Shown one piece after another: positions 1-64,000 of a DNA stretch of 64,000 nucleotides. This stretch comes from a virus: IMG/VR virus record IMGVR_UViG_3300033148_007360, positions 1 through 64,000 of that record. The stretch is one strand, 5' to 3'. The notes below the pieces were generated by a model, which was given only the letters and a program-made list of their open reading frames with translations, did no database searches and was not told the origin of the DNA. Numbering within the stretch: the stretch's first letter is position 1; each line of letters opens with the position of its first letter. A program made the translations under genes and the position numbers.

Positions 1-534
1 CATCCAATACCCACGTGCGGTAGCAGGCGGGAGAATCCTACCCTTAGTTTCAAACGGAGGCGGATAAACATATCCCCAATAAGGAAAAACAGCAACACAA
101 TTCACTCCAAAGCTGCATCCTTCCCCGAAACTACAACCAGCCCCAAATCTGCAACCCGCCCCCAAGCCATCTCGTCCCCCAAAACCACAGCCTACCCCAA
201 AGTTACACCGTTTCCCGAAGTTACAACCAGCCCCGAAGCTGCACCGTTCCCCGAAGCAACAGTCTTCCCCGAAACTACACTCTTCCCAGAAGCTACACCA
301 GTTCCCGAAACTACATCTTTTCCCGAAGTTGCACTCTTCCCCGAAGCTACACTCTTCCCAGAAGCTACACCGGTCCCCGAAACTACATCTTTTCCCGAAG
401 GTGCACCACATCCCAAAATTACACCGTTCCGGGAAACTCTTTATCTCGGAATAATCTGTGAATCCCGGCAACTCCAAGATACCGTATTCGTTGCGCTCTA
501 ACCGCTCAAATTCTTCTTTAGTCATGCGTTTCAT
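1..534 (-). CDS. Cys-rich hexapeptide-repeat protein, C-terminus cut by window edge
   Basis: The ATG is at 534 and the frame stays open to position 1, giving 178 codons in the window. After an N-terminus nearly identical to the next gene upstream, I count 18 consecutive six-residue units of the form C-S/N-F-G-x-x, a few degenerate (one reads DGLGAG), followed by a conserved segment containing FPYWGYVYPPPFE. Regular six-residue spacing with inward Phe and Cys suggests a beta-solenoid; that is inference, and the function is unknown. The start codon overlaps the stop of the upstream paralog (TAATG), so the two are probably translationally coupled. Confidence 0.8.
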   Translation of the reverse strand, partial: MKRMTKEEFERLERNEYGILELPGFTDYSEIKSFPERCNFGMWCTFGKRCSFGDRCSFWEECSFGEECNFGKRCSFGNWCSFWEECSFGEDCCFGERCSFGAGCNFGKRCNFGVGCGFGGRDGLGAGCRFGAGCSFGEGCSFGVNCVAVFPYWGYVYPPPFETKGRILPPATARGYWM

Positions 535-1106
535 TATACCAAGCCTCCTTGCTCTTTCCACGATTCCAGAATCCGCTTTTCACATTCCGTCCAATTCCCC
601 TCGCTTAAAATCTTGTCTAGTAACGGAACCAACTCTCTTGCTATTGCATCATAGCAGCCTTTTTCGATAGACTTCAGACCCCAGGGGGCCAACTTTTCCA
701 TCCAATACCCACGTGCGGTAGCAGGCGGGAGAATCCTACCTTCAGTTTCAAACGGAGGCGGATAAACATATCCCCAATAAGGAAAAACAGCAACACAATT
801 CACTCCAAAGCTACACCAGCCCCCGAAGCTACACCATTTCCTAAAGTTACATCGTTCCCCGAAGCTGCACCGTTCCCCAAAACTGCACCATTCCCCGAAG
901 CTACACTCTTCCCCGAAGCTGCAACTATCTCCAAAGCTGCACCGTCCCCCGAAACTACACTCTTCCCCGAAACTACACTTTTCCCCAAAACTGCACCGTT
1001 CAGGGAAACTCGTAATCTCGGAATAATCTGTGAATCCCGGCAACTCTAAAACACCAAATTCGTTGCGCTCTAACCGCTCAAATTCTCCTTTAGTCATGCG
1101 TTTCAT
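534..1106 (-). CDS. Cys-rich hexapeptide-repeat protein, complete paralog
   Basis: 190 residues. Residues 1-37 are an acidic/basic head (MKRMTKGEFERLERNEFG start), residues 38-103 are 11 hexapeptides (CSFGEK, CSFGEE, CSFGGR and similar), and residues 104-190 are a tail shared with the downstream copy. The downstream copy has seven more repeat units, exactly 126 nt, which accounts for the offset between the shared tail sequences (698 nt) versus the start codons (572 nt). The repeat resembles pentapeptide-type solenoids but has period six. Role unknown; possibly a structural or DNA-mimicking fold. Confidence 0.8.
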   Translation of the reverse strand: MKRMTKGEFERLERNEFGVLELPGFTDYSEITSFPERCSFGEKCSFGEECSFGGRCSFGDSCSFGEECSFGEWCSFGERCSFGERCNFRKWCSFGGWCSFGVNCVAVFPYWGYVYPPPFETEGRILPPATARGYWMEKLAPWGLKSIEKGCYDAIARELVPLLDKILSEGNWTECEKRILESWKEQGGLV

Positions 1107-1132
1107 TGGACGGCCCTCAACTTTCGTTAAGA

Positions 1133-1201
1133 CTAAGGGGCCATTTCAAGCCCGTTCTTGTAAGCTTTCCGCCAAACTTCCAGCTTCTTTTCTTTTTTCA
1201 T
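1133..1201 (-). CDS. 22-residue ORF, truncated duplicate of the 1634-1870 gene
   Basis: This short frame begins with a strong Shine-Dalgarno (GGAGAGGAGAGG) and reads KKLEVWRKAYKNG before a stop. The gene at 1634-1870 starts with the same LEVWRKAYK core and continues for 78 residues. The short copy therefore looks like a leftover 5' fragment of a duplication, with its ribosome-binding site intact. It may still be translated as a microprotein. Confidence 0.4.
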   Translation of the reverse strand: MKKEKKLEVWRKAYKNGLEMAP

Positions 1202-1226
1202 TTTTCCTCTCCTCTCCTTTCCTTTT

Positions 1227-1559
1227 TTATCCATTCCTGTTACAGGAGTCTGGGCCCTCATCGCCATCTTTTTCATTGATTGCAAACTTATAGAATGATT
1301 CGCGTTTCCCTTCCCACTTCCACGGCTCCATCTCATTGAAGGAAACGTCATAAAGTTCTTGCCCTTTTGTTTCCCAATTACATTTGGTGCACCAGACGAC
1401 AATTGGCGTCGTCCAGAAATCATGGGTTGTATCTGAATCTTCTTCAGCTTCATCAAATTCAAGAATGTAATCAAAGCACCCAATTTCCTCGCACTGGGGG
1501 CATACTACTGATTTCAAAAACCTATTGAAATCATCTTGCGTTTCAAGAAAAAATTCCAT
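1227..1559 (-). CDS. Small zinc-ribbon protein
   Basis: 110 residues. The start at 1559 is chosen because GGAAAGGAGAGG sits just before it. Two Cys pairs (CPQC near residue 20 and CTKC near residue 58) plus an isolated Cys are consistent with one zinc ribbon. The rest is acidic and aromatic. No family recognised. It lies between a 78-residue protein and a truncated remnant ORF in an operon of small accessory genes. Confidence 0.6.
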   Translation of the reverse strand: MEFFLETQDDFNRFLKSVVCPQCEEIGCFDYILEFDEAEEDSDTTHDFWTTPIVVWCTKCNWETKGQELYDVSFNEMEPWKWEGKRESFYKFAINEKDGDEGPDSCNRNG

Positions 1560-1582
1560 TTTTCCTCTCCTTTCCTTTTTTT

Positions 1583-1615
1583 GCTCCAAAAGGGGAGAAT
1601 CGAACTCCCCGGAGC
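1583..1615 (-). other. tRNA 3'-end-like hairpin
   Basis: Read on the minus strand, this has outer arms GCTCC/GGAGC enclosing GGGGAG-TTCGATT-CTCCCC, which is a good match to a tRNA T-arm with its TTCGATT loop, followed by TTTTGGAGCA. No D-arm or anticodon arm is present upstream, because that sequence is the end of the 1634-1870 gene. It may be a tRNA fossil, an RNA-processing hairpin or a coincidence. Confidence 0.35.
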
Positions 1616-1633
1616 GCGCCAGCGGCGGGCGGA

Positions 1634-1870
1634 TTAGTCATCCTCAAATGGCCACCGGAACCCAGTTTCCTCTTCAGCCATTCTCCGGGCCTGTGCGGTT
1701 AACATGCAGTGCGTTCCATGTTCTCGCGTTCCCGGAACCTTATAGGCTTTTTCCTGCCGCCGGGTATCGCCCGAAGTGAGCCGACATTCCCGCTCAAACC
1801 GAGGTATTCCCAATACCCGTCTAGCCTTCTTGTAAGCTTTCCGCCAAACTTCCAACTTTTCCTTTGTCAT
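1634..1870 (-). CDS. Small basic protein of unknown function
   Basis: 78 residues, start at 1870 with GGAGG nine bases upstream; other in-frame starts upstream lack a good ribosome-binding site. Begins with the charged LEVWRKAYKKARR helix-like segment and ends acidic (PFEDD). The first 10-12 residues recur in a truncated ORF at 1133-1201. First gene after a sigma-70 promoter. No known family recognised. Confidence 0.6.
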   Translation of the reverse strand: MTKEKLEVWRKAYKKARRVLGIPRFERECRLTSGDTRRQEKAYKVPGTREHGTHCMLTAQARRMAEEETGFRWPFEDD

Positions 1871-1934
1871 TGTTTCATGCCTCCTTTCCTCTAACTGGTT
1901 TTTTACAACCTCTCTATATGTCTCCATCCTTCAT

Positions 1935-1962
1935 ATCATAGCACACTTTTCATAGTTGTCAA
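1935..1962 (-). promoter_or_regulatory. Sigma-70-type promoter
   Basis: TTGACA at 1962-1957 and TATGAT at 1940-1935 with a 16-base spacer on the minus strand. It lies directly upstream of the 1634-1870 gene; its -35 box overlaps the last codons of the preceding regulator gene. Confidence 0.75.
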
Positions 1963-2453
1963 GGGGTTGCACTAACTTTTTTCGATTTTCCACCCCGCAT
2001 GTACTTCGGCACCCCATGCCTGCTGCGTATCTGGCGAACTCGCTCCCGCGACAATCCGACTACACGCCCAATCTCGGCATCAGGCATTCTTCCCAAGTTA
2101 TCCATCATGAACTTTCTAGCCGATTCCGACAACTTTGAACCTGTACCCTCTGCACAACCGCGTAAACCCCTTATCCCCAACTTACACCTGAGTCTCTGAA
2201 CTGTTCTTCTAGACTTGCCAAACATCGCGGAAACTTCCTGATCCATATCACAGACCGAAACCCCTCCCTCGTACATCTCTAATATCATCTTTTCAAGATA
2301 CAGATTCTTGTTTGGCCGTAACCCTCTGCGGCGTCGCTCTTCAGTCACCCACGCACCGCTTACACCACACACTCTAGCCAAGTCGGAATTAGACATGGCA
2401 ATCAAGTCTTCATCGGTTAGACGTTTCAGTGCCTCTCTCTTTACCTTCGCCAT
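1959..2453 (-). CDS. Multi-HTH DNA-binding protein
   Basis: 164 residues, strongly basic. Three segments look like helix-turn-helix units: around residues 22-42 (LARVCGVSGAWV), 60-88 (a central region ending in RRTVQRLRCKLG) and 120-146 (AEIGRVVGLSRERVRQIRSR). The last closely resembles sigma-70 region 4 in style. Likely a phage transcription regulator or DNA-binding accessory factor; target unknown. It ends inside the promoter that drives the next operon. Confidence 0.6.
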   Translation of the reverse strand: MAKVKREALKRLTDEDLIAMSNSDLARVCGVSGAWVTEERRRRGLRPNKNLYLEKMILEMYEGGVSVCDMDQEVSAMFGKSRRTVQRLRCKLGIRGLRGCAEGTGSKLSESARKFMMDNLGRMPDAEIGRVVGLSRERVRQIRSRHGVPKYMRGGKSKKVSATP

Positions 2454-2498
2454 AAAATCACCTCACTCCCGTCTTTTCCTGTTCTTCTTGTGATTCAA

Positions 2499-2789
2499 TT
2501 ACACATTAAGCCATTTCTTCATTCTTCTGAGATGCATACGGACATTTGCTGTATCGGAATGCCGTTTAGCGTTGCTGTGATATTCTGACTTTGCTATATT
2601 GCAACAAAATAAATACGAGGGGGAACGAAGTAAACCTAAATGTTTAGAGTATTCAAAGCAAATGCACTCATCACAATTACCGTTTGCCTCTAAGCAAAGT
2701 TCACATTTATCAGCATCAGTGAAATATTCATCTTGCTTAAGGCACCGGTCAATGGCGCATAACCACCTTTGTTTTTCTTTCTTATTCAC
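2499..2789 (-). CDS. Small Cys-rich protein
   Basis: 96 residues with Cys clustered as CELC, CDEC and CICF in the middle and CC near residue 63, suggesting metal binding. Basic ends. No family recognised. It is flanked by other short Cys-rich genes. Confidence 0.55.
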   Translation of the reverse strand: MNKKEKQRWLCAIDRCLKQDEYFTDADKCELCLEANGNCDECICFEYSKHLGLLRSPSYLFCCNIAKSEYHSNAKRHSDTANVRMHLRRMKKWLNV

Positions 2790-2820
2790 CCTCTACCTCC
2801 TTTGATACTTTTCAGATACA

Positions 2821-3012
2821 TCAATCCCTCCCACGCTCTCTAACGAATTTCTCCCTAATCTTGCTCAAGTGGTCAAAATAGCCACACTTAGGACACATCA
2901 CATTCCACCTTGATGCTTTGTGCTCAAAACGACAACCGCATTGGCATATTAATATCAGAACGTTCACACGTTCAGTCCAATACGCGTCAAGGATTTTTAT
3001 CCCGTCCGTCAC
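2821..3012 (-). CDS. Small zinc-ribbon protein
   Basis: 63 residues starting at a GTG (3012) five bases after AAGGAGG. Knuckles CQCGC and CPKCG about 15 residues apart make a minimal zinc ribbon. The GTG overlaps the stop of the 30-residue ORF upstream (GTGA), indicating coupling. No specific function recognised. Confidence 0.6.
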   Translation of the reverse strand: MTDGIKILDAYWTERVNVLILICQCGCRFEHKASRWNVMCPKCGYFDHLSKIREKFVRERGRD

Positions 3013-3101
3013 TCATTCCTCCTTCCATTTTTCCTCTTGAAGAATTCAACGAATTTTCCGCGAACCCCGTGGCGATTACTCGCCTTCCGCTTAGTTAGCA
3101 T
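3009..3101 (-). CDS. 30-residue basic ORF
   Basis: This fills the gap between two genes. ATG at 3101 follows GGAGGGGG at the end of the zincin-like gene, and the frame ends in a TGA overlapping the next gene's GTG. The product is very basic (about a third Lys/Arg) and would suit nucleic-acid binding. Tight fit and ribosome-binding site are the only support. Confidence 0.4.
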   Translation of the reverse strand: MLTKRKASNRHGVRGKFVEFFKRKNGRRNE

Positions 3102-3103
3102 CA

Positions 3104-3439
3104 TCATTCATCCCCCTCCTCTATCATCAACAACCCAGCATCCCGCATGGCCGCATAAAATTCAAGGCACACTGCACTAAAAGTATCATGCGAAAACGTA
3201 ACCTGCCCATCATCTTCAAGGATGGAGTGGTGATGCCGCAGTATAATTTCCAGAACTTCATGAATAAGAAACATGACTTTCCGCTCTGAATCCAAATTCT
3301 TATCAATCCAAATCTCGTTCCTCTTCAAGTGATAAGCACCCCCGGCAGCCTCGTAGCCGTTCAATTCATCATTCCAGGGACAGCCGTCAGACGCAATAAC
3401 ACGAAACCTTCGACCTAATATGTTAACACAATCAACCAT
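3104..3439 (-). CDS. Zincin-like small protein
   Basis: 111 residues, start at 3439 placed one base after the endolysin stop, with AAGGTG upstream. It contains LIHEVLEIILRHH around residue 70, an HExxE motif like those in many phage zincin-fold proteins related to ImmA/IrrE. The second canonical His is Glu, so peptidase activity is not assured. The C-terminus is acidic. Confidence 0.55.
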   Translation of the reverse strand: MVDCVNILGRRFRVIASDGCPWNDELNGYEAAGGAYHLKRNEIWIDKNLDSERKVMFLIHEVLEIILRHHHSILEDDGQVTFSHDTFSAVCLEFYAAMRDAGLLMIEEGDE

Positions 3440-3440
3440 T

Positions 3441-4343
3441 TCACCTTGTTGAAGAATCCCCGCTCTCCCTCCTGACAACATACTCATAAAGAACCTCTGG
3501 CAGTTCATAATCATCATCCTCCAGAGGGAATGGGTTGATAAATCCCTCGATACTCCCGGAAATAAGAGTATCATCCTGAGACCACACATCCCTGACTCCA
3601 AACCTCAACCTATGACCTTCATTCCCAGCGAAAGTATTCACAGAACGGAGTTTGCCCCTCGCAAGAACATCTTCCTCCCAAATAGACGGGATGGCAATAC
3701 ATGCTATATGCCCCAAACGCAAGTAATTTCCCCGACTACCCTTGTACTGCCAAAGGATCGCATTCCCAGGAAAAAACGCCTCACTGGACAACGTATCAAC
3801 CGGATAAAAGTATCCACGCCCCAGCGCCCATTGAAATACATCCCATGTACTCCCCCGTTGATGAAGCCCCTGCAAATCCACACCTGCTTGCTGCCAAACC
3901 TTCGTCAAACAAAAAGCACACCATGGAGCACCCCTCCACCCACCAAACCATGGTATACCATCCCCCCAATTCGACCCAATCGGGATTTCCCTGATATTTT
4001 GAGAATGCAATTGAACAAATATCTCAAGAGTCCGTCTCCGCCTTGCCGGAAGATTCGGCAATATCTTATCGGAAAGAACCGACTCCGTAGGAAGGTATTG
4101 CCTCTCGGTCGGGTGATTTAACGCCCACCAAGTCTCCGGCCCCACGATACCGTCCACAGCCAAATACCCCCCATCCCTGCCTATGTACCGAGTCTGTGCG
4201 GTCTCTACAGCAGCTTTTGTGAGATCACCATAGTAACCCGTAATAGGGCCTGTATAAACCCCAAGCGCGTGCAGGCGCTTTTGGATGTCTTTGACCCCCT
4301 GCCCTCTGGCACCCGGTTCCAGTATTGATACCCCATCACTCAT
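3441..4343 (-). CDS. Endolysin: peptidoglycan-binding domain plus CHAP-like amidase/peptidase
   Basis: 300 residues. Residues 10-78 match a PG_binding_1 repeat domain (GVKDIQKRLHALGVY, then DGIVGPETWWAL). Residues about 120-250 look like a CHAP/NlpC-type Cys hydrolase with candidate nucleophile Cys142 (APWCAFC) and His212 (LGHIACIAI). It would cleave host peptidoglycan at the end of infection after holin action. It is far from the membrane/lysis cluster at 14.5-16.3 kb. No signal peptide. Confidence 0.8.
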   Translation of the reverse strand: MSDGVSILEPGARGQGVKDIQKRLHALGVYTGPITGYYGDLTKAAVETAQTRYIGRDGGYLAVDGIVGPETWWALNHPTERQYLPTESVLSDKILPNLPARRRRTLEIFVQLHSQNIREIPIGSNWGDGIPWFGGWRGAPWCAFCLTKVWQQAGVDLQGLHQRGSTWDVFQWALGRGYFYPVDTLSSEAFFPGNAILWQYKGSRGNYLRLGHIACIAIPSIWEEDVLARGKLRSVNTFAGNEGHRLRFGVRDVWSQDDTLISGSIEGFINPFPLEDDDYELPEVLYEYVVRRESGDSSTR

Positions 4344-4545
4344 AAACTACCTCTCCTGCATCCCGCTGACGGTATAACTGCCGATTGTACGCCCTCAAAT
4401 ACTCGACAAAGCGTGGGAAATCCAACTTGGTTTCACAGGACATGTACTCGATGCAATAGTGTTTATCCCGGCACCTATCACACCTTCCTGTCTCCTCTAA
4501 CTCCCTGCGGCTCCGACCGCAAGGAAACCGCTCCGTACCATCCAT
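4336..4545 (-). CDS. Small Cys-rich protein
   Basis: 69 residues with Cys at 9, 22, 25, 31 and 37 (CDRCRDKHYC core), probably metal-binding. It is the first gene after a sigma-70 promoter and overlaps the endolysin start by eight bases, so it may couple endolysin translation. No family recognised. Confidence 0.55.
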   Translation of the reverse strand: MDGTERFPCGRSRRELEETGRCDRCRDKHYCIEYMSCETKLDFPRFVEYLRAYNRQLYRQRDAGEVVYE

Positions 4546-4581
4546 CCTGCATCCTCCCTTCTATCTACTACAGTTACTACT

Positions 4582-4610
4582 AATTTAACATAAAAATTCT
4601 CCTATGTCAA
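4582..4610 (-). promoter_or_regulatory. Sigma-70-type promoter
   Basis: TTGACA at 4610-4605, 17-base spacer, TAAATT at 4587-4582. It would transcribe the Cys-rich gene, endolysin and zincin-like gene. Confidence 0.75.
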
Positions 4611-4626
4611 CCCCCAAATGAAAAAA

Positions 4627-5202
4627 TTAGATACCGGAACCAGACGCTCCCCTTGCATTCACAGAATCAACATGCCCATATTCCACCAACAAACAGTAGC
4701 CCATCAAGCAGTAATTCACTATATCAATGATTCTCTCCTCCACCGTCTCCGAATGCAAGTTCCTCTCACTAAACCAGAAACTCAGCGCCCTCCACTGCTT
4801 ACATAGAAAAATATACAGCACGTCAAACTGGTCTACACCACGAGTAGCTAATGAAGCTTCTATCTCCTTGAAAGCCAATAGAGTATCCTCATCTACAGAG
4901 TAGTCCCTCCCCTTTCGGGTTAGGATTGGAATACACCTCCGCGTAAAAAACCCATGAACTAGAGACAACGCATCCTCTGTATCCTCCACCGGTGATATAT
5001 GCCCGACAGCAACCAGCCCTAAATACAATTCAAAAACTCTAGTTAGAAAATCACCTATAACATCCCGCATACTTCCAATGGCTTTCACCCTGAAACCACC
5101 TATAGTGCCACGAAAATCCGTCACGTGGTACCCCCGAAAATTCTCCAGAACTTGATCGTGCATCAAATCCCACATCAATCTTTTTGCAGTATCAATATCC
5201 AT
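4627..5202 (-). CDS. Unknown protein with a MazG/DUF1599-like C-terminal helix
   Basis: 191 residues, start at 5202 after TGGGGGT. The C-terminal stretch ERIIDIVNYCLMGYCLL resembles the end of phage nucleotide-modification-associated (DUF1599) proteins, but the rest does not give a clear match, so this is tentative. Mostly helical by composition. It is the gene directly behind leader element A. Confidence 0.5.
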   Translation of the reverse strand: MDIDTAKRLMWDLMHDQVLENFRGYHVTDFRGTIGGFRVKAIGSMRDVIGDFLTRVFELYLGLVAVGHISPVEDTEDALSLVHGFFTRRCIPILTRKGRDYSVDEDTLLAFKEIEASLATRGVDQFDVLYIFLCKQWRALSFWFSERNLHSETVEERIIDIVNYCLMGYCLLVEYGHVDSVNARGASGSGI

Positions 5203-5220
5203 CAAAAATACCCCCAGAAC

Positions 5221-5312
5221 GTTCATATTTCAATTCTAAGGCGTTTTTTATTTTTTAAGGGGGTAGACCCCTTAGAAACCCCTCTGAAGCCACACACGGC
5301 GAATATGGGCTT
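5221..5312 (-). repeat. Structured leader element, copy A
   Basis: One of five related intergenic elements. The gene-proximal arm on the plus strand reads CATATTTCAATTCTAAGGCG followed by T6, then hairpin AAGGGGG-TAG-ACCCCTT at 5257-5273, then a degenerate inverted arm ending GAATATGGGCTT. The distal end touches the stop codon of the 5311-5823 gene; the proximal end is about 20 bases before the 5202 start. Confidence 0.75.
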
Positions 5313-5823
5313 AGTGGATAGTATCATTACCTCTACCAAGAAACCCCCCACGCAAAAAAGCCCCCACATGACATTCATCATCATCATCATCGCCCTCAAG
5401 ACCCGAAACTATCCCATGAAGAATCGCCCTTACGATCTCCTCACCGGTCACCCTCACCTTACCAGAAATCGGCGCAACCTCGCACGCTTTGGCAACTGCA
5501 AGGTACGTAAGAACAATTAAAATCCACGCATCCTTCTTATCTTCAAGTTCCAGATTCCCCCCACCCCTCATCCTCTCCATAATCCCAACCCATAAGCAAT
5601 TATCTGCACCCTTGCAATCACTGCAATTCCCTTCACACGGATTACAGGCAGCCTGCCGCGCTACGAAATCAATAACTTCACCATCCCTCTGTATAACCTC
5701 TGGAGGAACTATCCGACGTATCTCCGCAATATTCTTCGCCACAAGCCCCTCCAAACAATACATTATTACACCTGCCGCACCAATGACAGAGATATCTCTA
5801 TATAACTTTTTCTCACCTTCCAT
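5311..5823 (-). CDS. Unknown protein with Cys cluster and acidic run
   Basis: About 170 residues; the start is uncertain (ATG 5823 or TTG 5835, both near AAGGGGG). A C-x2-C-x3-C-x2-C cluster (CNPCEGNCSDC) near residue 60 suggests metal binding, and a hydrophobic segment (AWILIVLTYLAVA) follows around residue 100. Near the C-terminus is a run of five Asp. No family recognised. It follows a strong terminator, so its own promoter is unclear. Confidence 0.5.
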   Translation of the reverse strand: MEGEKKLYRDISVIGAAGVIMYCLEGLVAKNIAEIRRIVPPEVIQRDGEVIDFVARQAACNPCEGNCSDCKGADNCLWVGIMERMRGGGNLELEDKKDAWILIVLTYLAVAKACEVAPISGKVRVTGEEIVRAILHGIVSGLEGDDDDDECHVGAFLRGGFLGRGNDTIH

Positions 5824-5842
5824 CACCTTGCTCAACCCCCTT

Positions 5843-5907
5843 CTTAAAAAATCGCTGAGGGTGTCGGCACCACTAAAATCCCCTCTCGCATCCCAACACC
5901 CTCAGCG
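5843..5907 (-). terminator. Intrinsic terminator
   Basis: A perfect 12-bp inverted repeat (CGCTGAGGGTGT at 5853-5864 with ACACCCTCAGCG at 5896-5907) is followed on the minus strand by ATTTTTTAAG. It lies just after the DUF932-like gene. Confidence 0.85.
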
Positions 5908-5918
5908 GGAGCAAGAAC

Positions 5919-6893
5919 CTAAGCAGCCAACCTCTGACCCTGCACCAAGATATTGCCAGCAAAGTTGTCAATCAGATGCCGTCGCTCCGGGGACTCCTTT
6001 TGAGACTCCCTGGTCAACCGGTCAACAAAGTCGTAAACGGACGGAGATCCCATGTCACCTTCCAGCCCCGACCTCAATTCTTCCACATACCCCTTACCCA
6101 GTTCATGCTGAGCACGCACCCACAGATTCTCATCCACACCTCGATTGGATGCTTGGATAACTGCATTTTGCAATGACTCTGCGGCGCTCGGGAGTTGTGC
6201 AGCCACTTCCGAAGTACGGAGCCGGAGGTCATTAACGAGAGCATATGGCGATCCCCTGTGACCCACATGCTTCCTCTTCATCCCGAATGAAGCCACAGTA
6301 ACTGTAGCCCCATTCGTGCAGACCTCTCGAAAAAGACCGATGGCAAGAAGCACCGACGCCTTACCGACCTCGGAATTGATCGCCGTAAAGCCAACATAAT
6401 GAGGGTCGGATGGCCCCTCCACCTCAAACTTCGGGAAGTGCCCCTTCAACAAAAGCAGGTCTTCGCTGAGAGAAGCCTGGTCAAAAACCAGCCCCAAACT
6501 CTCAACAGCAGTGAACAGTTGCGGAACGAAGTCGGCGTTATTGTACACGGCATACCTGTCCGACAACACCGCTCGGATAGTTCTCACATCATCCCGCAGC
6601 CGGAACAGGGCCGACTTGTCCTCCTTCTGAATCCTTCCCAACCAATAATCCACATTCTGGTGGAGAAGATGAGGAGGACACCTCTTTGCGTAGTTCGTCG
6701 GGATCCCCAGCTTACCAAAAAACTGCTGGGCACCGGTTTCAGTAAGGGAATACCTCTCCCCCGAGAGATTTACTTGAAGACTCCCCCCGGATTCCGAGGG
6801 GGGAACAACCTCAACTTCCTTCCACGGAACAAGTTCGTCCCGCTTTCCCTTGTCATCTTCCTCAATCCTTTCTAAAATCTCCTGTCTTTCCAT
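5919..6893 (-). CDS. DUF932-like phage/plasmid protein
   Basis: 324 residues with start 6893 set by AAAGGAGAGAGGT. The region RYAVYNNADFVPQLFTAV and a later EVCTNGATV segment match the layout of DUF932 proteins common on phages and plasmids; their molecular role is not established. A single-gene transcription unit: a consensus promoter lies 50 bases upstream and an intrinsic terminator immediately downstream. Confidence 0.65.
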   Translation of the reverse strand: MERQEILERIEEDDKGKRDELVPWKEVEVVPPSESGGSLQVNLSGERYSLTETGAQQFFGKLGIPTNYAKRCPPHLLHQNVDYWLGRIQKEDKSALFRLRDDVRTIRAVLSDRYAVYNNADFVPQLFTAVESLGLVFDQASLSEDLLLLKGHFPKFEVEGPSDPHYVGFTAINSEVGKASVLLAIGLFREVCTNGATVTVASFGMKRKHVGHRGSPYALVNDLRLRTSEVAAQLPSAAESLQNAVIQASNRGVDENLWVRAQHELGKGYVEELRSGLEGDMGSPSVYDFVDRLTRESQKESPERRHLIDNFAGNILVQGQRLAA

Positions 6894-6940
6894 ACCTCTC
6901 TCCTTTCGGTTATGAATTAGTTGGCCCTCATTACGGTAAT

Positions 6941-6969
6941 AAAATACCACATAATTCTCGCCCTGTCAA
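6941..6969 (-). promoter_or_regulatory. Sigma-70-type promoter
   Basis: TTGACA at 6969-6964, 17-base spacer, TATTTT at 6946-6941. Drives the DUF932-like gene. Confidence 0.8.
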
Positions 6970-6987
6970 TAGGGTAGAGAATTTTCT

Positions 6988-7476
6988 TTACTGGCACCGC
7001 ATCCTCTCCAACTGAAACTTGACTGAAACCGCAGACTTACCGGAAGAAACAATTTGAGGCTTTACATAATATTTGGACAGGGTTTTCCCCAGCGCCTCCG
7101 AAACCGCCTCCCCGTAATCCATTCCTGCCGCCAGAGCACAGCTCATCTCTGCCTTTACGTCCCCATTAAAACCCAACGGTAGGGCCACCGTAATCGTGTC
7201 TCCGAGAGGATAATTGAAACCATTACCAATAAACTTGTATTTCCTTTTCGGCCCTGACCGGAAATTACCACGCTCATCAGATTCCGGTACTACAAGACCA
7301 CGCCTTATCAAGCCTGTAATGACAGAATACTTCCGTGGATTCGGATGATGCCCCGGAACTTTCTGCTCAATAATTCTCCCAACGTGCCTCGCAGTAAATA
7401 CTTCACCCTGTTTCAAACTTTCTACTACAGCAGATAAGCACTGTCTATGTACTTCATTTTTTCGCTTGGACACCAT
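6988..7476 (-). CDS. Winged-helix-like protein
   Basis: 162 residues, start 7476 after GGGAGG. Residues 1-65 resemble a winged helix (FTARHVGRII, then YSVITGLIRRGLV), the following region a basic wing (GPKRKYKF). The C-terminal half is unassigned. Possible regulator closing the glycan operon. Confidence 0.5.
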   Translation of the reverse strand: MVSKRKNEVHRQCLSAVVESLKQGEVFTARHVGRIIEQKVPGHHPNPRKYSVITGLIRRGLVVPESDERGNFRSGPKRKYKFIGNGFNYPLGDTITVALPLGFNGDVKAEMSCALAAGMDYGEAVSEALGKTLSKYYVKPQIVSSGKSAVSVKFQLERMRCQ

Positions 7477-7496
7477 TCCCACACCTCCCGTAGGGA

Positions 7497-8270
7497 TTAA
7501 GTTGAAAATATCAACATCGGAACTTCCATCACCTTCTCGTGATAAAATCCATGCAACCACCTACCATCCTCACCCCACGCATCGCCATGATCGGAACACA
7601 TAACAACCTCCGAGTCTTTTACACAGTCCAGAAGTCTCATAACAACACCTTCAAGGTGCTCCAAACACTTTGCTTGGCGGATAAAACACGCATTGTAATC
7701 TCCAACTGGGTCTCCGTCATATCCACATTCACTGAATACATACGGATGGTGTGTCTCGGAAAAATTTATAAACAAAAAATAAGGACTATCCGAATCTGTA
7801 ATTTCACGAGCAGCCCATTTAACTTGTTTAGCCGCCGGACGCTGGGATGGATGCAAAAAATAAAAGTGGTCAAAAAGACCGGTAAAAACACTCCCCCCTA
7901 TAGTCTCAGGATTAAACCAATTCACGCCACCACTACCCAAAGTCCTGTATCCCAATTCAGAAAACCCCTGTGGAACAGTAAAAGCACGCAAGTTATACTT
8001 AGCCACAGCTTTACTTTCTGGTGTACGAACCCCCCACAACCTTTTACCCCTGCCACCCTTTACCCTTCTTGCCGCAGTATCATAAAACGAAGATCCGTCA
8101 TCTGTCTGAGGAAGCCGACCCGTAAAAAACGACCAATGCGCAGGGTAGGTGTAAGTTCCCTGTGTATAAGCTCGCTTCCACTCTCCCAACCCCTTCAACC
8201 GAGGAACACGCGCAGCCTCGAAAACATCCCACCGCAGAGAATCAAAAACTATAAATACTTGATTTTTCAT
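7497..8270 (-). CDS. Sulfatase / phosphoethanolamine-transferase superfamily enzyme
   Basis: 257 residues. It keeps the alkaline-phosphatase-superfamily metal motifs: VFDSLRWD (Asp10) and SDHGDAWGED (226-235), with a later HGFYHEK. The usual nucleophile position falls in TYTYPAHWSFFTG (Thr39/Thr41), where sulfatases have Cys or Ser and lipid-A-type transferases have Thr. That favours a phospho-group transferase or phosphodiesterase, but this is inference. Shorter than full transferases and without membrane helices, so cytoplasmic. Last enzyme of the glycan cassette. Confidence 0.65.
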   Translation of the reverse strand: MKNQVFIVFDSLRWDVFEAARVPRLKGLGEWKRAYTQGTYTYPAHWSFFTGRLPQTDDGSSFYDTAARRVKGGRGKRLWGVRTPESKAVAKYNLRAFTVPQGFSELGYRTLGSGGVNWFNPETIGGSVFTGLFDHFYFLHPSQRPAAKQVKWAAREITDSDSPYFLFINFSETHHPYVFSECGYDGDPVGDYNACFIRQAKCLEHLEGVVMRLLDCVKDSEVVMCSDHGDAWGEDGRWLHGFYHEKVMEVPMLIFST

Positions 8271-8282
8271 TTCCCTGCCATC

Positions 8283-9065
8283 CTACTCACCTACTAATCC
8301 TTTCAGAACACTGGGATACTCCCCCTTATATTCACATATCCCCTTACGTCGTCGTAACAACCGCTGAAAAAGCGGCATTTGTTCATAATTTTCCGGCCAT
8401 GCACACGTAGCACTCTCAATCTTCTTAGCCCATTTAAAATGTAAAAAAGCTGGCTTGTCTATAGAAACGGTTTTCCCGCGTGGCCCACAAAAACATTCTG
8501 TGAATTTGCCGTTTTTGTAAAAAGTCTTGTCCGTTACCTTAAATACACGGGGTTCCGCCCCCGTATATACCCTCTCCCCAACACGCCTCAACTCTTTTCC
8601 TACAATATCAACACCATACAGAGTAATGGTATCACACTTACCCTCTACTATTCTATCTTTAATCTCACGACCCAACCAATCCATCCCAACCATATCCCCA
8701 TCCCATTTGCACACCCAACTACAACTTGTTTTTGATAAGCACCAATTATAAAAATAAGTTCTACTATAAACAGTATCTTCTGGATTCTTTTCATACTCGG
8801 GCCCGTTCGCAAAACAATCAAATGGATACTGATATATCCTTACGGTATCAAGATTCATACTCCTGACGATTTCCTCCGAAGCATCTTTTGAATTGTTGAA
8901 CACAACCACTATCTCATCAATCCAATCTTTTATAGACAATAAACTGTAATAAATCCATTCCTCCTCATCCCTTATCCGTACCATGGCAGACACACCAGAT
9001 CTTCGATTCAAGGCTGAAATTTCAACGTTATAAGCATCAAAACCTTCCCTATTACATAACCTCAT
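8283..9065 (-). CDS. GT2-family glycosyltransferase
   Basis: 260 residues. MVRIRDEEEWIYYSLLSI and DEIVVVFNNSKD fit the start of a GT-A fold, and KWDGDMV (122-124 DGD) is the metal-binding DxD. Typical of glycosyltransferases acting on peptides or polysaccharides. The start overlaps the upstream methyltransferase stop by four bases (ATGA). Confidence 0.7.
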   Translation of the reverse strand: MRLCNREGFDAYNVEISALNRRSGVSAMVRIRDEEEWIYYSLLSIKDWIDEIVVVFNNSKDASEEIVRSMNLDTVRIYQYPFDCFANGPEYEKNPEDTVYSRTYFYNWCLSKTSCSWVCKWDGDMVGMDWLGREIKDRIVEGKCDTITLYGVDIVGKELRRVGERVYTGAEPRVFKVTDKTFYKNGKFTECFCGPRGKTVSIDKPAFLHFKWAKKIESATCAWPENYEQMPLFQRLLRRRKGICEYKGEYPSVLKGLVGE

Positions 9066-9784
9066 CCTGACCTCCGCAAAAAATATCTTCCAAGACTATT
9101 TCTAGTAAGAACCGTATCAACCACACTTTGAGGTACCCTACCTACCAGATTATATATCAAACCACTCTCCACCTCATTATATGGATATGGCGGCTTTTCC
9201 GCCAACCCATAAACATTGTGTTTATCTTGCCAAATGTTTCCAGCCGACACATCAAATCCAACCACCGCCAGAAGATATAACAACTGTGCCACATTCCACC
9301 CTGAATAAAAATGCCCGCTCACCGCTATGTCTTTGTAGAGGGGCACCACAACAGCAACGAAACCATGCGGTTTCAACGCACCATACACACGCCACAAGAG
9401 GTACATAGGTGAAAAACTATGTTCTAAGATGTGGTGTAACCAGACAATATCAACGCTTCCATCCCTAGGAATTAAATGCATATCCCCCTCTATCAACTTG
9501 ATGTTCTCCGCATGGGAAGCCAAGTTAAACATTTCATCCGTAGGAGACACATCATAACATACAACTTGAAAACATCGTTCCGAAAAGAAGCTCGTATGAA
9601 ATCCGTATCCAGGCCCCAGTTCCACCACAACAGAATCCTCCCGAACTGGCAACATCTTCAAAAAATGTTCGGACTTGCTATATAACCTTAGAGCCGCCTC
9701 TTTGTGATAGTTTTGATTTTTAACTTCCGTCCGCGGTACCCTACATACCCTATTGTACCAAGACAGAAAGTTGTTGAAACTCAT
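9062..9784 (-). CDS. Class I SAM-dependent methyltransferase
   Basis: 240 residues. Motif I VELGPGYG at residues 54-61, an acidic motif II (VVCYDVSP), the loop GDMHLIP, and HHILEHSFSP match Methyltransf_11 enzymes. Likely methylates a sugar or lipid intermediate of the surrounding glycan cassette. Confidence 0.75.
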   Translation of the reverse strand: MSFNNFLSWYNRVCRVPRTEVKNQNYHKEAALRLYSKSEHFLKMLPVREDSVVVELGPGYGFHTSFFSERCFQVVCYDVSPTDEMFNLASHAENIKLIEGDMHLIPRDGSVDIVWLHHILEHSFSPMYLLWRVYGALKPHGFVAVVVPLYKDIAVSGHFYSGWNVAQLLYLLAVVGFDVSAGNIWQDKHNVYGLAEKPPYPYNEVESGLIYNLVGRVPQSVVDTVLTRNSLGRYFLRRSG

Positions 9785-9794
9785 GACTACACCC

Positions 9795-10400
9795 TCACGA
9801 AAACTTCCGCAGGATAACCCCCCTCTTACATTTAGCCACCACTTTCAAATTAGGTAACACCCCATGTTCAATCTCGCGTAACACTCTGCCCGGACCGGGG
9901 AACCGACTGGAAAACACGTCATCAAGACTAATTATCCCACGAGGCGATAATACTTTAAACCAATTTTCCGTATCCCAGTTTACAGCCTCAAAACTGTGGT
10001 CGCCATCCACAAAAACAAAACTTACTTTACGAGGATAAAACAAGTTATATGCTTCCCTTGAAGTGGCGCAAATAAGATGATACCGATACGTAATATCCAC
10101 TACAGTCCGATGCTTCACAAACGAAGCAAAATGCTTTTCCTCGGAACTGTAAAACGGATCTATCCCCCATACATGCTTGTTTGACCCAATATGCTCAAGA
10201 ACCCTTGCTAAAAATAATCCGGTTCTCCCAGTCCTTACACCAACTTCAACAACATCACCAGAGATACCATCAATCCCCATCAAAAAGGAACCCATCAGCG
10301 CCGCAAACTCTTTCATGCCAGCAGCCACACCGTCTATTGGCGCTAAATCCTTAAACGCTTTATCCAACACTACATCAACATCCATCAATAAGCCATCCAC
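9795..10400 (-). CDS. Class I methyltransferase, TylF/CmcI-type
   Basis: 201 residues; start 10400, or 10385, both overlapping the upstream gene. Motif I VVEVGVRTGRTG (50-61), then WGIDPF and FVDGDHSFEAV (130-140), the metal-binding Asp pattern of macrocin-O-methyltransferase and Methyltransf_24 enzymes. A sugar O-methyltransferase role would fit its glycosyltransferase neighbours. Confidence 0.7.
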   Translation of the reverse strand: MDGLLMDVDVVLDKAFKDLAPIDGVAAGMKEFAALMGSFLMGIDGISGDVVEVGVRTGRTGLFLARVLEHIGSNKHVWGIDPFYSSEEKHFASFVKHRTVVDITYRYHLICATSREAYNLFYPRKVSFVFVDGDHSFEAVNWDTENWFKVLSPRGIISLDDVFSSRFPGPGRVLREIEHGVLPNLKVVAKCKRGVILRKFS

Positions 10401-11220
10401 ACCCTATTCTATGAAACCAGTATGTCAAATCCTGCCTGTCCTTTACTGGTATCTGCCTGTCCACTAAAGCTGCAAGAAGTTTTCCTTCCCTGCCACAATG
10501 ACTGTTCAATAAGCCATCGCCTAATGCAACGGTCGGTATCCCGGCCATCGTGGTCTCCAGTAAAACAGTGGAGTTTATACCAACAACTCCAGACGCATCC
10601 TTCGCGAAGTCTAGAGCATCTCCCTCTGAAACAATCCTATTTCGTTTTCTACGTGTAGAATAGTTTCCACCTTTATCACGGGGATGCTTCTTGAACACAA
10701 TCGGATCAGGATAAGTTTCCTCTACATAATCAATAAAACTCTGCATATCCTTAAAGGGTGAATGCTCCACAATATTTGTATCGCTGGCAAGCTGAAGAGG
10801 ACAGAACAAGTAAGAATCTGCCCCGGAATAAAACCTATCTCCAATATACTCTCTGGAAAACGAATGCATTCTGGAAATCTTATCGTGATCAACCCACGAC
10901 AAATCATCCTCGCAGAGGGATGACTTCGCGTTTATGCCCTTGCTATCTAAATGCCAGAATTTATTCTGAGGGAACCAACCCACCTCCATGATAGTGTAAC
11001 CCACCCCGTTCTCCGCTGCAATATTTAGAACTGAACGCGAGAACCTACAACTCCCATTCCAAATGAACACATGATAGGCATTCCTTATCCATTTCTTTAC
11101 ATCCGACTCCGAGGATGTGCGGCGCACATCCCACCCATTATCTTCCAAAAACCGTGGAAGGGCTTTAAACCACTCGAAATGGTTCTCGTGCTTATGATAG
11201 ATAAGGATTAGTTGTGTCAT
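10375..11220 (-). CDS. Capsule-polysaccharide (KpsS/Kdo-transferase-like) glycosyltransferase
   Basis: 281 residues. The pattern FCPLQLASDTN, then PIVFKKHPRD, then GINSTVLLETTMAGIP and VALGDG is the hallmark order of the capsule synthesis/export family that includes KpsS and KpsC. Such proteins transfer Kdo or related sugars. It overlaps both neighbours. A phage copy is unusual. Confidence 0.7.
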   Translation of the reverse strand: MTQLILIYHKHENHFEWFKALPRFLEDNGWDVRRTSSESDVKKWIRNAYHVFIWNGSCRFSRSVLNIAAENGVGYTIMEVGWFPQNKFWHLDSKGINAKSSLCEDDLSWVDHDKISRMHSFSREYIGDRFYSGADSYLFCPLQLASDTNIVEHSPFKDMQSFIDYVEETYPDPIVFKKHPRDKGGNYSTRRKRNRIVSEGDALDFAKDASGVVGINSTVLLETTMAGIPTVALGDGLLNSHCGREGKLLAALVDRQIPVKDRQDLTYWFHRIGCGWLIDGC

Positions 11221-11816
11221 GCGTACTTATTCAAAAATTCTTTTGTGCGTGGGTGGTATTGATGGAAATAACCGTCCACTACATCCCGTACAACTTTTAT
11301 CCCCGACTTTTGTGTCGCCTTGAAAAACCACGCATCCTCCCGGCCCCATTCTTTCCTCGTCTCATCCCACTTTCCAGTCTTCTCAAAATCCTTCCGAGTG
11401 ATGCCACATACACCATATCCCCACTTAGCCAAGACTTCGGGCTTCCCATCCTGATTCAACATTCGCACGATAGGAAAAAATGCCTGTCCGGCTCTTACCT
11501 TGGAATCAACCAACGATACAAAATTCTTAGGAAAGAGTAAGTCTGCATCAATAAACAGTACCTTATCGGCAGTCGAGAGACCAAATCCGGCGTTTAACCC
11601 AACAGACCTGTTGAAGGGCCTTTCAATCTGCTTGAAATGAAACGAGAACGGCGAATTCTTAGTTACCCCGAACACGTCGCCATCATCCGAATAGAAATCC
11701 ACAACTACAAATTCCACATCCCCCGTATAATCCTGCCGGGAAAGAGTATCCACCATTTTAGTAAAATTTTTAAACCGATTACACACGGTTACGATGACTG
11801 AAATCGCCACAAGCAC
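11217..11816 (-). CDS. GT2-family glycosyltransferase with galactosyltransferase-type C-terminus
   Basis: 199 residues. ISVIVTVCNRF start, NRSVGLNAGF, DxD at FIDADLLF (90-92), and WGREDAWFF near residue 155, the ED-containing motif of the C-terminal galactosyltransferase region. Overlaps the next gene by ATGA. Probably retains full activity. Confidence 0.75.
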   Translation of the reverse strand: MLVAISVIVTVCNRFKNFTKMVDTLSRQDYTGDVEFVVVDFYSDDGDVFGVTKNSPFSFHFKQIERPFNRSVGLNAGFGLSTADKVLFIDADLLFPKNFVSLVDSKVRAGQAFFPIVRMLNQDGKPEVLAKWGYGVCGITRKDFEKTGKWDETRKEWGREDAWFFKATQKSGIKVVRDVVDGYFHQYHPRTKEFLNKYA

Positions 11817-11822
11817 ACTCCT

Positions 11823-12488
11823 CTAAGTAGGCCACCGCCCATGCCTCGCATAATAAATCATAGCGTGGTAGTCTTTGTAGGACTTCAAAAAATCCAAAGA
11901 CAAGGGGTGGTCTGGCCCGTTCAACGCCTCCCACCCCTTATCAATCCAAACTATCTTCCCTCGCTTTGAAACAATATTATGCTGGTAACGAGTCCAGCCA
12001 TATACAGTATGCGTACTGCCAATCCGCCCAGAAAACGCCGACTTCTTGGCCACAAAAATCCCTCCTACATGTTGAGCTATCTTGTAACCCTTAACTCTAT
12101 CGCCCTTCGGAGGAAACCCTGCAACTAATATATTTTTGTCTGTCGCCTCCTGACTGGATAGAAAATTCAAACCATAATCAAGCCAGCCAACCGGCACTAG
12201 AACATCATTGTCAACCTTTGCAAAAAACTCGAAGTCTCCGGGGACATCAAACAGAACCTTGTCCATGCAGGACGCCACACCAATAGGCTTCTTATGCTCT
12301 ATAAAATGAGAAATCTGCGGAAAATCGCTTGCTATTCCTCGTAGTCTCGCAGACATCTCAGGTGAGTTACCGTCACTTATAAAAATAAACTCGACATCAT
12401 CGAAGCAAGTGGCAGCCAACAACCGATACAACGACAGTTCCGTATAGTGCGGACGTTCCCGCGCAAACATACAAAGGCGTACCCGCAT
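11823..12488 (-). CDS. GT2-like glycosyltransferase
   Basis: 221 residues. FIFISDGNSP, and KVDNDVLVP (DND at 93-95) as the metal-binding motif, give a GT-A-type protein. It is first among the tightly packed glycan genes. Acceptor unknown. Confidence 0.65.
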   Translation of the reverse strand: MRVRLCMFARERPHYTELSLYRLLAATCFDDVEFIFISDGNSPEMSARLRGIASDFPQISHFIEHKKPIGVASCMDKVLFDVPGDFEFFAKVDNDVLVPVGWLDYGLNFLSSQEATDKNILVAGFPPKGDRVKGYKIAQHVGGIFVAKKSAFSGRIGSTHTVYGWTRYQHNIVSKRGKIVWIDKGWEALNGPDHPLSLDFLKSYKDYHAMIYYARHGRWPT

Positions 12489-12519
12489 CCTTAAATCTCC
12501 TCCTGTTTTCCATTCACTA

Positions 12520-12939
12520 CTAATCTATGCGCTGCCAGATTTCAAAGACACACGCACCGATTTCCACATCGGATGCACCGTCTTCGGCCAGCTTAAAACA
12601 ACACCGACACTCCCTTGTTGTCGTCGCCCATATGACTTCCTCATCAGACGGCCACCCTGACGACCGTGTATAACGCCCTATTGCACCAGTAAGAGCACCC
12701 AAATACCAAGCAACCGTCGTCGCATTTTCTCCACCAGGCAGACAAGCCACCATAAAATCAAGAACACCGTTATTGTCAACATCAGTAATTTTCACTTTAA
12801 CATTACAACCAACGCTGGCCATCAGTGCTTCAATGGAATCACTTGCCTCTTGTTTCTTCTTCTCACTAAGCCCGAAAACCGGCGCTACCGACATAACCGT
12901 ACATACAGCCACAACGATAAAAACCCTTCTACCTCTCAT
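12520..12939 (-). CDS. Exported Cys-containing protein with calcium-loop-like motif
   Basis: 139 residues. Residues 1-23 are a signal peptide (basic start, hydrophobic core, VAPVFG end). Residues 53-61 read D-V-D-N-N-G-V-L-D, an EF-hand/dockerin-like loop. Several Cys (including ECRCC) suggest disulfides. It would act in the periplasm or outside. The start overlaps the methylase stop (ATGA). No family recognised. Confidence 0.55.
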   Translation of the reverse strand: MRGRRVFIVVAVCTVMSVAPVFGLSEKKKQEASDSIEALMASVGCNVKVKITDVDNNGVLDFMVACLPGGENATTVAWYLGALTGAIGRYTRSSGWPSDEEVIWATTTRECRCCFKLAEDGASDVEIGACVFEIWQRID

Positions 12940-13385
12940 CCGCTTTCTCCTCTCATCGCTGAAATTTTGGGAAATCCAGAATCCTCACAACTCGTTCCTC
13001 TAAAAACCACAACGGCACTTGGAAACGGTGCCGACCCTCCCCGGTCATCAAATTTCAACCTCCCCTTAACAAACCTCACCTCGTCCGCCTTCATAACATA
13101 ATCATGCCACCATCTCGTATCTGTCCGAGATGGGATAAGCATTACCACTAACTTCCCCCTCTGCGACTCTTCATACGCCTTCGCCACCCAGTGCTTGATT
13201 TGATTACCATAAGGCGGATTAACAAAGTTCCGCGTCCCCCACTCAACGCTAAGACCGTCGAAATCAGGTTCCGTAGGACATGGATCAAAATCAAATTTAA
13301 ACTCGGCATTCAAGACATCATAAAAAGCTCTTGGCGTCGCCCAATTCAACCTGTTCGAGGAAAATAAACCGTTACGATTAAACAT
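12936..13385 (-). CDS. Dam-like DNA N6-adenine methyltransferase
   Basis: 149 residues from the ATG at 13385 (AGAGG upstream). WATPRAFYDVLNAEF, DPCPT and NPPYG (56-60) match phage N6-adenine methyltransferases of the PF05869 type. It would protect phage DNA from restriction or mark it for packaging or repair. The target site cannot be read from the sequence. Confidence 0.8.
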   Translation of the reverse strand: MFNRNGLFSSNRLNWATPRAFYDVLNAEFKFDFDPCPTEPDFDGLSVEWGTRNFVNPPYGNQIKHWVAKAYEESQRGKLVVMLIPSRTDTRWWHDYVMKADEVRFVKGRLKFDDRGGSAPFPSAVVVFRGTSCEDSGFPKISAMRGESG

Positions 13386-13412
13386 CGTCCAGCCTCTTGT
13401 CAAAGTGCCTGA

Positions 13413-13658
13413 CTAATGCTGACGTCTCTTGAAGTTCTTTTCGAGCCACTTGCTCTGCTCCTCCAAAGGCACACTCCGAAAATACTTTTCAGGACACAGA
13501 GACGGAACCAGCGCTCTTAATTCAGCTTGCGACAGTTCCGCACTCGTATAAATCCTTCCCTCCAGATTTTTACCCTTGACGTCCTTTTGGAGATCTACCG
13601 CCCACGGAACGCGGTTGCTCTTTCCACAAAAACGATTCCTGAACTTCCTTTTACTCAT
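13413..13658 (-). CDS. Small protein of unknown function
   Basis: 81 residues, basic N-terminus (MSKRKFRNRF). Its ATG overlaps the stop of the upstream gene by eight bases. No family recognised; operon position between an unknown gene and a DNA methylase. Confidence 0.5.
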   Translation of the reverse strand: MSKRKFRNRFCGKSNRVPWAVDLQKDVKGKNLEGRIYTSAELSQAELRALVPSLCPEKYFRSVPLEEQSKWLEKNFKRRQH

Positions 13659-14487
13659 TAGAAATCAACCACTGAAAAGCATCATCTGGAGACACACCGT
13701 TTTCAATCATCCTACAGGCTTCATTTACCCGCTCGCTCCCATACTTGGCGGAAAACGCCGAGGCAGGCCCGGGTGGGCCGTCAGGCTTCCTCCCGCCGAG
13801 ATGAGCCAACCATCCAGAATTACCAGACGGATAATTCTCAGGATTGTAAGGGTTTACAACATCGGCCCAGAAAAACTTGGGCCGCAGAACGGCGGACTCT
13901 TGGGGTATGCCCTCCGGGGAAGCCTCGGGAGCACCAGCAGGAGCAATACGCAAGGGGTGGTACCGTTTCCATTCAAACCAGCCATCTGCAAACGTTTTCT
14001 GGGAAACGTGCCTAGCCAGCTCCCGCTTCCCACCATCATGAAACAGCAGGAAAATGCCATCATCCCAGTCTCCCCACAAAACACTCTCCTGACAGAACTT
14101 CCGCAGGATCTTTTCTGCATCACCCCGTGACATCCGGGGGACAAACAGAGAAGGCTCAAATATCGCTCGCTCAGCCCCCTTGGCCTTATACGCTCCCCTC
14201 CCGGTAACATACCCGTATCCCATTGACCTCACCGTCCTTTGAAGCCTCTCGTAAGCCCTGTTGTTATACTCGTTAAGATCTTGGGGCCTTTTAATATCAG
14301 CCGCTTCAAAACACGGCTTGTTGGCTTCGGGCATCCGCCCGCTCGCATCATATCCGATATTCGCACTCACGAGCGCGAACGACTCTCCGCTCTGAATATG
14401 AGAAAGCAATCGCCCGAAAGAAGTCTCGGTTACAAACCGACCATCCCGTAACAGCAACTCTACATAAGTCCTGTCCTTTTCATCCAT
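13651..14487 (-). CDS. DUF3293-like unknown protein
   Basis: 278 residues. The N-terminal half has ALVSANIGYDASG, NRAYERLQRTVRSMG, GRGAYK and EPSLFVP, an order like DUF3293 proteins; the match is by eye. The C-terminal half ends in a helical segment (ACRMIENGVSPDDAF). First gene of the long operon leading into the glycan cassette, with its own promoter. Confidence 0.5.
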   Translation of the reverse strand: MDEKDRTYVELLLRDGRFVTETSFGRLLSHIQSGESFALVSANIGYDASGRMPEANKPCFEAADIKRPQDLNEYNNRAYERLQRTVRSMGYGYVTGRGAYKAKGAERAIFEPSLFVPRMSRGDAEKILRKFCQESVLWGDWDDGIFLLFHDGGKRELARHVSQKTFADGWFEWKRYHPLRIAPAGAPEASPEGIPQESAVLRPKFFWADVVNPYNPENYPSGNSGWLAHLGGRKPDGPPGPASAFSAKYGSERVNEACRMIENGVSPDDAFQWLISNE

Positions 14488-14510
14488 AACATCTCCTCCT
14501 CCTGCCTCCT

Positions 14511-14539
14511 AGAATACAACCCCAAATCACGATTGTCAA
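14511..14539 (-). promoter_or_regulatory. Sigma-70-type promoter
   Basis: TTGACA at 14539-14534, 17-base spacer, TATTCT at 14516-14511. It probably drives 13651-14487 and, by read-through, the methylase and glycan genes down to 6988, since gaps are small or negative. Confidence 0.8.
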
Positions 14540-14551
14540 GAGAGTCACCCC

Positions 14552-14794
14552 CTAAGATGTTTCACCGTCCTCATGCCCACCCTTAACACTGGCCAGTAAA
14601 ATGCTCGCGGTACGATGGATGGCCTCTTGAACCCCCATACGAAATACCTTGTTTTCCAGCCTCCCAATGACCAATTCAATGCACAAAAAAAGTGCAGACA
14701 GGGCCACCACCAGAGAAACATCCACCTCTACCCCCCTCCAACCCGCTACAACAACATAACCAATTAAGACTAAAATCCCAAGCACGCTACTCAT
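14552..14794 (-). CDS. Small membrane protein
   Basis: 80 residues with two hydrophobic segments (about 3-18 and 25-43) separated by WRGVEVD, then a soluble tail. Holin-like in size and topology; it sits at the end of the membrane/lysis cluster. Function not proven. Confidence 0.5.
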   Translation of the reverse strand: MSSVLGILVLIGYVVVAGWRGVEVDVSLVVALSALFLCIELVIGRLENKVFRMGVQEAIHRTASILLASVKGGHEDGETS

Positions 14795-15173
14795 GCCTTC
14801 CTCCTTTCACTTTTGCATCACAGCGCTTCCTGTCCCCGCAAGAATCCAGTGCCCGTTTCACCAGATCTCTCGGCCAGAATGATTGAATTAGCTCAAGATG
14901 CCCATCAATAATCCGCTTTGGCAAGTCTGAGCTTTGAAGAACAGATGCAGCATCGTCGTATACACAACCGTGCCACCCGCTCCCAATATAAAATGGACAC
15001 CCATCAATGTACCCATCCTTGCTCCCCTTCAACAACCTATCAGAGACTTCCATAATAGCATCTTCAAGAGTTAGATAAGACTTTGACTCCCCGTATTCCC
15101 AAGCACGATTGCTGTCCTCTACATTCAGCTCACCGCCCAAGGCAGATATCGGTCTTTGACTCCTTGACCTCAA
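14787..15173 (-). CDS. Unknown soluble protein
   Basis: About 128 residues from TTG 15173 (AGGAAAAGAG before it); the start is uncertain and overlaps the upstream gene by 44 bases. Contains Cys-Gly-Trp-rich segment GCPFYIGSGWHGCVY. Overlaps the next gene by eight bases. No family recognised. Confidence 0.45.
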   Translation of the reverse strand: MRSRSQRPISALGGELNVEDSNRAWEYGESKSYLTLEDAIMEVSDRLLKGSKDGYIDGCPFYIGSGWHGCVYDDAASVLQSSDLPKRIIDGHLELIQSFWPRDLVKRALDSCGDRKRCDAKVKGGRHE

Positions 15174-15498
15174 CTCTTTTCCTGCAATTGTGGTTCATGT
15201 TGGTCTGGGGAGGTACTTTACAGTACCCCCCCGACTGGTGGTTTCCACGCACCCGCTCTACGTACTCCAATGCCCGGTCGAAAGCATCCTCAGCATCCTC
15301 AATAGTTTTCTCGCGCCGGTAATCTATTGCACCCTCCACCACGATATAAGCCACCATCGCACCTATAAGAAGAACAAGTTGATTCCACGGTATCGGGCCA
15401 CCCGCCGCAGCATTAACCACCAAAGTAACCAAGCTCGCGAGCATTGTGAGAAACTTCCGGGACAAGAACTTTCCCCAGTTAATATCAACCGTAGCCAA
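15130..15498 (-). CDS. Holin-like membrane protein
   Basis: 122 residues from TTG 15498, chosen because GAGGAGGT precedes it by eight bases. Two membrane segments (about 17-31 and 41-57: NQLVLLIGAMVAYIVVEG) and a charged C-terminus match phage holin-like proteins. In the lysis cluster with a spanin and a second holin candidate. Confidence 0.55.
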   Translation of the reverse strand: MATVDINWGKFLSRKFLTMLASLVTLVVNAAAGGPIPWNQLVLLIGAMVAYIVVEGAIDYRREKTIEDAEDAFDRALEYVERVRGNHQSGGYCKVPPQTNMNHNCRKRVEVKESKTDICLGR

Positions 15499-15534
15499 CT
15501 CCGTTACCTCCTCATAAAACCGAAGCACGGCACC

Positions 15535-15990
15535 TTAGTCCGCACTGACAAGATAGACTAAGGCTGCAAACCCAGCGTAAATCGTGCCCCGTATGACTAT
15601 CTGTGCAGCCCTAGGGAGTTCTCGAAACCACTTCATCTTAGTCAAAAACCCAAGTTCCCCGAACTTCCCTTCCGCAGCTGCGAGTTGGGCCTCACACTGA
15701 CGCAAATCCTCTTGGCACTCTTTACCGGCCTCGGCGCACTCTTCCAAGAGGTTGATACACTCCGCAGTGCTAGCCGGGGAAAAATCAACTGCGTCCGTTG
15801 CTACAGTTGACTCTTCCAAACTAACCGGTTGCGCAGTGGCAAAATCAACCGTATCCGTTGCCGCAACCGACCCCTCAAAACCAACCGGTTGCGCGCCAGA
15901 ACCATCCATTGTCGCAGCACACGAGCAAAACAGAAAAAGTGCCATAGCAACTATTGCTGCACTCCGCCCAAACTTGAAGCCGTAACCCAT
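15535..15990 (-). CDS. Unimolecular spanin (u-spanin) candidate
   Basis: 151 residues from ATG 15990 with AAAGGAGGTGGAG upstream. A lipoprotein-type signal (hydrophobic AMALFLFCSC, lipobox Cys about 23-25) would anchor the outer membrane; a C-terminal hydrophobic segment (IVIRGTIYAGFAALVYLV) would anchor the inner membrane. Between them lie two 20-residue tandem repeats beginning AQPV and a helical Cys-containing stretch. This is the architecture of u-spanins such as T1 gp11, which fuse the outer and inner membranes at lysis. It implies a Gram-negative host. Confidence 0.7.
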   Translation of the reverse strand: MGYGFKFGRSAAIVAMALFLFCSCAATMDGSGAQPVGFEGSVAATDTVDFATAQPVSLEESTVATDAVDFSPASTAECINLLEECAEAGKECQEDLRQCEAQLAAAEGKFGELGFLTKMKWFRELPRAAQIVIRGTIYAGFAALVYLVSAD

Positions 15991-16051
15991 ACTCCACCTC
16001 CTTTCTGTAGTGCCAGGGTTGCTCCTTGAAGCATCACCCACAGCAGTTGTC

Positions 16052-16291
16052 TTACTTCGTCTTTTTCTTTGTTTTCGCCTGACTCGCTGCGCTCGTAGCT
16101 CCCGCAGACAGCCCGTCAGCAAGACCCTGACCAATGTTAAAAGCTCCAACTATTGCAGCAATCACAGTCAGAACAGCCGACTCTAGCCCTGGCGGTACGG
16201 TAATACCCGCAGCCGTCAAGACAGCAACCACAAGACCAACGAGAGACACCCACACCTTTTTTGAACTGAAGATGCTCTTTACTACATCCAT
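16052..16291 (-). CDS. Holin-like small membrane protein
   Basis: 79 residues from ATG 16291 after GGAGGTG. Two hydrophobic segments (about 13-31 and 38-54) with FNIGQGLADG after the second, and a Lys-rich C-terminus (KTKKKTK). Typical phage holin layout. Upstream neighbour of the u-spanin. Confidence 0.6.
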   Translation of the reverse strand: MDVVKSIFSSKKVWVSLVGLVVAVLTAAGITVPPGLESAVLTVIAAIVGAFNIGQGLADGLSAGATSAASQAKTKKKTK

Positions 16292-16308
16292 CTGGTTCAC
16301 CTCCTTCC

Positions 16309-16515
16309 TCACCCCAAGAGCACTCTTGGAGAAAATTCCGAGCAAGTTGACTCCGAAGTCACTCGGCGACTCTCCCAATACCTCCTCGTGTCATCCTTGA
16401 AAGTAGTCTCCGGGAGAACCGCACCCTTGCCGCAACAAAGCACTCCGTATTTGTATACGACGTGCTTGCAGTTTTTGCATACTCTTAAATACCTGTCATC
16501 ACCCACGTTCGTCAT
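16309..16515 (-). CDS. Small zinc-binding protein
   Basis: 68 residues from ATG 16515. CKNC and CC knuckles and a C-terminal Cys (STCSEF) suggest zinc binding. Overlaps the TSCPD-domain gene. No known family. Confidence 0.5.
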   Translation of the reverse strand: MTNVGDDRYLRVCKNCKHVVYKYGVLCCGKGAVLPETTFKDDTRRYWESRRVTSESTCSEFSPRVLLG

Positions 16516-16882
16516 AGTCACCCCTAACAACTCCTTGTAATATCTCCCCAAACCAATCAAGGCAGGATGCCGGGCCTCCAACAGACTGCGCAGGACAACT
16601 TATTCCATGAAAAAGCTTGATAACTCTGCTCGCATCCATACCATCCTGCAACGATTTGCTGATAACACCAGCCAACCCATCAAATACAGACCTCCTGCAA
16701 TCTCCACCCTTACCAACTGTTATAAAAACCTCAACGGGCCGCCGACAATCCTCCGGGTCAACCGACACCCGGAAAAAGAACGAGAACGGCTCCCCTCCCT
16801 CCCGACAATAAAATTTACGCCGGAACGTGAGAGTCGGCAGCACATCGGGGCGATCAAAACTGCGGGGCCGAGAGTTTATCAA
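16499..16882 (-). CDS. Orphan TSCPD-domain protein (NrdJ C-terminal-like)
   Basis: 127 residues, probable TTG start after GGGGAG. PVEVFITVGKGGDCRRS, then DGLAGVISKSLQDGM, then IKLFHGISCP is the TSCPD domain found at the C-terminus of adenosylcobalamin-dependent (class II) ribonucleotide reductases. Here it stands alone, and no reductase catalytic domain occurs in the window. It may bind a partner reductase or have another role. Confidence 0.7.
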   Translation of the reverse strand: MINSRPRSFDRPDVLPTLTFRRKFYCREGGEPFSFFFRVSVDPEDCRRPVEVFITVGKGGDCRRSVFDGLAGVISKSLQDGMDASRVIKLFHGISCPAQSVGGPASCLDWFGEILQGVVRGDYDERG

Positions 16883-17177
16883 CTGTCTCCCCGCTATCGT
16901 TTAACACATAAGCTTTTGTATCAAAGACGCCCACCTGCCGGACGCCATACTGATCTTCATACTCAACCCTGACACCCAAATGAGTCAACGTGTTAGGATG
17001 TTTTGTTATAACTCGTATACTCAGTTGCTCGGCCCCCTCAGAAATAAACTTGGATATGTCCGTAACCTCCCAATCAAGCCAAGACCCCACATCCACCTCC
17101 CTCCACTTTGTTTCCCTCCGCTCACTTCCATCCGGTAGCTGTATCACATTCTCTCCAGTCGCTATTTTCAGATGCAT
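16854..17177 (-). CDS. Unknown protein behind leader element B
   Basis: 107 residues; ATG 17177 follows AAAGGAGA. Beta-rich composition (WREVDVGSWLDWEV, LGVRVEYEDQYG). Overlaps the TSCPD gene by 29 bases. Could be a small virion or accessory protein; unrecognised. Confidence 0.55.
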   Translation of the reverse strand: MHLKIATGENVIQLPDGSERRETKWREVDVGSWLDWEVTDISKFISEGAEQLSIRVITKHPNTLTHLGVRVEYEDQYGVRQVGVFDTKAYVLNDSGETVDKLSAPQF

Positions 17178-17198
17178 GCTGTCTCCTTTCCTCTCACA

Positions 17199-17275
17199 AA
17201 GCTCATATTTGAATTATGCAGCGCTTTCCATCCTTAAGGGGGTTATATACCCTCCGAAAACAATAAAGATGGCTT
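17199..17275 (-). repeat. Structured leader element, copy B
   Basis: The most degenerate of five copies. On the plus strand it starts AAGCTCATATTTGAATT, then AGCGCTTTCC, then hairpin AAGGGGG-TTATAT-ACCCTCC, and ends ATGGCTT. It lies 22 bases upstream of the 17177 start codon. Confidence 0.6.
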
Positions 17276-17295
17276 AGAACGAAAACATAGCCCTC

Positions 17296-17781
17296 TTACC
17301 GCCATTCCATTCCTATCACCCAATACCCCTCAGTATACAACAAATTTTCATCAATTTCAACCCCCGTGAGCGATTCCCAGACGGACTTCTTCGCATCCCG
17401 TTCCTCCCCAGTTAGTATCACCCTAAACTGCGATCCCCTTTCGTCATCAGTGGACAAGGCCACAGTAGGATAAAAACCTTTTGACATTGCAGTGAATAAC
17501 GCCTTGACCGCATCCCTATTCACAATAACAAGTTCCGGCAACCGCTGGCAAAAGAACTCCACAAGAAAAGAGTGAAGACTCTTGCCCGGCGTCTGGACTA
17601 AAGTCGTGTACCCCAACTCACTCTGTCCTTCGTACAACCGAGACACGTCATAGTTCCTGGAGACACACGCATAAATTCTACTCTCTTGGCTCGACCATAA
17701 CCTCCGCATTGTCCCACCGGACTTACCCACTAAATCCTCCGGTGAGTCCGCTACAACTAATCCAGTCTCACACTTAATCAT
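17296..17781 (-). CDS. Unknown protein downstream of HU-like gene
   Basis: 161 residues, alpha/beta composition, no motif recognised. Overlaps the HU-like gene by eight bases, so co-expressed with the terminase operon. Confidence 0.5.
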   Translation of the reverse strand: MIKCETGLVVADSPEDLVGKSGGTMRRLWSSQESRIYACVSRNYDVSRLYEGQSELGYTTLVQTPGKSLHSFLVEFFCQRLPELVIVNRDAVKALFTAMSKGFYPTVALSTDDERGSQFRVILTGEERDAKKSVWESLTGVEIDENLLYTEGYWVIGMEWR

Positions 17782-18085
17782 TGCTTTTACCTAAAATATC
17801 CTGAACAGCGTGTTTCACTCTACGACCAAGAGACCATCCTGGCTTGAACCCAACTTTTACAACAAGGCAACTATCCGAAGATGCCTTAGCAAACCCTCCA
17901 GGATTCAACATATAAGACGTTACAAAAAACTTACCAAATTCCTCCAACCTAACCTCTGATGCCACCTCCAATGACTTTGTAATAACCTCCAAAAACTCCC
18001 GTATCACGGTGCGGGCAGTGTCCACATCAACACCCGTCCTTCTGGATACTTCAAAAACCACTTCCTTCTCCGTCACTCTCAACAA
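17774..18085 (-). CDS. HU/IHF-family DNA-binding protein
   Basis: 103 residues; consecutive TTG starts follow AGGAG. TEKEVVFEVSRRTGVDVDTA, FLEVITKSL, LEEFGKFFV and GFKPGWSLGRRV align with HU/IHF. The DNA-intercalating arm is shortened and divergent. Such a protein bends DNA; next to the large terminase, a packaging or compaction role is plausible. Confidence 0.7.
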   Translation of the reverse strand: MLRVTEKEVVFEVSRRTGVDVDTARTVIREFLEVITKSLEVASEVRLEEFGKFFVTSYMLNPGGFAKASSDSCLVVKVGFKPGWSLGRRVKHAVQDILGKSND

Positions 18086-18091
18086 GCTCCT

Positions 18092-20029
18092 CTAATTCTC
18101 AAAAAGTTTATCAAGATCATCCGCAGAGCGTAAGCGATCAGTCGCAGGCGGAAGTCTAGGCTCAGCACTACCCACCTTCTTATCATCGTAGAACTCGGCC
18201 AACGACCCTGTAACAGCATCCCACAAATCCTTAGACCCACCGCGGGGCTTATCTATCTTACCATTTGGTAACGTAATGACTCCCCCGACTTCCTCCTCAT
18301 AAGGCTCATACGGATAAGTTGAAATAAGTCCGTAGCAAATCAAGTCCCGATGAGCGCCGGAGTATTCCGGGTGCCCATCAACCGACCTAAGCAACACACG
18401 CTGAAACCCGGCCTTCCTCAACGTTTGCCTCGGCTGCCCGCTCTCAAACCTGTCAAAAGACACCGACCGGATTGGATACCCGATTGAACGCAAGTACAGA
18501 ATAAAATCAACAACTTTCCCGAGATCAATCTCATCTCCGGGTGGATTCACAATCCGTAGCATGAAATCTATAAAGTAAGTCTGCCGCTTTACCACAGTCT
18601 TAACATCCCCCTTGAACGTCTCCACTTGACGTAAACCCCCCTCGCAGGTCGCGGCTATCCCGGCAGCACATTTGTTCAAGGCCAAATCCACATGAATCGA
18701 GCGGTAACTCTCAGGATAATACACCGGCTTATATCTACTTGACTCTGGAGTTGGTTTCCGAAGAATCGCATCGGTAAGAAAATAATCGGACAAAGACACA
18801 TCGGAATCCACCCCCAGCACAGCCTCCATAACACTAAACGGATGTTCGCGAGAGTTATCAATACACTGATACAATTTCCCCGGAGGAACTAATTTGCTTT
18901 TACCGTGAGTACTCACTCCAGCCAAATCCCGGAGAGCCGAATCAGTATCGAACTCAAACCTGTCCCAGAATCTCATGGGAACACTTACGATTTTCCTGTC
19001 AGTTCCCTCCGGCAGCCTGTCCCTCCGCTTCGTAACCACGGACGGCCTGTTACCATCCCCCACAACCACCCAAAACACTTTGTTGTCATCCCCAGTCTCA
19101 GGCTTTACATCCCATAAAGAATAGCGGCTCTCATAAACGTAACGTTTATTTCCCAACTTTTCCGCAATGACATCCATAAAACTCTTTTCCTCACGTGCAG
19201 ATGAAGCCAAGCAGAATAAACCCGGAATCCCGCCCGCTGCACTACCAAAGCGAGAAACCGACCTGTCTAAAGACTGCTGAAACAAGAAAAACATCTGATC
19301 TTCCTCGATGGACAGCCTCCGTGCATCCCCCTCTTTCCCGAAATTGGCCTCATCCAACAGTCCCCCAAACAGGTCTTCCCCAAATACAGACACAGCGCTA
19401 GCACCAACAGCAATACCTATATTAGACGGAAGGCCGAGATACCTATCAACCTCGTCGTCAACAGTAAACTTCAAGTCGCAGAAAAACGGTGAATTCTTCA
19501 GTAACCTCCGAATCCTGTCATAATCCACGTCCTCCGCCCTGTACTTGAAGACGTTAAACAGGCCGAAAACCATCCTGCTCCCAGACCATAAACCGTAAAA
19601 CCCAGCCGGGTCATGCATCAGGCACAAGCGACAAATCTTATAGAGAAGTGCAATAAGGCTAACGGTAGTTTTCCCGATACCAATAGCTCCCCCAAGAAGC
19701 CATATATAATACCCCGAACTGAGAACCGTCAACAACTCATTCTTCCACTTAGGAAAAATAGCTCTGGAAAAAGTACCTAAGTAATACGGATCTTCAAGAA
19801 ACTGTCTTGGAGTGGGAGGTGGACGCTTGAAGTCCTCCTCCCAAAGTCTACCAAGCAAAGCAGAGTCAGACAGCAGGCTCTCATTGGAAATCAGCTCTCT
19901 AACCACATCCCTCAAGTCCTTCGGAAGATCAAGGAAGGGTTGAAGGCTGTTTCCCCGAAGCCCCCTGATTGCCTCTACTACTTGTTCATTTCGTACACCC
20001 TCAGGACTCATCTTCCTCAACTTCTTCAT
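18092..20029 (-). CDS. Terminase large subunit
   Basis: 645 residues. ATPase: Walker A GGAIGIGKTT (113-122), Walker B with Asp227-Glu228 (GLLDEAN). RNase-H-type nuclease: Asp448 (HVDLALNK), Asp526 (VSFDRFESG) and Asp601/Asp604 (SKDLWDAV). It drives DNA translocation into the prohead and cuts concatemers. It overlaps the putative small subunit by about 29 bases. The portal is 24 kb away. Confidence 0.9.
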   Translation of the reverse strand: MKKLRKMSPEGVRNEQVVEAIRGLRGNSLQPFLDLPKDLRDVVRELISNESLLSDSALLGRLWEEDFKRPPPTPRQFLEDPYYLGTFSRAIFPKWKNELLTVLSSGYYIWLLGGAIGIGKTTVSLIALLYKICRLCLMHDPAGFYGLWSGSRMVFGLFNVFKYRAEDVDYDRIRRLLKNSPFFCDLKFTVDDEVDRYLGLPSNIGIAVGASAVSVFGEDLFGGLLDEANFGKEGDARRLSIEEDQMFFLFQQSLDRSVSRFGSAAGGIPGLFCLASSAREEKSFMDVIAEKLGNKRYVYESRYSLWDVKPETGDDNKVFWVVVGDGNRPSVVTKRRDRLPEGTDRKIVSVPMRFWDRFEFDTDSALRDLAGVSTHGKSKLVPPGKLYQCIDNSREHPFSVMEAVLGVDSDVSLSDYFLTDAILRKPTPESSRYKPVYYPESYRSIHVDLALNKCAAGIAATCEGGLRQVETFKGDVKTVVKRQTYFIDFMLRIVNPPGDEIDLGKVVDFILYLRSIGYPIRSVSFDRFESGQPRQTLRKAGFQRVLLRSVDGHPEYSGAHRDLICYGLISTYPYEPYEEEVGGVITLPNGKIDKPRGGSKDLWDAVTGSLAEFYDDKKVGSAEPRLPPATDRLRSADDLDKLFEN

Positions 20030-20564
20030 CCACTCCCTTTATCGAATCCTCGATAGCTGCCAGCGCCCCCCTGACCAGCTCTCGCTCTGAAGGGGATAAA
20101 GAGCGAAAGTGTCTCAACTCCTCCGGTTCGTCATTCTCTTTATTCTCTCCAACAACCTCGCCTTCAATAACTAAAGCTCCCCTTGCCGCCTGCCGCCGCA
20201 GGGATTCGATCTCACTACGCATTTTCAACGTCTGCCGCTGATTATCTATATGCTCCTTTAAACCTTTTAATATCACACCATAGGCCCGCACCACATCTGA
20301 ATACTCCGCATTTTCTATTCGGCTCGGACAAGTCAAAAAATCTTCCATCCGACTGGCAGCGCCCAGCATTCTTTCCACCCTCTCTATCTGAACCATAGCA
20401 GCAGCTATTAAGGAAACCTCCAACTTAGCCTCGTAGTTCTTTAATACGAACCTCACAGCATCCCTGGCACGCTCCACATCGGACTCTTTATTTGAAACGA
20501 CTCTGGCAATCACCCTTAAAGCGTCAACAGCCGTCCCGTCAAACTTTCTCTCATCACCGCTCAT
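20001..20564 (-). CDS. Putative terminase small subunit
   Basis: 187 residues, strongly helical, with charged N-terminus (ERARDAVRFVLKNYEAKLE) and very acidic C-terminus (DEEVEEDES). The call rests on size, helicity and overlap with the large subunit. No clear HTH seen. Confidence 0.5.
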   Translation of the reverse strand: MSGDERKFDGTAVDALRVIARVVSNKESDVERARDAVRFVLKNYEAKLEVSLIAAAMVQIERVERMLGAASRMEDFLTCPSRIENAEYSDVVRAYGVILKGLKEHIDNQRQTLKMRSEIESLRRQAARGALVIEGEVVGENKENDEPEELRHFRSLSPSERELVRGALAAIEDSIKGVDEEVEEDES

Positions 20565-20953
20565 CTAACCACATCCACCTTCAACCTCAAAGTCTCTTCA
20601 AAATACTCTTTAACCGCCTTGTATATCTTTCTTATTCCCGCTTCGGACAGAGAAAAATGACTAGCTAAATCAGCAACGACCTCACTCTCCGTATCCTTAC
20701 CCTCGTGTAACTTCACCCTGGAATAAATGGTAACATCCCTAGCAGCCCTCTCTAAAATATTCCTCGACGGAACCCGAAACTCACACCCCGAAAAAATATC
20801 CAAAAAATCCATCAATTTCTCTTTCCCGAATACTTCGTACAACTCCGGCAGTAACGAGAACTCGTCAAGGTAATATAAATAAACCATCACAGCATCCAAT
20901 TGGCTCCGAGTAACCGGATTCACCAGCAGCAGTTTTTGATCACCCTTCTTCAC
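20561..20953 (-). CDS. Helical protein with C-terminal HTH (sigma region 4-like?)
   Basis: 130 residues. GTG 20953 is chosen because it overlaps the upstream stop (GTGA) and follows GGGAG. A C-terminal HTH-like segment (VVADLASHFSLSEAGIRKIYKAV) suggests DNA binding. Translationally coupled to the sigma-region-2-like gene; together they could form a two-subunit transcription factor. Position just upstream of the terminase genes matches late regulators in other phages. Confidence 0.5.
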   Translation of the reverse strand: MKKGDQKLLLVNPVTRSQLDAVMVYLYYLDEFSLLPELYEVFGKEKLMDFLDIFSGCEFRVPSRNILERAARDVTIYSRVKLHEGKDTESEVVADLASHFSLSEAGIRKIYKAVKEYFEETLRLKVDVVR

Positions 20954-21549
20954 AGAGACTCCCGCAGATTTAACAATGTCATGCGGTAGGTAGCAACAAC
21001 CCACTCCCGCAAAAACTTTACTATACCTATATCAATTCTATAGAATTTAGATAAATACTTTACCTGCCCGTCCGCAATTGATCCATTATTCAACATGCCA
21101 AATAATGCTGCTGTGGCACTCCAGTACGGATCTCGAAATCTTATTCTCGACAGCACTTCATCCCGAACAACAGAACCCAGCTCACGGAGAAAAACATAAT
21201 CTATAGCAGTTGCCGGACTATATCCCTTATCATACGTCTCCAGCTCATACTGCTCTGGCACATCAATCCGGTTCTTACCCATAACACGATATACAGCAGC
21301 AATTGTAACCTTCGACAAATAAGCCTCTAGCCCCTCCTCCCGCTCAAAATATAATCTGTTACTGCCCATAACCCGAGTATATACTTGTATAAACGATTCC
21401 TGAACCACATCATCCCTAAGATGGAGTGCCACCTCTTTGGGTACCCTCGACTTTATAAACCGAAACAAATCACCGGCAAATTCATCCACCCGCTCCGAAA
21501 CTTCACCGCTGTTTATTATCTCCAACAGTCTTGACACATCAACCGTCAC
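20950..21549 (-). CDS. Sigma-factor-like protein (region 2 resemblance)
   Basis: 199 residues. Residues about 38-100 resemble ECF sigma region 2: LRDDVVQESFIQVYTRV, then GLEAYLSKVTIAAVYRVMGK. The C-terminal part (GQVKYLSKFYRIDIGIVKFL) may be a weak region 4. It could direct host RNA polymerase to phage promoters. GTG start follows AGGGGG. Confidence 0.6.
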   Translation of the reverse strand: MTVDVSRLLEIINSGEVSERVDEFAGDLFRFIKSRVPKEVALHLRDDVVQESFIQVYTRVMGSNRLYFEREEGLEAYLSKVTIAAVYRVMGKNRIDVPEQYELETYDKGYSPATAIDYVFLRELGSVVRDEVLSRIRFRDPYWSATAALFGMLNNGSIADGQVKYLSKFYRIDIGIVKFLREWVVATYRMTLLNLRESL

Positions 21550-22096
21550 AACCCAACATCCCCCTTACAGCACGCCTCCGAGCAAACTCCGCCAAACAAC
21601 ACGCATCAACAATCCCCTGATGCGCCTTCGTCCTCCGGCTCCCTTGATTAGCTAACGTGAAATCAACGCCTGGAAACAGTCTCTTCGCAACCTGAACCGC
21701 GGAACTCTTCGGATCGCTCTTGTCCATCCCCTGCAATATCTCTTTTTGCCATACTCGCGGGGTTACCAGCTCAAACGAAACTTCATTTGCTACCAGCAGC
21801 CCCTGCCATATACCGAACCCGGTACCGAAAGAAAACATGCTGGTAACACCCTGTCCGGGAAAAGCATGCACCTTCTCATAAGCGCAAAACACCCGGAAAT
21901 CCACGGACAACCTCTTGACTATATCATTCATCTTAGAAATATCGTACTCCTGCCTCTTTTTCTTTCCACTACTCACCTGAATAACAGGAGTTGGCTCATA
22001 GTAGATAAACCCACCATCCGTAAAACCAAACACCCCACCAGTAAGCCCCGGATCAATGCCGACATACATCACAGATTTACCCTGCTCTCTATCCAT
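21539..22096 (-). CDS. RuvC-like Holliday-junction resolvase
   Basis: 185 residues from ATG 22096. RNase-H-fold acidic motifs: YVGIDPGLTGG (catalytic Asp), AYEKVHAFPGQG (Glu) and GIVDACCLAEF (Asp). Likely debranches recombination and replication junctions before packaging, consistent with its position just before the terminase genes. Overlaps both neighbours. Confidence 0.8.
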   Translation of the reverse strand: MDREQGKSVMYVGIDPGLTGGVFGFTDGGFIYYEPTPVIQVSSGKKKRQEYDISKMNDIVKRLSVDFRVFCAYEKVHAFPGQGVTSMFSFGTGFGIWQGLLVANEVSFELVTPRVWQKEILQGMDKSDPKSSAVQVAKRLFPGVDFTLANQGSRRTKAHQGIVDACCLAEFARRRAVRGMLGCDG

Positions 22097-22796
22097 CACT
22101 CCGTCCCACGTAACTACTTGGCACTACAGCCACGATTTGATACCTATCCCCCTTGCGAACCACAGACCACCCCTTTTCAATAGCTTTTTTACTTGAATAC
22201 CAGTTTAGCCTGTCCCGCACAAGCGGAGGAGAAAAAGATGTATCCGGTGACTTGGCAGCTTCAAGCAGTTCCCCATAACTCCTCGGCTGAAGTAAATACT
22301 TGTGAAACGTCGTGGATGGTGCCTTTCCACGCCACAGTTTAGATATTGGCACTAATCTGTAACTAGATGGCAAAGAACCCTCATCCTTCACTTTCGCACC
22401 AACCTGTATACCCTCCACTGTTATAATGTCCTTCACTAGAGATTCACCCGAATCGAGAGCAACATCGTCAAAAGTGAGTTTTTGATCATCTTCAGCCGTA
22501 CTATCATGAGAGGTCTTCAATTTACTCAGTTCCGACTGAAAAACCTTATCAAGCGTTAAGAGTTCTTTGAACAAGCCCGGCACCGTCCTCTTTTCCCGGT
22601 TCATGTCACCAACAGCCCTCAGAACGGAAGCACTTTTAAGAGACAATTCTCCCGTCTCATGATGATGATTGGCAATTGCCTCTATCAACCGCTCTAAAAC
22701 CTTCATTGAAGCAAAAGAATACCGCCTGCAAGTGTTTTCCAAAGAACTGGCCAATCCTGTCCTCTCCAAAATGGCTTTTACATCCTCGTACTGCAT
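22089..22796 (-). CDS. Unknown protein
   Basis: 235 residues, helical N-terminal half (MKVLERLIEAIANHHHETGEL) and a mixed C-terminal half with aromatic-rich segment NWYSSKKAIEKGW. Overlaps the DNA methylase by 19 bases and the resolvase by eight. No family recognised. Confidence 0.5.
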   Translation of the reverse strand: MQYEDVKAILERTGLASSLENTCRRYSFASMKVLERLIEAIANHHHETGELSLKSASVLRAVGDMNREKRTVPGLFKELLTLDKVFQSELSKLKTSHDSTAEDDQKLTFDDVALDSGESLVKDIITVEGIQVGAKVKDEGSLPSSYRLVPISKLWRGKAPSTTFHKYLLQPRSYGELLEAAKSPDTSFSPPLVRDRLNWYSSKKAIEKGWSVVRKGDRYQIVAVVPSSYVGRSDG

Positions 22797-24142
22797 GACG
22801 CTCCTATCCTTTCTTTAGCGATTCTAAAGTATCCCTCATCCTTCTCTATACCGAAAAAAGTAAACCCAAGTTCAGCACAGGCCATTCCTGTCGTACCAGA
22901 ACCCATAAACGGGTCTAACACTATTCCTCCCGGCGGGGTTATGAGTTGTACCAGATATTTCACGAGTTTAAGAGGCTTTACCGTGGCGTGATTGTTCGTC
23001 GCCCCATTCAACCCCCGATTCCGTTCTTTTTTTGACGCCTTTGCACAATAATAGACTTTTTGTTGCTGTTCTGAATACAGAGGAATTTGTTTGTAAAAAC
23101 GGGAAGCTCCACCTATATCCCCAAACCCGCCCAAGCTTTGAGGTTTATAACCTTCTTTATATTTTCCATATATATACGGATTCGGTGCCGCTTTTTGGCT
23201 TGCCTCACCCGTACCACCGCTTGACCTACTTACACCGCTTTGCTTGTCTAGTGTAGTACATGGACAATTTCCATCCACATGTTTACCGCTCCCCTCTTTT
23301 CCCTCACAAGTACACCCAAGAATAATATTTGCAGGCCAACGGCCCTTATTATGGGGTTTCTGCCTGTGCTCCGACAAGGGAGCATTCGATTGACTCTTTC
23401 CTGCAAAATTGCCTGTGCGACCCGAACCGCCACCCGGAACCATTTCTATAGATTCGATGCGACTTGCATCTATATTTATCCCTCCCGTCCCCCATTTCAA
23501 AACATTCCAAGCCACTGAAAAACCCTTCTCAAGAGGCTTTCTTGCAAGCAAAATCGGCTCGTGTGCAGGTTTCAACGCCGTACCCCACCCATCCCATTGC
23601 TTTGCTTTATCAGACGCTGGCGCGGTAATTTGAGCTGCCCGAAACCGAGCGTCTTCTCTGTGCCCATATAACCCTCCACCTCCACCATACTTGCCACCCC
23701 CACCAGGCGACAAATGATAACCGGGCGTATCCAGCTTATCTCCAATAATTTGTCCCTTTTCGCCCTTCACCTTATCAATAGCTTTTGATATATTATGGGA
23801 TTTTGGAAAACCTGACCCGTAAACCCACATAATCGTATCCCTTATCTCAAATCCGATATCTTCAACAGCGCTCGCCAACCTGTGAAACGTCCGCGTACCC
23901 CCAAATACCAATATATGCGCACCGGGCTTCAAAACCCTGTAAACCTTTTCCAACCACATCCGATGCCATGATTGCATCTTCTGTCCCTCATTATCCCCCG
24001 GCAATTCCTTGTGCTGCGAATCAAATGGTAAATTCATAAAATTCAGTAGATACGGCGGGTCGGTTACGACCGCATCAATGGAATCCACCGCGAAGTTGTC
24101 GAGAGTCTTTAAGCAATCTCCATGAATTAACTTGACCTTCAT
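22778..24142 (-). CDS. DNA methyltransferase (N6-adenine or N4-cytosine)
   Basis: 454 residues. TDPPY (27-31) comes first and FMGSGTT (412-418) last, the beta-class order. The roughly 300 intervening residues contain a Gly-rich segment and a C-x-C region that may be the target-recognition domain. Free-standing, with no restriction endonuclease beside it, so likely protective. Confidence 0.8.
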   Translation of the reverse strand: MKVKLIHGDCLKTLDNFAVDSIDAVVTDPPYLLNFMNLPFDSQHKELPGDNEGQKMQSWHRMWLEKVYRVLKPGAHILVFGGTRTFHRLASAVEDIGFEIRDTIMWVYGSGFPKSHNISKAIDKVKGEKGQIIGDKLDTPGYHLSPGGGGKYGGGGGLYGHREDARFRAAQITAPASDKAKQWDGWGTALKPAHEPILLARKPLEKGFSVAWNVLKWGTGGINIDASRIESIEMVPGGGSGRTGNFAGKSQSNAPLSEHRQKPHNKGRWPANIILGCTCEGKEGSGKHVDGNCPCTTLDKQSGVSRSSGGTGEASQKAAPNPYIYGKYKEGYKPQSLGGFGDIGGASRFYKQIPLYSEQQQKVYYCAKASKKERNRGLNGATNNHATVKPLKLVKYLVQLITPPGGIVLDPFMGSGTTGMACAELGFTFFGIEKDEGYFRIAKERIGASCSTRM

Positions 24143-24355
24143 CTAGCCCCCGCTCGACTCGGTAGTATACATTTGACATGCAGGACAATAGTGACAACAA
24201 AATTCCGTAGCCACCCACCCCGTCTTAATAAATCCAGCTATATACTCATAAGGATAAGCAATAGGATTGGGAACCGATAACTCCATTTTAGCACCACACC
24301 TATCACAATAAACATCGTATTTTTGTATATGCTCCACGGACATTTCTTTCAGCAT
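24143..24355 (-). CDS. Small zinc-ribbon protein
   Basis: 70 residues; CDRC and CPAC knuckles about 40 residues apart plus CC. ATG overlaps the end of the Mre11-Rad50 gene. No specific family. Confidence 0.55.
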   Translation of the reverse strand: MLKEMSVEHIQKYDVYCDRCGAKMELSVPNPIAYPYEYIAGFIKTGWVATEFCCHYCPACQMYTTESSGG

Positions 24356-27168
24356 TTCTCTACTCTACTCTCTCCATCCGACTTCTCGATGCGGATTCTG
24401 TTGGAAACTTTCGACCTGAGTTCCACATCTTGAGTCACCAAGTAAACCGCCTTCGACTCCTGTAAAGCAAAAGCCTCCAACGCTTCAGTAATGGCCTCGC
24501 GCCCGGTTCTATCTATCGGGTCTAGAAATTCATCCACCACCATGTAATTTGTCCTAACCCCCAAGTGCTTGGCCGTAGCAGCAATCAGAGCCAAACGGAT
24601 GACAAAATCAAGTCGGCGCTTCTCCCCTGAACTGAACTGGCCGTATCTTCGTGGAGATGCTTCCAATGTGACCGGCCTCTTGTTAGTATCGTTTAGCACG
24701 ATTTTTAACCGTGCCTGTACAGAAGGATATAACAGCGGCAGCATATCGTCAAGCATCTCGTTTACGGTCGTCAAAAAATTCCTCAACAAAAATCCCCTCA
24801 CACCGTTACTCGACAAGTATCCTCGGTTCGAGTCATAGAGCCTCCCCAGAATGCCCAATTCATCATCGGCAGACTCCAACTCACCCTCCAGCCTGCTAAC
24901 TTTGTTCTCGTACTCTCCGACGCGGTCTCTTAATCCCCGTATACGAGCCTCCCTCTCCTCCGCATCCTTAATACGCCTGTCCATATCTTTGACATCCGCC
25001 CGAAGACGGCAGCACTCTTTTTCAAATTCCCTAAGTCTGTCCTTGCACTCATAAGTTTCCAGGCTGTAATGTTCATTTACCTTGTTGGACTCCGACTCCA
25101 ACTCCTCCAAATTCCCCTCCGCCGCTTCACGTTCACTCTCCAACGAATCAAGCATCTCCTTGACATCCGACACACTCAAAAAATTACCACACACCGGACA
25201 GGACACAGTACCATCCTCGGAGCGATTACTCAAAGCATTCTCAAGTTCCTCAATACGTTTCTTGAAATATCTAATAAGAGAATCCGCTGCGGATAAACTG
25301 CTCCCCATAACTTCCCGCCTTGCATCCCACTCCTTATAAATGTCTCTATATGCCTTCTCTTCCAATATAAGACATCTCTTTTTATCGCTTAAAGTCTCCC
25401 GCAACCTGTTTCTCTCCCCCATAAGGCTATCAACCGAATCAAGAAACCTCCGTTCTTCAAACTCAAGAGTCTCCTGAAATGAAACCAACTTGCTCCTGGC
25501 TTCGTTTAGAGACTTTTCCAACCTATCCTTTCTTACCTTCACATCCGCCTTTTGCTCCTTTACCCACGACAACAAACTGTCAAAAACCTTTACCACAGGA
25601 ACCATGCGCTCCAAGTATTCTATCTGCTCGGATGGCGTCTGCTCTAAAAGTTCCCTGCCCTCCCCAACAACAACAAGTTCAAGGAAGGACTCCCCGAAAA
25701 GTTCGTTTATAAGAGACCGCTTCTCCTTAGCCCCACGCGGCGTTATATCATCCCCACCCTTATAAACTACAACGCCCTCGGAAGACCTTGAAATGGTATA
25801 ATTTTCGCCGTCTATCACAGCCTCAAGCACAACCTCCGGTGGCAAACCGTCCTTGCCCACGTCCGACTCGGAGCGTGAAGTCCCTTTATACAAAACCCAG
25901 CTTAATGCGTCCACCAAGAGGGAAGTCTTCCCGCTACCATTATGGTCTTTTCCCGCTTCGTTATTCACGCCAGACACGGCAAAAAGTCCCGCATCGCCTA
26001 TCTTGAACTCGGCATCCGCCCAAGACATGAAGTTGCGTAGCATCAACTTGCGAATAATAACAACCTTATTCACCCGACCTGCCCACAATGAACCCCTGAA
26101 AACATCGTTGGCATCAAGATAGCCAAGAATCCTGTCAGCCTTATCCGCATCGCCAACGGAAACGATATATTGTTTCAAGACATCCCTCGGTTCCTCGACA
26201 TTCGAGTCCTTGACAGAAACGCCACTAATCTCAACAGGACGGCTGGATTGAACAGAGTATGTCTCCAGAACATCAATCACATCATCCGCAAACTGGGGAT
26301 AAATCTCCACAAAATCCTTCGGCACCCTTGCACAAATAACCGGAGGGCGCGACTTTTCATCCCTTACAAGTCCTTCTATATCACTCTTTATCCTCTCGTT
26401 GGAAACGTCTCGGCCCAAAGCAGCGCTGTTGTAGAACGATGGACTGTGGGGATTCCGGTGAAATACCCAGTCAAAGCCACCTCCTCCTCCTTTATCCACC
26501 ACTTCAACAGCATAGGCATCAATCCAATCATTGAAACTATTACACAAAGAAGTACCCGGTTGTAAGTAAGTCACCCCATGAAGATGACACCCTTTTAAAC
26601 AACGGGAAGGACTTAAAAAGTGGTGAAAGTGCCCGTTTACGACAAGGTCGCCAAGTTCGGACGGGGAAATACCAAGTTTTTCATACTCCACGTGAGAAGC
26701 CACGATAGAATTTGAAACACTCAGAAAAGACGCCAATCGCTCCCGATTCTCCGTCCAAGGTATCAACAGAATATCTGGAAATACTTGTGAACTATACACT
26801 AAAGGTTCTACAACTTCAATCACGGAATCCAATACGGGAAGGGGGAAAAACCCACCCTCTCCGCTCAACCATTGGTCATGATTCCCGGAGATCGCCACAA
26901 CAGGATGCCCTGCCGCCAGCGCAATTTCATCAAAGCCCCTTGACAGCACCCTGAGAGCCGGAAAATCCACGGCTCCGGGCGAATCCCATACATCTCCCAG
27001 AAAAACAACCAAATCGCAGTTCTTGGCAAGATGCGCTATCCACCCAAGCGTCTCATCAAGCAACTCCAAGCGTCTGTTCCACCCATCCTTGTCAACAGGT
27101 CCCGCATAGATTGCCCGCGAGGAGGCATGTAAATCACCAAAAAATAGAGCGCTACCCCCAGCCATCAT
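24349..27168 (-). CDS. Single-chain Mre11 (SbcD/gp47)-Rad50 (SbcC/gp46) fusion
   Basis: 939 residues in one uninterrupted frame. N-terminal calcineurin-like phosphoesterase: GDLHA (Asp12, His14), FLGDVWD, SGNHD (94-98), NGHFHH (178-183). A linker of about 180 residues leads to a Rad50 ATPase: RNFMSW, Walker A NGSGKTS (410-416), long coiled coils, zinc hook CPVC (657-660), signature SSGEKRR (846-852), Walker B VVDE (877-880). The two subunits are usually separate genes; fusion would fix 1:1 stoichiometry. Role: DNA end processing for recombination-dependent replication and host DNA breakdown. Confidence 0.9.
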   Translation of the reverse strand: MMAGGSALFFGDLHASSRAIYAGPVDKDGWNRRLELLDETLGWIAHLAKNCDLVVFLGDVWDSPGAVDFPALRVLSRGFDEIALAAGHPVVAISGNHDQWLSGEGGFFPLPVLDSVIEVVEPLVYSSQVFPDILLIPWTENRERLASFLSVSNSIVASHVEYEKLGISPSELGDLVVNGHFHHFLSPSRCLKGCHLHGVTYLQPGTSLCNSFNDWIDAYAVEVVDKGGGGGFDWVFHRNPHSPSFYNSAALGRDVSNERIKSDIEGLVRDEKSRPPVICARVPKDFVEIYPQFADDVIDVLETYSVQSSRPVEISGVSVKDSNVEEPRDVLKQYIVSVGDADKADRILGYLDANDVFRGSLWAGRVNKVVIIRKLMLRNFMSWADAEFKIGDAGLFAVSGVNNEAGKDHNGSGKTSLLVDALSWVLYKGTSRSESDVGKDGLPPEVVLEAVIDGENYTISRSSEGVVVYKGGDDITPRGAKEKRSLINELFGESFLELVVVGEGRELLEQTPSEQIEYLERMVPVVKVFDSLLSWVKEQKADVKVRKDRLEKSLNEARSKLVSFQETLEFEERRFLDSVDSLMGERNRLRETLSDKKRCLILEEKAYRDIYKEWDARREVMGSSLSAADSLIRYFKKRIEELENALSNRSEDGTVSCPVCGNFLSVSDVKEMLDSLESEREAAEGNLEELESESNKVNEHYSLETYECKDRLREFEKECCRLRADVKDMDRRIKDAEEREARIRGLRDRVGEYENKVSRLEGELESADDELGILGRLYDSNRGYLSSNGVRGFLLRNFLTTVNEMLDDMLPLLYPSVQARLKIVLNDTNKRPVTLEASPRRYGQFSSGEKRRLDFVIRLALIAATAKHLGVRTNYMVVDEFLDPIDRTGREAITEALEAFALQESKAVYLVTQDVELRSKVSNRIRIEKSDGESRVEKC

Positions 27169-27181
27169 TGACTCTCCATCT

Positions 27182-27241
27182 TCAAAGAAGTTCCCTTAGT
27201 ACCACCATTGTAACTCCACCACAAAGTGGACATCTTTCCAT
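27182..27241 (-). CDS. 19-residue Cys micro-ORF
   Basis: ATG 27241 follows AGAGGG and encodes a CPLCGG knuckle before a stop, occupying part of the 120-base gap between the FEN gene and the Mre11-Rad50 fusion. Possibly a truncated zinc ribbon or leader peptide. Confidence 0.3.
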   Translation of the reverse strand: MERCPLCGGVTMVVLRELL

Positions 27242-27290
27242 CCTTACACCCTCTCAATGAATCAACTCCCACTGCAACGTCTAACAACAA

Positions 27291-28211
27291 CTACCCTAGC
27301 ACGTAAAAAGGCGCAAACCAGTCAGGAGTGTCCTTGTACACATCCTGCAGCCCGTACTTCCGAATACACTTTAAAGCAGTATCGTGATCAAACGGCAACG
27401 GGTCTTTCATCTGCCTGCGAACATCCAGGACTTCCCGAATGCTAAACTCCTCAAGCCCCAAATCCAGCAACTCCATATTCACACCGACCTTATGCCAATG
27501 TTCAAGCACCTTCCTCGCCCTGCGGTTCGACTCTCCCAGCAGTTCAACTCCCTGACGCAACCCTGAAATCGTAGGGACAACCTTAAGTATCTCATAAGCG
27601 GTCTTCTCCCCGACTCCCGGAATACCCTCAGCTTCATTCGTATCCCCCACCAACACCTTATACAAAAGTGCCTGCTCCGGCTTGTACCCCACATGACTCT
27701 CGAAACTCGATTCAGTTATCAGGCGGTCGGCTTTGGGTTGATATATCTTCACCCTGCTATTCACCAACTGAAACATATCCGAATCATCCGATATGATGAC
27801 CACCGGAGCCGGATAACTTAAGGCGCACACGAGGGCGATAACGTCATCCCCCTCTCTACCGGATAATTGTATCGAGTGAACTCCAAAAACCGGAAAGATT
27901 CTATCCAATTCCCGTTGCTGACTCCGCCACAACTCCTTATATTTCTTATCATCTTCCGTTTCATCCTTTGATTTTTCCTTGTATTGAGGATAAATCTCTT
28001 TACGCCTGGGGGAGTGACCACCATCCCACACCCAATACACAGACGACACCGAAGTTTCCGAATCAGACACCTTGAACCTCAAAATAGACCGGAGTAACTT
28101 CAAAACACCGTACACTCCACCCAATTTACGTCCGTTCACCGTATAATCCGCCAGCGCCGGAGTCTTCAGAATGCGATGAAGTTGAAAATTCCCATCAACT
28201 ATTACCCGCAT
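27291..28211 (-). CDS. 5'-3' exonuclease / flap endonuclease (FEN/RNase H type)
   Basis: 306 residues from ATG 28211 (GGAG upstream). Acidic cluster VDGNFQLHR, WDGG, SGREGDDVIA and SDDSDMFQLV, then helix-hairpin-helix GIPGVGEKTA. Family: T4 rnh and PolA-type 5' nucleases. It removes RNA primers and flaps. The phage PolA lacks a 5' nuclease domain, so this supplies it in trans. Confidence 0.85.
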   Translation of the reverse strand: MRVIVDGNFQLHRILKTPALADYTVNGRKLGGVYGVLKLLRSILRFKVSDSETSVSSVYWVWDGGHSPRRKEIYPQYKEKSKDETEDDKKYKELWRSQQRELDRIFPVFGVHSIQLSGREGDDVIALVCALSYPAPVVIISDDSDMFQLVNSRVKIYQPKADRLITESSFESHVGYKPEQALLYKVLVGDTNEAEGIPGVGEKTAYEILKVVPTISGLRQGVELLGESNRRARKVLEHWHKVGVNMELLDLGLEEFSIREVLDVRRQMKDPLPFDHDTALKCIRKYGLQDVYKDTPDWFAPFYVLG

Positions 28212-29280
28212 TTGCGGCTCCAATCAAATTCTTTACTAACTTATCCTTAAGAAACTTGTATGCTTCCTGATTTCCCCGTAGCCAATCTCCAACCTGAGAA
28301 TACCTCAACTTTACGGGTTCCTTCTCCCCCATTTCCCTCAAGTTGAAATGATACCACCCGCCCGACTGGGTTAAGTAAAGGTCGCCGTTAGAATCCTCAA
28401 GTTTCTGAACATACAGATTTTCTACAATCTCGTAGTATGGATCTATCCCATCCATGTACCTTATAGCAAGGCGCACATCCAACATCGGGCGAAATATCTT
28501 ATTTTTTACGGTTCTAGCAAGAGGGGTTATCCCCACCCTAGATTCGGGTGCTGAGGATAGCGCAAGCAAACCTCCACTTGTCAACTTAATCCGCACCGAA
28601 CTGTGATACTTGACCGCATCTCCAGTTCCGCTCGTGATCGGAGTTCCGGGACTACCTATCTTAGTAATAGCGTGATTCACTATCAGCACAACCGCCCTAC
28701 ACTCACGTGCCGCCTCGGTCAAAAACCTCATACCCTCACGCGTAATCCTCGGCACATCAGCTACACTGGCCTTAAACATCTCTTTGGACGAAGCAACTGC
28801 GGAGAGAGCATCCCAGACAACGACAACGGGAATATCCGGGAGGCGGGATCGTACGTTTCCCATCGTATCCAACAAGTTTTTAAACCCGTCCTCCACGGAA
28901 CTCGCCGTTTCATAAAGATGATATCTGTCATTATGCCCAGCCCTCTCCGCACGCTCCCCAGACCAGCCGGATTCCGAGTCAAGAAGAATACTCACCCCCT
29001 CCTTCTGAGCACTAATCATGGTATGCATCCCAAGAGTGCTCTTGCCCAGACTCGGAAGCCCGAAAATCTCCGTTATTCTCCCGGCGGGAAATCCTCCACC
29101 CTCCGCCTTACCGGACACTATCGCGTCCAAAAGCGGACTCCCAGAGGAAATCCAGTACGAAATCCGACTGGGGTTTCCGTCCGGGCCGTACTTTGCATGA
29201 CCGACCTGATCCGATACCGTCTTTAACGTCTTGTCACGACCTAGAACGGCTTCCTCCTTCTTACCCTTCTTACCACTCAT
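28195..29280 (-). CDS. RecA/UvsX-like recombinase
   Basis: 361 residues from ATG 29280 (ATGA overlap with the upstream gene). Walker A GLPSLGKS (74-81), Walker B-like VVVVWDALSAV, and VLIVNHAITKIG around residue 190. Forms the strand-exchange filament; works with the adjacent ssDNA-binding candidate, the Mre11-Rad50 fusion and the resolvase. Confidence 0.85.
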   Translation of the reverse strand: MSGKKGKKEEAVLGRDKTLKTVSDQVGHAKYGPDGNPSRISYWISSGSPLLDAIVSGKAEGGGFPAGRITEIFGLPSLGKSTLGMHTMISAQKEGVSILLDSESGWSGERAERAGHNDRYHLYETASSVEDGFKNLLDTMGNVRSRLPDIPVVVVWDALSAVASSKEMFKASVADVPRITREGMRFLTEAARECRAVVLIVNHAITKIGSPGTPITSGTGDAVKYHSSVRIKLTSGGLLALSSAPESRVGITPLARTVKNKIFRPMLDVRLAIRYMDGIDPYYEIVENLYVQKLEDSNGDLYLTQSGGWYHFNLREMGEKEPVKLRYSQVGDWLRGNQEAYKFLKDKLVKNLIGAANAGNS

Positions 29281-30284
29281 GTTTTCCGGCTTTTCTCGAA
29301 CTCCATCTGGCAATCAAAATCATGCGGACAGGCAATGCACTCCCTAGAGGTGTAGTTGTACTTCACCCCGAAACATTCAGGTCGCTCAGTCACCTGATTC
29401 GGATTCTGCGGTGGCGGGATCTCTGAATCCGTAGTATTCGGGGGGGTCGTAGAAGGCCCCTCTTGTGAAGAAACCTCCTGACGACTGGGTGGCCGGTAAC
29501 CACCCGACCCCCCTTCTCGCTCCGCCTGTCCCCCGGCAGGCATGATCCCCCGCCTCAGATTTGCAGTCACTCCCTCTAAAACACTCAAATCATCCTGAGT
29601 GGGTTCTGGAAATATCTTGTCCAGTTGAGGAAGATTCGACAGCCACTCCTCTACAACTCCAAGATCGTCGTGAATGGGTCTCGGAGCCATCGGCAAGAGA
29701 TCAGTGCTGTATTTCACCTGTATAGGACTAGGCCCCGTTCTAAGCCTGAGAACCCGGACAGGTACCGCCTCCTTCGGGTTTGTTATGTTCCGCACACGGT
29801 CATCTTCCAACAGAGAGCGCAACGCGGAATATACTCCACGGGGCACTCGTAACACCTGTGGCCCTCGGTTCGGCTCCCAGTAGTCAATCACGTTACAATA
29901 CATCTGGTACCTTGCCGAGAACTGCTGATACTTCTTGGCCGTGTCCTCATCCAGTTCCTCTAAAAATTTGCACAAGGCGTCTGCATCACTTGCCCCCCGA
30001 CCCAACATCCGACCACAACGTATCTTTCCAGCCTCGCCAACTCCATAGTGAGTCCAAACCCTCCAGAATAACAACCCCTTCTCAGACCAGGGGGGAAGAA
30101 GCCAGAACGAATTATCCCCAGCATGGGAGTTGGCGCGCCTCTGCTCTTCAGTCGCCTCATTCCACGAGTAGAAGGTTATTTCACCTCCACCCGTCGGCGG
30201 AGCCAACTTGTCATCGAGTCGTAATTCCTCCTCTAGATTCTCCCTCGTGTACTCAACAAACCTCAACTCCTTGTCATTGTTCAT
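29277..30284 (-). CDS. Putative ssDNA-binding protein (gp32-like role)
   Basis: 335 residues. Aromatic-rich central region (FWLLPPWSEKGLLFWRVW), CGRMLGR then CKFLEEL, and YCNVIDYWEP, resembling phage single-strand-binding proteins with a zinc-containing OB fold; a Pro/Ser-rich linker (230-295) precedes a Cys-containing tail (C-x2-C, C). Located between the recombinase and a mediator-like gene. Family call by resemblance only. Confidence 0.6.
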   Translation of the reverse strand: MNNDKELRFVEYTRENLEEELRLDDKLAPPTGGGEITFYSWNEATEEQRRANSHAGDNSFWLLPPWSEKGLLFWRVWTHYGVGEAGKIRCGRMLGRGASDADALCKFLEELDEDTAKKYQQFSARYQMYCNVIDYWEPNRGPQVLRVPRGVYSALRSLLEDDRVRNITNPKEAVPVRVLRLRTGPSPIQVKYSTDLLPMAPRPIHDDLGVVEEWLSNLPQLDKIFPEPTQDDLSVLEGVTANLRRGIMPAGGQAEREGGSGGYRPPSRQEVSSQEGPSTTPPNTTDSEIPPPQNPNQVTERPECFGVKYNYTSRECIACPHDFDCQMEFEKSRKT

Positions 30285-30735
30285 GGTCTACCTCCTTTCG
30301 GTATCGAATCTCCATGTTTTCCAACTTTATGTGGCGTTGGTCTACCAACTTTAAAAGCCTCCCGAAAAACTTGTCCAGAACTTTCAACCGTGAATGATAA
30401 TCCCTAAGCGTTTGGTACTCCGCATCCACCCCCACCATCGCCTTCCTGTCCGACTCTGTCAACCTCCTGTCTCCATCTTTCGCCGGGAGACTAAGCCACA
30501 ACTCATCTGACTTGGAGCTAAGTTCTTCCACGGCATCCACAAGTTTGTCTTGATATTTGGTATACAAATAGAGAGACAAAATTTCAAGTTCAGTCTGGCG
30601 CTCCCATTCTGTTATCAAGTCATCCCCCAGTGGAAGTTTCCCCAAGAACTGCATAATGCACTTCTCGTCGTCTCTTGTCAAAAGACCGGAAAGTTTGGAC
30701 GGCATGGACGAAAATAAATTGCTGCTTTCTGTCAT
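30274..30735 (-). CDS. Helical protein, possible recombination mediator
   Basis: 153 residues, almost entirely charged helix (WERQTELEILSLYLYTKY; SRLKVLDKFFGRLLKLVD). UvsY-like mediators have this size and position next to ssDNA-binding and UvsX genes, but no direct homology is visible. Overlaps the downstream gene by 11 bases. Confidence 0.45.
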   Translation of the reverse strand: MTESSNLFSSMPSKLSGLLTRDDEKCIMQFLGKLPLGDDLITEWERQTELEILSLYLYTKYQDKLVDAVEELSSKSDELWLSLPAKDGDRRLTESDRKAMVGVDAEYQTLRDYHSRLKVLDKFFGRLLKLVDQRHIKLENMEIRYRKEVDHEQ

Positions 30736-30748
30736 GATACCTCCTGTT

Positions 30749-33643
30749 TTAACTAAAAATCGTTCTGAAAACTACTCTTCGGTTTTCCTTGCTGCCCCCT
30801 AATCCAAATTCATCCCCCTCTGGAACCACCTCGTACACGTTCTCAATCTCAATCCTAGGAGGATTCGCCCCCTCCTGTAACCGCCGCTTGTACTGATAAA
30901 AGTCCCCGATGTCACCATCCATCTCAATACTCCTCTTGTCGTAAGCCTTTACATCCATTACACCTCCCCAACTTGCACCCACCTCATGATCAGCCCTCAG
31001 TGGGACTCCACACATAAAATCGCAGACCTGCATGGCGTAATCAGTCATACACCTGTCAACCTGCGGAAGAACCATCATCAGTTCCCCCGGAGCGACGTCA
31101 ACCCCGATCTCATCATGGACATACACAATAATCTTGCTCTCCCAGCCTGCTGCCTTTCGTCTCCTGTTTAACTGGTTCAAAGCCAGCTGAGTAATATCTG
31201 ATGCTGGCCCCTGTATCTTGTAATTCACCGCCTGCCGCTTAGCCGCCTCCCTGTCACCCTTATTGCTGATAGGATACACCCTTCCGGTGGCACTGTAAAG
31301 TACCTCCCCACGGTCAATAGCAGCGTGCTGGGATTCGACATATTCCCTGATACCGGGAAACCAATCAAAGAACTTCCTGATAAACCCATTCGCCCTATCT
31401 TCGGATAACTTATACTGCTTTGCTATAGACGCCGCTTGCCTCCCGTATAAAACTCCAAACACAACAGTCTTAGCAATTCTCCTCTCCGAGGAAGTGACAA
31501 GTTCCTGTGATTTATTCAAAACCTCCGCCGCCAGGAGCCTGTGAACATCCTGCCCTTCAATAATCATCCCCCTGAGCGCCTCATCACGGCTTACCGCCGC
31601 TGCGACACACAACTCCAACTGAGCATAATCGGACTTCAAATACAGTCCGCCGGGAAACCTGCTCACAAACGCTTTCTTAGCAACACTCTTATTGGGAAGG
31701 GTATGAACACTCGGCCCCTCAGACAACGTTCTCCCTGTCGCCGCAGCACCCACCTTGTATGTTGTGTGAATAAACCCATCAGGCTGCACCGATCTGGGAA
31801 TTTTACGTATATAGCTAGTCAAGTGCTTCCTGATAAGCCTGTCGTTCAAGATAGCTTCAAGAACATCCTGTGCTACACGGGGGTCGCGGCTTCTGTTCAC
31901 CCATTCATCCTTTAACATCTCTATTGTATCCCTATCAGTCGAAGGACTCCCCTTGTCTGTCTTGGATAAAATCGGAAACTCCAGTATACCGTAAAGCAAA
32001 CGTATCACATCCTCCGTTGCTGAAAGGGACAACTCCCGTGACTCCCCGGCGATTTCCTTCAACCACTCACCCATCGTACGCCCATGAAATTCCATATTAA
32101 CTACACTCTGGCGAATTCGCTCCAACTCCTGAGTGAGTCTCGTATCTACATCCCTTAAAGACTTTACATCAACCGCTATACCGGCGAGTTCCATATCCAA
32201 CGTAGTATGAGACGCCTCGATCATCAACTCATTTAAAAACCACTCATTTACCCCACTATCCCGAAAACTGGAAGTAAGAGCATCCCTTAAAGGCCCCCAC
32301 GCCCTCATCACCGCATCAACATCCCTGGCGGAGTAATTGATGACGACATCCGCCGGTGCCTTCTCTATCGCATCCCCGTATGTCAAGTTCCGCTTTTCAT
32401 CCGTAATCTCCCTGTAAGCCGCCAGAAAATCATTCTTCAACCCGAACATCTTCCCATATCTCGCAGCTACCGACGAGAGATCGTTGCTCTCTGTCCCACC
32501 ACTTAACCACCTTGAAGCCAAAAGTGTATCAAATTTTATTCTAGGTACAACACCGAGATGAACCGCTGCCCATGCACAATCAAATTTGACATTATGCCCG
32601 ACTACCGGAACCTCACGAAGTAACCTTACAAGCTCCCCTTTAACATTTTCCAGTTCGCCCTCAATCCGTACAGGAGACTGCGCCCAGTCTAATGGAACAA
32701 CCCACGCCTGACCCTCGGATATCGAAAAGGACGCCAGCAGTATCCTCTCCCCCTCACCATATGGATTAAGGGATGTCGTCTCCAAGTCAAAAGCAACTCC
32801 CTCTATGGATCCATCATGATACTTGGCCAGTACACCATCCACCATGCGGGAAACATCCGCCAGCCTCGGAAGATATTGATAATTCACCAACTCCCTTTCT
32901 GGATTGACTATCTGCTTAGCATGTACCAAGTCCTCCAGAATCAAACCTCTATAGGAATCGTTCCCCCGCAAAACCGCCGCCGGGTGAATGGAAGGCAGCA
33001 CTTCCGGCACACCGTTCCTCAACCACTCAGATTCTTTATTAGAAAGTGCAAAATCAAAATTGTCGTGATTAAAGTAGCCTGGCCTCTGAAACCTGTATTT
33101 CCTCCCCCTACCCCTCACTATACCCGTAGTAGATGCTGTAAGTGCTCTGTAAGCCGTCGCCCCCAGAGGAAGGACGAGTCTCGGCTTGTAAAAAGCCAAC
33201 TCTGCCACCAAGAGACAAAAGCACCTTCTTATCGCTTCAATTGGAGGCTTTGTATTCACAATTTTTCCCCGAAACTCCCTATATAACCTATCGGGTGGTT
33301 CTTTTCTCTCCAGCCGACGACGTATATCCGACAGTGTCTCCGCAGAAACGGATTTTACAGGCATGCACCTGACTAAGTTCGTCAGCCTGACTTCACCCTC
33401 GTAATCGGTGCTTAGACCAGCCTCCTGAATAAGATTCCGAAGTAAGGAGCCAGCATTCCCGACAAAAACTCCACCAAACAGTACCTCTGCCAAGCCGGGA
33501 GCTTCGCCAACTATGACAATGCTGGGCATCTCGGAACCCATTGACTCCACACAATTAGTTGGAGACTGGGATCTGAGGGGGCAGTCCCTGCAAAGGTAAA
33601 GGCGGCGGAGTTCCTGTATCCTCTCTGCCAAACCGCTTTCCAT
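30749..33643 (-). CDS. Uracil-DNA glycosylase-like / family A DNA polymerase fusion
   Basis: 964 residues. Residues 1-235: family-4-type UDG with CRDC (18-21), VGEAPG (45-50), LTNLVRC, LPLGATAY and IHPAAVL. Residues about 280-460: 3'-5' proofreading exonuclease (FDLETTSLNP; GHNVKFDCAW; YSARDVDAVM). Residues about 480-900: polymerase with motif A DYAQLEL (about 670), motif B RRIAKTVVFGVLYG (about 720-733), motif C VHDE (about 841). No 5' nuclease. UDG-like domains on phage family A polymerases are known, for example in SPO1-type phages. Motif B has Val where Asn is usual. Confidence 0.85.
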   Translation of the reverse strand: MESGLAERIQELRRLYLCRDCPLRSQSPTNCVESMGSEMPSIVIVGEAPGLAEVLFGGVFVGNAGSLLRNLIQEAGLSTDYEGEVRLTNLVRCMPVKSVSAETLSDIRRRLERKEPPDRLYREFRGKIVNTKPPIEAIRRCFCLLVAELAFYKPRLVLPLGATAYRALTASTTGIVRGRGRKYRFQRPGYFNHDNFDFALSNKESEWLRNGVPEVLPSIHPAAVLRGNDSYRGLILEDLVHAKQIVNPERELVNYQYLPRLADVSRMVDGVLAKYHDGSIEGVAFDLETTSLNPYGEGERILLASFSISEGQAWVVPLDWAQSPVRIEGELENVKGELVRLLREVPVVGHNVKFDCAWAAVHLGVVPRIKFDTLLASRWLSGGTESNDLSSVAARYGKMFGLKNDFLAAYREITDEKRNLTYGDAIEKAPADVVINYSARDVDAVMRAWGPLRDALTSSFRDSGVNEWFLNELMIEASHTTLDMELAGIAVDVKSLRDVDTRLTQELERIRQSVVNMEFHGRTMGEWLKEIAGESRELSLSATEDVIRLLYGILEFPILSKTDKGSPSTDRDTIEMLKDEWVNRSRDPRVAQDVLEAILNDRLIRKHLTSYIRKIPRSVQPDGFIHTTYKVGAAATGRTLSEGPSVHTLPNKSVAKKAFVSRFPGGLYLKSDYAQLELCVAAAVSRDEALRGMIIEGQDVHRLLAAEVLNKSQELVTSSERRIAKTVVFGVLYGRQAASIAKQYKLSEDRANGFIRKFFDWFPGIREYVESQHAAIDRGEVLYSATGRVYPISNKGDREAAKRQAVNYKIQGPASDITQLALNQLNRRRKAAGWESKIIVYVHDEIGVDVAPGELMMVLPQVDRCMTDYAMQVCDFMCGVPLRADHEVGASWGGVMDVKAYDKRSIEMDGDIGDFYQYKRRLQEGANPPRIEIENVYEVVPEGDEFGLGGSKENRRVVFRTIFS

Positions 33644-33658
33644 GGCAGACCGCCAAAC

Positions 33659-34027
33659 CTATGGCTTTACAATCTCCGGCCCCGAACTCTCTGTAGCCGA
33701 AATCTCCGCCTTCAATCTCCCCAGAATGGGAGAATCGGGTGGGAGAGGCGATGTGAGCAGGATATGATCCTGATTCATTATAGGATTTCTTACCACCTCG
33801 AAAAGAATCACAAACTCCTGCTGGTTCTCGCTCTTTGGAAGCCTATCCACCAGAATCAAATATGGGAATTCTACAAAGCTCTTCCCATCCTTTACATTTG
33901 ACCGGTAGGGCATGGGCGATATGCAGAAAAACCCGTTCACAAGACGCACGTCGGAGAAAACCTCCCCTCTTTGCAGATCTTCAGCCAATTTGTCTCTCAT
34001 ACTTTCGTCAGGAACTATAACCGGCAT
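33659..34027 (-). CDS. Unknown small protein upstream of DNA polymerase
   Basis: 122 residues with a strong ribosome-binding site (AAAGGAGAGGAGA). Beta-rich (FPYLILVDRLP, EFVILFEVVRNP), no motif recognised. Lies between the transglycosylase and the polymerase gene. Confidence 0.55.
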   Translation of the reverse strand: MPVIVPDESMRDKLAEDLQRGEVFSDVRLVNGFFCISPMPYRSNVKDGKSFVEFPYLILVDRLPKSENQQEFVILFEVVRNPIMNQDHILLTSPLPPDSPILGRLKAEISATESSGPEIVKP

Positions 34028-34049
34028 TCTCCTCTCCTTTCAATGTTCA

Positions 34050-34937
34050 TTACTTGTTTCTTATCCTTCTACGATACTCCCTCTGCACTTTCTTTACGTA
34101 CTCTTGAGTCTCCCTAATCCGGGGAACTCCTTGAAACTGTTCAACACGTACGGGGCCTGCGTTATAGGCGGCAAGTCCGTTAGTAAGCCCATATCTCCGT
34201 ATCAGCTCCGCAAGATAAGCCGTTCCAGCTCTTATATTCTCCCTCGGATTAAAGGGATCTTCAACGTTATACCTGTCTTGTACAACAGGCATCAGTTGCA
34301 TAAGACCTTTAGCACCCTTGTAAGAAACAGCATTGGGATTCCACCTAGATTCGATAGTGATGACGGCTCGGATGAGTTCAGGATCAACGTTGTATAAAGC
34401 AGCAACTTCGTCTATATACAAATCAACAGTATTCTCCTCGAACGCCTCCCCTTTCTTATTGACCGGATCAGGATTCTCGTTGCGGTTAAGAACACCAAAA
34501 TCATACCTTGCTTCACTATGAGATATAGCTGCGTTGACAGATGAACCGGACACCTCGGAAGTCTGGAACTGGTACCCTGCTGAATAGAATCCAAAGAATA
34601 TCAAGGAGATGAAAACACCTATAATACACCCCAATATGCCGCCAAGATCACGCTCCTGTATTGACCGGCCCACCACAGTTATTATCACGGACAGGCACAG
34701 AAACACAACCCACACAAAACCAGCCTCCTCCAAGTCCTGAAGGGTGACGGATCTTTCCAACCAAAATGCTGCATATAGCGAGACACCACAGCAATACGCC
34801 AGAGACAAAAGCCAGAACACGTAGTGAGCTGGATTGAATGCTTGCAATATGTTAGATAGCATACGCACTGGAGGAATGCCTATAGTGCTCTCTACGTAAT
34901 AATCAATTATCTCAACTGTACTCATTTTTTTAACCAT
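34050..34937 (-). CDS. Membrane-anchored lytic transglycosylase
   Basis: 295 residues. Three hydrophobic segments in residues 35-130 (YVFWLLSLAYCCGVSLYAA; FVWVVFLCLSVIITVVG; GGILGCIIGVFISLIFF) precede a soluble SLT domain (about 170-290) with catalytic Glu about 195 in ITIESRWNP, then GLMQLMP and AAYNAGP. Cuts peptidoglycan glycan strands. Located among replication genes and driven by its own early-type promoter. Confidence 0.8.
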   Translation of the reverse strand: MVKKMSTVEIIDYYVESTIGIPPVRMLSNILQAFNPAHYVFWLLSLAYCCGVSLYAAFWLERSVTLQDLEEAGFVWVVFLCLSVIITVVGRSIQERDLGGILGCIIGVFISLIFFGFYSAGYQFQTSEVSGSSVNAAISHSEARYDFGVLNRNENPDPVNKKGEAFEENTVDLYIDEVAALYNVDPELIRAVITIESRWNPNAVSYKGAKGLMQLMPVVQDRYNVEDPFNPRENIRAGTAYLAELIRRYGLTNGLAAYNAGPVRVEQFQGVPRIRETQEYVKKVQREYRRRIRNK

Positions 34938-35025
34938 CCCATCCTCCTGTTCTCACACAAATACCCTCTCTGTCTTAAACCTTGACAATTCTTTTCTACC
35001 CCTTCTTTCTTCCACTTTATCTCCC

Positions 35026-35054
35026 ATCATAACACATACTCTCTACCCCGTCAA
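35026..35054 (-). promoter_or_regulatory. Sigma-70-type promoter
   Basis: TTGACG at 35054-35049, 17-base spacer, TATGAT at 35031-35026. It overlaps the last codons of the XRE gene and drives the transglycosylase gene. Confidence 0.7.
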
Positions 35055-35285
35055 GTCCAGCCACTTGTTGCACAACCGCTCCCCTGCACTTTCTTCCCCC
35101 AGTTGCTTGAATCCTTGCGAAATCTTGAGAACGGTATCATATCTGGGAAATACTCTCCCCGATTCAATTCTTGAAAAAGACGGTTGAAGTAATCCACTAA
35201 GAACGGCAAGTTTGTTCTGGGAAACTCCGATCTTCGTTCTTTCCTCGCGGAGAAATTTCGAGAACTCCTGCTTTCTGTCTGCCAT
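35043..35285 (-). CDS. XRE/Cro-family HTH regulator
   Basis: 80 residues. FLREERTKIGVSQNKLAVLSGL, then SRIESGRVFPRYDTVLKISQG, is a classic HTH_3 domain filling most of the protein. Likely a repressor of nearby phage promoters. It has its own promoter at 35398-35426 and a leader with two hairpins. Confidence 0.8.
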   Translation of the reverse strand: MADRKQEFSKFLREERTKIGVSQNKLAVLSGLLQPSFSRIESGRVFPRYDTVLKISQGFKQLGEESAGERLCNKWLDLTG

Positions 35286-35319
35286 TTCAACTCACCTGCA
35301 TGATTAGTTTTGAAGGAAA

Positions 35320-35381
35320 CGCCCCCTTCGAGCAAATTCAACAACCCCAAGGGGGCGTCGGTCTGGAGATGCTATCTCCAG
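35320..35381 (-). promoter_or_regulatory. Double-hairpin leader of the XRE gene
   Basis: Between promoter and start codon: a hairpin CTGGAGAT-AGC-ATCTCCAG (35363-35381), then a 9-bp stem CGCCCCCTT/AAGGGGGCG (35320-35357) followed by TTTCC. The second resembles a weak terminator and could attenuate or autoregulate the gene. Confidence 0.55.
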
Positions 35382-35397
35382 GGGGGTTACTCGAATA

Positions 35398-35426
35398 AGA
35401 ATAACTCATTATTTTCGTGTTGTCAA
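35398..35426 (-). promoter_or_regulatory. Sigma-70-type promoter
   Basis: TTGACA at 35426-35421, 17-base spacer, TATTCT at 35403-35398. Drives the XRE regulator through the hairpin leader. Confidence 0.75.
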
Positions 35427-35435
35427 CAGTGGACA

Positions 35436-35618
35436 TCAATCCCTGGGGATTTCGTATAGACCCACCAGTCCGAGAGCCAAAAAGCACGCCGAGAGGAAAA
35501 TGAGGAAAAAGTTGTAGTCAGGCAAGATGGAGAGTTGGTAAGCAACTAAAATCAGGAAAATTCCCAGAATTCCAAAGGACGCCCAACCGAAAAAACCGTA
35601 TTTTTTAAACTTTTTCAT
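35436..35618 (-). CDS. Two-helix membrane protein
   Basis: 60 residues; basic N-terminus (MKKFKKYG), then two hydrophobic segments (FGILGIFLILVAYQLSIL; FFLIFLSACFLALGLVGL). Overlaps the primase C-terminus. Could be a superinfection-exclusion or holin-like protein; undetermined. Confidence 0.5.
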   Translation of the reverse strand: MKKFKKYGFFGWASFGILGIFLILVAYQLSILPDYNFFLIFLSACFLALGLVGLYEIPRD

Positions 35619-36657
35619 CGCCACCACCCTTTCTCCGTTTATGTTTTGCTCCTATAATATCTGCCCTCTCGTAAACTTCAAGAAGATTAAGAGGGTCGAA
35701 CTTTACTCTATCCTCTGCCAATTCCCGAAAAAAGTCTTCTCCCAACGAGGCAGGGTCTTCACCTTTGGGAAGTGGAAGAATATAGACACTTGCTCCAAGA
35801 GAATATAAAACTTGCGCCGCCCATATTGACTTCTCCAAAGCATCCCCGTCAAGAGATACAGTAATTTCTCTTGTTTTTTCCGCGAGTAGAAAAAGTTGTT
35901 TTTCAGTAGGTATTCCAAAGGTTGAAACAGCATCCAAACCTACCGCCATTGCAGAGATGGGCCCTTCAACCAGAAAACAATGTTTCGGGTTTACAGCATT
36001 ATCCTGATAGAGATGATTGATTCTGTCGCCGCCTGGTGCTGAAAAATACTTAGGTTCCCTGTAATTTTTGACATACGCGCGCGCACGCGCGTAATGGTAA
36101 TTAACTAATCTCCCTGTCCAGTACTTGACTTCCTTATTCTCTCCCCAACTTATGAAAATTACTCTCCCCCTTAAATCTTTTTCCACCTCTTCTCCGTTCT
36201 CCTTTTTCCACTTTACTTTACTTCCCTTGTATATTCCTCTCTCCTCTATTCTTTCCCTTCTTATCCCCCTCCCCAACAAATACAAATACTCCTCCTCCAG
36301 AAAATTTACTCTAGTTAAATCTTCCGGTAAAACAGGAGGAGATCCCTCCCCCCCTATAGTCCCCCCCTCCCTTATTGTCGAATTTGTGTTATATTCAAGA
36401 AACCGGGAGACATCAAAGCCAGGAGATTTTTCCAAAAGAGCCGTATCCTCGTAGGGAATGCCCAGCCTGCGGTGAAGGTTTCTTATCGTACCACCTACCT
36501 GCTCCCGCTGGCAGAACCAACCCCTCTCCGGGTGAACGTAGAGATGATACTTCGTATCCCCCTTGACACAGAAAGGACAATTGAACCGAAACTCCCCTGT
36601 TGTAGTTATCTTGGGAGTTCCAAGAACATCCACTACTCGATAGTCCAATTGTGGCAC
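35605..36657 (-). CDS. DnaG-type primase
   Basis: 350 residues, GTG start. N-terminal zinc-binding CPFC (27-30), His38, Cys49 (CHC2-like); TOPRIM motifs FLVEGPISAM and TVSLDGDAL in the C-terminal half. No helicase-binding domain, so a short primase working with the separate DnaB-like helicase at 39753. Directly downstream of leader element C. A 23-nt alternating purine-pyrimidine tract lies inside (36071-36093). Confidence 0.85.
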   Translation of the reverse strand: MPQLDYRVVDVLGTPKITTTGEFRFNCPFCVKGDTKYHLYVHPERGWFCQREQVGGTIRNLHRRLGIPYEDTALLEKSPGFDVSRFLEYNTNSTIREGGTIGGEGSPPVLPEDLTRVNFLEEEYLYLLGRGIRRERIEERGIYKGSKVKWKKENGEEVEKDLRGRVIFISWGENKEVKYWTGRLVNYHYARARAYVKNYREPKYFSAPGGDRINHLYQDNAVNPKHCFLVEGPISAMAVGLDAVSTFGIPTEKQLFLLAEKTREITVSLDGDALEKSIWAAQVLYSLGASVYILPLPKGEDPASLGEDFFRELAEDRVKFDPLNLLEVYERADIIGAKHKRRKGGGDEKV

Positions 36658-36697
36658 TGTGGAATTCCTTACTCCGTAGGTTTAAATATGCCTCTGT

Positions 36698-36792
36698 AAG
36701 CTTCACATTTTGATTCTGTGGCGTTTTCTTTTTCTTATAAGGGAAAACCACTAGAAAAAAATAAAAACGCCTTAGAATTGAAATATGGGCTT
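36698..36792 (-). repeat. Structured leader element, copy C (clearest inverted repeat)
   Basis: On the plus strand the proximal arm (36698-36727) starts AAGCTTCACATTTTGATTCT and runs into GGCGTTTTC. The distal arm (about 36763-36792) is its imperfect inverse, reading AAAACGCC, then TTAGAATTGAAATATGGG, then CTT. The central part, AAGGGAAAACC, is less GC-rich than in other copies. It lies 41 bases upstream of the primase GTG. Confidence 0.75.
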
Positions 36793-36850
36793 TCTGGGGG
36801 CAATTTACACTCGCTGTATAATTCTAAATTACGCAAATTCATACCGCACA

Positions 36851-36922
36851 TTATTTCTTCGCCTGCTCCAAGCATTCTTCACACCTAAGAAGCCAACCCG
36901 CCGTTTTTCCCTTACATTGCAT
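36851..36922 (-). CDS. 23-residue Cys micro-ORF
   Basis: ATG 36922 lies within the end of the upstream gene after GGAAAAGTGGG; the product has Cys3, Cys14 and Cys17 (RCEECLEQ). It occupies the stretch between the Cys-rich gene and leader element C. Weak support. Confidence 0.35.
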   Translation of the reverse strand: MQCKGKTAGWLLRCEECLEQAKK

Positions 36923-37292
36923 CCCACTTTTCCAATTCTGTTTTAATCCTGTCCCGAACAGCAACAATGTGTTCTAATTTCAGTCTTCCTTTATAAGCTT
37001 TATGCTCTGCAATACCCCATTCCTTGCAACACACATATCCAGAGTCAAAGAGCGGGCATACTATTTTTATTATTTTAGTGGATATCACAAGACAGCCATC
37101 TTGAATTGATATATTACCACATTCACATCGCAAACGACAGAGTGGGCAAAAAGACGCTTGACAGTTGTCTGTAAACCACCCATTCTGCTCCTTTTTTATG
37201 GGATGGTTGTTCTCGAAATTAAAGACATTCTTTTCCCAATGTCTAAGTGATTCCTCCAGAGCCTCCCTAACTTTTCCAGCCATTTCTCTCAT
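36912..37292 (-). CDS. Cys-rich unknown protein
   Basis: 126 residues; CPLC, CECG and CC with further Cys, probably one or two zinc sites, flanked by charged helices at both ends. No family recognised. Member of a run of small Cys-rich genes between clamp and primase. Confidence 0.5.
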   Translation of the reverse strand: MREMAGKVREALEESLRHWEKNVFNFENNHPIKKEQNGWFTDNCQASFCPLCRLRCECGNISIQDGCLVISTKIIKIVCPLFDSGYVCCKEWGIAEHKAYKGRLKLEHIVAVRDRIKTELEKWDAM

Positions 37293-37305
37293 TTTCTAAC
37301 TCCTC

Positions 37306-37461
37306 TCACTGACGAAACCCACCCCTTTTCTTTGCACAAGTTTTCCTGCCGCATGAAATCTCAAGGCACAGTTTCATCTTTTTCATCCTCCCCTTATTCC
37401 CCCACTTGACATTCCTGCAGTGGTGGGAGCTATGCAGGTATTTATTACAGTGCTTATTCAC
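37306..37461 (-). CDS. 51-residue Cys/His-rich ORF
   Basis: GTG 37461 overlaps the upstream stop and follows GAGGGGCCGAAAGG. Cys and His residues (KHC, SSHHC, then three more Cys) and a basic tail suggest a small zinc-binding nucleic-acid-associated protein. It fills an otherwise empty 160-base gap. Confidence 0.45.
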   Translation of the reverse strand: MNKHCNKYLHSSHHCRNVKWGNKGRMKKMKLCLEISCGRKTCAKKRGGFRQ

Positions 37462-37672
37462 CCTTTCGGCCCCTCGGTAAGGTTCGGCTCAAGATGATAT
37501 CGCCACCCAAAAGTTCACACCAAGTGGGAAAACTACCTTCTTCAAAATCCACCGGATAGTGTAAGTTCACACCATAAAACCCGCAGTAGCGCTTCTCAAA
37601 GGTTTTGGATTCCCCGATTTTGTGATTACAAGGGCAATTCAGGCAACTTTCGATCTCATACTTTTTGCTCAT
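37454..37672 (-). CDS. Small Cys-rich protein
   Basis: 72 residues from ATG 37672. CLNCPCNH, YCGFYG and FPTWCEL form a spaced Cys pattern often seen in small phage zinc-binding proteins. Overlaps the end of the beta-clamp gene by 17 bases. Confidence 0.55.
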   Translation of the reverse strand: MSKKYEIESCLNCPCNHKIGESKTFEKRYCGFYGVNLHYPVDFEEGSFPTWCELLGGDIILSRTLPRGRKGE

Positions 37673-38795
37673 GTTCATGCCTCATGGTCATGATGATGTG
37701 TTCTCCCGATGGATGTTCAATTTTGACCAAACTCTTTTCAGCACTGTACAGTATCTTTACGCGGCTTGTCGGCACTGTCTTCAGGGCATCAAGGATATAG
37801 TTTCCGTTCAGGCAGATGTGCAAGTCTCCGCCATCCGGTTCTGCTATATTCAGAGCGCGGGATCCCCGTATGTCTTCCAAAGAAGATTTCGCCGTCAGGT
37901 AAAGAGTGGTGCCCTCTGTACGAAAGAAGGTAGTGCCGTCTTCGTTGGTTGCAGATACTTTTTTAACTGTCTGTATAAGCTCATCTTTATTACACGCGAA
38001 AGAGTGAGAACAAGGATGCTCTATATTTTTAACCACGCCGGTCGGGAAGTTGTCCTTTTCGTATGTAACAATTCCCAGGATAAAACCCTCGATGTTAAAC
38101 CAGAAATCCCGCTCGGTCGTTCCAAATTTTATACGTTTTGCGTTGTCGGGTAAAAATCCTAGCACCACCTTGAGCGCTTCGGCGTTCAGCAAGACAGGGT
38201 GGAGCGCGCCTTCACCTTCACACACTCCCCGTTCTCTAGCCAGCCGGTGTCCATCCGTAGCCGTAGCCTGTAAATGACCATTCACTGTTTCAACCAACAC
38301 ATAGTCGAGCATGTAACGCCTATCCCCCTTTTCGGAAACAGCGAAAAGGACATCCGACAAGACCCGCCGCAAATCCTTACTGCTGATGGTGTGAGAGATT
38401 TTCTCAACGTCGCTCTTAACGTCGGGGAGGGGAGGAAACTCGCTCGGTGGAAACCCCTTTATGCTGAAGGAAGTGCCGTCGGTGTCCGTAATCTCTAAGC
38501 TGAATTTACCTGATTCAGGCTCTCCACACTGTTCCAGTTGGAGGGGGCCGTCTGTTCTCTTAACCAACTGCTCCAACTTCCCGGCATCCACGGCGATCCC
38601 TAAAGAAGCATCCACTTCAGCCTCTAGACTTTGATGGATAAGAAATTGCAAGTTTGTTGATGTTAGTTGCAAACCCGCCCCGCCAGTTTCGATAAGAACA
38701 AAACCGAGTATGGGCATGGTGCGAGACTTTTTCTTCATGACTTTCTTGGCGTTCTTCAACGCTGCCAAGAGAGACTTTTTGCCTACTGTAACCAT
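37656..38795 (-). CDS. dnaN: DNA polymerase III beta sliding clamp
   Basis: 379 residues from ATG 38795 (GGGAGGTG upstream). Full bacterial-type clamp length. Domain landmarks: PILGFVLIET, FPPSEFPPLPD, ATDGHRLARERG, DNFPTGVV, and C-terminal HIIMTMRH. A complete DnaN-type clamp rather than a T4 gp45 type; it would tether the phage family A polymerase. Transcribed from its own consensus promoter. Confidence 0.9.
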   Translation of the reverse strand: MVTVGKKSLLAALKNAKKVMKKKSRTMPILGFVLIETGGAGLQLTSTNLQFLIHQSLEAEVDASLGIAVDAGKLEQLVKRTDGPLQLEQCGEPESGKFSLEITDTDGTSFSIKGFPPSEFPPLPDVKSDVEKISHTISSKDLRRVLSDVLFAVSEKGDRRYMLDYVLVETVNGHLQATATDGHRLARERGVCEGEGALHPVLLNAEALKVVLGFLPDNAKRIKFGTTERDFWFNIEGFILGIVTYEKDNFPTGVVKNIEHPCSHSFACNKDELIQTVKKVSATNEDGTTFFRTEGTTLYLTAKSSLEDIRGSRALNIAEPDGGDLHICLNGNYILDALKTVPTSRVKILYSAEKSLVKIEHPSGEHIIMTMRHEHEQKV

Positions 38796-38846
38796 TAGTT
38801 CACCTCCCATATCTGACATCTATGGCCCTCGCGCCGCTCTAGTTAC

Positions 38847-38875
38847 AATATAACACATTCTTCCACGGTTGTCAA
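38847..38875 (-). promoter_or_regulatory. Sigma-70-type promoter
   Basis: TTGACA at 38875-38870, 17-base spacer, TATATT at 38852-38847. Drives the clamp gene and following Cys-rich genes. Confidence 0.85.
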
Positions 38876-38896
38876 GAGGCAAAACAAGCTTTTTAC

Positions 38897-39310
38897 TTAG
38901 TTGTTGATTATGACCGCTTTTCCGCTTTTATCACGCCCGCTGAAAGATATAGAGCCATTGACAAAGGAAACGGGGTAAAAGTAGTCAATATCCGTTCCAG
39001 TCGGGTTGTTTTCTTCCTTTTGAATTGTGCGATTTGTGAGATACATGGACTTGCACCCGCGGGTAGCCAAGTGGGAAATCAGGAAAGTGATAAACCTGTC
39101 CGCTTCCAGGGATACGTTGGAATAGTTCTTCAATGCACCTCTGCCGGGACAGGAAAAAGAATTGTGGTTGTTGGGGTCGAAAAATGGAGCCAGATCAACC
39201 GCATCCGCGATCGCCTTCCCCAACTTATCGGGGTGGGCTTCGTCTCCGTGATAATAGATATTCCACTGGCTGTTGTCGTCCCGAACTTCAATTAACGCCC
39301 TTAAACCCAT
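38897..39310 (-). CDS. Unknown protein
   Basis: 137 residues with GGAGGTAAG before the ATG. Segment IEVRDDNSQWNIYYHGDEAHP and DLAPFFDP suggest an alpha/beta fold similar to small phage 'hypothetical' proteins; no functional motif. Located between two promoters. Confidence 0.5.
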   Translation of the reverse strand: MGLRALIEVRDDNSQWNIYYHGDEAHPDKLGKAIADAVDLAPFFDPNNHNSFSCPGRGALKNYSNVSLEADRFITFLISHLATRGCKSMYLTNRTIQKEENNPTGTDIDYFYPVSFVNGSISFSGRDKSGKAVIINN

Positions 39311-39385
39311 CTTAACTTACCTCCTACCTTGCCTGCTTTCCAGTAAAGCGCATGATTGTGAAAACGTCAAAAAGTCAAGAAACTT

Positions 39386-39646
39386 TTACTCACGATTTTC
39401 ATCGTTATCACCCTCTTCCCCTGAAACCACTCTCACAGGCAGCGGCCCCCCGACTATGTCTTCCAGAGTCAGATGAATATCCCCACAGACGCTGCACCTG
39501 TATCCCCCTGAATCGTAGTAAGCATCCACGACAGCTTTTACCTTGGGACAGAGGTGACGCTTATGCTTTTTTCCTGGAGGAGTTTCTTTTTCATACGCTG
39601 TAAACTCCCCCCATTTTTTGTGGGATTTTACTCGCCCGTCTTTCAT
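39386..39646 (-). CDS. Small basic zinc-binding protein
   Basis: 86 residues from ATG 39646 (AGAGG upstream). Very basic first half, CSVC knuckle near residue 50, then an acidic tail (EEGDNDENRE). First gene after the strongest promoter in the window. Confidence 0.5.
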   Translation of the reverse strand: MKDGRVKSHKKWGEFTAYEKETPPGKKHKRHLCPKVKAVVDAYYDSGGYRCSVCGDIHLTLEDIVGGPLPVRVVSGEEGDNDENRE

Positions 39647-39678
39647 CGGTGAACCTCTTTTCAATTGTTTTCAAGACG

Positions 39679-39707
39679 ATTATAACACTTTCCTACAAGC
39701 CTGTCAA
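39679..39707 (-). promoter_or_regulatory. Perfect-consensus sigma-70 promoter
   Basis: TTGACA at 39707-39702, 17-base spacer, TATAAT at 39684-39679: both hexamers and the spacing are consensus. Likely a strong early promoter for 39386-39646 and genes beyond. Confidence 0.9.
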
Positions 39708-39752
39708 TAGACCGATAAAAAAATGTGGTCTGGCCCGCCCTTTTGTGGATTG

Positions 39753-41099
39753 TCAAGAGGGTGAAAAACTTTTTTTGAATTTCAGCGCGTGCCTTTCAAC
39801 TATGCTCATCTTACTGTAATCGGCATCACAATGAACCAACGTGAATTTCCTCCCCCTCCTCGCCTTATCCACCCAAAGCCGCATTTTATCCTCAAGATAT
39901 TCTCTCGGAGACTGATTTACGGAAATGACAAAGTCGGATTCCTGCACTTGCTTCCACGACTCGCCTATCTGCTCTTTGGTTAAAACTTCATCGTCCGCAA
40001 TCTTGACCCGCTGAGCCTGCGCCGCCGTCCACGTGACATATCCTAAGTCGTTTCCCATCCTGCGAAGTTGCTGGTACACAACTCCAAGCGCTCTGTAGGA
40101 ATCTGTTTCATGTTCCTTCGGAAATCTCAAACTCATAGGATAATCTATCACAACTATGTCTGGCGAGAACCCATCCTGTAACTTCAATCGTGACAGGTAC
40201 GCCCTGATTGTATCCGTAGTAGCCTCACGCGGAGGAAAAAATTTAATTCTGAGGTGAGGATCCCTGTTTTCCAAAAGAGCCGCCCGTTGCTGGAACCTTT
40301 CACTCCCCCACAGAACCTCTGTCTGATCCACTTTCAAGAGGTTGGCGGCGCAACGAATCGCGACATCAATTTCATACAAATCCCCTATCGTGATATACAC
40401 CCCTTTATAGCCGAGACGAACAGCATTACAGATGACGTTTGTTAAATATGAACTCTTTCCCCCGCCCGATACTCCGATTACACAGCAAATATCTCCTCTG
40501 GCCGGGCCTCCCAGCAGCGCCGCATCAATGGATTCATACCCGGACGGAATCTTCCGCTCCTGCGATATAGTCTCTTGAGCGGCCAGGGACGGTATCGAGG
40601 TTATCTCCCGCCCGAAGTTCAACCCGAAAGATCCGACCTGTTCTCCCGTGCACAGGGCACGTTGCAACTCGAACGGAGCATCCGACAAGTCCTTCCCATC
40701 CCTCCACTTGCTGGAAATCTTATATATTGCTTCTTTAACCGCTTGCCTTTTTGCAAAATCAACCACTCGGTCAATAACCGGATCTCTGTCCTCCAACGGA
40801 AGTTCAAAGCAGCGATTCAAGGTTTTCAGCGCCGCATCCAGTTGCCGGTTCCCTACGGATTTCCTTTCAGCGTACTCCAACAGTTCCGCTTCTAGAGTCG
40901 CACGATTCACGGGATGACCGTACTTCTCCCTGGCCTTGAAGGCTACCTTCGCCAAGAGGGATAAATCCGTAAAGTCGAATCTTTCGGGTGGAATTATAGG
41001 ACTGTAGTTTTCAAGAAAGGCGGGGTCTCTTATGAGAAAAGAAAGAATGGATTGTTGGAATTCGTATGGAAACGGGTAGCGTCCACTGCCTGAAGCCAT
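39753..41099 (-). CDS. DnaB-type replicative helicase
   Basis: 448 residues from ATG 41099 after CTGGAGGT within leader element D. Helical N-terminal domain (ILSFLIRDPAFLENY), Walker A GVSGGGKSS (about 207-215), Walker B VVIDYPMSL, and the C-terminal DKARRGRK arginine-rich motif. Belongs to the DnaB/T4 gp41 family. Partner of the primase at 35605. Confidence 0.85.
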   Translation of the reverse strand: MASGSGRYPFPYEFQQSILSFLIRDPAFLENYSPIIPPERFDFTDLSLLAKVAFKAREKYGHPVNRATLEAELLEYAERKSVGNRQLDAALKTLNRCFELPLEDRDPVIDRVVDFAKRQAVKEAIYKISSKWRDGKDLSDAPFELQRALCTGEQVGSFGLNFGREITSIPSLAAQETISQERKIPSGYESIDAALLGGPARGDICCVIGVSGGGKSSYLTNVICNAVRLGYKGVYITIGDLYEIDVAIRCAANLLKVDQTEVLWGSERFQQRAALLENRDPHLRIKFFPPREATTDTIRAYLSRLKLQDGFSPDIVVIDYPMSLRFPKEHETDSYRALGVVYQQLRRMGNDLGYVTWTAAQAQRVKIADDEVLTKEQIGESWKQVQESDFVISVNQSPREYLEDKMRLWVDKARRGRKFTLVHCDADYSKMSIVERHALKFKKSFSPS

Positions 41100-41114
41100 C
41101 AATATACCTCCAGA

Positions 41115-41173
41115 AAGCCCACATTTCGTTTGTGTGGCGTTTTTTCTCCCTGAAGGGGGGTTACCCCTTGATT
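41115..41173 (-). repeat. Structured leader element, copy D
   Basis: Plus-strand proximal arm AAGCCCACATTTCGTTTGTG, then GGCGTTTTTTC, then hairpin AAGGGGGGTTACCCCTT. Instead of a plain inverted arm it runs into a strong terminator hairpin. Ends 15 bases before the DnaB-like start codon. Confidence 0.7.
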
Positions 41174-41218
41174 GAAAATAAAAGCGGCTCACAAGGCGAT
41201 TGTGAAGCCCGTGAGCCG
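41174..41218 (-). terminator. Intrinsic terminator
   Basis: CGGCTCAC/GTGAGCCG 8-bp stem (41185-41192 with 41211-41218) followed on the minus strand by CTTTTATTTTC. Follows the 41230-41514 gene and separates it from the DnaB-type helicase gene. Confidence 0.85.
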
Positions 41219-41229
41219 TTAATTTGAAG

Positions 41230-41514
41230 TTACTGGGATAAAGACCGGTCTGTTGCGGAAAGTTTGTCCGTATCGTTCCACAACTCCCTGCGCTTTTTTA
41301 CTTGTTCTAGCAGTTTTCTGCAACTTTGCTCATAGTATTTAATCGCAAGTTTTTCAAGAGCAGCATAGACTTCGTCGGGGTCGTCTCCCTTGCGGACTTC
41401 AGCCTCCACGATACCGCTCTCCGGTTTCAGATTTTCATAATTTCCGATGTTGATGGAACCTGTCATAACCACCCTGATTTTCTTGATTCTTTCCTTGACT
41501 TCCTCTTCCGTCAT
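41230..41514 (-). CDS. Unknown small charged protein
   Basis: 94 residues, helical and charged (KERIKKIRVV; CRKLLEQVKKRREL). ATGA overlap with the helicase gene upstream; a strong terminator follows. The N-terminal beta segment (VEAEVRKGDDPDEVYAALE) resembles small phage proteins of unknown function. Confidence 0.5.
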   Translation of the reverse strand: MTEEEVKERIKKIRVVMTGSINIGNYENLKPESGIVEAEVRKGDDPDEVYAALEKLAIKYYEQSCRKLLEQVKKRRELWNDTDKLSATDRSLSQ

Positions 41515-43007
41515 AAGTTCTCCCTCCCTTCATCGGCTTTTTCCAATAGGTTCTCATACTCCACCTCGAAATATCCCTCGCTTTCACACACCTCCTTTCT
41601 CGCCTGTGATTGAGCCTTGAGCCAGAAATGATGATGGTCTACAAAATCCACTAAGAACAACCTGTTATCCTTTTTCGGCCTCAGCCCACGGCCATATCGC
41701 TGTATATGCCGCCTCCACTTCCTGCCCGCACCGGCCAGTATAAGCGCATCAATAAACGGGAAATCAACTCCCTCGTCCATGACCGAGCTTCCGATTATAA
41801 TGAATCTTTCCTCCCCGCGCAACTCTGAAAGAATTGTATTGTAATCCCATTGTGAACGTGTCATCCCCCTGTGGTCACACGTATGAGCAGTATTACCGCC
41901 GCTGAGAAACCAGACGTTGCTCAAATCATTCTTGCAATCGGCAAGTAACCGCAACAAGTTCCGCCCGTGCTCGATTCTGTTCACGAATATCAGTACCCTG
42001 CGCCCCCTTTTCCACAAATCCACGGCGGTTTCCACTACCAATCGGTTCCTTTCGAGTTGATAGACTATTCCGGTATCGTAGACGGTATGCCAACTCCAAC
42101 TGGTCAACATCGGGGCGCGGTAGTCCCGCAGGGAATAATAAACTTCAGCCAAATACCCATTTTTCCTAAGATATTCACTTGATAAGACAACCAGCGGAGG
42201 GCCTGTGTGACCTATAACCATCATATCCGCATAGGATACCCGCTTCCGGTCGTCTCTCAAGAAGGGAGTCAAGCCGAATCTCCAAGCCGCGGGGGTGGCA
42301 TTGGAAACCGCCGTCCACATGCCCGATGACAGATGATGCGCTTCATCCACGATGATTACATCCCGGCTTTCCAGCACCTTCAACACGTTTCGATCGTTCA
42401 GTTTAGAAAAGATACCCTTTACATTAGCAACGATTATATCTTTATGAAGTTGAAACTTGCCGCCACCAACCTCTCCCACCGATTCTAAACCACGAGTTTT
42501 AAACCTGGATGCCGTTTGAGTCCGCTGGGCCGTGGTATCACAAAGAAACAGAGACTTGGTAAATTTTCCGGTTTCATATCCGTATTTCAGAAAAGCTGCG
42601 GCAATTTCCGTCTTCCCGCTACCTGTTGGTATCGTAATCAACCCCCGCCCAACCGCCAGCATCTTCTCCACAGCACGGATTTGATAATCCCTTAACTTGC
42701 TGCCGTCTTCAAAATACAATATATCCTTTTCGATGGGTTGGGGGAGAGAGCCGAAATCAGTTTCATCATCATCATCATCACCCTCGCTCGCCACATCCAC
42801 CCCCAAATCCTGTGCGGTAGATTTTATAAGATAGAGAAGACCTGTATGAAAGCTCCCATCTTCTCCAATAACGGAATGGTACTCCCCATCGGAGTCGGGG
42901 AAAACCAAGTGGTCTCTTAATGCGAGGACGGCGTGCGGGTCTCCAGTTAAAGTCGAAACTACCGGCCCCGTTTTTAAACCAACAGACCCCATGACTTTAC
43001 AGCACAT
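41511..43007 (-). CDS. Superfamily 2 DNA helicase (UvsW/DEAH type)
   Basis: 498 residues from ATG 43007 (AGAGGTGG upstream). Walker A IPTGSGKTE (about 125), DEAHH (about 222), motif III-like GLTPF, and motif VI QRYGRGLRP. A run of five Asp lies N-terminal to the helicase core. UvsW-type enzymes remodel recombination and R-loop intermediates. Confidence 0.8.
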   Translation of the reverse strand: MCCKVMGSVGLKTGPVVSTLTGDPHAVLALRDHLVFPDSDGEYHSVIGEDGSFHTGLLYLIKSTAQDLGVDVASEGDDDDDETDFGSLPQPIEKDILYFEDGSKLRDYQIRAVEKMLAVGRGLITIPTGSGKTEIAAAFLKYGYETGKFTKSLFLCDTTAQRTQTASRFKTRGLESVGEVGGGKFQLHKDIIVANVKGIFSKLNDRNVLKVLESRDVIIVDEAHHLSSGMWTAVSNATPAAWRFGLTPFLRDDRKRVSYADMMVIGHTGPPLVVLSSEYLRKNGYLAEVYYSLRDYRAPMLTSWSWHTVYDTGIVYQLERNRLVVETAVDLWKRGRRVLIFVNRIEHGRNLLRLLADCKNDLSNVWFLSGGNTAHTCDHRGMTRSQWDYNTILSELRGEERFIIIGSSVMDEGVDFPFIDALILAGAGRKWRRHIQRYGRGLRPKKDNRLFLVDFVDHHHFWLKAQSQARKEVCESEGYFEVEYENLLEKADEGRENL

Positions 43008-43762
43008 CCACCTCTGTGTAACTCCACCGGAAGGAGGGGATAACAATAACTGCCTGAACACTGTGCTTTCAGATAAACCCTCCCCTCCCATAATGAACGA
43101 TAGATGTCATTATAACAGGAAATCGGGTGATGTGCAAGAGCCGCTTCCGATGAATCGAATATCGCACTCGGTCCTATCTGCCCGTCTCTTAAATCAAGAA
43201 GCGCCTCTGCTCTCTTGTACGCCGACTTTGGCTGTGTTATGCCGTCGAGATCACTGGCAACTTTCATTCCCAGAAGAATTGCAAACGTTGTACCGGTAAT
43301 GGTTTCATATTGCAGCCCACGACTCGTTTTTTGAGGAGGGCAGAGCCATGAAATAAACTCCGCCGTAACATAATCCACAATCATCAGGGGAAACTTCGCT
43401 ACAAATACGTTTACCACGTACTTCAATGATGTCTGAACTTCAGGCGTCTCCACCTCCGTGGGGGCATTCATCAAGCGATAAGCCGCCCAGTGCTCTTTGA
43501 CACTCCACGGGAAACCGTTTGTCTGGGGATGTTGTCGCGCTCCTACGGAATCGAGCCACTTCAAATCACTCTCGACCATGAAAAAAGGATCCAAGTCGGG
43601 AGGTAATTTACCGAAGTATTGTCGGAAGTACCCTTCCGTATCGGTAAGATACTGCCACGCAGCCGCCAACTGCTGTTGATAGTCGAACTTCTCGTATCCG
43701 GGCGGCGGAAAGTACTTACGTCTTCCGCCAAACGGATCTTCAAGCACCCCCTGTATCATCAT
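42974..43762 (-). CDS. Unknown protein between portal and helicase
   Basis: 262 residues from ATG 43762 (GGAGGAGG upstream). N-terminal region has GYEKFDYQQQLAAAWQYL; the middle is hydrophobic and aromatic-rich (LMIVDYVTAEFISWL). No family recognised. Overlaps the helicase by 34 bases. Confidence 0.55.
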   Translation of the reverse strand: MMIQGVLEDPFGGRRKYFPPPGYEKFDYQQQLAAAWQYLTDTEGYFRQYFGKLPPDLDPFFMVESDLKWLDSVGARQHPQTNGFPWSVKEHWAAYRLMNAPTEVETPEVQTSLKYVVNVFVAKFPLMIVDYVTAEFISWLCPPQKTSRGLQYETITGTTFAILLGMKVASDLDGITQPKSAYKRAEALLDLRDGQIGPSAIFDSSEAALAHHPISCYNDIYRSLWEGRVYLKAQCSGSYCYPLLPVELHRGGCAVKSWGLLV

Positions 43763-44063
43763 TACCCCCTCCTCCACCTTTTGATTCAAGATGATTCTCC
43801 ACACCCCCACCATTCGGATTCAAATATCTGGACGCATCAGTGAGTAGTCCAATAAGATGATCAATGTCATTCGGTTTGTAGTTCGGGCCGCGCTTCCAGA
43901 AAAACTTCCCGGTGTTCTTGTCACGCACACGCCTGTAAAGAACCACGTCGAAATACACGGACGGGTCTCCGTCCCCGTGCTGCACTACATTCTCGAAGAT
44001 AGACAACTTGAGATGGGGATGTTCATAAGATCGCACTTGTCGGCTACTTACTACCTCTCCCAT
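43740..44063 (-). CDS. Small unknown protein next to portal
   Basis: 107 residues. FDVVLYRRVRDKNTGKFFWK and GPNYKPNDIDHLIGLLTDA resemble short phage proteins annotated only as hypothetical. Gly/Asn-rich C-terminus. Overlaps portal by 13 bases and the next gene by 23. Confidence 0.5.
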   Translation of the reverse strand: MGEVVSSRQVRSYEHPHLKLSIFENVVQHGDGDPSVYFDVVLYRRVRDKNTGKFFWKRGPNYKPNDIDHLIGLLTDASRYLNPNGGGVENHLESKGGGGGNDDTGGA

Positions 44064-45625
44064 CGCTCCTTGCCCTTCAGTTCCGGCGATTCCTTCCGAA
44101 ACGATTCCGATTTCGGAAGTTCGTCCACCTCTTCGTACAGTGTCTTGTTGATTATCTCACGCTTTTCTCCATCGGACTCCATTGGAGATTCCTTTGAAGT
44201 GAGTTTTCTTATTTCTGAGTCGGAGAGGTGGAGCACATTACGCAGGACATATTCCGTCCACGCTGTTTCGTCCAGTCCCAAATCCCTGCCAACTCGGTTT
44301 ATCTTGTCTGCAACATCAATCCTTGCTGCAAAAGCGTCCATGCGCTCCATTTCTTCAAGGGAACTCGGAGGCTCGAATTCCAAAGTAAAAGCATTCCCCG
44401 CTGTTATCCGGTCATGCGGGAACCCCCTGACCGCCAAGTGTATCTGGCAGAGTCTTCTTAGACCTTCATGCAATCCCCTCTGAAGCAAAGCCGCCCTCCG
44501 CGAAAACTTAATATCCTGGGAAGACAAAGTCTTGTTTGTTTCCACGCTGCTGCGATCACCCCCATAACCGAAAAACGCAGGAGATGCACCCACCGAGCTG
44601 AACATTTCCTTTATCACGTGGTCGTAGTCAACCGCTTCCTTGATATTCACATTCGGCCCTGGGAGCCTTTGAGGTTTCTCGCCCCTGCCCTCTGCGTTAT
44701 AAGGCCATATGACAGCTTCAGAAAATGTAAAGGGATCTATCTCGGTCAGATACCTCCCGTCTCTCCTGTTTCTGTATACATTATGTAACAACCAGTTTGA
44801 CCACTTTTGCATAATGCTGACTTGCTCAACCGGATCAGCCATCCCCACATCCACGGGATAAAGAATCCGGTCTATGGTTGATAAAATACGAAACACGAGA
44901 AAGAGTCGGGAAAAAATGTCCTTCCGACTTGCCGGGAGGTAGGCTCTTGCAATAAGGGAAGTGCCATAGGACGCATTTGACTCCCCCGCATATGACTTTT
45001 CAAAACGCACCCGGAAATGAACCAGCTCCCAGGGCTTGATCTTAGGCCCGTTGTTTTTGATACTATCATCAACAGTACCTGTATAACCTCCCCCGGTGGA
45101 AACCTCGAACCCCAAGAGCCTGCCGCTATCATCCTCTACCCTTTTGACATCTCCGGGGTGAATCCACCGGACTCCGACTATACCCGGATTTTCCTTACCG
45201 ATCTTGTTTCCTCCAAAGACCGGACAAAGTATATCATCTCCATACTTGGCAAGATCATAAGCCTGACCCGTGATCCAAGAGTCAAGTTCTATCCGAGCAA
45301 ATAGTTGATTCAACTCTTTCTTTATGTTGGAATCCGAACTCTTTACGACGACCTCCCCTCGTGTAGCATCCAGTGCCAGTTGCTCCAGTACAGCTCCGAG
45401 AGAGGGTGCTTTCTGGATCATGCGGTCGAGTTCTTCGTACCTGTACCTGCGGATTTTAGGTAAAGCATATGCCGCATCTACATCCCTTGAAAATGAAGGG
45501 GAACTCCTGGTTCTGTAGAGATCCGAAATGGCATCAAGAAGCTCCTGTGATACCAGAGCTTGGCTTTTACCTGAAAACGCCGTTGTTAAAGCATTCTTAA
45601 ATCTTTTTGCCAGAGAATCCGCCAT
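44051..45625 (-). CDS. Portal protein
   Basis: 524 residues. Long alpha/beta protein with WIHPGDVKRVED, ELVHFRVR, DRILYPVDVG and FSSVGASPAFFGYGG, the pattern of T4 gp20-like myovirus portals. Forms the DNA entry vertex. Unusually far (24 kb) from the terminase and directly downstream of the tail-adhesin genes. Confidence 0.8.
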   Translation of the reverse strand: MADSLAKRFKNALTTAFSGKSQALVSQELLDAISDLYRTRSSPSFSRDVDAAYALPKIRRYRYEELDRMIQKAPSLGAVLEQLALDATRGEVVVKSSDSNIKKELNQLFARIELDSWITGQAYDLAKYGDDILCPVFGGNKIGKENPGIVGVRWIHPGDVKRVEDDSGRLLGFEVSTGGGYTGTVDDSIKNNGPKIKPWELVHFRVRFEKSYAGESNASYGTSLIARAYLPASRKDIFSRLFLVFRILSTIDRILYPVDVGMADPVEQVSIMQKWSNWLLHNVYRNRRDGRYLTEIDPFTFSEAVIWPYNAEGRGEKPQRLPGPNVNIKEAVDYDHVIKEMFSSVGASPAFFGYGGDRSSVETNKTLSSQDIKFSRRAALLQRGLHEGLRRLCQIHLAVRGFPHDRITAGNAFTLEFEPPSSLEEMERMDAFAARIDVADKINRVGRDLGLDETAWTEYVLRNVLHLSDSEIRKLTSKESPMESDGEKREIINKTLYEEVDELPKSESFRKESPELKGKERWER

Positions 45626-45637
45626 GAGTTACCTCCA

Positions 45638-48600
45638 TTATCCGCTTGACCCGGTTTCAAATTCACCATCCCGAATCCACAAGTTCCATTTTGCAAAAGT
45701 AAGAAAATCTAACCTATAGTCCAGTACAGGGTAGTTGTCAGCGTTGTTGCCCGTGATGCCGGTTCCATAGTATATGCTGTCCGTGGCAGAAGCATACCTA
45801 CCCGGATCTTCATAAACTCCCCACGGATGCAGCGGGTAGTTCTGATTCCACTTCACATTTATATTCCCGTTAGCATCTGTGACCAGAGTATCTACTATGT
45901 TGCCAAAGTGAACACTACGAAAGTTTGTGCGTGGTTTGCTGCCACTATACCAGCCGGGAGCATAGAAAAAATATGCTTGGGTGGCCAATGATTTTACCGT
46001 ATTGCCGAAAATTACATGCGGTAATGCGTACCCACGTCCAAATGGCGTACCCTCGGAATGACCAAGTGTTATAACATTATTCCCCACGATGCTGTTTTCA
46101 GAATCGAGGTTTATTACCCCCAAATCCTTGTAAAACTCCCCACTGTAAGACGTTGTCCAGAAACCCTTACACCTGTCGAATATATGATTATCAACAACTA
46201 TCGCCATAGACCGATCATTGGAGAAAGAGTCCTCTGTCCCGAATTGGATCAGAGGTGCTAGTTTATCCGTTTCCAGATGACTCCCACGATTTATCTTGTT
46301 GTCATGCAGAACTAACGTTGAGACGGGATTCTTGTAAGAGGATGACCAGCCGTCCAATGGAGTAATCCCAGGAATGCTGAAAAAACTTACAAAAGTTCCA
46401 GGTGTATTGTTGTATGATATATTAAACAACCCCAACCCGTAAGCATTTGGATTTCCCGTCTTGGCCACACTAACAATACCCGGAGGGTCTGGCGAAAATG
46501 ACGCCCCTTCTGAACCAAAGTTGCGCTCTACCTCTGTTATGTACGTCGGGGTGGATACGCCGGGAAACATCGCCGCTACATCATCTCCAGATCCAAACGG
46601 GCCAACAGGCAAACGTTCCCATGAGACGCCGTCAAAATGTGCAATGTACCCTTCGTCACCGCTTATGAAAAGTTCAATACCAGCTTCTGATTCATTACCC
46701 TGAATAGCATGCAGCACGGGGATGTATCCATTCGGCCCGTCTGGAAGGTCAGCGGTTATATCCGACCACTCGACCCCATCGTAGTACTTGCATTCCCCCC
46801 TCTCTGTACTCCGGTTACGTCCGACAATATAGATGTTATTCACCGAAGAAGCCCACGTGTCATGGAATGCTACATCGTAACCAAAGGAGTGGTCAGTCCA
46901 ACTACTGCCATCATACACAAATACAGCTCCCTGATAAGCACTAGTGGCAGTTACCAGCCTACCAGCAGTTACAACACAAGTCTTCGAAGCGACCCAGATA
47001 GAATACAGTATGCAATACCGATAACTTCCCGGAAGATGATGATGAACGATGCTATCACCATCAAATTGCATTACTGTTGAGGGCGAAGCACCCGAGTCGT
47101 TTGAACAAAATCCTGTCAGCCATACGTTATTCTCCCCGCTCCCATGAATGTCAATTACTGGCCGGTCTTCGGCATACCAGCGAGTAATTACACCATCAGA
47201 TACGGTTCCGAACGTCAGCCGATGGCCAGATCCCCGTTTAAGGGCACAGAATACAAAAATTTTATCTGAGGATGTATTCTCTGCATAACATCCCAGAGCC
47301 AGCATATCCCCTGCCTGCACATCTACAAGATCGTCTGTGTAAGTCCACTCTTTCCCATCAGGCATAGACTGTATATGTACGTCAATACGGTTAGCCACCT
47401 CTAAAGATTCGCTGATTCCGGTAACAACTAGAACCCTACCCTCGGATGGGATTGAACAAAAGCCGTGGTAGGGATGTCTATGTGTCCAGTAATCTGCCCG
47501 TATTGAATTCACTTTCTTCCAAGAGGTTCCATCAAAGAGAAAAATTTGCAAAAAATCCGTGTCCGACCTTACATCGGCAACATAGAGTCCTCCTGGCTCC
47601 GCGGGAGGCCCCATGACCTTTTCTTCTCCACATTCATTTTTAGACAACCACAAACCATGACAGGCTTGAACACCTATAGTCCTCCCCCCTATCGCGGTAG
47701 ATCCCGCAAGGATAGAGCTGCTGATACTCGCACCCATCCGGTATACCATCAAGTCTGAATTGTTGCTGGTTCCCACGGTCTTTGCGAAGTGCTCCAAGTC
47801 ACCGTAAAGATTTTCGTTATCAATCACCGACACTACCCTGCCACGCCCATCGCCTGCACGGAGATAGTCGCCCGGCTTTATGTTAGAATTCACAAAAGAT
47901 CCACCGGGCAGGGAGACTAAACTTGAACCTGCCGTAGTCTGTGCTCCCCCGCTCACCCAAATACCGGCGTCAAACACAATCCATGAATGCCCCGAAAACG
48001 TGATCTTGGGGTTACCTATACCACGAATTACGGTTCCTGAAGCGGGTTGAATTGTAGTTCCAACTGTATATTCTGTATAAGGGTCGCCGAGGACAAGAAT
48101 TTCTGCTCCAGGATTCTCGGAGATCGCATCCTCCAAATCGCTGTACCTCGCCCTATCCCACGTCTTACTCACTATAATCGGCCCATTATGTAAAAAAGAT
48201 GCTACCTCGGTCAAGCCCGCAACGTAGGCAAGGGCGGATTCAATGGATGTCACACCAGCTACTCCAACAGTAGCACCTACCAAAGCAGCACCATTGGATG
48301 ATGACAGTTCAGAAATAGTATAGTATCTGCTGTCGTGCCCCGTCATTCCCACAGTAGTTGTTAGTGAAAAGTGTGACTGGAGTATCCCACCGTGTGCAAC
48401 AGCGTGAACAGTTATCCATTCTGTTACTCCTGGAACTTGCCCAAACACCAAAAGTGTAGATTCGGGGTTATTGACAAGAGAGTGTTTCAAAGCGCTGGCA
48501 GACTCGAAATCCCATGCAGTTGTCGTACTCCCTCCTACCATCATGTATCGGTAATCTGCGCGGATTATCTCGTTAACCGAATCGGAATCAACCCCCCGTG

Positions 48601-49063
48601 ACAAGTAAAAATCCTGCCCCCGGAACCAGGCAGTACTCCGTAGAGGAACATAAGCCGGTAACGGCTCCCACTCCGCCGCAAGGGAAGAGAGTGGCATGGA
48701 AACATATGGAGTTTGCGCTACCGTATCAGCAAAAAGAAGCTTAACGCCGTCGTATTCCGTAACTTCACTAACTGAATCGCTATACACAAAATTATAAGTA
48801 GCTCTATCCGCAGGAAGTTTTCCCCGATAAACGTGCTTCCCGTACAACACACCATATTTATTATCGGGAATAGAATAAATCTGCCGCTCTGTTTCCCTTA
48901 CGTAAACCCCATCCTGCGTAATCCAACTTAAATCATCCACGTGTACTGTTCCACCAGATATAGAGTAGGATGCACCACAAAGACCAGCCCCATATAAGGC
49001 AAGTTGCCTTCGGTTCAGACCAGCAGAACTATCTCTTATCATAAAATGGTGTAGTAGGCGCAA
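45638..49063 (-). CDS. Large tail fibre/adhesin with beta-helix and propeller-like repeats
   Basis: 1141 residues. N-terminal attachment region, a central beta-helix-like stretch (GTVIRGIGNPKITF; SIVGNNVITLG further on), and between about 500 and 850 repeated segments of the type N-N-I/V-Y/W-hydrophobic-G plus FDGVSWERL, KYYDGVEWSDI and YDGSSWTDHS, reminiscent of propeller blades. Likely binds host surface glycans. Shares N-terminal style with the next protein. No depolymerase residues identified. Confidence 0.65.
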   Translation of the reverse strand: MRLLHHFMIRDSSAGLNRRQLALYGAGLCGASYSISGGTVHVDDLSWITQDGVYVRETERQIYSIPDNKYGVLYGKHVYRGKLPADRATYNFVYSDSVSEVTEYDGVKLLFADTVAQTPYVSMPLSSLAAEWEPLPAYVPLRSTAWFRGQDFYLSRGVDSDSVNEIIRADYRYMMVGGSTTTAWDFESASALKHSLVNNPESTLLVFGQVPGVTEWITVHAVAHGGILQSHFSLTTTVGMTGHDSRYYTISELSSSNGAALVGATVGVAGVTSIESALAYVAGLTEVASFLHNGPIIVSKTWDRARYSDLEDAISENPGAEILVLGDPYTEYTVGTTIQPASGTVIRGIGNPKITFSGHSWIVFDAGIWVSGGAQTTAGSSLVSLPGGSFVNSNIKPGDYLRAGDGRGRVVSVIDNENLYGDLEHFAKTVGTSNNSDLMVYRMGASISSSILAGSTAIGGRTIGVQACHGLWLSKNECGEEKVMGPPAEPGGLYVADVRSDTDFLQIFLFDGTSWKKVNSIRADYWTHRHPYHGFCSIPSEGRVLVVTGISESLEVANRIDVHIQSMPDGKEWTYTDDLVDVQAGDMLALGCYAENTSSDKIFVFCALKRGSGHRLTFGTVSDGVITRWYAEDRPVIDIHGSGENNVWLTGFCSNDSGASPSTVMQFDGDSIVHHHLPGSYRYCILYSIWVASKTCVVTAGRLVTATSAYQGAVFVYDGSSWTDHSFGYDVAFHDTWASSVNNIYIVGRNRSTERGECKYYDGVEWSDITADLPDGPNGYIPVLHAIQGNESEAGIELFISGDEGYIAHFDGVSWERLPVGPFGSGDDVAAMFPGVSTPTYITEVERNFGSEGASFSPDPPGIVSVAKTGNPNAYGLGLFNISYNNTPGTFVSFFSIPGITPLDGWSSSYKNPVSTLVLHDNKINRGSHLETDKLAPLIQFGTEDSFSNDRSMAIVVDNHIFDRCKGFWTTSYSGEFYKDLGVINLDSENSIVGNNVITLGHSEGTPFGRGYALPHVIFGNTVKSLATQAYFFYAPGWYSGSKPRTNFRSVHFGNIVDTLVTDANGNINVKWNQNYPLHPWGVYEDPGRYASATDSIYYGTGITGNNADNYPVLDYRLDFLTFAKWNLWIRDGEFETGSSG

Positions 49064-49075
49064 CTTAGACCCCCG

Positions 49076-51370
49076 TTACTCATAGTCATTTCCAACTTCA
49101 ACAATCCCGATATTTGTCCCGCCCTTCCTCAGCGATCCCGAAGAATGACCGTTACCAATATAGACAAATCCGCTCACGCTTCTTGCCAGAACCGGATCCG
49201 AGTAAGTAATGTCTGGATCCCCCTTAAACAAATTTCCCTCCACTCTCATATTAGTCACTTCCACGAATTCCGCTACGTAGTGAAGTGTCGGTGGAGTCGG
49301 AACTGAATCCCCGTGTGCTACATTCCTGACAGTGTTGAAACTAAATACACTCCCCGTATCAGACCTTATAATACAGACAGCCGGCAGAGTATAAAGCGGC
49401 TTGCTGGCCGGTGCGGATATATTGCCTTTTATAACACCGGTTCTGCACATGTAAGTATAATAACTGTAAGGATGAGTCTCAGCGCTGTCGAAGTTTGTCA
49501 TCAGGTTAAAAAACATGGGGCCGAAGGTGTTGAACGCAACCTTGTAATCTTCCACATAACTTAGAAGAGCATATCTGGCACCTTCATTGAAAATATTTTC
49601 AGTGATGATCACGTTCTTGCTGTACACCGGATTGTCCCCGTTGGTATTATTCACGTGCTCAAACAGGGAATCTAATAACCCACTCGGTTGAACAGCACCC
49701 GTTGTTGAACTCAGATTTTTCGTACTTACGACTGCAATCATCACGCCAGATAACCAATTATCATACTCGCTGGCGCTGAGGTCAAACCCTCCAAAGTTCC
49801 AACGAGGATAGGTTTGATGTAGGTATAGTCCATCTACATTTGCCGCAAGAATTACGGGATAGGGTGATGCCGCCCTCCCCTCGATGCTAACGCCTTGCAA
49901 TACTATATTTGACCGTCTTATGCTGGCTGTACCAACAAGCGTTTTATCATTGATTGCTTCATATAAGTCCCCCCTGCATTTTAGAGTATTCTGATCAAGC
50001 ACATCCATAACCGTGCATGTAAACCCAGACAACTCCACCGTATCCCCGGAACCCACATTTCCCTCAAGGAAATTAGAGTTCACCGAAGACACCTGACACT
50101 CCCCCTTCGATAACCCAACCACTGTTCCATCTTTTATTGTTGTGTCAGTAACTTCCCCATACCCGATAATTTTGAGAGATGGCTCAGTATCAGAAGATGC
50201 GCGAAGAATAGCCCCGTAAGATCCTGTAAGTACCGTATTTGAGTGCAATTCACAGTCGGAGACGTCATGTTCACCAGGTTTAAAGTAGAAATAGGCTCCA
50301 GTTGAACCCAACGCATTTAGAGCTGCTTTCAAGGTCGGATAGCCACCGGAACCAATCAGAACCATTGGTCGTATGTTTATCAACTCCCGAAGTGCCCCCT
50401 CGACAGTGCTGCTGTCATAATGTTCTCCAAAGTCCCTTATACCAATATTTGAAGCACCTGAACTGGATGATAAGACTGTCTTAGGAAAATACCTGCCGTC
50501 GTGATCTGTGTTACTCCCGTCCACATCCGGCATATCCAGGAGGTCGGAATGGTTCCCGATCTGGAAAGCTTGAACTCCATCCTTCGTAACTTCAAAGACA
50601 GGACCTGTCCAAAATGAAGAAAAAGTTCCCGCCGACTGTCCCACTGAAGCATAATAACAGGATATGATGGCAGCATCCGTATCTGATTTCGCCGATAGAA
50701 TGAATATAACCGACCTTTTCGTGGAATCCTCTTGATGCCACTTCCCGGTGTCTCTCCTGTAATAAGCATTAAGCACTTGAACCACACTATCGGAATCTTC
50801 GGGGTGTCGCATAAGATAAAAGTGGTCATCGTTCGACCCGCCTTTTAGCCAGTACCCCGCCTCATTAGTAGGTCGGAAGTCCGGTTCGTGGTCGGCGGTT
50901 ATAAACTCGTTTGCTTTTGGTACCGGGAAAATATGACTGGAACCAATGCCCGTATTACCCGCTGGAACAAAGATATAAGCGATCGGAACTTGTGTATCGG
51001 TAACTTCCGGTGGCGTCGGGGGATCGCCGGGAGTTCCAGGGGAAACATAATAACCCGCCTCGTTTGGAGGGTATCCCGTATTGTAAGTGTAATCCAATAC
51101 GAAAATATCAATCCTGTCCAGTGTATCGTGGCTGCGCTCTTTCACCTCGGCTGCAAAGGGTACGTCTGTCTCCTCGATAACAACAACACCATCCTTTGTT
51201 AAAATGGCGCTGTATGGAGCATCCCCCCTCTCTAAGTTCAGATACCAATTGTCGGATACAGTAACCTTGCACCCCTGTAAGGGGCCGGGCCCGGAAGTCA
51301 GGGAGTTTATATCATTCAGGTAAGCCGTTAAATCTGGACTCATGTAATCGAATATGCGCCTTTGAGTCAT
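49076..51370 (-). CDS. Tail fibre with right-handed beta-helix
   Basis: 764 residues. N-terminal baseplate-attachment region (ILTKDGVVVIEETDVP), Pro-rich linker (GTPGDPPTPPEV), then pectate-lyase-like beta-helix rungs from about 330 (FKPGEHDVSDCELHSNT; SIRRSNIVLQGVSIEG) ending in SGFVYIGNGHSSG. A tailspike or depolymerase role is possible; catalytic residues not identifiable. Confidence 0.65.
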   Translation of the reverse strand: MTQRRIFDYMSPDLTAYLNDINSLTSGPGPLQGCKVTVSDNWYLNLERGDAPYSAILTKDGVVVIEETDVPFAAEVKERSHDTLDRIDIFVLDYTYNTGYPPNEAGYYVSPGTPGDPPTPPEVTDTQVPIAYIFVPAGNTGIGSSHIFPVPKANEFITADHEPDFRPTNEAGYWLKGGSNDDHFYLMRHPEDSDSVVQVLNAYYRRDTGKWHQEDSTKRSVIFILSAKSDTDAAIISCYYASVGQSAGTFSSFWTGPVFEVTKDGVQAFQIGNHSDLLDMPDVDGSNTDHDGRYFPKTVLSSSSGASNIGIRDFGEHYDSSTVEGALRELINIRPMVLIGSGGYPTLKAALNALGSTGAYFYFKPGEHDVSDCELHSNTVLTGSYGAILRASSDTEPSLKIIGYGEVTDTTIKDGTVVGLSKGECQVSSVNSNFLEGNVGSGDTVELSGFTCTVMDVLDQNTLKCRGDLYEAINDKTLVGTASIRRSNIVLQGVSIEGRAASPYPVILAANVDGLYLHQTYPRWNFGGFDLSASEYDNWLSGVMIAVVSTKNLSSTTGAVQPSGLLDSLFEHVNNTNGDNPVYSKNVIITENIFNEGARYALLSYVEDYKVAFNTFGPMFFNLMTNFDSAETHPYSYYTYMCRTGVIKGNISAPASKPLYTLPAVCIIRSDTGSVFSFNTVRNVAHGDSVPTPPTLHYVAEFVEVTNMRVEGNLFKGDPDITYSDPVLARSVSGFVYIGNGHSSGSLRKGGTNIGIVEVGNDYE

Positions 51371-51373
51371 TTC

Positions 51374-54088
51374 TCAAACCTCGTCTTTGTAGTAGGGTAC
51401 AACATTGTACGGAAGCACTCTTTTGATCTTGTTGAACAGGAACTGAGCCTTCGGGTTGCTGTATGGCAGATAATTGAAACTGTTTGGGTAACCAAAAACC
51501 TGCAAGTTTTTGTAAACCGACACGTAAACCGGTAAAATAAAATAATCGCTGTAGGAATCCCACAGACCTTCCCCGAAGGCCGCTCCTGAATATATGGTAT
51601 AATCAGGATTAGATCCACCATATCTCCATGATGTAGAGATTGTAAGCGCCGTAGCTCCCGGCACAGACTCCACGAGATAATTACCTTCATCTGGAGTATT
51701 GGAAAGTACAAGTTTGTCTCCAGACTTCACTCCGAGATCTGTTAGATCCACACCCGTTACATAAAGAACATTATCTCCACTGGTGACTCCTGTTCCACTC
51801 ACCACACTCTTGCAGGAATCCAAAGTTCCGCGAGCATAGGGCTTTTCCAACCGAGCATCCAAATTGTACAGACGGGCCAGCAACTTCACAGCCGACTCCG
51901 TCCCAACCCTGCGTGAAATATCACGAAATGCTCTCGATGCTATCCTCCAAGTAGCAACAGGATAGTTCTTTGTGAGTTCATCTTCAAGAATGTAGCCAAA
52001 ATCCTTAATTTTTTCTTTTACAAACTCTGGAAAAGCCTCACCTACAGCCTGCGTAAAAACAGGGAACCTTGAAATAGAATCCCGCAACCGCTGGAAATAA
52101 GCACCCATCATATAAAGAAATCTATGTCTTTGGTCACCCGCCAAATCAAAATCCGGGAGAAGAATTTCTCCTGTATGAGTTGTCGTGCCGGAGGGAAGAA
52201 CCCGAGTAACCCGCTCTTCATCCCGCATGTACGATGGAATCATCTGATAAAAGTAGTCCCTGAAAGATACTCCCTGGCGCAGAGTCATAGGATTGCTGAC
52301 GTCTTTCATACCGGTATAGATAGAACAGTCTTGAACAAACATCTTCCGGCTGAAGAAGTAAGGATACATGTTGAAGAAGGAAAACAAAGTATAATATCTG
52401 GATTCTCCAGCCTTTCTAATAGCGGTGTCAATATAATACATGGTTCCATAATAAATTTCTTCAGGATTTTTGGAAAATAACTTGGTGCCTCCCTTCCGCG
52501 CAAGATTGACATTTGTGATCTCCGCAGCATATAACTCCATGTCGGTCGGGAGTCCACGCACGACTTTGTATTCAAAACTGTTACCCAACTGGCCGGGCGA
52601 GAACTCCTCTGTAACTACAAGAGTAGTGGTTCCCGCTACAGACTGAATTATCTTGTAACCGTGCTTGTCTGCATCCTGACTGGCGTGATTCCCGAAAAGG
52701 AGGGTATCGCCTGAAGTTATATTACTGAAATCGGCTGAGTTGTCGTAGAAGTAATGAGCCTCGGCGGTGCTGGGAATTCCGGTTCCGGTCTTTATTGTCT
52801 CCCATGATCCCGTCCACTCCAGAACAGTTTGTGGCGCTTCCAGACCTTGTGTTGCGGAAAACGTCAGGGTCGGGTAATCCCTTGACTTCGGCTGGAACTC
52901 CTGATATTTTAAACCGCTGCGTATAGCATCCACTTCCGAAAATACCAAATGGACTTTTTCATCACCGTCTACGACAGCGCTCACTCCTCCGGTATGGGAT
53001 GCGTAATCGGAAATAGGATACTCAAAAGCAGCCATTGGATACGCATCCAGAATAAAGGCATCAACCCAAAGGCTGCTCAAACAATCCCGACCGGACTCGC
53101 CGATGTTAGTTGTCAATAGAACGGAGGACTGGTCAGGCAGCATTAACGGCCACATGCGAACAGCCTGTACATCAGATATTGCAGAAACCGACAGCAGGGA
53201 AAAAGCCGTACCGAAATCAATCCATGACTCCCCCCTGTCACTGCTACCCTTAAGATACGCTTTCTTCCCATCACCTTTATCGGATAGAGATGCTACAAGA
53301 AGAGATCCGGATAATGCATCCTGATAAATTCTTACAGGATGAAACCCGTAATCTATATCGGATTCGACTTCAATGGGTTCCGACCAACTCTCTCCACCAT
53401 CCTTGGAATACGACGTATATGCTGATTGACCGGCGGTAAAGATAATATTCAGCCTGCCTGTATCCATCGTGGTTACATCCACGAATCTCACTGGAGTTAA
53501 TCCAGCCAGATTTATATTGACCTTTTCCGGCCTTCGCCACGTCTGACCATAGTCAATAGATTGTGTCTTGTATATGGAATCTATTGACGCTCCCACACAA
53601 AACATGGTCTGGTTCAGCGTCATGGACATGCTGTACCCACAGTTGCTCGGCACTCTTATCGGTATCGTGGATACCTTGCTCCACGCGGTACTGCCGGAGA
53701 GTGCAGTCCATAACTCTGGAGTACCAAACCCGTGCTCATAAGTACACGTGTAACCGGCGGCTTCATGGCTATAGTATACAGTTCCGCTTCCAGTATCGTA
53801 ATCTATAACTCCACTGGCGTCCCCACCTACACTCCCGTAAAAATCATCCCGAAATCCATATATCTTGCCGTCCGATACGGATTGGTATCTCCCCCGGACA
53901 GTCCCAGGCACCAGCGACGTATCGAGGGATAGCGTTTCCATAGTCCCACCGCTCATTGATACCCACTCGGCTTTGCGCTTCAGGGTCGCCAGATAGATGC
54001 GATCTACCTCAGACCTGTAAACGGTTACCGGGTCGGAATAACTGTAACCGTCATCCGAGATTATATATGTTGGGTCGAACTCAGGCAT
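51374..54088 (-). CDS. Tail adhesin with sialidase-type Asp-boxes and baseplate-binding C-terminus
   Basis: 904 residues. At least three Asp-box motifs S-x-D-x-G-x-x-W (SIDYGQTW, SKDGGESW, SSDRGESW) in residues 160-310 mark a sialidase/BNR-like propeller. Residues about 600-800 look like a phage tail protein I-type helical domain (YFQRLRDSISRFPVF; GTESAVKLLARLYNLD). The order suggests attachment to the baseplate by the C-terminal half. Sialidase catalytic Arg triad not confirmed. Confidence 0.65.
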   Translation of the reverse strand: MPEFDPTYIISDDGYSYSDPVTVYRSEVDRIYLATLKRKAEWVSMSGGTMETLSLDTSLVPGTVRGRYQSVSDGKIYGFRDDFYGSVGGDASGVIDYDTGSGTVYYSHEAAGYTCTYEHGFGTPELWTALSGSTAWSKVSTIPIRVPSNCGYSMSMTLNQTMFCVGASIDSIYKTQSIDYGQTWRRPEKVNINLAGLTPVRFVDVTTMDTGRLNIIFTAGQSAYTSYSKDGGESWSEPIEVESDIDYGFHPVRIYQDALSGSLLVASLSDKGDGKKAYLKGSSDRGESWIDFGTAFSLLSVSAISDVQAVRMWPLMLPDQSSVLLTTNIGESGRDCLSSLWVDAFILDAYPMAAFEYPISDYASHTGGVSAVVDGDEKVHLVFSEVDAIRSGLKYQEFQPKSRDYPTLTFSATQGLEAPQTVLEWTGSWETIKTGTGIPSTAEAHYFYDNSADFSNITSGDTLLFGNHASQDADKHGYKIIQSVAGTTTLVVTEEFSPGQLGNSFEYKVVRGLPTDMELYAAEITNVNLARKGGTKLFSKNPEEIYYGTMYYIDTAIRKAGESRYYTLFSFFNMYPYFFSRKMFVQDCSIYTGMKDVSNPMTLRQGVSFRDYFYQMIPSYMRDEERVTRVLPSGTTTHTGEILLPDFDLAGDQRHRFLYMMGAYFQRLRDSISRFPVFTQAVGEAFPEFVKEKIKDFGYILEDELTKNYPVATWRIASRAFRDISRRVGTESAVKLLARLYNLDARLEKPYARGTLDSCKSVVSGTGVTSGDNVLYVTGVDLTDLGVKSGDKLVLSNTPDEGNYLVESVPGATALTISTSWRYGGSNPDYTIYSGAAFGEGLWDSYSDYFILPVYVSVYKNLQVFGYPNSFNYLPYSNPKAQFLFNKIKRVLPYNVVPYYKDEV

Positions 54089-55814
54089 TCAAAACCTTCC
54101 CGTACTCCCACTCATCCGGGAAATACAGTTCCAGAGTTACATAGTTCCTGTCCAGCACAAGCAACTCCGTCTCCTCAACCTCTATAGGCCCGTTATAGAG
54201 AGATGTTTTTACATACCACACAGTCCCCTTCGGAAGTTCACCGGTGTCGCCGGAATCAACTGTTATTTCAATCTCCCCACCGCTGCTTTTAAACGTCTCT
54301 CCATCGCTAAATGCCCCCAAATAAGATTGCCCGATATTAGTAGTTTTACTCACGGAATACTGGGATAAGGAAACTGCGGTTACTATCCAAGTCGCGTAAT
54401 CGGCTCCTGCTTTAAGCGTGTACGATAGCATATTTTTCTTCTTTTCATCGTTTTCATCCGAACATGTAATTCTTGGAATACGCGTAAACATTTTAGGGTG
54501 AACAAAATCAACCAATTCCCCATCATTGATGTTTTCCAGAGATTTAAGCACATCCGAGGGGGCAACACCAGTACCCACTTTCAGGGAAGCCGCTTGGAAA
54601 ATGGATTCCAGTTCAGACAATATCGCCTCCCTGGCAGCCCTCTTCTCTGTCCCCCTCCCTTGTAACTTAACTACAAAATGAAGTTTCGGTGTTGCTACAT
54701 CAAACCCGGTTACAGTAAGAACGGTTCCATACATAACTCGCGGGTAAACATAGGCATAGACTTCGTCAAGCAACGACTGTTCAGGTACACCTCCTCCGGT
54801 CGGCACGATAGACAGAACCAAGTTATAATTCTGTACCATCTTGGCGGTAGCCGAATGAACACCGCTGACCGCCGCGGCTAGATTTTCAATTGACTCCAAC
54901 GTAACTCCAGACCATGCCGTTCTCAAAAGTTCCGGCACTTTCCTTTTCAAGTCGGATGCCGACTCACCATCGCTTCCCCCAGACGGTGCTGTAGTGTTAA
55001 CAACCGAAGTATTAGATGCGAGGGATCCGGTTAAAGTATTCACTTCGCCCTTCGCAACGTCATTTCCTTCAGCACCTTTAGTTATCAAATAGGATGCAAC
55101 TATGCTGGCCCCCTCGTCGGGCACCCTGCCAAACGTCCCATCTCCAAAAACTATAAGAGTACGTAGCTGCTCAGTGGATGAATCCCAGATATAAAAAACT
55201 TCACACACTTCATCTTCCGGCCCATAATCTGTTAGCCTGTCCACCACTGCCCAAGATGTGGAATCCACCTCCACTTCAATTGAACTCTTGATTGCTCCAG
55301 AACTGCGGAGGGGAAAGGTCTGAACAAAATTACCACTGGATGTACCGAGGGCTTCGTTCTCGATATATTCAGCCTGCACCGCGGAAACACCGTCCACCTC
55401 TGTAGAACCGGCGGGGATTGTCGCCTTCGACAGGGTTACAAACGGAAGTACTTTATCGCCCGAAGAATAACACAAAGTATATTTTGGAATCGTTCTCCCA
55501 GATGCGTCACTAGCTGTAAATTTCAACGACGTTCCGGCACCGGATGGTCCGGCCAATATGTATCCCATATCCTGCGCAATCCTGACGATATTATCCATGT
55601 CCGTCGCCAAGCTGAGAATGCACTCGCGTTGCTGCACATCGAGGTACCTGTGAGCAACGTCGTGAATAGCAGCCCAGAGTTCCAGGAGGAGTATTCCCTC
55701 GTTGTTAGACGAGGTATCCGTAATCTCCGGGATATAGTTTTTTATATAATTTTTCATCCCGGCCACAATTTCGGAATAAGAACGTGATAGTGGATTCAAC
55801 CGCTTCATAGTCAT
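54081..55814 (-). CDS. Baseplate J-like wedge protein
   Basis: 577 residues. EGILLLELWAAIHDVAHRYLD, later DYGPEDEVCEVFYIWD, GDGTFGRVPDEGASIVASYL, and GVHSATAKMVQNYN are typical of baseplate J/T4 gp6-like proteins. TAATG overlap with the gp25-like gene; GAGGAGA upstream. Confidence 0.85.
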   Translation of the reverse strand: MTMKRLNPLSRSYSEIVAGMKNYIKNYIPEITDTSSNNEGILLLELWAAIHDVAHRYLDVQQRECILSLATDMDNIVRIAQDMGYILAGPSGAGTSLKFTASDASGRTIPKYTLCYSSGDKVLPFVTLSKATIPAGSTEVDGVSAVQAEYIENEALGTSSGNFVQTFPLRSSGAIKSSIEVEVDSTSWAVVDRLTDYGPEDEVCEVFYIWDSSTEQLRTLIVFGDGTFGRVPDEGASIVASYLITKGAEGNDVAKGEVNTLTGSLASNTSVVNTTAPSGGSDGESASDLKRKVPELLRTAWSGVTLESIENLAAAVSGVHSATAKMVQNYNLVLSIVPTGGGVPEQSLLDEVYAYVYPRVMYGTVLTVTGFDVATPKLHFVVKLQGRGTEKRAAREAILSELESIFQAASLKVGTGVAPSDVLKSLENINDGELVDFVHPKMFTRIPRITCSDENDEKKKNMLSYTLKAGADYATWIVTAVSLSQYSVSKTTNIGQSYLGAFSDGETFKSSGGEIEITVDSGDTGELPKGTVWYVKTSLYNGPIEVEETELLVLDRNYVTLELYFPDEWEYGKVLNA

Positions 55815-56218
55815 TACGAAATCTCCTCGTCAAGTTGAAACAGCGTTTTCCCCGCCTCCCCGACAAGATCCGAAAACCTGAAATAGATAGTAACAGGTAA
55901 CTTGTGTTCTTCAATATCCTCGTTGCTCGGGTTGGGCCGGACGCTGTCAATCTGTATTCTGGGTTCAAACCGGTCTACAGCAGCCTGTATAGCCGCCGCG
56001 ATTGATTCTTGCGTTACAGGATCGTTCGGCGAGAATAAAAATTTTCTCACATCCGAACCACGTGACGGATCCATGAATTTTTCCCCGCGCTTAAGGCGAA
56101 ACAGTGTCTTCAGGGCAGATCTCAGCAGTGTAACATCACTAGCTTTAATGATGTTACCATTGGCATCGAAAGTTAACGGAGATGCAATCCCTTTATATAG
56201 ATTCCAGTCAGCCATCAT
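55814..56218 (-). CDS. gp25/W-like baseplate wedge protein
   Basis: 134 residues. LTFDANGNIIKASD, LKTLFRLKRGEKFMDPSRGSD and LFSPNDPVT are the conserved core of the T4 gp25 family, which links sheath and baseplate. Adjacent to baseplate J and spike genes, as expected. Confidence 0.9.
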   Translation of the reverse strand: MMADWNLYKGIASPLTFDANGNIIKASDVTLLRSALKTLFRLKRGEKFMDPSRGSDVRKFLFSPNDPVTQESIAAAIQAAVDRFEPRIQIDSVRPNPSNEDIEEHKLPVTIYFRFSDLVGEAGKTLFQLDEEIS

Positions 56219-56219
56219 C

Positions 56220-57230
56220 TCAACTCTTGACTACAATAATACCTGACGACCACGTGCTTGTATCAGGAACAGGTGGAACAGGAAGAACCGGTCGAGATGT
56301 GGGAGCGCCCTCATTTCCGATATGTGTATGGTCTTGAATATAAGTTGTCAGGTCCTGTAAAATTGTTATCAACTTATCAGATATCGGCACCTTCAGGCTT
56401 CCTCCACCTCCTATATCAAAGGTCGGAGTCTTGAACTCGAACTTTGCAGCTTCCATACTTACATCTCCAAACTTGGACTCCGCTTTGCCCCCTGTAATGC
56501 TTACGTCACCAACCTTAACATCAATCGGGCCAAGTTCCACCTCTGCACCGGTAGGGGCTTTCGCTATTATCTTTTGTGTCAACACCCTTAGCGTCGGCAC
56601 ATCTCCCCCGGACTCCAGCCTGAATAACGTTTGCCCATCCTTTGTAACCATCTCCACAATAGACCCCGAACCTTGTACCGGAGAAGGACCAGGCTCAGGC
56701 GCGGACTGGAAGCCATCCTCCACTTTGCGCTGTGGAGCAGCAGGAGGCATAGGCGACCATAACCTGAGCGCCGCACCTGCTCTATCAGTTATCATGATGT
56801 ATTCACTCCCACCCATATCGTCCGCGATTATAGTATGCCCGGTGGGTGATTTGTAAATAATCCTGGCCGTGTTGCTCCCCTTGACACACTCAGGAGTTTC
56901 AGCGCCCGTAGGGGAGAGATAAGAAGTATTGCCGACCTTCACCGTGGTGGGCTGTTTTGCGATGCTCCGCACACCGCCGATTACTATGGGCTTCTCCAAC
57001 CTCCCCTTTTCAAACATCACATATACCAGCGCTCCTACCGCAAACGGCTCATAGGAACCGGCCTCGGCATGTCCTCCCCCCATTGTTGCAACCTCCGCCC
57101 AGGGAAGAGTGTTAACCGGAGAATTCGCAATAGTTCCATGCAATTCGGGAACCCGTACCTTCAGTCTCCCGCCCATCTCTATATCAACATTAAGTTCTAC
57201 AATCCCCTTGTATACACCATAATATCTCAT
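56220..57230 (-). CDS. Baseplate spike / gpV-gp5-like protein
   Basis: 336 residues. N-terminal OB-fold (GRLKVRVPELHG, LPWAEVAT, VGALVYVMFEKG, KPIVIGGVRS), a linker rich in Pro, then a repetitive beta stretch (ELGPIDVKVGDVSITG, KFGDVSMEAAKFEF) likely forming the triple-beta prism, and a C-terminal region with HTHIG metal-site-like motif. No lysozyme domain. Confidence 0.8.
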   Translation of the reverse strand: MRYYGVYKGIVELNVDIEMGGRLKVRVPELHGTIANSPVNTLPWAEVATMGGGHAEAGSYEPFAVGALVYVMFEKGRLEKPIVIGGVRSIAKQPTTVKVGNTSYLSPTGAETPECVKGSNTARIIYKSPTGHTIIADDMGGSEYIMITDRAGAALRLWSPMPPAAPQRKVEDGFQSAPEPGPSPVQGSGSIVEMVTKDGQTLFRLESGGDVPTLRVLTQKIIAKAPTGAEVELGPIDVKVGDVSITGGKAESKFGDVSMEAAKFEFKTPTFDIGGGGSLKVPISDKLITILQDLTTYIQDHTHIGNEGAPTSRPVLPVPPVPDTSTWSSGIIVVKS

Positions 57231-58448
57231 TCATCCCCCCATCTGTGCTAAAGAAACCGTAGCAGTATAAGTCTCTTCAAACTTGTGTTCTATTTGTGTT
57301 ACAGACCACACTACACCGGAATACGACGACGCCAACGGATGCATTCTACCGTCAGCACGGAAAATATCCACCACAACTTTATCGTTCAATTCAGCGTAAC
57401 GGAAGAAATGGTATGTCCCCCTGATATCCATTTCCGCATTTGGGGCGGACCCTTGCACCCATTCACCCCACTGTGCCAGGGCCTCCGGCGTCTCGTTAAA
57501 CCCTACCGCCTGTTCAAACGGTTGCGCCAATGTCTTGACTCGACTCAACCACCCTATACCGGGTCTGGATGCCTCCGCTTTCAACACCTGCATCTTCTCC
57601 GCAAACATTGATGCGGATTCCTTCGGCTTCGGTGTCCCGATTAACGTCTGGGCAGCACCCATTGGAAATACAGTAAAACTAGGACGAAAGTCCATCACAT
57701 CCAGAATTGTCGGCGCAACATAATTCGGGTTGGGGGGAAACATACAATACCACCAGATGGGACTTTGAATCTCTCGTACCGGAGCAAGTTTGAACAAATC
57801 CCTGTCCGGGCCGAACCACCCGAAGATAAGCCGACTTCCCAAATCAGGCGCTTCCTGAAAGGTGTCGGCAAACCATCGCATGAGTTCATAGAACGACCAT
57901 CCATGCACGGTAACCGATTCTTTACTCGGTGAAGTCGGTAGTCTAACTACGCCTGATACCCCGGCTTCACCAAGAAGTTGGGATGCAATGGACTGTAAAG
58001 TTCCCGCCCGGGTGCCCTTATAAATATAATCATGTAACCTGCGTTCTCTCACACGTACCGAGTGGGAATCCGATGTAAAACCGATAACAAATTCATCCGA
58101 ACCGTAAGCATACTTGTAATTCAGGGAACTGATCGAATACGTCATGATAGGAGATAACATCCCCTCCCCGAAATCAAGTTGAATCGCAAGGTCAACATCA
58201 AGACCAATCGAATTGGTTATAGTGGTTATAATACCCTCCGCCAAGTCACCGGAAGGATCCAGTAACGTCAACTCGCCGTTAAGTTGCGCTCCGGGTATTC
58301 TTTGCCCATCGGAGTTCACTTCAGTCATAGTAAGCGATTTGTAAAATCTCGGAGCTACCCCAGGTAGAAATTCCCCGAAAGTGGGCATACCCTCAACTGC
58401 AAGCGACCACATCACGTTAGGATTCGACTCGTTCGGATTCCCCGGCAT
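57231..58448 (-). CDS. Baseplate hub protein (gpD/gp27-like)
   Basis: 405 residues. Mixed beta domains (FYKSLTMTEVNSDGQRIPGA; YSISSLNYKYAYGSDEF) and aromatic-rich middle (RWFADTFQEAPDLG). Position between spike and LysM/gp53-like genes supports a hub role. Direct family match is moderate. Confidence 0.65.
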   Translation of the reverse strand: MPGNPNESNPNVMWSLAVEGMPTFGEFLPGVAPRFYKSLTMTEVNSDGQRIPGAQLNGELTLLDPSGDLAEGIITTITNSIGLDVDLAIQLDFGEGMLSPIMTYSISSLNYKYAYGSDEFVIGFTSDSHSVRVRERRLHDYIYKGTRAGTLQSIASQLLGEAGVSGVVRLPTSPSKESVTVHGWSFYELMRWFADTFQEAPDLGSRLIFGWFGPDRDLFKLAPVREIQSPIWWYCMFPPNPNYVAPTILDVMDFRPSFTVFPMGAAQTLIGTPKPKESASMFAEKMQVLKAEASRPGIGWLSRVKTLAQPFEQAVGFNETPEALAQWGEWVQGSAPNAEMDIRGTYHFFRYAELNDKVVVDIFRADGRMHPLASSYSGVVWSVTQIEHKFEETYTATVSLAQMGG

Positions 58449-58744
58449 TACTCCCCTTCCATGATCTTCCCAAGAACTTTATCAATCGGAGGCATACGCA
58501 GTATCATACCCGGAACCGCCCCGTAAAACGGGTCTTTTATATCATTTACATCCGCTATCACCCACCACAGCGACTCATCTCCGTAAACTTCGAGCGCTAC
58601 CATGTCCAGCCTTCCTCTGGAATCCGCTGGCATCACATACCACTTATCCCTATCGGACTCTTCGACGTTTACCATTTTGTAGTGCCCCCAGTAAGCAGTT
58701 CCGTCTATCATGATTTTTGACGATCTCTTTTTGTACCTGTCCAT
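58448..58744 (-). CDS. gp53/LysM-like baseplate protein
   Basis: 98 residues. DMVALEVYGDESLWWVIADVN and PGMILRMPP form a LysM-like pattern shared with T4 gp53-type wedge proteins and tail protein X. Stop overlaps the hub gene start. Confidence 0.7.
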   Translation of the reverse strand: MDRYKKRSSKIMIDGTAYWGHYKMVNVEESDRDKWYVMPADSRGRLDMVALEVYGDESLWWVIADVNDIKDPFYGAVPGMILRMPPIDKVLGKIMEGE

Positions 58745-58756
58745 CGGAAGTCACCC

Positions 58757-59434
58757 CTAAGCGACAAACGGTAATTTCTTCAAGATTGATCCTAAGCTGC
58801 CAGCAGCTACACCTCCAAGCGTTGACAACGACACAGCACCCCCCTGCGCAACAGCCTTTATCTGCATAATCGTTGCATCAGGCGCTCGCAGCCAGAATGA
58901 CTCGCATTGAAATGACAGATTCACCTGTACTATCCCCGGAAGATGCTCCAACACGGAAAAGGGCGGCCTGTACTCGACATCGTAACCCATTATCCTGCCT
59001 TGCTTCATCAGGAATAACGAACCCATACTAAGAAGAACCTTCATCGGGGGAATCACGCCCGGCCCTCTCAGATACGTGGGATATACAAACGACTTAAGCA
59101 TCTCAAGACGCCCCTGAATCACCCCCTCATCGTAAGGCTCCTCGGAAATAAGAAATATCGGGAACTCCACACGGGCAGCGCTGGTATTCTGATAGTACAG
59201 AAAGGGTTCGCTCCGACCTTTCACATCCTGTGCTTCATAATTTACTTCGATCCTGTGGGAAATATTCTCGTAATACCAGAACTCGAAACCCAAACCCGGA
59301 ACCGGAATGTTGGTGGTCTGCTCCAACCCGATAATAACTCCGTGAGCACGCATCTGGCTCAGGAGAGCCTCGGCAGCGGAGGTTATCTCGGATCCACCGT
59401 AACTAGCAGGATTTGTTGCTTTCAACAAAGACAT
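58757..59434 (-). CDS. Tail tube initiator-like baseplate protein
   Basis: 225 residues. VNYEAQDVKGRSEPFLYYQN, VEFPIFLISEEPYDEG and PPFSVLEHLPGIVQVNLSFQ suit the beta-rich tube-initiator proteins between tape measure and hub genes. Call rests partly on position. Confidence 0.55.
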   Translation of the reverse strand: MSLLKATNPASYGGSEITSAAEALLSQMRAHGVIIGLEQTTNIPVPGLGFEFWYYENISHRIEVNYEAQDVKGRSEPFLYYQNTSAARVEFPIFLISEEPYDEGVIQGRLEMLKSFVYPTYLRGPGVIPPMKVLLSMGSLFLMKQGRIMGYDVEYRPPFSVLEHLPGIVQVNLSFQCESFWLRAPDATIMQIKAVAQGGAVSLSTLGGVAAGSLGSILKKLPFVA

Positions 59435-59449
59435 TAAACTGTTTGCTCC

Positions 59450-61450
59450 TCATCCACCGGTTTCTTTACTTCCGGGGCCTGTTCTAGCATTCTCCTTTTT
59501 ACTGTTTTTTTGCGTTTCCCTGGCCACCTTCGTAAGGTTCCTCAATTCCTTGATTATAGCGTCACGTTGCCTTTCCGAAATCCTTTGCTCAAGGGAGATA
59601 GAAAGAGGCTCCGCCTCCCACTCCCGCTTCTTTGTTGTCAACGCCGTGTAAACATCCTGTGGTGTCACTCCTCGAGCAGTCATCGCCTGAAGTGCCGCGG
59701 TGTAGACCTTTCCCTTCTCCCCCCGCAATTCCTCCAATGTCACATGCTCACCAAAAATAGCCTTCCTTATACCCCTGCTTTGCTCCTCTACCTCCTTCCG
59801 TGTCCAAGGCTCTCTACCTCCAGCTCTTCTCCTCCCAGCCCACGTCGCGTATTCCGCTGCTAATACCTTTTCAGCAGTTTCCTCCCGAAACGGAAGATCC
59901 ACTGTAAGCCACCACCTCATAAATCGGTTCTTAAAGTAGTCAATAAATCTGCCCAAAGCGCCTATAGTGTTATCGTAAATCCACCAACCGAGTTTTTTCA
60001 ACTGTTTCTTGCCCCAGTCATAAAGACGTTCCCACCATGCTTTCTTCCCCCTCTCCGGTTCCAGATTCAGCATATCCTTTATAACTTCCCACGCTTCTTT
60101 AGCTCCTGCTATAAATCCCTGCCAGACGCCACCCTTCTTCTTTTCCTTGGCAAACGCACTCATAATCTTATCAACCCCCCTCTGCATCTTATTCACACTC
60201 TTTGTTATTTCCTTTAACGCGTCACCAAACCATTCAAGAAGGGTTTTTCCCCCGACCGTCCTCGTAATAGCAAACGACTTCCACGTCTGCACGAACTTGT
60301 CCCAGAGATTTGAAAGGGTCCTCATCTTATTCGTCCACGTAGACTTGATATCCGCACCTTGACTGGCCCTGATTGTATGCTCCACCTGTTTCCACACTTT
60401 TGTCTTGCGTTCGGCCAGCATCTCTACGAATGCCGGTGGAAGTCCCAGTTGCTGCGCCAGATTAAACCGCATACCTTTACTGCTTATCCCCTCGATCCGC
60501 TCCTCTAACTTTTTCAGAACGGCAACCGGGCCTATCCTCTCAGCTTCCTTCATGTTCAGTCGTAGAAATGCCGCCAAGTAATTACCTTCCGCTCCGCGGA
60601 ACGCTGAAGGCGTAAGCAACGTCTGCATAATATCCTGTAGCGGCCCTATATCAAACCCGGCTTTCTTCAATGCACCGGCAGCTCCGGCCATTTCCTTTAC
60701 GAACTTCTCTCGGAATTCGGGAGCGATGAGATAAGACATTTGCTTCATGCTGTCCACAAGACCCGCAAGTTCCTCGCCGGTCATGACTCCCTGCCTTTGC
60801 AAACCAAACAGGTAATCGGTGAATTTGTCTATTCCACGCTTACTAAACCCAGCCGCTGAATATATGTTCATGAAATTTGCAGTGAGCTGAGCAGCGGTTT
60901 CAAGAGAGAGGCCCATCGTGTCGCGCATCATTACTACTTGCCTAGCCATCGAACCCATTGACTTGCGCATGGGATCCGATACGTCGCTGACATTATACAA
61001 AGCCCTGAAAGCTCCAATAGCGGACTCGGTGGTAATAGCCATGTCCTTAGCCAAGTTCGCTATTGTACCCTGTAACTGCACCAAGTTCTCCATAGTCAGG
61101 GGAGTAACATCCGCGAGTCCGTACAGGCGCTCCTGAAAGGCGGATAGCGCCCCAACGCCCTTTCTCGCAAGACCACCAATCCACTTTCCTACCACAACCG
61201 TTCCGAAAGTAACAAGTATGTTTTTTATCGTCTTGAACACTCCCCCCAGCTTCTTGATTCTAGAAGTGGTCTCCTCCAACGACGTCTCAATCCGACTTAA
61301 GTGATCGCGCATATCATCAGCAACTCTATCAACAGATCCCTCAATATTGGTCAAAGACTTTTGGATAGTCCTCGACTCCCTCTGGAGATTGTGCTCAATC
61401 CCCAATTCCCAGAAGAGTCGGCCCATCGTTATTTGAGTTGACGGATTCAA
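59450..61450 (-). CDS. Tape measure protein
   Basis: 666 residues from a TTG with GGAGG upstream. Coiled-coil N-terminus (TIQKSLTNIEGSVDRVADDM), a hydrophobic segment (TFGTVVVGKWIGG), then helical repeats of the TP901-type (ARQVVMMRDTMGLSLETAAQL). Short for a myovirus, implying roughly a 100-nm tail by the usual per-residue rule. Confidence 0.8.
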   Translation of the reverse strand: MNPSTQITMGRLFWELGIEHNLQRESRTIQKSLTNIEGSVDRVADDMRDHLSRIETSLEETTSRIKKLGGVFKTIKNILVTFGTVVVGKWIGGLARKGVGALSAFQERLYGLADVTPLTMENLVQLQGTIANLAKDMAITTESAIGAFRALYNVSDVSDPMRKSMGSMARQVVMMRDTMGLSLETAAQLTANFMNIYSAAGFSKRGIDKFTDYLFGLQRQGVMTGEELAGLVDSMKQMSYLIAPEFREKFVKEMAGAAGALKKAGFDIGPLQDIMQTLLTPSAFRGAEGNYLAAFLRLNMKEAERIGPVAVLKKLEERIEGISSKGMRFNLAQQLGLPPAFVEMLAERKTKVWKQVEHTIRASQGADIKSTWTNKMRTLSNLWDKFVQTWKSFAITRTVGGKTLLEWFGDALKEITKSVNKMQRGVDKIMSAFAKEKKKGGVWQGFIAGAKEAWEVIKDMLNLEPERGKKAWWERLYDWGKKQLKKLGWWIYDNTIGALGRFIDYFKNRFMRWWLTVDLPFREETAEKVLAAEYATWAGRRRAGGREPWTRKEVEEQSRGIRKAIFGEHVTLEELRGEKGKVYTAALQAMTARGVTPQDVYTALTTKKREWEAEPLSISLEQRISERQRDAIIKELRNLTKVARETQKNSKKENARTGPGSKETGG

Positions 61451-61453
61451 ACA

Positions 61454-61618
61454 TCAGCCTCCAAGGTTGAATACATCCTGCGGAATCATTTTTTTCATCA
61501 CCTGCATCAACTCTACAACAAGAAACTCCCTCTCGAACGGAGTGAGTTCGTCATATTCTTCAAATGAAATCCTCCCGAACTTGGCCATGTAGAGTTTCTC
61601 CCGCAATCTATTCCTCAT
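61454..61618 (-). CDS. Short tail-assembly chaperone partner, possible +1 frameshift product
   Basis: 54 residues from ATG 61618, or reached by frameshift from the upstream gene. Charged helix (FEEYDELTPFEREFLVVELMQVMKK). The frame stays open upstream through the T6 run at 61659-61664 preceded by AGGAG in the 61608-62411 gene, up to a TAA just beyond. Located between tail tube and tape measure, where frameshifted chaperones are typical. Confidence 0.5.
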   Translation of the reverse strand: MRNRLREKLYMAKFGRISFEEYDELTPFEREFLVVELMQVMKKMIPQDVFNLGG

Positions 61619-62411
61619 TATCTCTTGGCGGTACCTCTCTGGCAAGTCTACGAGGACGAAAAAACTCCTGATTTATCGGCAACCCGTACCCCTCCAAGAC
61701 ACTTCCGCACACATCGCATGTCAAGTTCAGGTTTAACTCCACGCCGTACTCGGCTTCCACGGCTTCCAGAAAGTAAGCGGAGTCCTCTCCTATCAAGTTC
61801 CCGATAAACTCCCTTGCCTCCCCTATATTGAGTTCCTTTCCGTCAACCCCCACGACAAACTTCGCCATACGAAAGATGAACTCCGGGTCACCTTCGTCCG
61901 GCAATCTGTTCTGTCTTGCATTTTGTACAAAGTTTCGAATGGCGTGCAGGTCGGAGCCACGAAGGTCTCTCCATTGAACAACGTGGCCGGAACGAGGGAG
62001 GATCATCTCGAAGGGTTCGTCTTTTTCAAGGTAGTTGACACGCAACTTCGTTAAGTCAATAACTTTTTCTATGGAATTCCCGCACATACTGCATGGTATG
62101 GAAGAACCCGAACCTATAGTATAGTCGGAACCGTAACTAAGCGCCCTTATTCGGATAAGCAAGTGCAGCCTGTCTTGTAAAGTGATATCTTCAGGGCGAA
62201 GGTTCGGCTCCGCAATGCAGTTCCGAAATATCATATCCATTGAACTTTCGTAGGATTTTCCCCGGGACCCGAACAGTTTCGCCTCATGCTTGGTACGTAT
62301 GGGAGTTATTCTCACCGTTCCCGGAACTCCCTCCGGCCAATCTTCTATCCCTGAATACAATCTCCCATTAGACGCAAGAACAAAAGTGTCTTCATAACCA
62401 TCACCAGCCAT
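61608..62411 (-). CDS. Tail assembly/baseplate protein with two zinc knuckles (gp26-like)
   Basis: 267 residues. LQDRLHLLIRIRALSYGSDY and the pairs CSMCG (about 109) and CDVCG (about 241) match the layout of phage baseplate hub/chaperone proteins of the T4 gp26 type. First gene behind leader element E. May yield a longer frameshifted form. Confidence 0.6.
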   Translation of the reverse strand: MAGDGYEDTFVLASNGRLYSGIEDWPEGVPGTVRITPIRTKHEAKLFGSRGKSYESSMDMIFRNCIAEPNLRPEDITLQDRLHLLIRIRALSYGSDYTIGSGSSIPCSMCGNSIEKVIDLTKLRVNYLEKDEPFEMILPRSGHVVQWRDLRGSDLHAIRNFVQNARQNRLPDEGDPEFIFRMAKFVVGVDGKELNIGEAREFIGNLIGEDSAYFLEAVEAEYGVELNLNLTCDVCGSVLEGYGLPINQEFFRPRRLAREVPPRDNEE

Positions 62412-62448
62412 AATTGACCTCCTTCTGACTTTTATTTAGCCCCAATTT

Positions 62449-62541
62449 GGGCCATATTCGCTTTGTGTGACGTTTTTTCTTTTCGCAAGGGGGATCCCCC
62501 CCGAAAAGATTCAAAGCCCGCAGAATCGAAATATGAGGCTT
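62449..62541 (-). repeat. Structured leader element, copy E
   Basis: Plus-strand proximal arm GGGCCATATTCGCTTTGTG, then GACGTTTTTTC, hairpin GGGGGATCCCCCC (centre at about 62495), then distal arm ending GAATCGAAATATGAGGCTT. The distal arm itself can form AAGCC/GGGCTT followed by T-rich sequence on the minus strand. 38 bases upstream of the 62411 start. Confidence 0.75.
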
Positions 62542-62547
62542 ACAGAG

Positions 62548-63066
62548 CTATATTACCATGTTACCCCCCGGTACGTACTGATCCACACGAATCGTGGCTT
62601 CAATCTGAACAATACCGGTAGCAGACATATCCACCGATCCGTAGTTTACAGATTGCGGCCAGCATCCCAGCAGTCTCCAAACCCTCTCGCTGCTCCCATC
62701 AGGAGCAAATAACACGACACGCCCATCCCGCTTATACACAGAGGGAGGATTTATCTTTTCCACCAGTGGAACTCCGACCAGATTCGACCACGAAACCAGA
62801 GCACCCGCCGTGTTGGGGTCAAGATAATCGTTGTAGGTAATAGTCATTGCTTCGGGAGAAAACCTCTGAGCTATGTAACGTCTGCTGTTTTGATACGGTA
62901 TTTCAAATTCCTCAAATACCAAGGTGGGGAGATCCGACGCACGGATAGACAAACGGAGAATTTCCGCCCCGGGAACCCCAAAGAACTCCACGAGAGCATT
63001 GTTCTGCCTCTGCGGTTCATAACCACCCTCTCCGGGAGACAGGAAGTCTGCATCTAGCCACTTCAA
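62548..63066 (-). CDS. Tail tube protein paralog
   Basis: 172 residues; shares DYLDPNTA, GYEPQRQNNALVEFFGVPG and the terminal SVDMSATGIVQIEATIRVD with the neighbouring tube gene, so both are T4 gp19-like. Possibly a tube variant or tail terminator-like protein. Confidence 0.8.
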   Translation of the reverse strand: MKWLDADFLSPGEGGYEPQRQNNALVEFFGVPGAEILRLSIRASDLPTLVFEEFEIPYQNSRRYIAQRFSPEAMTITYNDYLDPNTAGALVSWSNLVGVPLVEKINPPSVYKRDGRVVLFAPDGSSERVWRLLGCWPQSVNYGSVDMSATGIVQIEATIRVDQYVPGGNMVI

Positions 63067-63084
63067 GAAACGCTACCTCGTATG

Positions 63085-63609
63085 TCAAGTGCTCAAATTG
63101 GGAATGTACTTGTCAACACGGAATGTCACTTCAATTTGAACAATATCAGTTGCAGACATGTCAACACTGCCCATGCTTGTCTGCTGGGGCCAGCATCCCT
63201 GTAACTTCCAGCTTCTCTGCGTAGAACCGTCCGGGCCGAGAAGATACAAAGTCCCGTCCACTTTGTACCTGTTCGCTTTTAATGGAAAAATCTTACCCGT
63301 CTCTGGGTCTCCCACGAGTTTGTTCCATTCCATAATCACGTTGGCCGTATTGGGATCGAGATAGTCATTAAACGTGATAGTGATAGGCTCGGTGCGAAAT
63401 CTCCCCGGCACGAATCTACGCTCGTTCAGCCAGGGGATCTCTATTTCCTCGAACCCGACCGGGGGAAGATCCGAAGTCCTGAGGGACAACCTGAGAACTT
63501 CAGCGTTTGGAACCCCGTGGAATTCCACTAGAAAGTGATTTTGCCTTTGGGCCTCATATCCACCCTCGGATGAGGCGATGTGGTCGGCATCTGTCCAGTT
63601 AGTCGCCAT
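63085..63609 (-). CDS. Tail tube protein (gp19-like)
   Basis: 174 residues. GYEAQRQNHFLVEFHGVPN, PITITFNDYLDPNTANVI and VDMSATDIVQIEVTF are the conserved beta-strands of the T4 gp19 tube family. Directly after the sheath gene, as usual. Confidence 0.9.
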   Translation of the reverse strand: MATNWTDADHIASSEGGYEAQRQNHFLVEFHGVPNAEVLRLSLRTSDLPPVGFEEIEIPWLNERRFVPGRFRTEPITITFNDYLDPNTANVIMEWNKLVGDPETGKIFPLKANRYKVDGTLYLLGPDGSTQRSWKLQGCWPQQTSMGSVDMSATDIVQIEVTFRVDKYIPNLST

Positions 63610-63631
63610 CTCGGTTTCCTCCTATTCCTGA

Positions 63632-64000
63632 TTAAAGAGTCCCGGTTATTTCGCTGAACTCAACTCCCTGCGCTGTAATTATTGCTTTTATTTGTATCTT
63701 TTCCGCCGGTAGAGTCGGAATCAGGTAAAAGTATGCGATGAGTTGCGATTGATCCAAAGTAGCAGGCAAATTCACGCTGGTATCGCATACGATGTTGTAC
63801 GCATTCAACCCCCTCCGACTTTTTACATACCGGAAAATGGGTTCGGTCAGCCGTTCAAGTTTATCCATCGCTATTTCATCCAGGGGATCGTAGTGAACCT
63901 CCCTTGCCACCCTGGCTACACGACTCTCGATGTAGTCCAGCATCCTCCGCACACTTATTCTCGTCATCGGACTCGTGCCGTTTCGTAAAAGGGTTTTCTG
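63632..64000 (-). CDS. Tail sheath protein, C-terminal part (5' end outside window)
   Basis: The frame is open from 64000 to the stop at 63632 (122 codons). ISVRRMLDYIESRVARVAREV and LNAYNIVCDTSVN, then QLIAYFYLIPTLPAEKIQ, are the C-terminal sheath domain that interlocks neighbouring rings. An internal ATG at 63967 is not a likely start because homology continues upstream. Confidence 0.85.
   Translation of the reverse strand, partial: QKTLLRNGTSPMTRISVRRMLDYIESRVARVAREVHYDPLDEIAMDKLERLTEPIFRYVKSRRGLNAYNIVCDTSVNLPATLDQSQLIAYFYLIPTLPAEKIQIKAIITAQGVEFSEITGTL

Follow-up and report, generated by a model that had tools for sequence, protein, structure and literature searches.

Intergenic elements at operon boundaries

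The IMG/VR virus record IMGVR_UViG_3300033148_007360 (99,067 bp), the first 64 kb of which form the window analyzed here, contains seven copies of an intergenic element, six of them built from two inverted arms. Comparison of these sequences leads us to propose, with a probability of about 0.4, that the element serves as a boundary or operator site in DNA, located at transcription-unit ends and probably recognized by a host factor. The points in favor are the seven intergenic copies, a clean reversed-sequence control, the fixed spacing of the arms and their placement between stop and start codons. The left arm would open the downstream operon, while the right arm, the same motif reversed, would close the upstream operon, with a GC hairpin in between and a T-run in the right arm that would help to end the upstream transcript.

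Nearly all genes of the record lie on the minus strand. The window has genes for DNA polymerase, primase, DnaB-like and other helicases, a sliding clamp, and SbcCD-like and UvsX-like proteins, in addition to tail genes. No close relatives of the phage were returned by an IMG/VR search with the clamp or helicase protein, and for the DnaB-like helicase the best listed phage proteins, from Bacillus and Lysinibacillus phages, reach 28.5% identity at most.

Element copies and architecture

We made a profile of 34 positions from the arms and used it to rescan the full record. Ten arms scored between 30.6 and 43.3 bits, every one within the seven elements, which are located at 5.2 (A), 17.2 (B), 36.7 (C), 41.1 (D), 62.4 (E), 76.25 (F) and 87.8 kb (G). 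Thirteen profile windows in the record exceeded 10 bits, and the best score in the reversed-sequence control was 11.1 bits. The original prediction described one multi-copy architecture at operon starts that is explained by no gene, and both the profile and the coordinates bear this out. All five copies that it reported were recovered in place, but its count holds for the window only: the paired element F (76,251-76,350) and the single arm of element G (87,808) lie beyond it.

Each left arm lies on the minus strand ahead of a gene, and each right arm on the plus strand. The left arm of element A (5212-5249, 42.7 bits) reads AAAACGCCTTAGAATTGAAATATG on the gene-sense strand and stands 21 nt before an ATG; it is followed by a GGGGG/CCCCT hairpin (5250-5281) and by an inverted, degenerate right arm (5282-5319, 7.6 bits) whose distance to the upstream stop codon is 4 nt. 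Element B is similar, with a left arm (17192-17229, 33.7 bits) 26 nt before an ATG, a central hairpin region (17230-17263) and a right arm that is again degenerate and weak by profile (17264-17301, 8.3 bits). Element C precedes the GTG start of the primase gene by 46 nt and has a left arm at 36692-36729 (39.0 bits), a centre with a weak hairpin (36730-36761) and a right arm at 36762-36799 (43.1 bits). In element D, the left arm (41108-41145, 42.5 bits) lies 20 nt before the ATG of the DnaB-like helicase gene, and a GGGGGG/CCCC hairpin (41146-41178) separates it from the right arm (41179-41216, 23.1 bits). Element E lies between a tail-tube gene, whose stop is 13 nt from the right arm (62510-62547, 33.3 bits), and a baseplate-hub-like tail gene, whose ATG is 41 nt from the left arm (62441-62478, 30.6 bits); its centre is a GGGGG/CCCCC hairpin (62479-62509).

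Measured between plus- and minus-strand 14-mers, the spacing of the inverted arms is 70 bp in A, 72 in B, 70 in C, 71 in D, 69 in E and 70 in F, and thus stays at 69-72 bp although the centres of these six paired copies diverge. Five of these copies (A, B, D, E and F) have the central GGGG/CCCC hairpin, which is weak in C. Paired elements take up almost the whole gap from the upstream stop codon to the next ribosome-binding site, and in five of six the distance from the end of the right arm to the upstream stop is 4-26 nt, the exception being C (125 nt). On the other side, the motif stands near start codons as predicted, but the range is slightly wider than the 15-45 bases first given, at 20-52 nt on the minus strand when F (52 nt) and G (about 47 nt) are included.

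Distribution in other phages and replicons

Related motifs, reading AAAACNNCTTAGAATNG followed by AAATATG or MTTACAG, were found in other phages, chiefly between genes. Carriers include Vequintavirinae, T5-like phages, Queuovirinae, jumbo phages and an Enterococcus phage. BLAST with the arm gave weak intergenic matches in Erwinia phages Hena1 and Pecta and in Enterococcus phage A40. A combined query of Hena1 and Pecta matched 397 phage records (291 of them Vibrio phages, mostly near-identical), with strong matches in Vequintavirinae and further members among T5-like phages, Queuovirinae, Barbavirus, Otagovirus, RaK2, VP4B and an Alteromonas phage. The exact degenerate arm pattern occurs in six IMG/VR stretches, most of which are intergenic relatives of the arm, and just once in bacterial and archaeal genomes totalling 257 Gb, in a coding position and probably by chance. 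When two mismatches were allowed, the 17-mer matched 36 times in 16 records, versus one match for the reversed control, and IMG/VR gave twenty further stretches. All matches above 20 bits in five other phage genomes were intergenic, the Pecta match overlapping an over-extended open reading frame only, and the reversed control had none above 11 bits.

The paired layout is repeated in Pectobacterium phage phiTE, around the hairpin AAGGTGATAAATCACCTT, and in phage A40, ahead of a DNA helicase gene. Many other phages have single intergenic copies, often about 40 nt past an ordinary terminator, and some copies sit in long non-coding stretches with no gene nearby. The orientation of the motif relative to flanking genes in other phages is biased, not fixed, with 15 both-sense, 6 both-antisense, 8 convergent and 6 divergent cases, the genes at most loci being our own open reading frame calls. 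No common protein was detected by BLASTp (E ≤ 1e-3) across five carriers compared with this phage, and a literature search by motif sequence returned no phage paper.

Two classes of motif are distinguished, the window class reading AAAACGCCTTAGAATYGAAATRTG and the gamma class reading TAAAACNNCTTAGAATNGMTTACAG, with the first half in common. The gamma-class motif forms a partial dyad, TAAAACNNCTTAGAAT-N-GMTTACAGNNGCTTTTA, and also contains a direct repeat of about 10 bp (CTTAGAA / MTTACAG). Position, orientation and the paired layout in phiTE and A40 make homology of the two classes likely; the bridge between them began from single BLAST matches with E values of about 1-3, which alone are at chance level. 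A profile made from other phages only ranked window arms 1-3 of 198,070 positions, a test that is partly circular because the top three ranks share the seed used to find those phages, and the first half of this profile placed arms at ranks 1-5, 7, 9 and 11.

A gamma-class motif is also present on Arsenophonus nasoniae plasmid pArsFIN3 (76751-76780), between a parM/partition operon and a convergent gene. The plasmid also encodes a holin and a lysozyme, and such matches were seen on 24 Arsenophonus plasmids.

RNA structure and RNA signals

The element had been proposed to be a structured leader, but covariation, arm permutation and folding z-scores do not support a structured RNA. Over the six paired copies, the covariation term of RNAalifold was unfavorable (+2.44 kcal/mol), and instead of compensatory pairing between arms, native arm pairs proved less complementary than cross-element pairs (rank 719 of 720 permutations). 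On these two analyses, a long hairpin joining the arms is rejected. The motif region in 36 relatives folds no better than its shuffles (mean z 0.03 on one strand and -0.08 on the other), outer-stem covariation is absent in the gamma class (flank swapping in relatives, P 0.52), and a local hairpin inside the arms shows a weak tendency (P ~0.04). Rfam 15 gave no gathering-level match in the window and nothing credible at E ≤ 1 in the element loci. Because a folding or covariation signal is missing, each arm looks like an individual sequence-specific site rather than half of an RNA structure, and would be recognized mainly as double-stranded DNA.

The motif could still act in RNA as a linear or weakly folded leader signal in the nascent transcript, read by the host transcription or translation machinery, for instance in processive antitermination of a kind that is put- or boxA-like but neither. 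We consider this unlikely. A target in the host machinery would suit unrelated phages without a common protein, the end of the motif is often the ribosome-binding site, and the excess of sense over antisense copies described above is in the expected direction. By inspection, the motif in T5-like phages often lies about 25-35 nt past a sigma-70-like -10. However, no promoter stands at a constant upstream distance in 35 instances, and full-strength antisense copies exist in elements C and E and in phiTE, to which the lack of covariation and folding signal must be added.

A put-type antiterminator, one of the candidates originally named, was rejected. In antiterminators of this type, the nascent RNA binds the zinc-binding domain of the RNA polymerase beta' subunit. 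The putL and putR antiterminator RNAs of phage HK022 are about 70 nt long, with two hairpins, and act at the starts of phage early transcripts (PMC9378689). The element is comparable in size, transcript-start location and two hairpins, but has no conserved RNA structure. HK022 putL, located in NC_002166 by 26 of 26 published residues, lacks the motif and has no sequence in common with the element; HK022 as a whole gave no motif match, and the two supported stem-loops were not found in the element.

Promoters and terminators

The motif might instead be a phage promoter, with TAGAAT as the -10 and transcripts starting from the TTACAG end, which we regard as quite unlikely. In 35 instances the sigma-70 score is consistently raised at the motif's TAGAAT alone (mean 4.9 vs -2.8), and the motif stands at operon starts, often directly past a terminator. 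Yet copies D and E have ACAAAC or ACAAAG in place of TAGAAT and so lack the invariant -10 bases, there is no conserved -35, the transcript start would fall at the ribosome-binding site, and strong conservation past the -10 is unexpected for sigma-70. A consistent sigma-70 promoter, with -35 and -10 at 16-18 bp in every copy, was not found: none was listed in C or D, and in relatives TAGAAT alone scores, without a -35. The earlier statement that no consensus sigma-70 promoter coincides with the element agrees with the lack of a strong hexamer pair listed in C or D. Its suggestion of a promoter for a sigma-like factor gained no positive evidence, as no sigma factor or RNA polymerase was seen among the proteins scanned, which are part of the gene set, and related motifs occur in phages that have no detectable protein in common with this one. 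The promoter reported for Vequintavirinae is an ordinary sigma-70 promoter that differs from the motif (PMC7344957).

Near-perfect sigma-70 promoters (11 and 12 of 12) do occur in the window, on the minus strand at 38847-38875 and 39679-39707, in intergenic gaps without the element. Set beside the element-bearing gaps, this suggests two classes of operon start.

We judge it very unlikely that the arms are ordinary intrinsic terminators, one per strand, that are alike by descent. T-runs do follow the arms, and element D has features of this kind: its right arm on the minus strand is a strong hairpin (local stem energy -8.4 kcal/mol) with a T-run directly past the upstream stop, and its left arm is the sole terminator-like arm among those of C and D in a generic scan (plus strand). 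Most arms nevertheless have a weak stem or none (energies near 0 to -4), the T-runs of left arms lie on the gene-free strand, and conservation of the loop sequence among unrelated phages is not a property of terminators. A GC-rich stem with a T-run in every arm was not observed, stems ranging from 0.0 to -8.4 kcal/mol.

Mobile cassettes, other repeated sites and a probable host factor

The right arm of C and the left arm of F (at 76,251) are identical over the 34-nt profile window, with about 50 bp shared by eye. C is flipped relative to F, and therefore the element exists in both orientations relative to genes. Such sharing would suit an intergenic cassette that is mobile or spread by recombination and moves together with gene modules, as would two arm subtypes that recombine between elements and a patchy occurrence across phage lineages. 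We find this reading rather improbable: no target-site duplication is seen by eye in the flanks, no mobilizing gene was identified, and copies stand at equivalent gene boundaries in unrelated phages, a placement that points to function. Spread of this kind has been proposed for the promoter/stem-loop cassettes (PeSL) of T4-type phages, which carry a sigma-70 early promoter. Both these and the element are repeated intergenic cassettes that combine a terminator with regulatory sequence, but the element has no consistent promoter of this type, and its conserved part is a different sequence, spread across unrelated phages and without a match in T4.

Stoperators of mycobacteriophage L5 are read by the phage's own repressor. 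Like the element, they occur in several copies as short, asymmetric stretches of DNA within small gaps between genes. For the element, no protein was found in common among the carriers compared, and many carriers belong to lytic lineages.

The boundary-site reading is favored because conservation is seen in sequence but not in structure, and the five carriers compared with this phage have no protein common to all, a combination that argues for a DNA recognition site of a trans-acting, probably host, factor. This factor would more likely be a host protein of wide conservation than one specific to the phage; by binding, it would insulate transcription where operons start and end, or set its timing. 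One point against a host-protein reader is that sites should then occur on host chromosomes, whereas BLAST matched just 2 of 5,426 E. coli genomes. The mixed orientation in other phages and the copies in long non-coding stretches also count against the boundary reading. The sharing of a near-invariant motif of 17-33 bp by phages that have no common protein points to a common bacterial target, and identifying this target would reveal how operon boundaries are set in many lytic phages.

The T5 injection-stop region

Phage T5 (AY543070) contains degenerate copies at 9343 (18.3 bits), 5275 (5.1 bits) and 6264 (0.8 bits), the latter two resting on context, not score. The copy at 9343 lies in the annotated injection stop signal region (9140-10149), where the motif has no assigned function as far as searched, and further copies lie in the same terminal repeat. 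Tentatively, and with less confidence than we place in the boundary reading for this phage, a single cis-element of ancient origin may mark transcription-unit boundaries in many unrelated tailed phages, this T5 region included. Its reader would be a conserved bacterial factor, and the element may have gone unnoticed because it is short, non-coding and forms no stable RNA. Identifying the common bacterial target would also give a testable function to part of this long-studied region.

T5-like phages have an SOS-box-like palindrome, CTGTATAAATATACAG, at a fixed distance past the motif: 39 nt in My1 and Vibrio 70E37.1 and about 68 nt in T5, where it occurs at 9411 and 6213. This association is limited to T5-like phages. 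The T5 injection-stop region also has DnaA-box-like and Fur-box-like repeats and repeats of GTGCAAATCCGACA.

Other genes

The phage has two distinct sliding-clamp genes (record 91263-92372; window 37656-38819), a DNA polymerase III beta-type clamp and a phrog_947 processivity factor. A cluster of sulfatase-like, glycosyltransferase, methyltransferase and capsule-synthesis-like genes occupies 7497-12488 of the window. A weak match to the S-adenosylmethionine lyase family at 13651-14487 marks a possible anti-restriction gene, and a Mor-like transcription activator at 20561-21004, slightly below the Pfam cut-off, is a possible late regulator.
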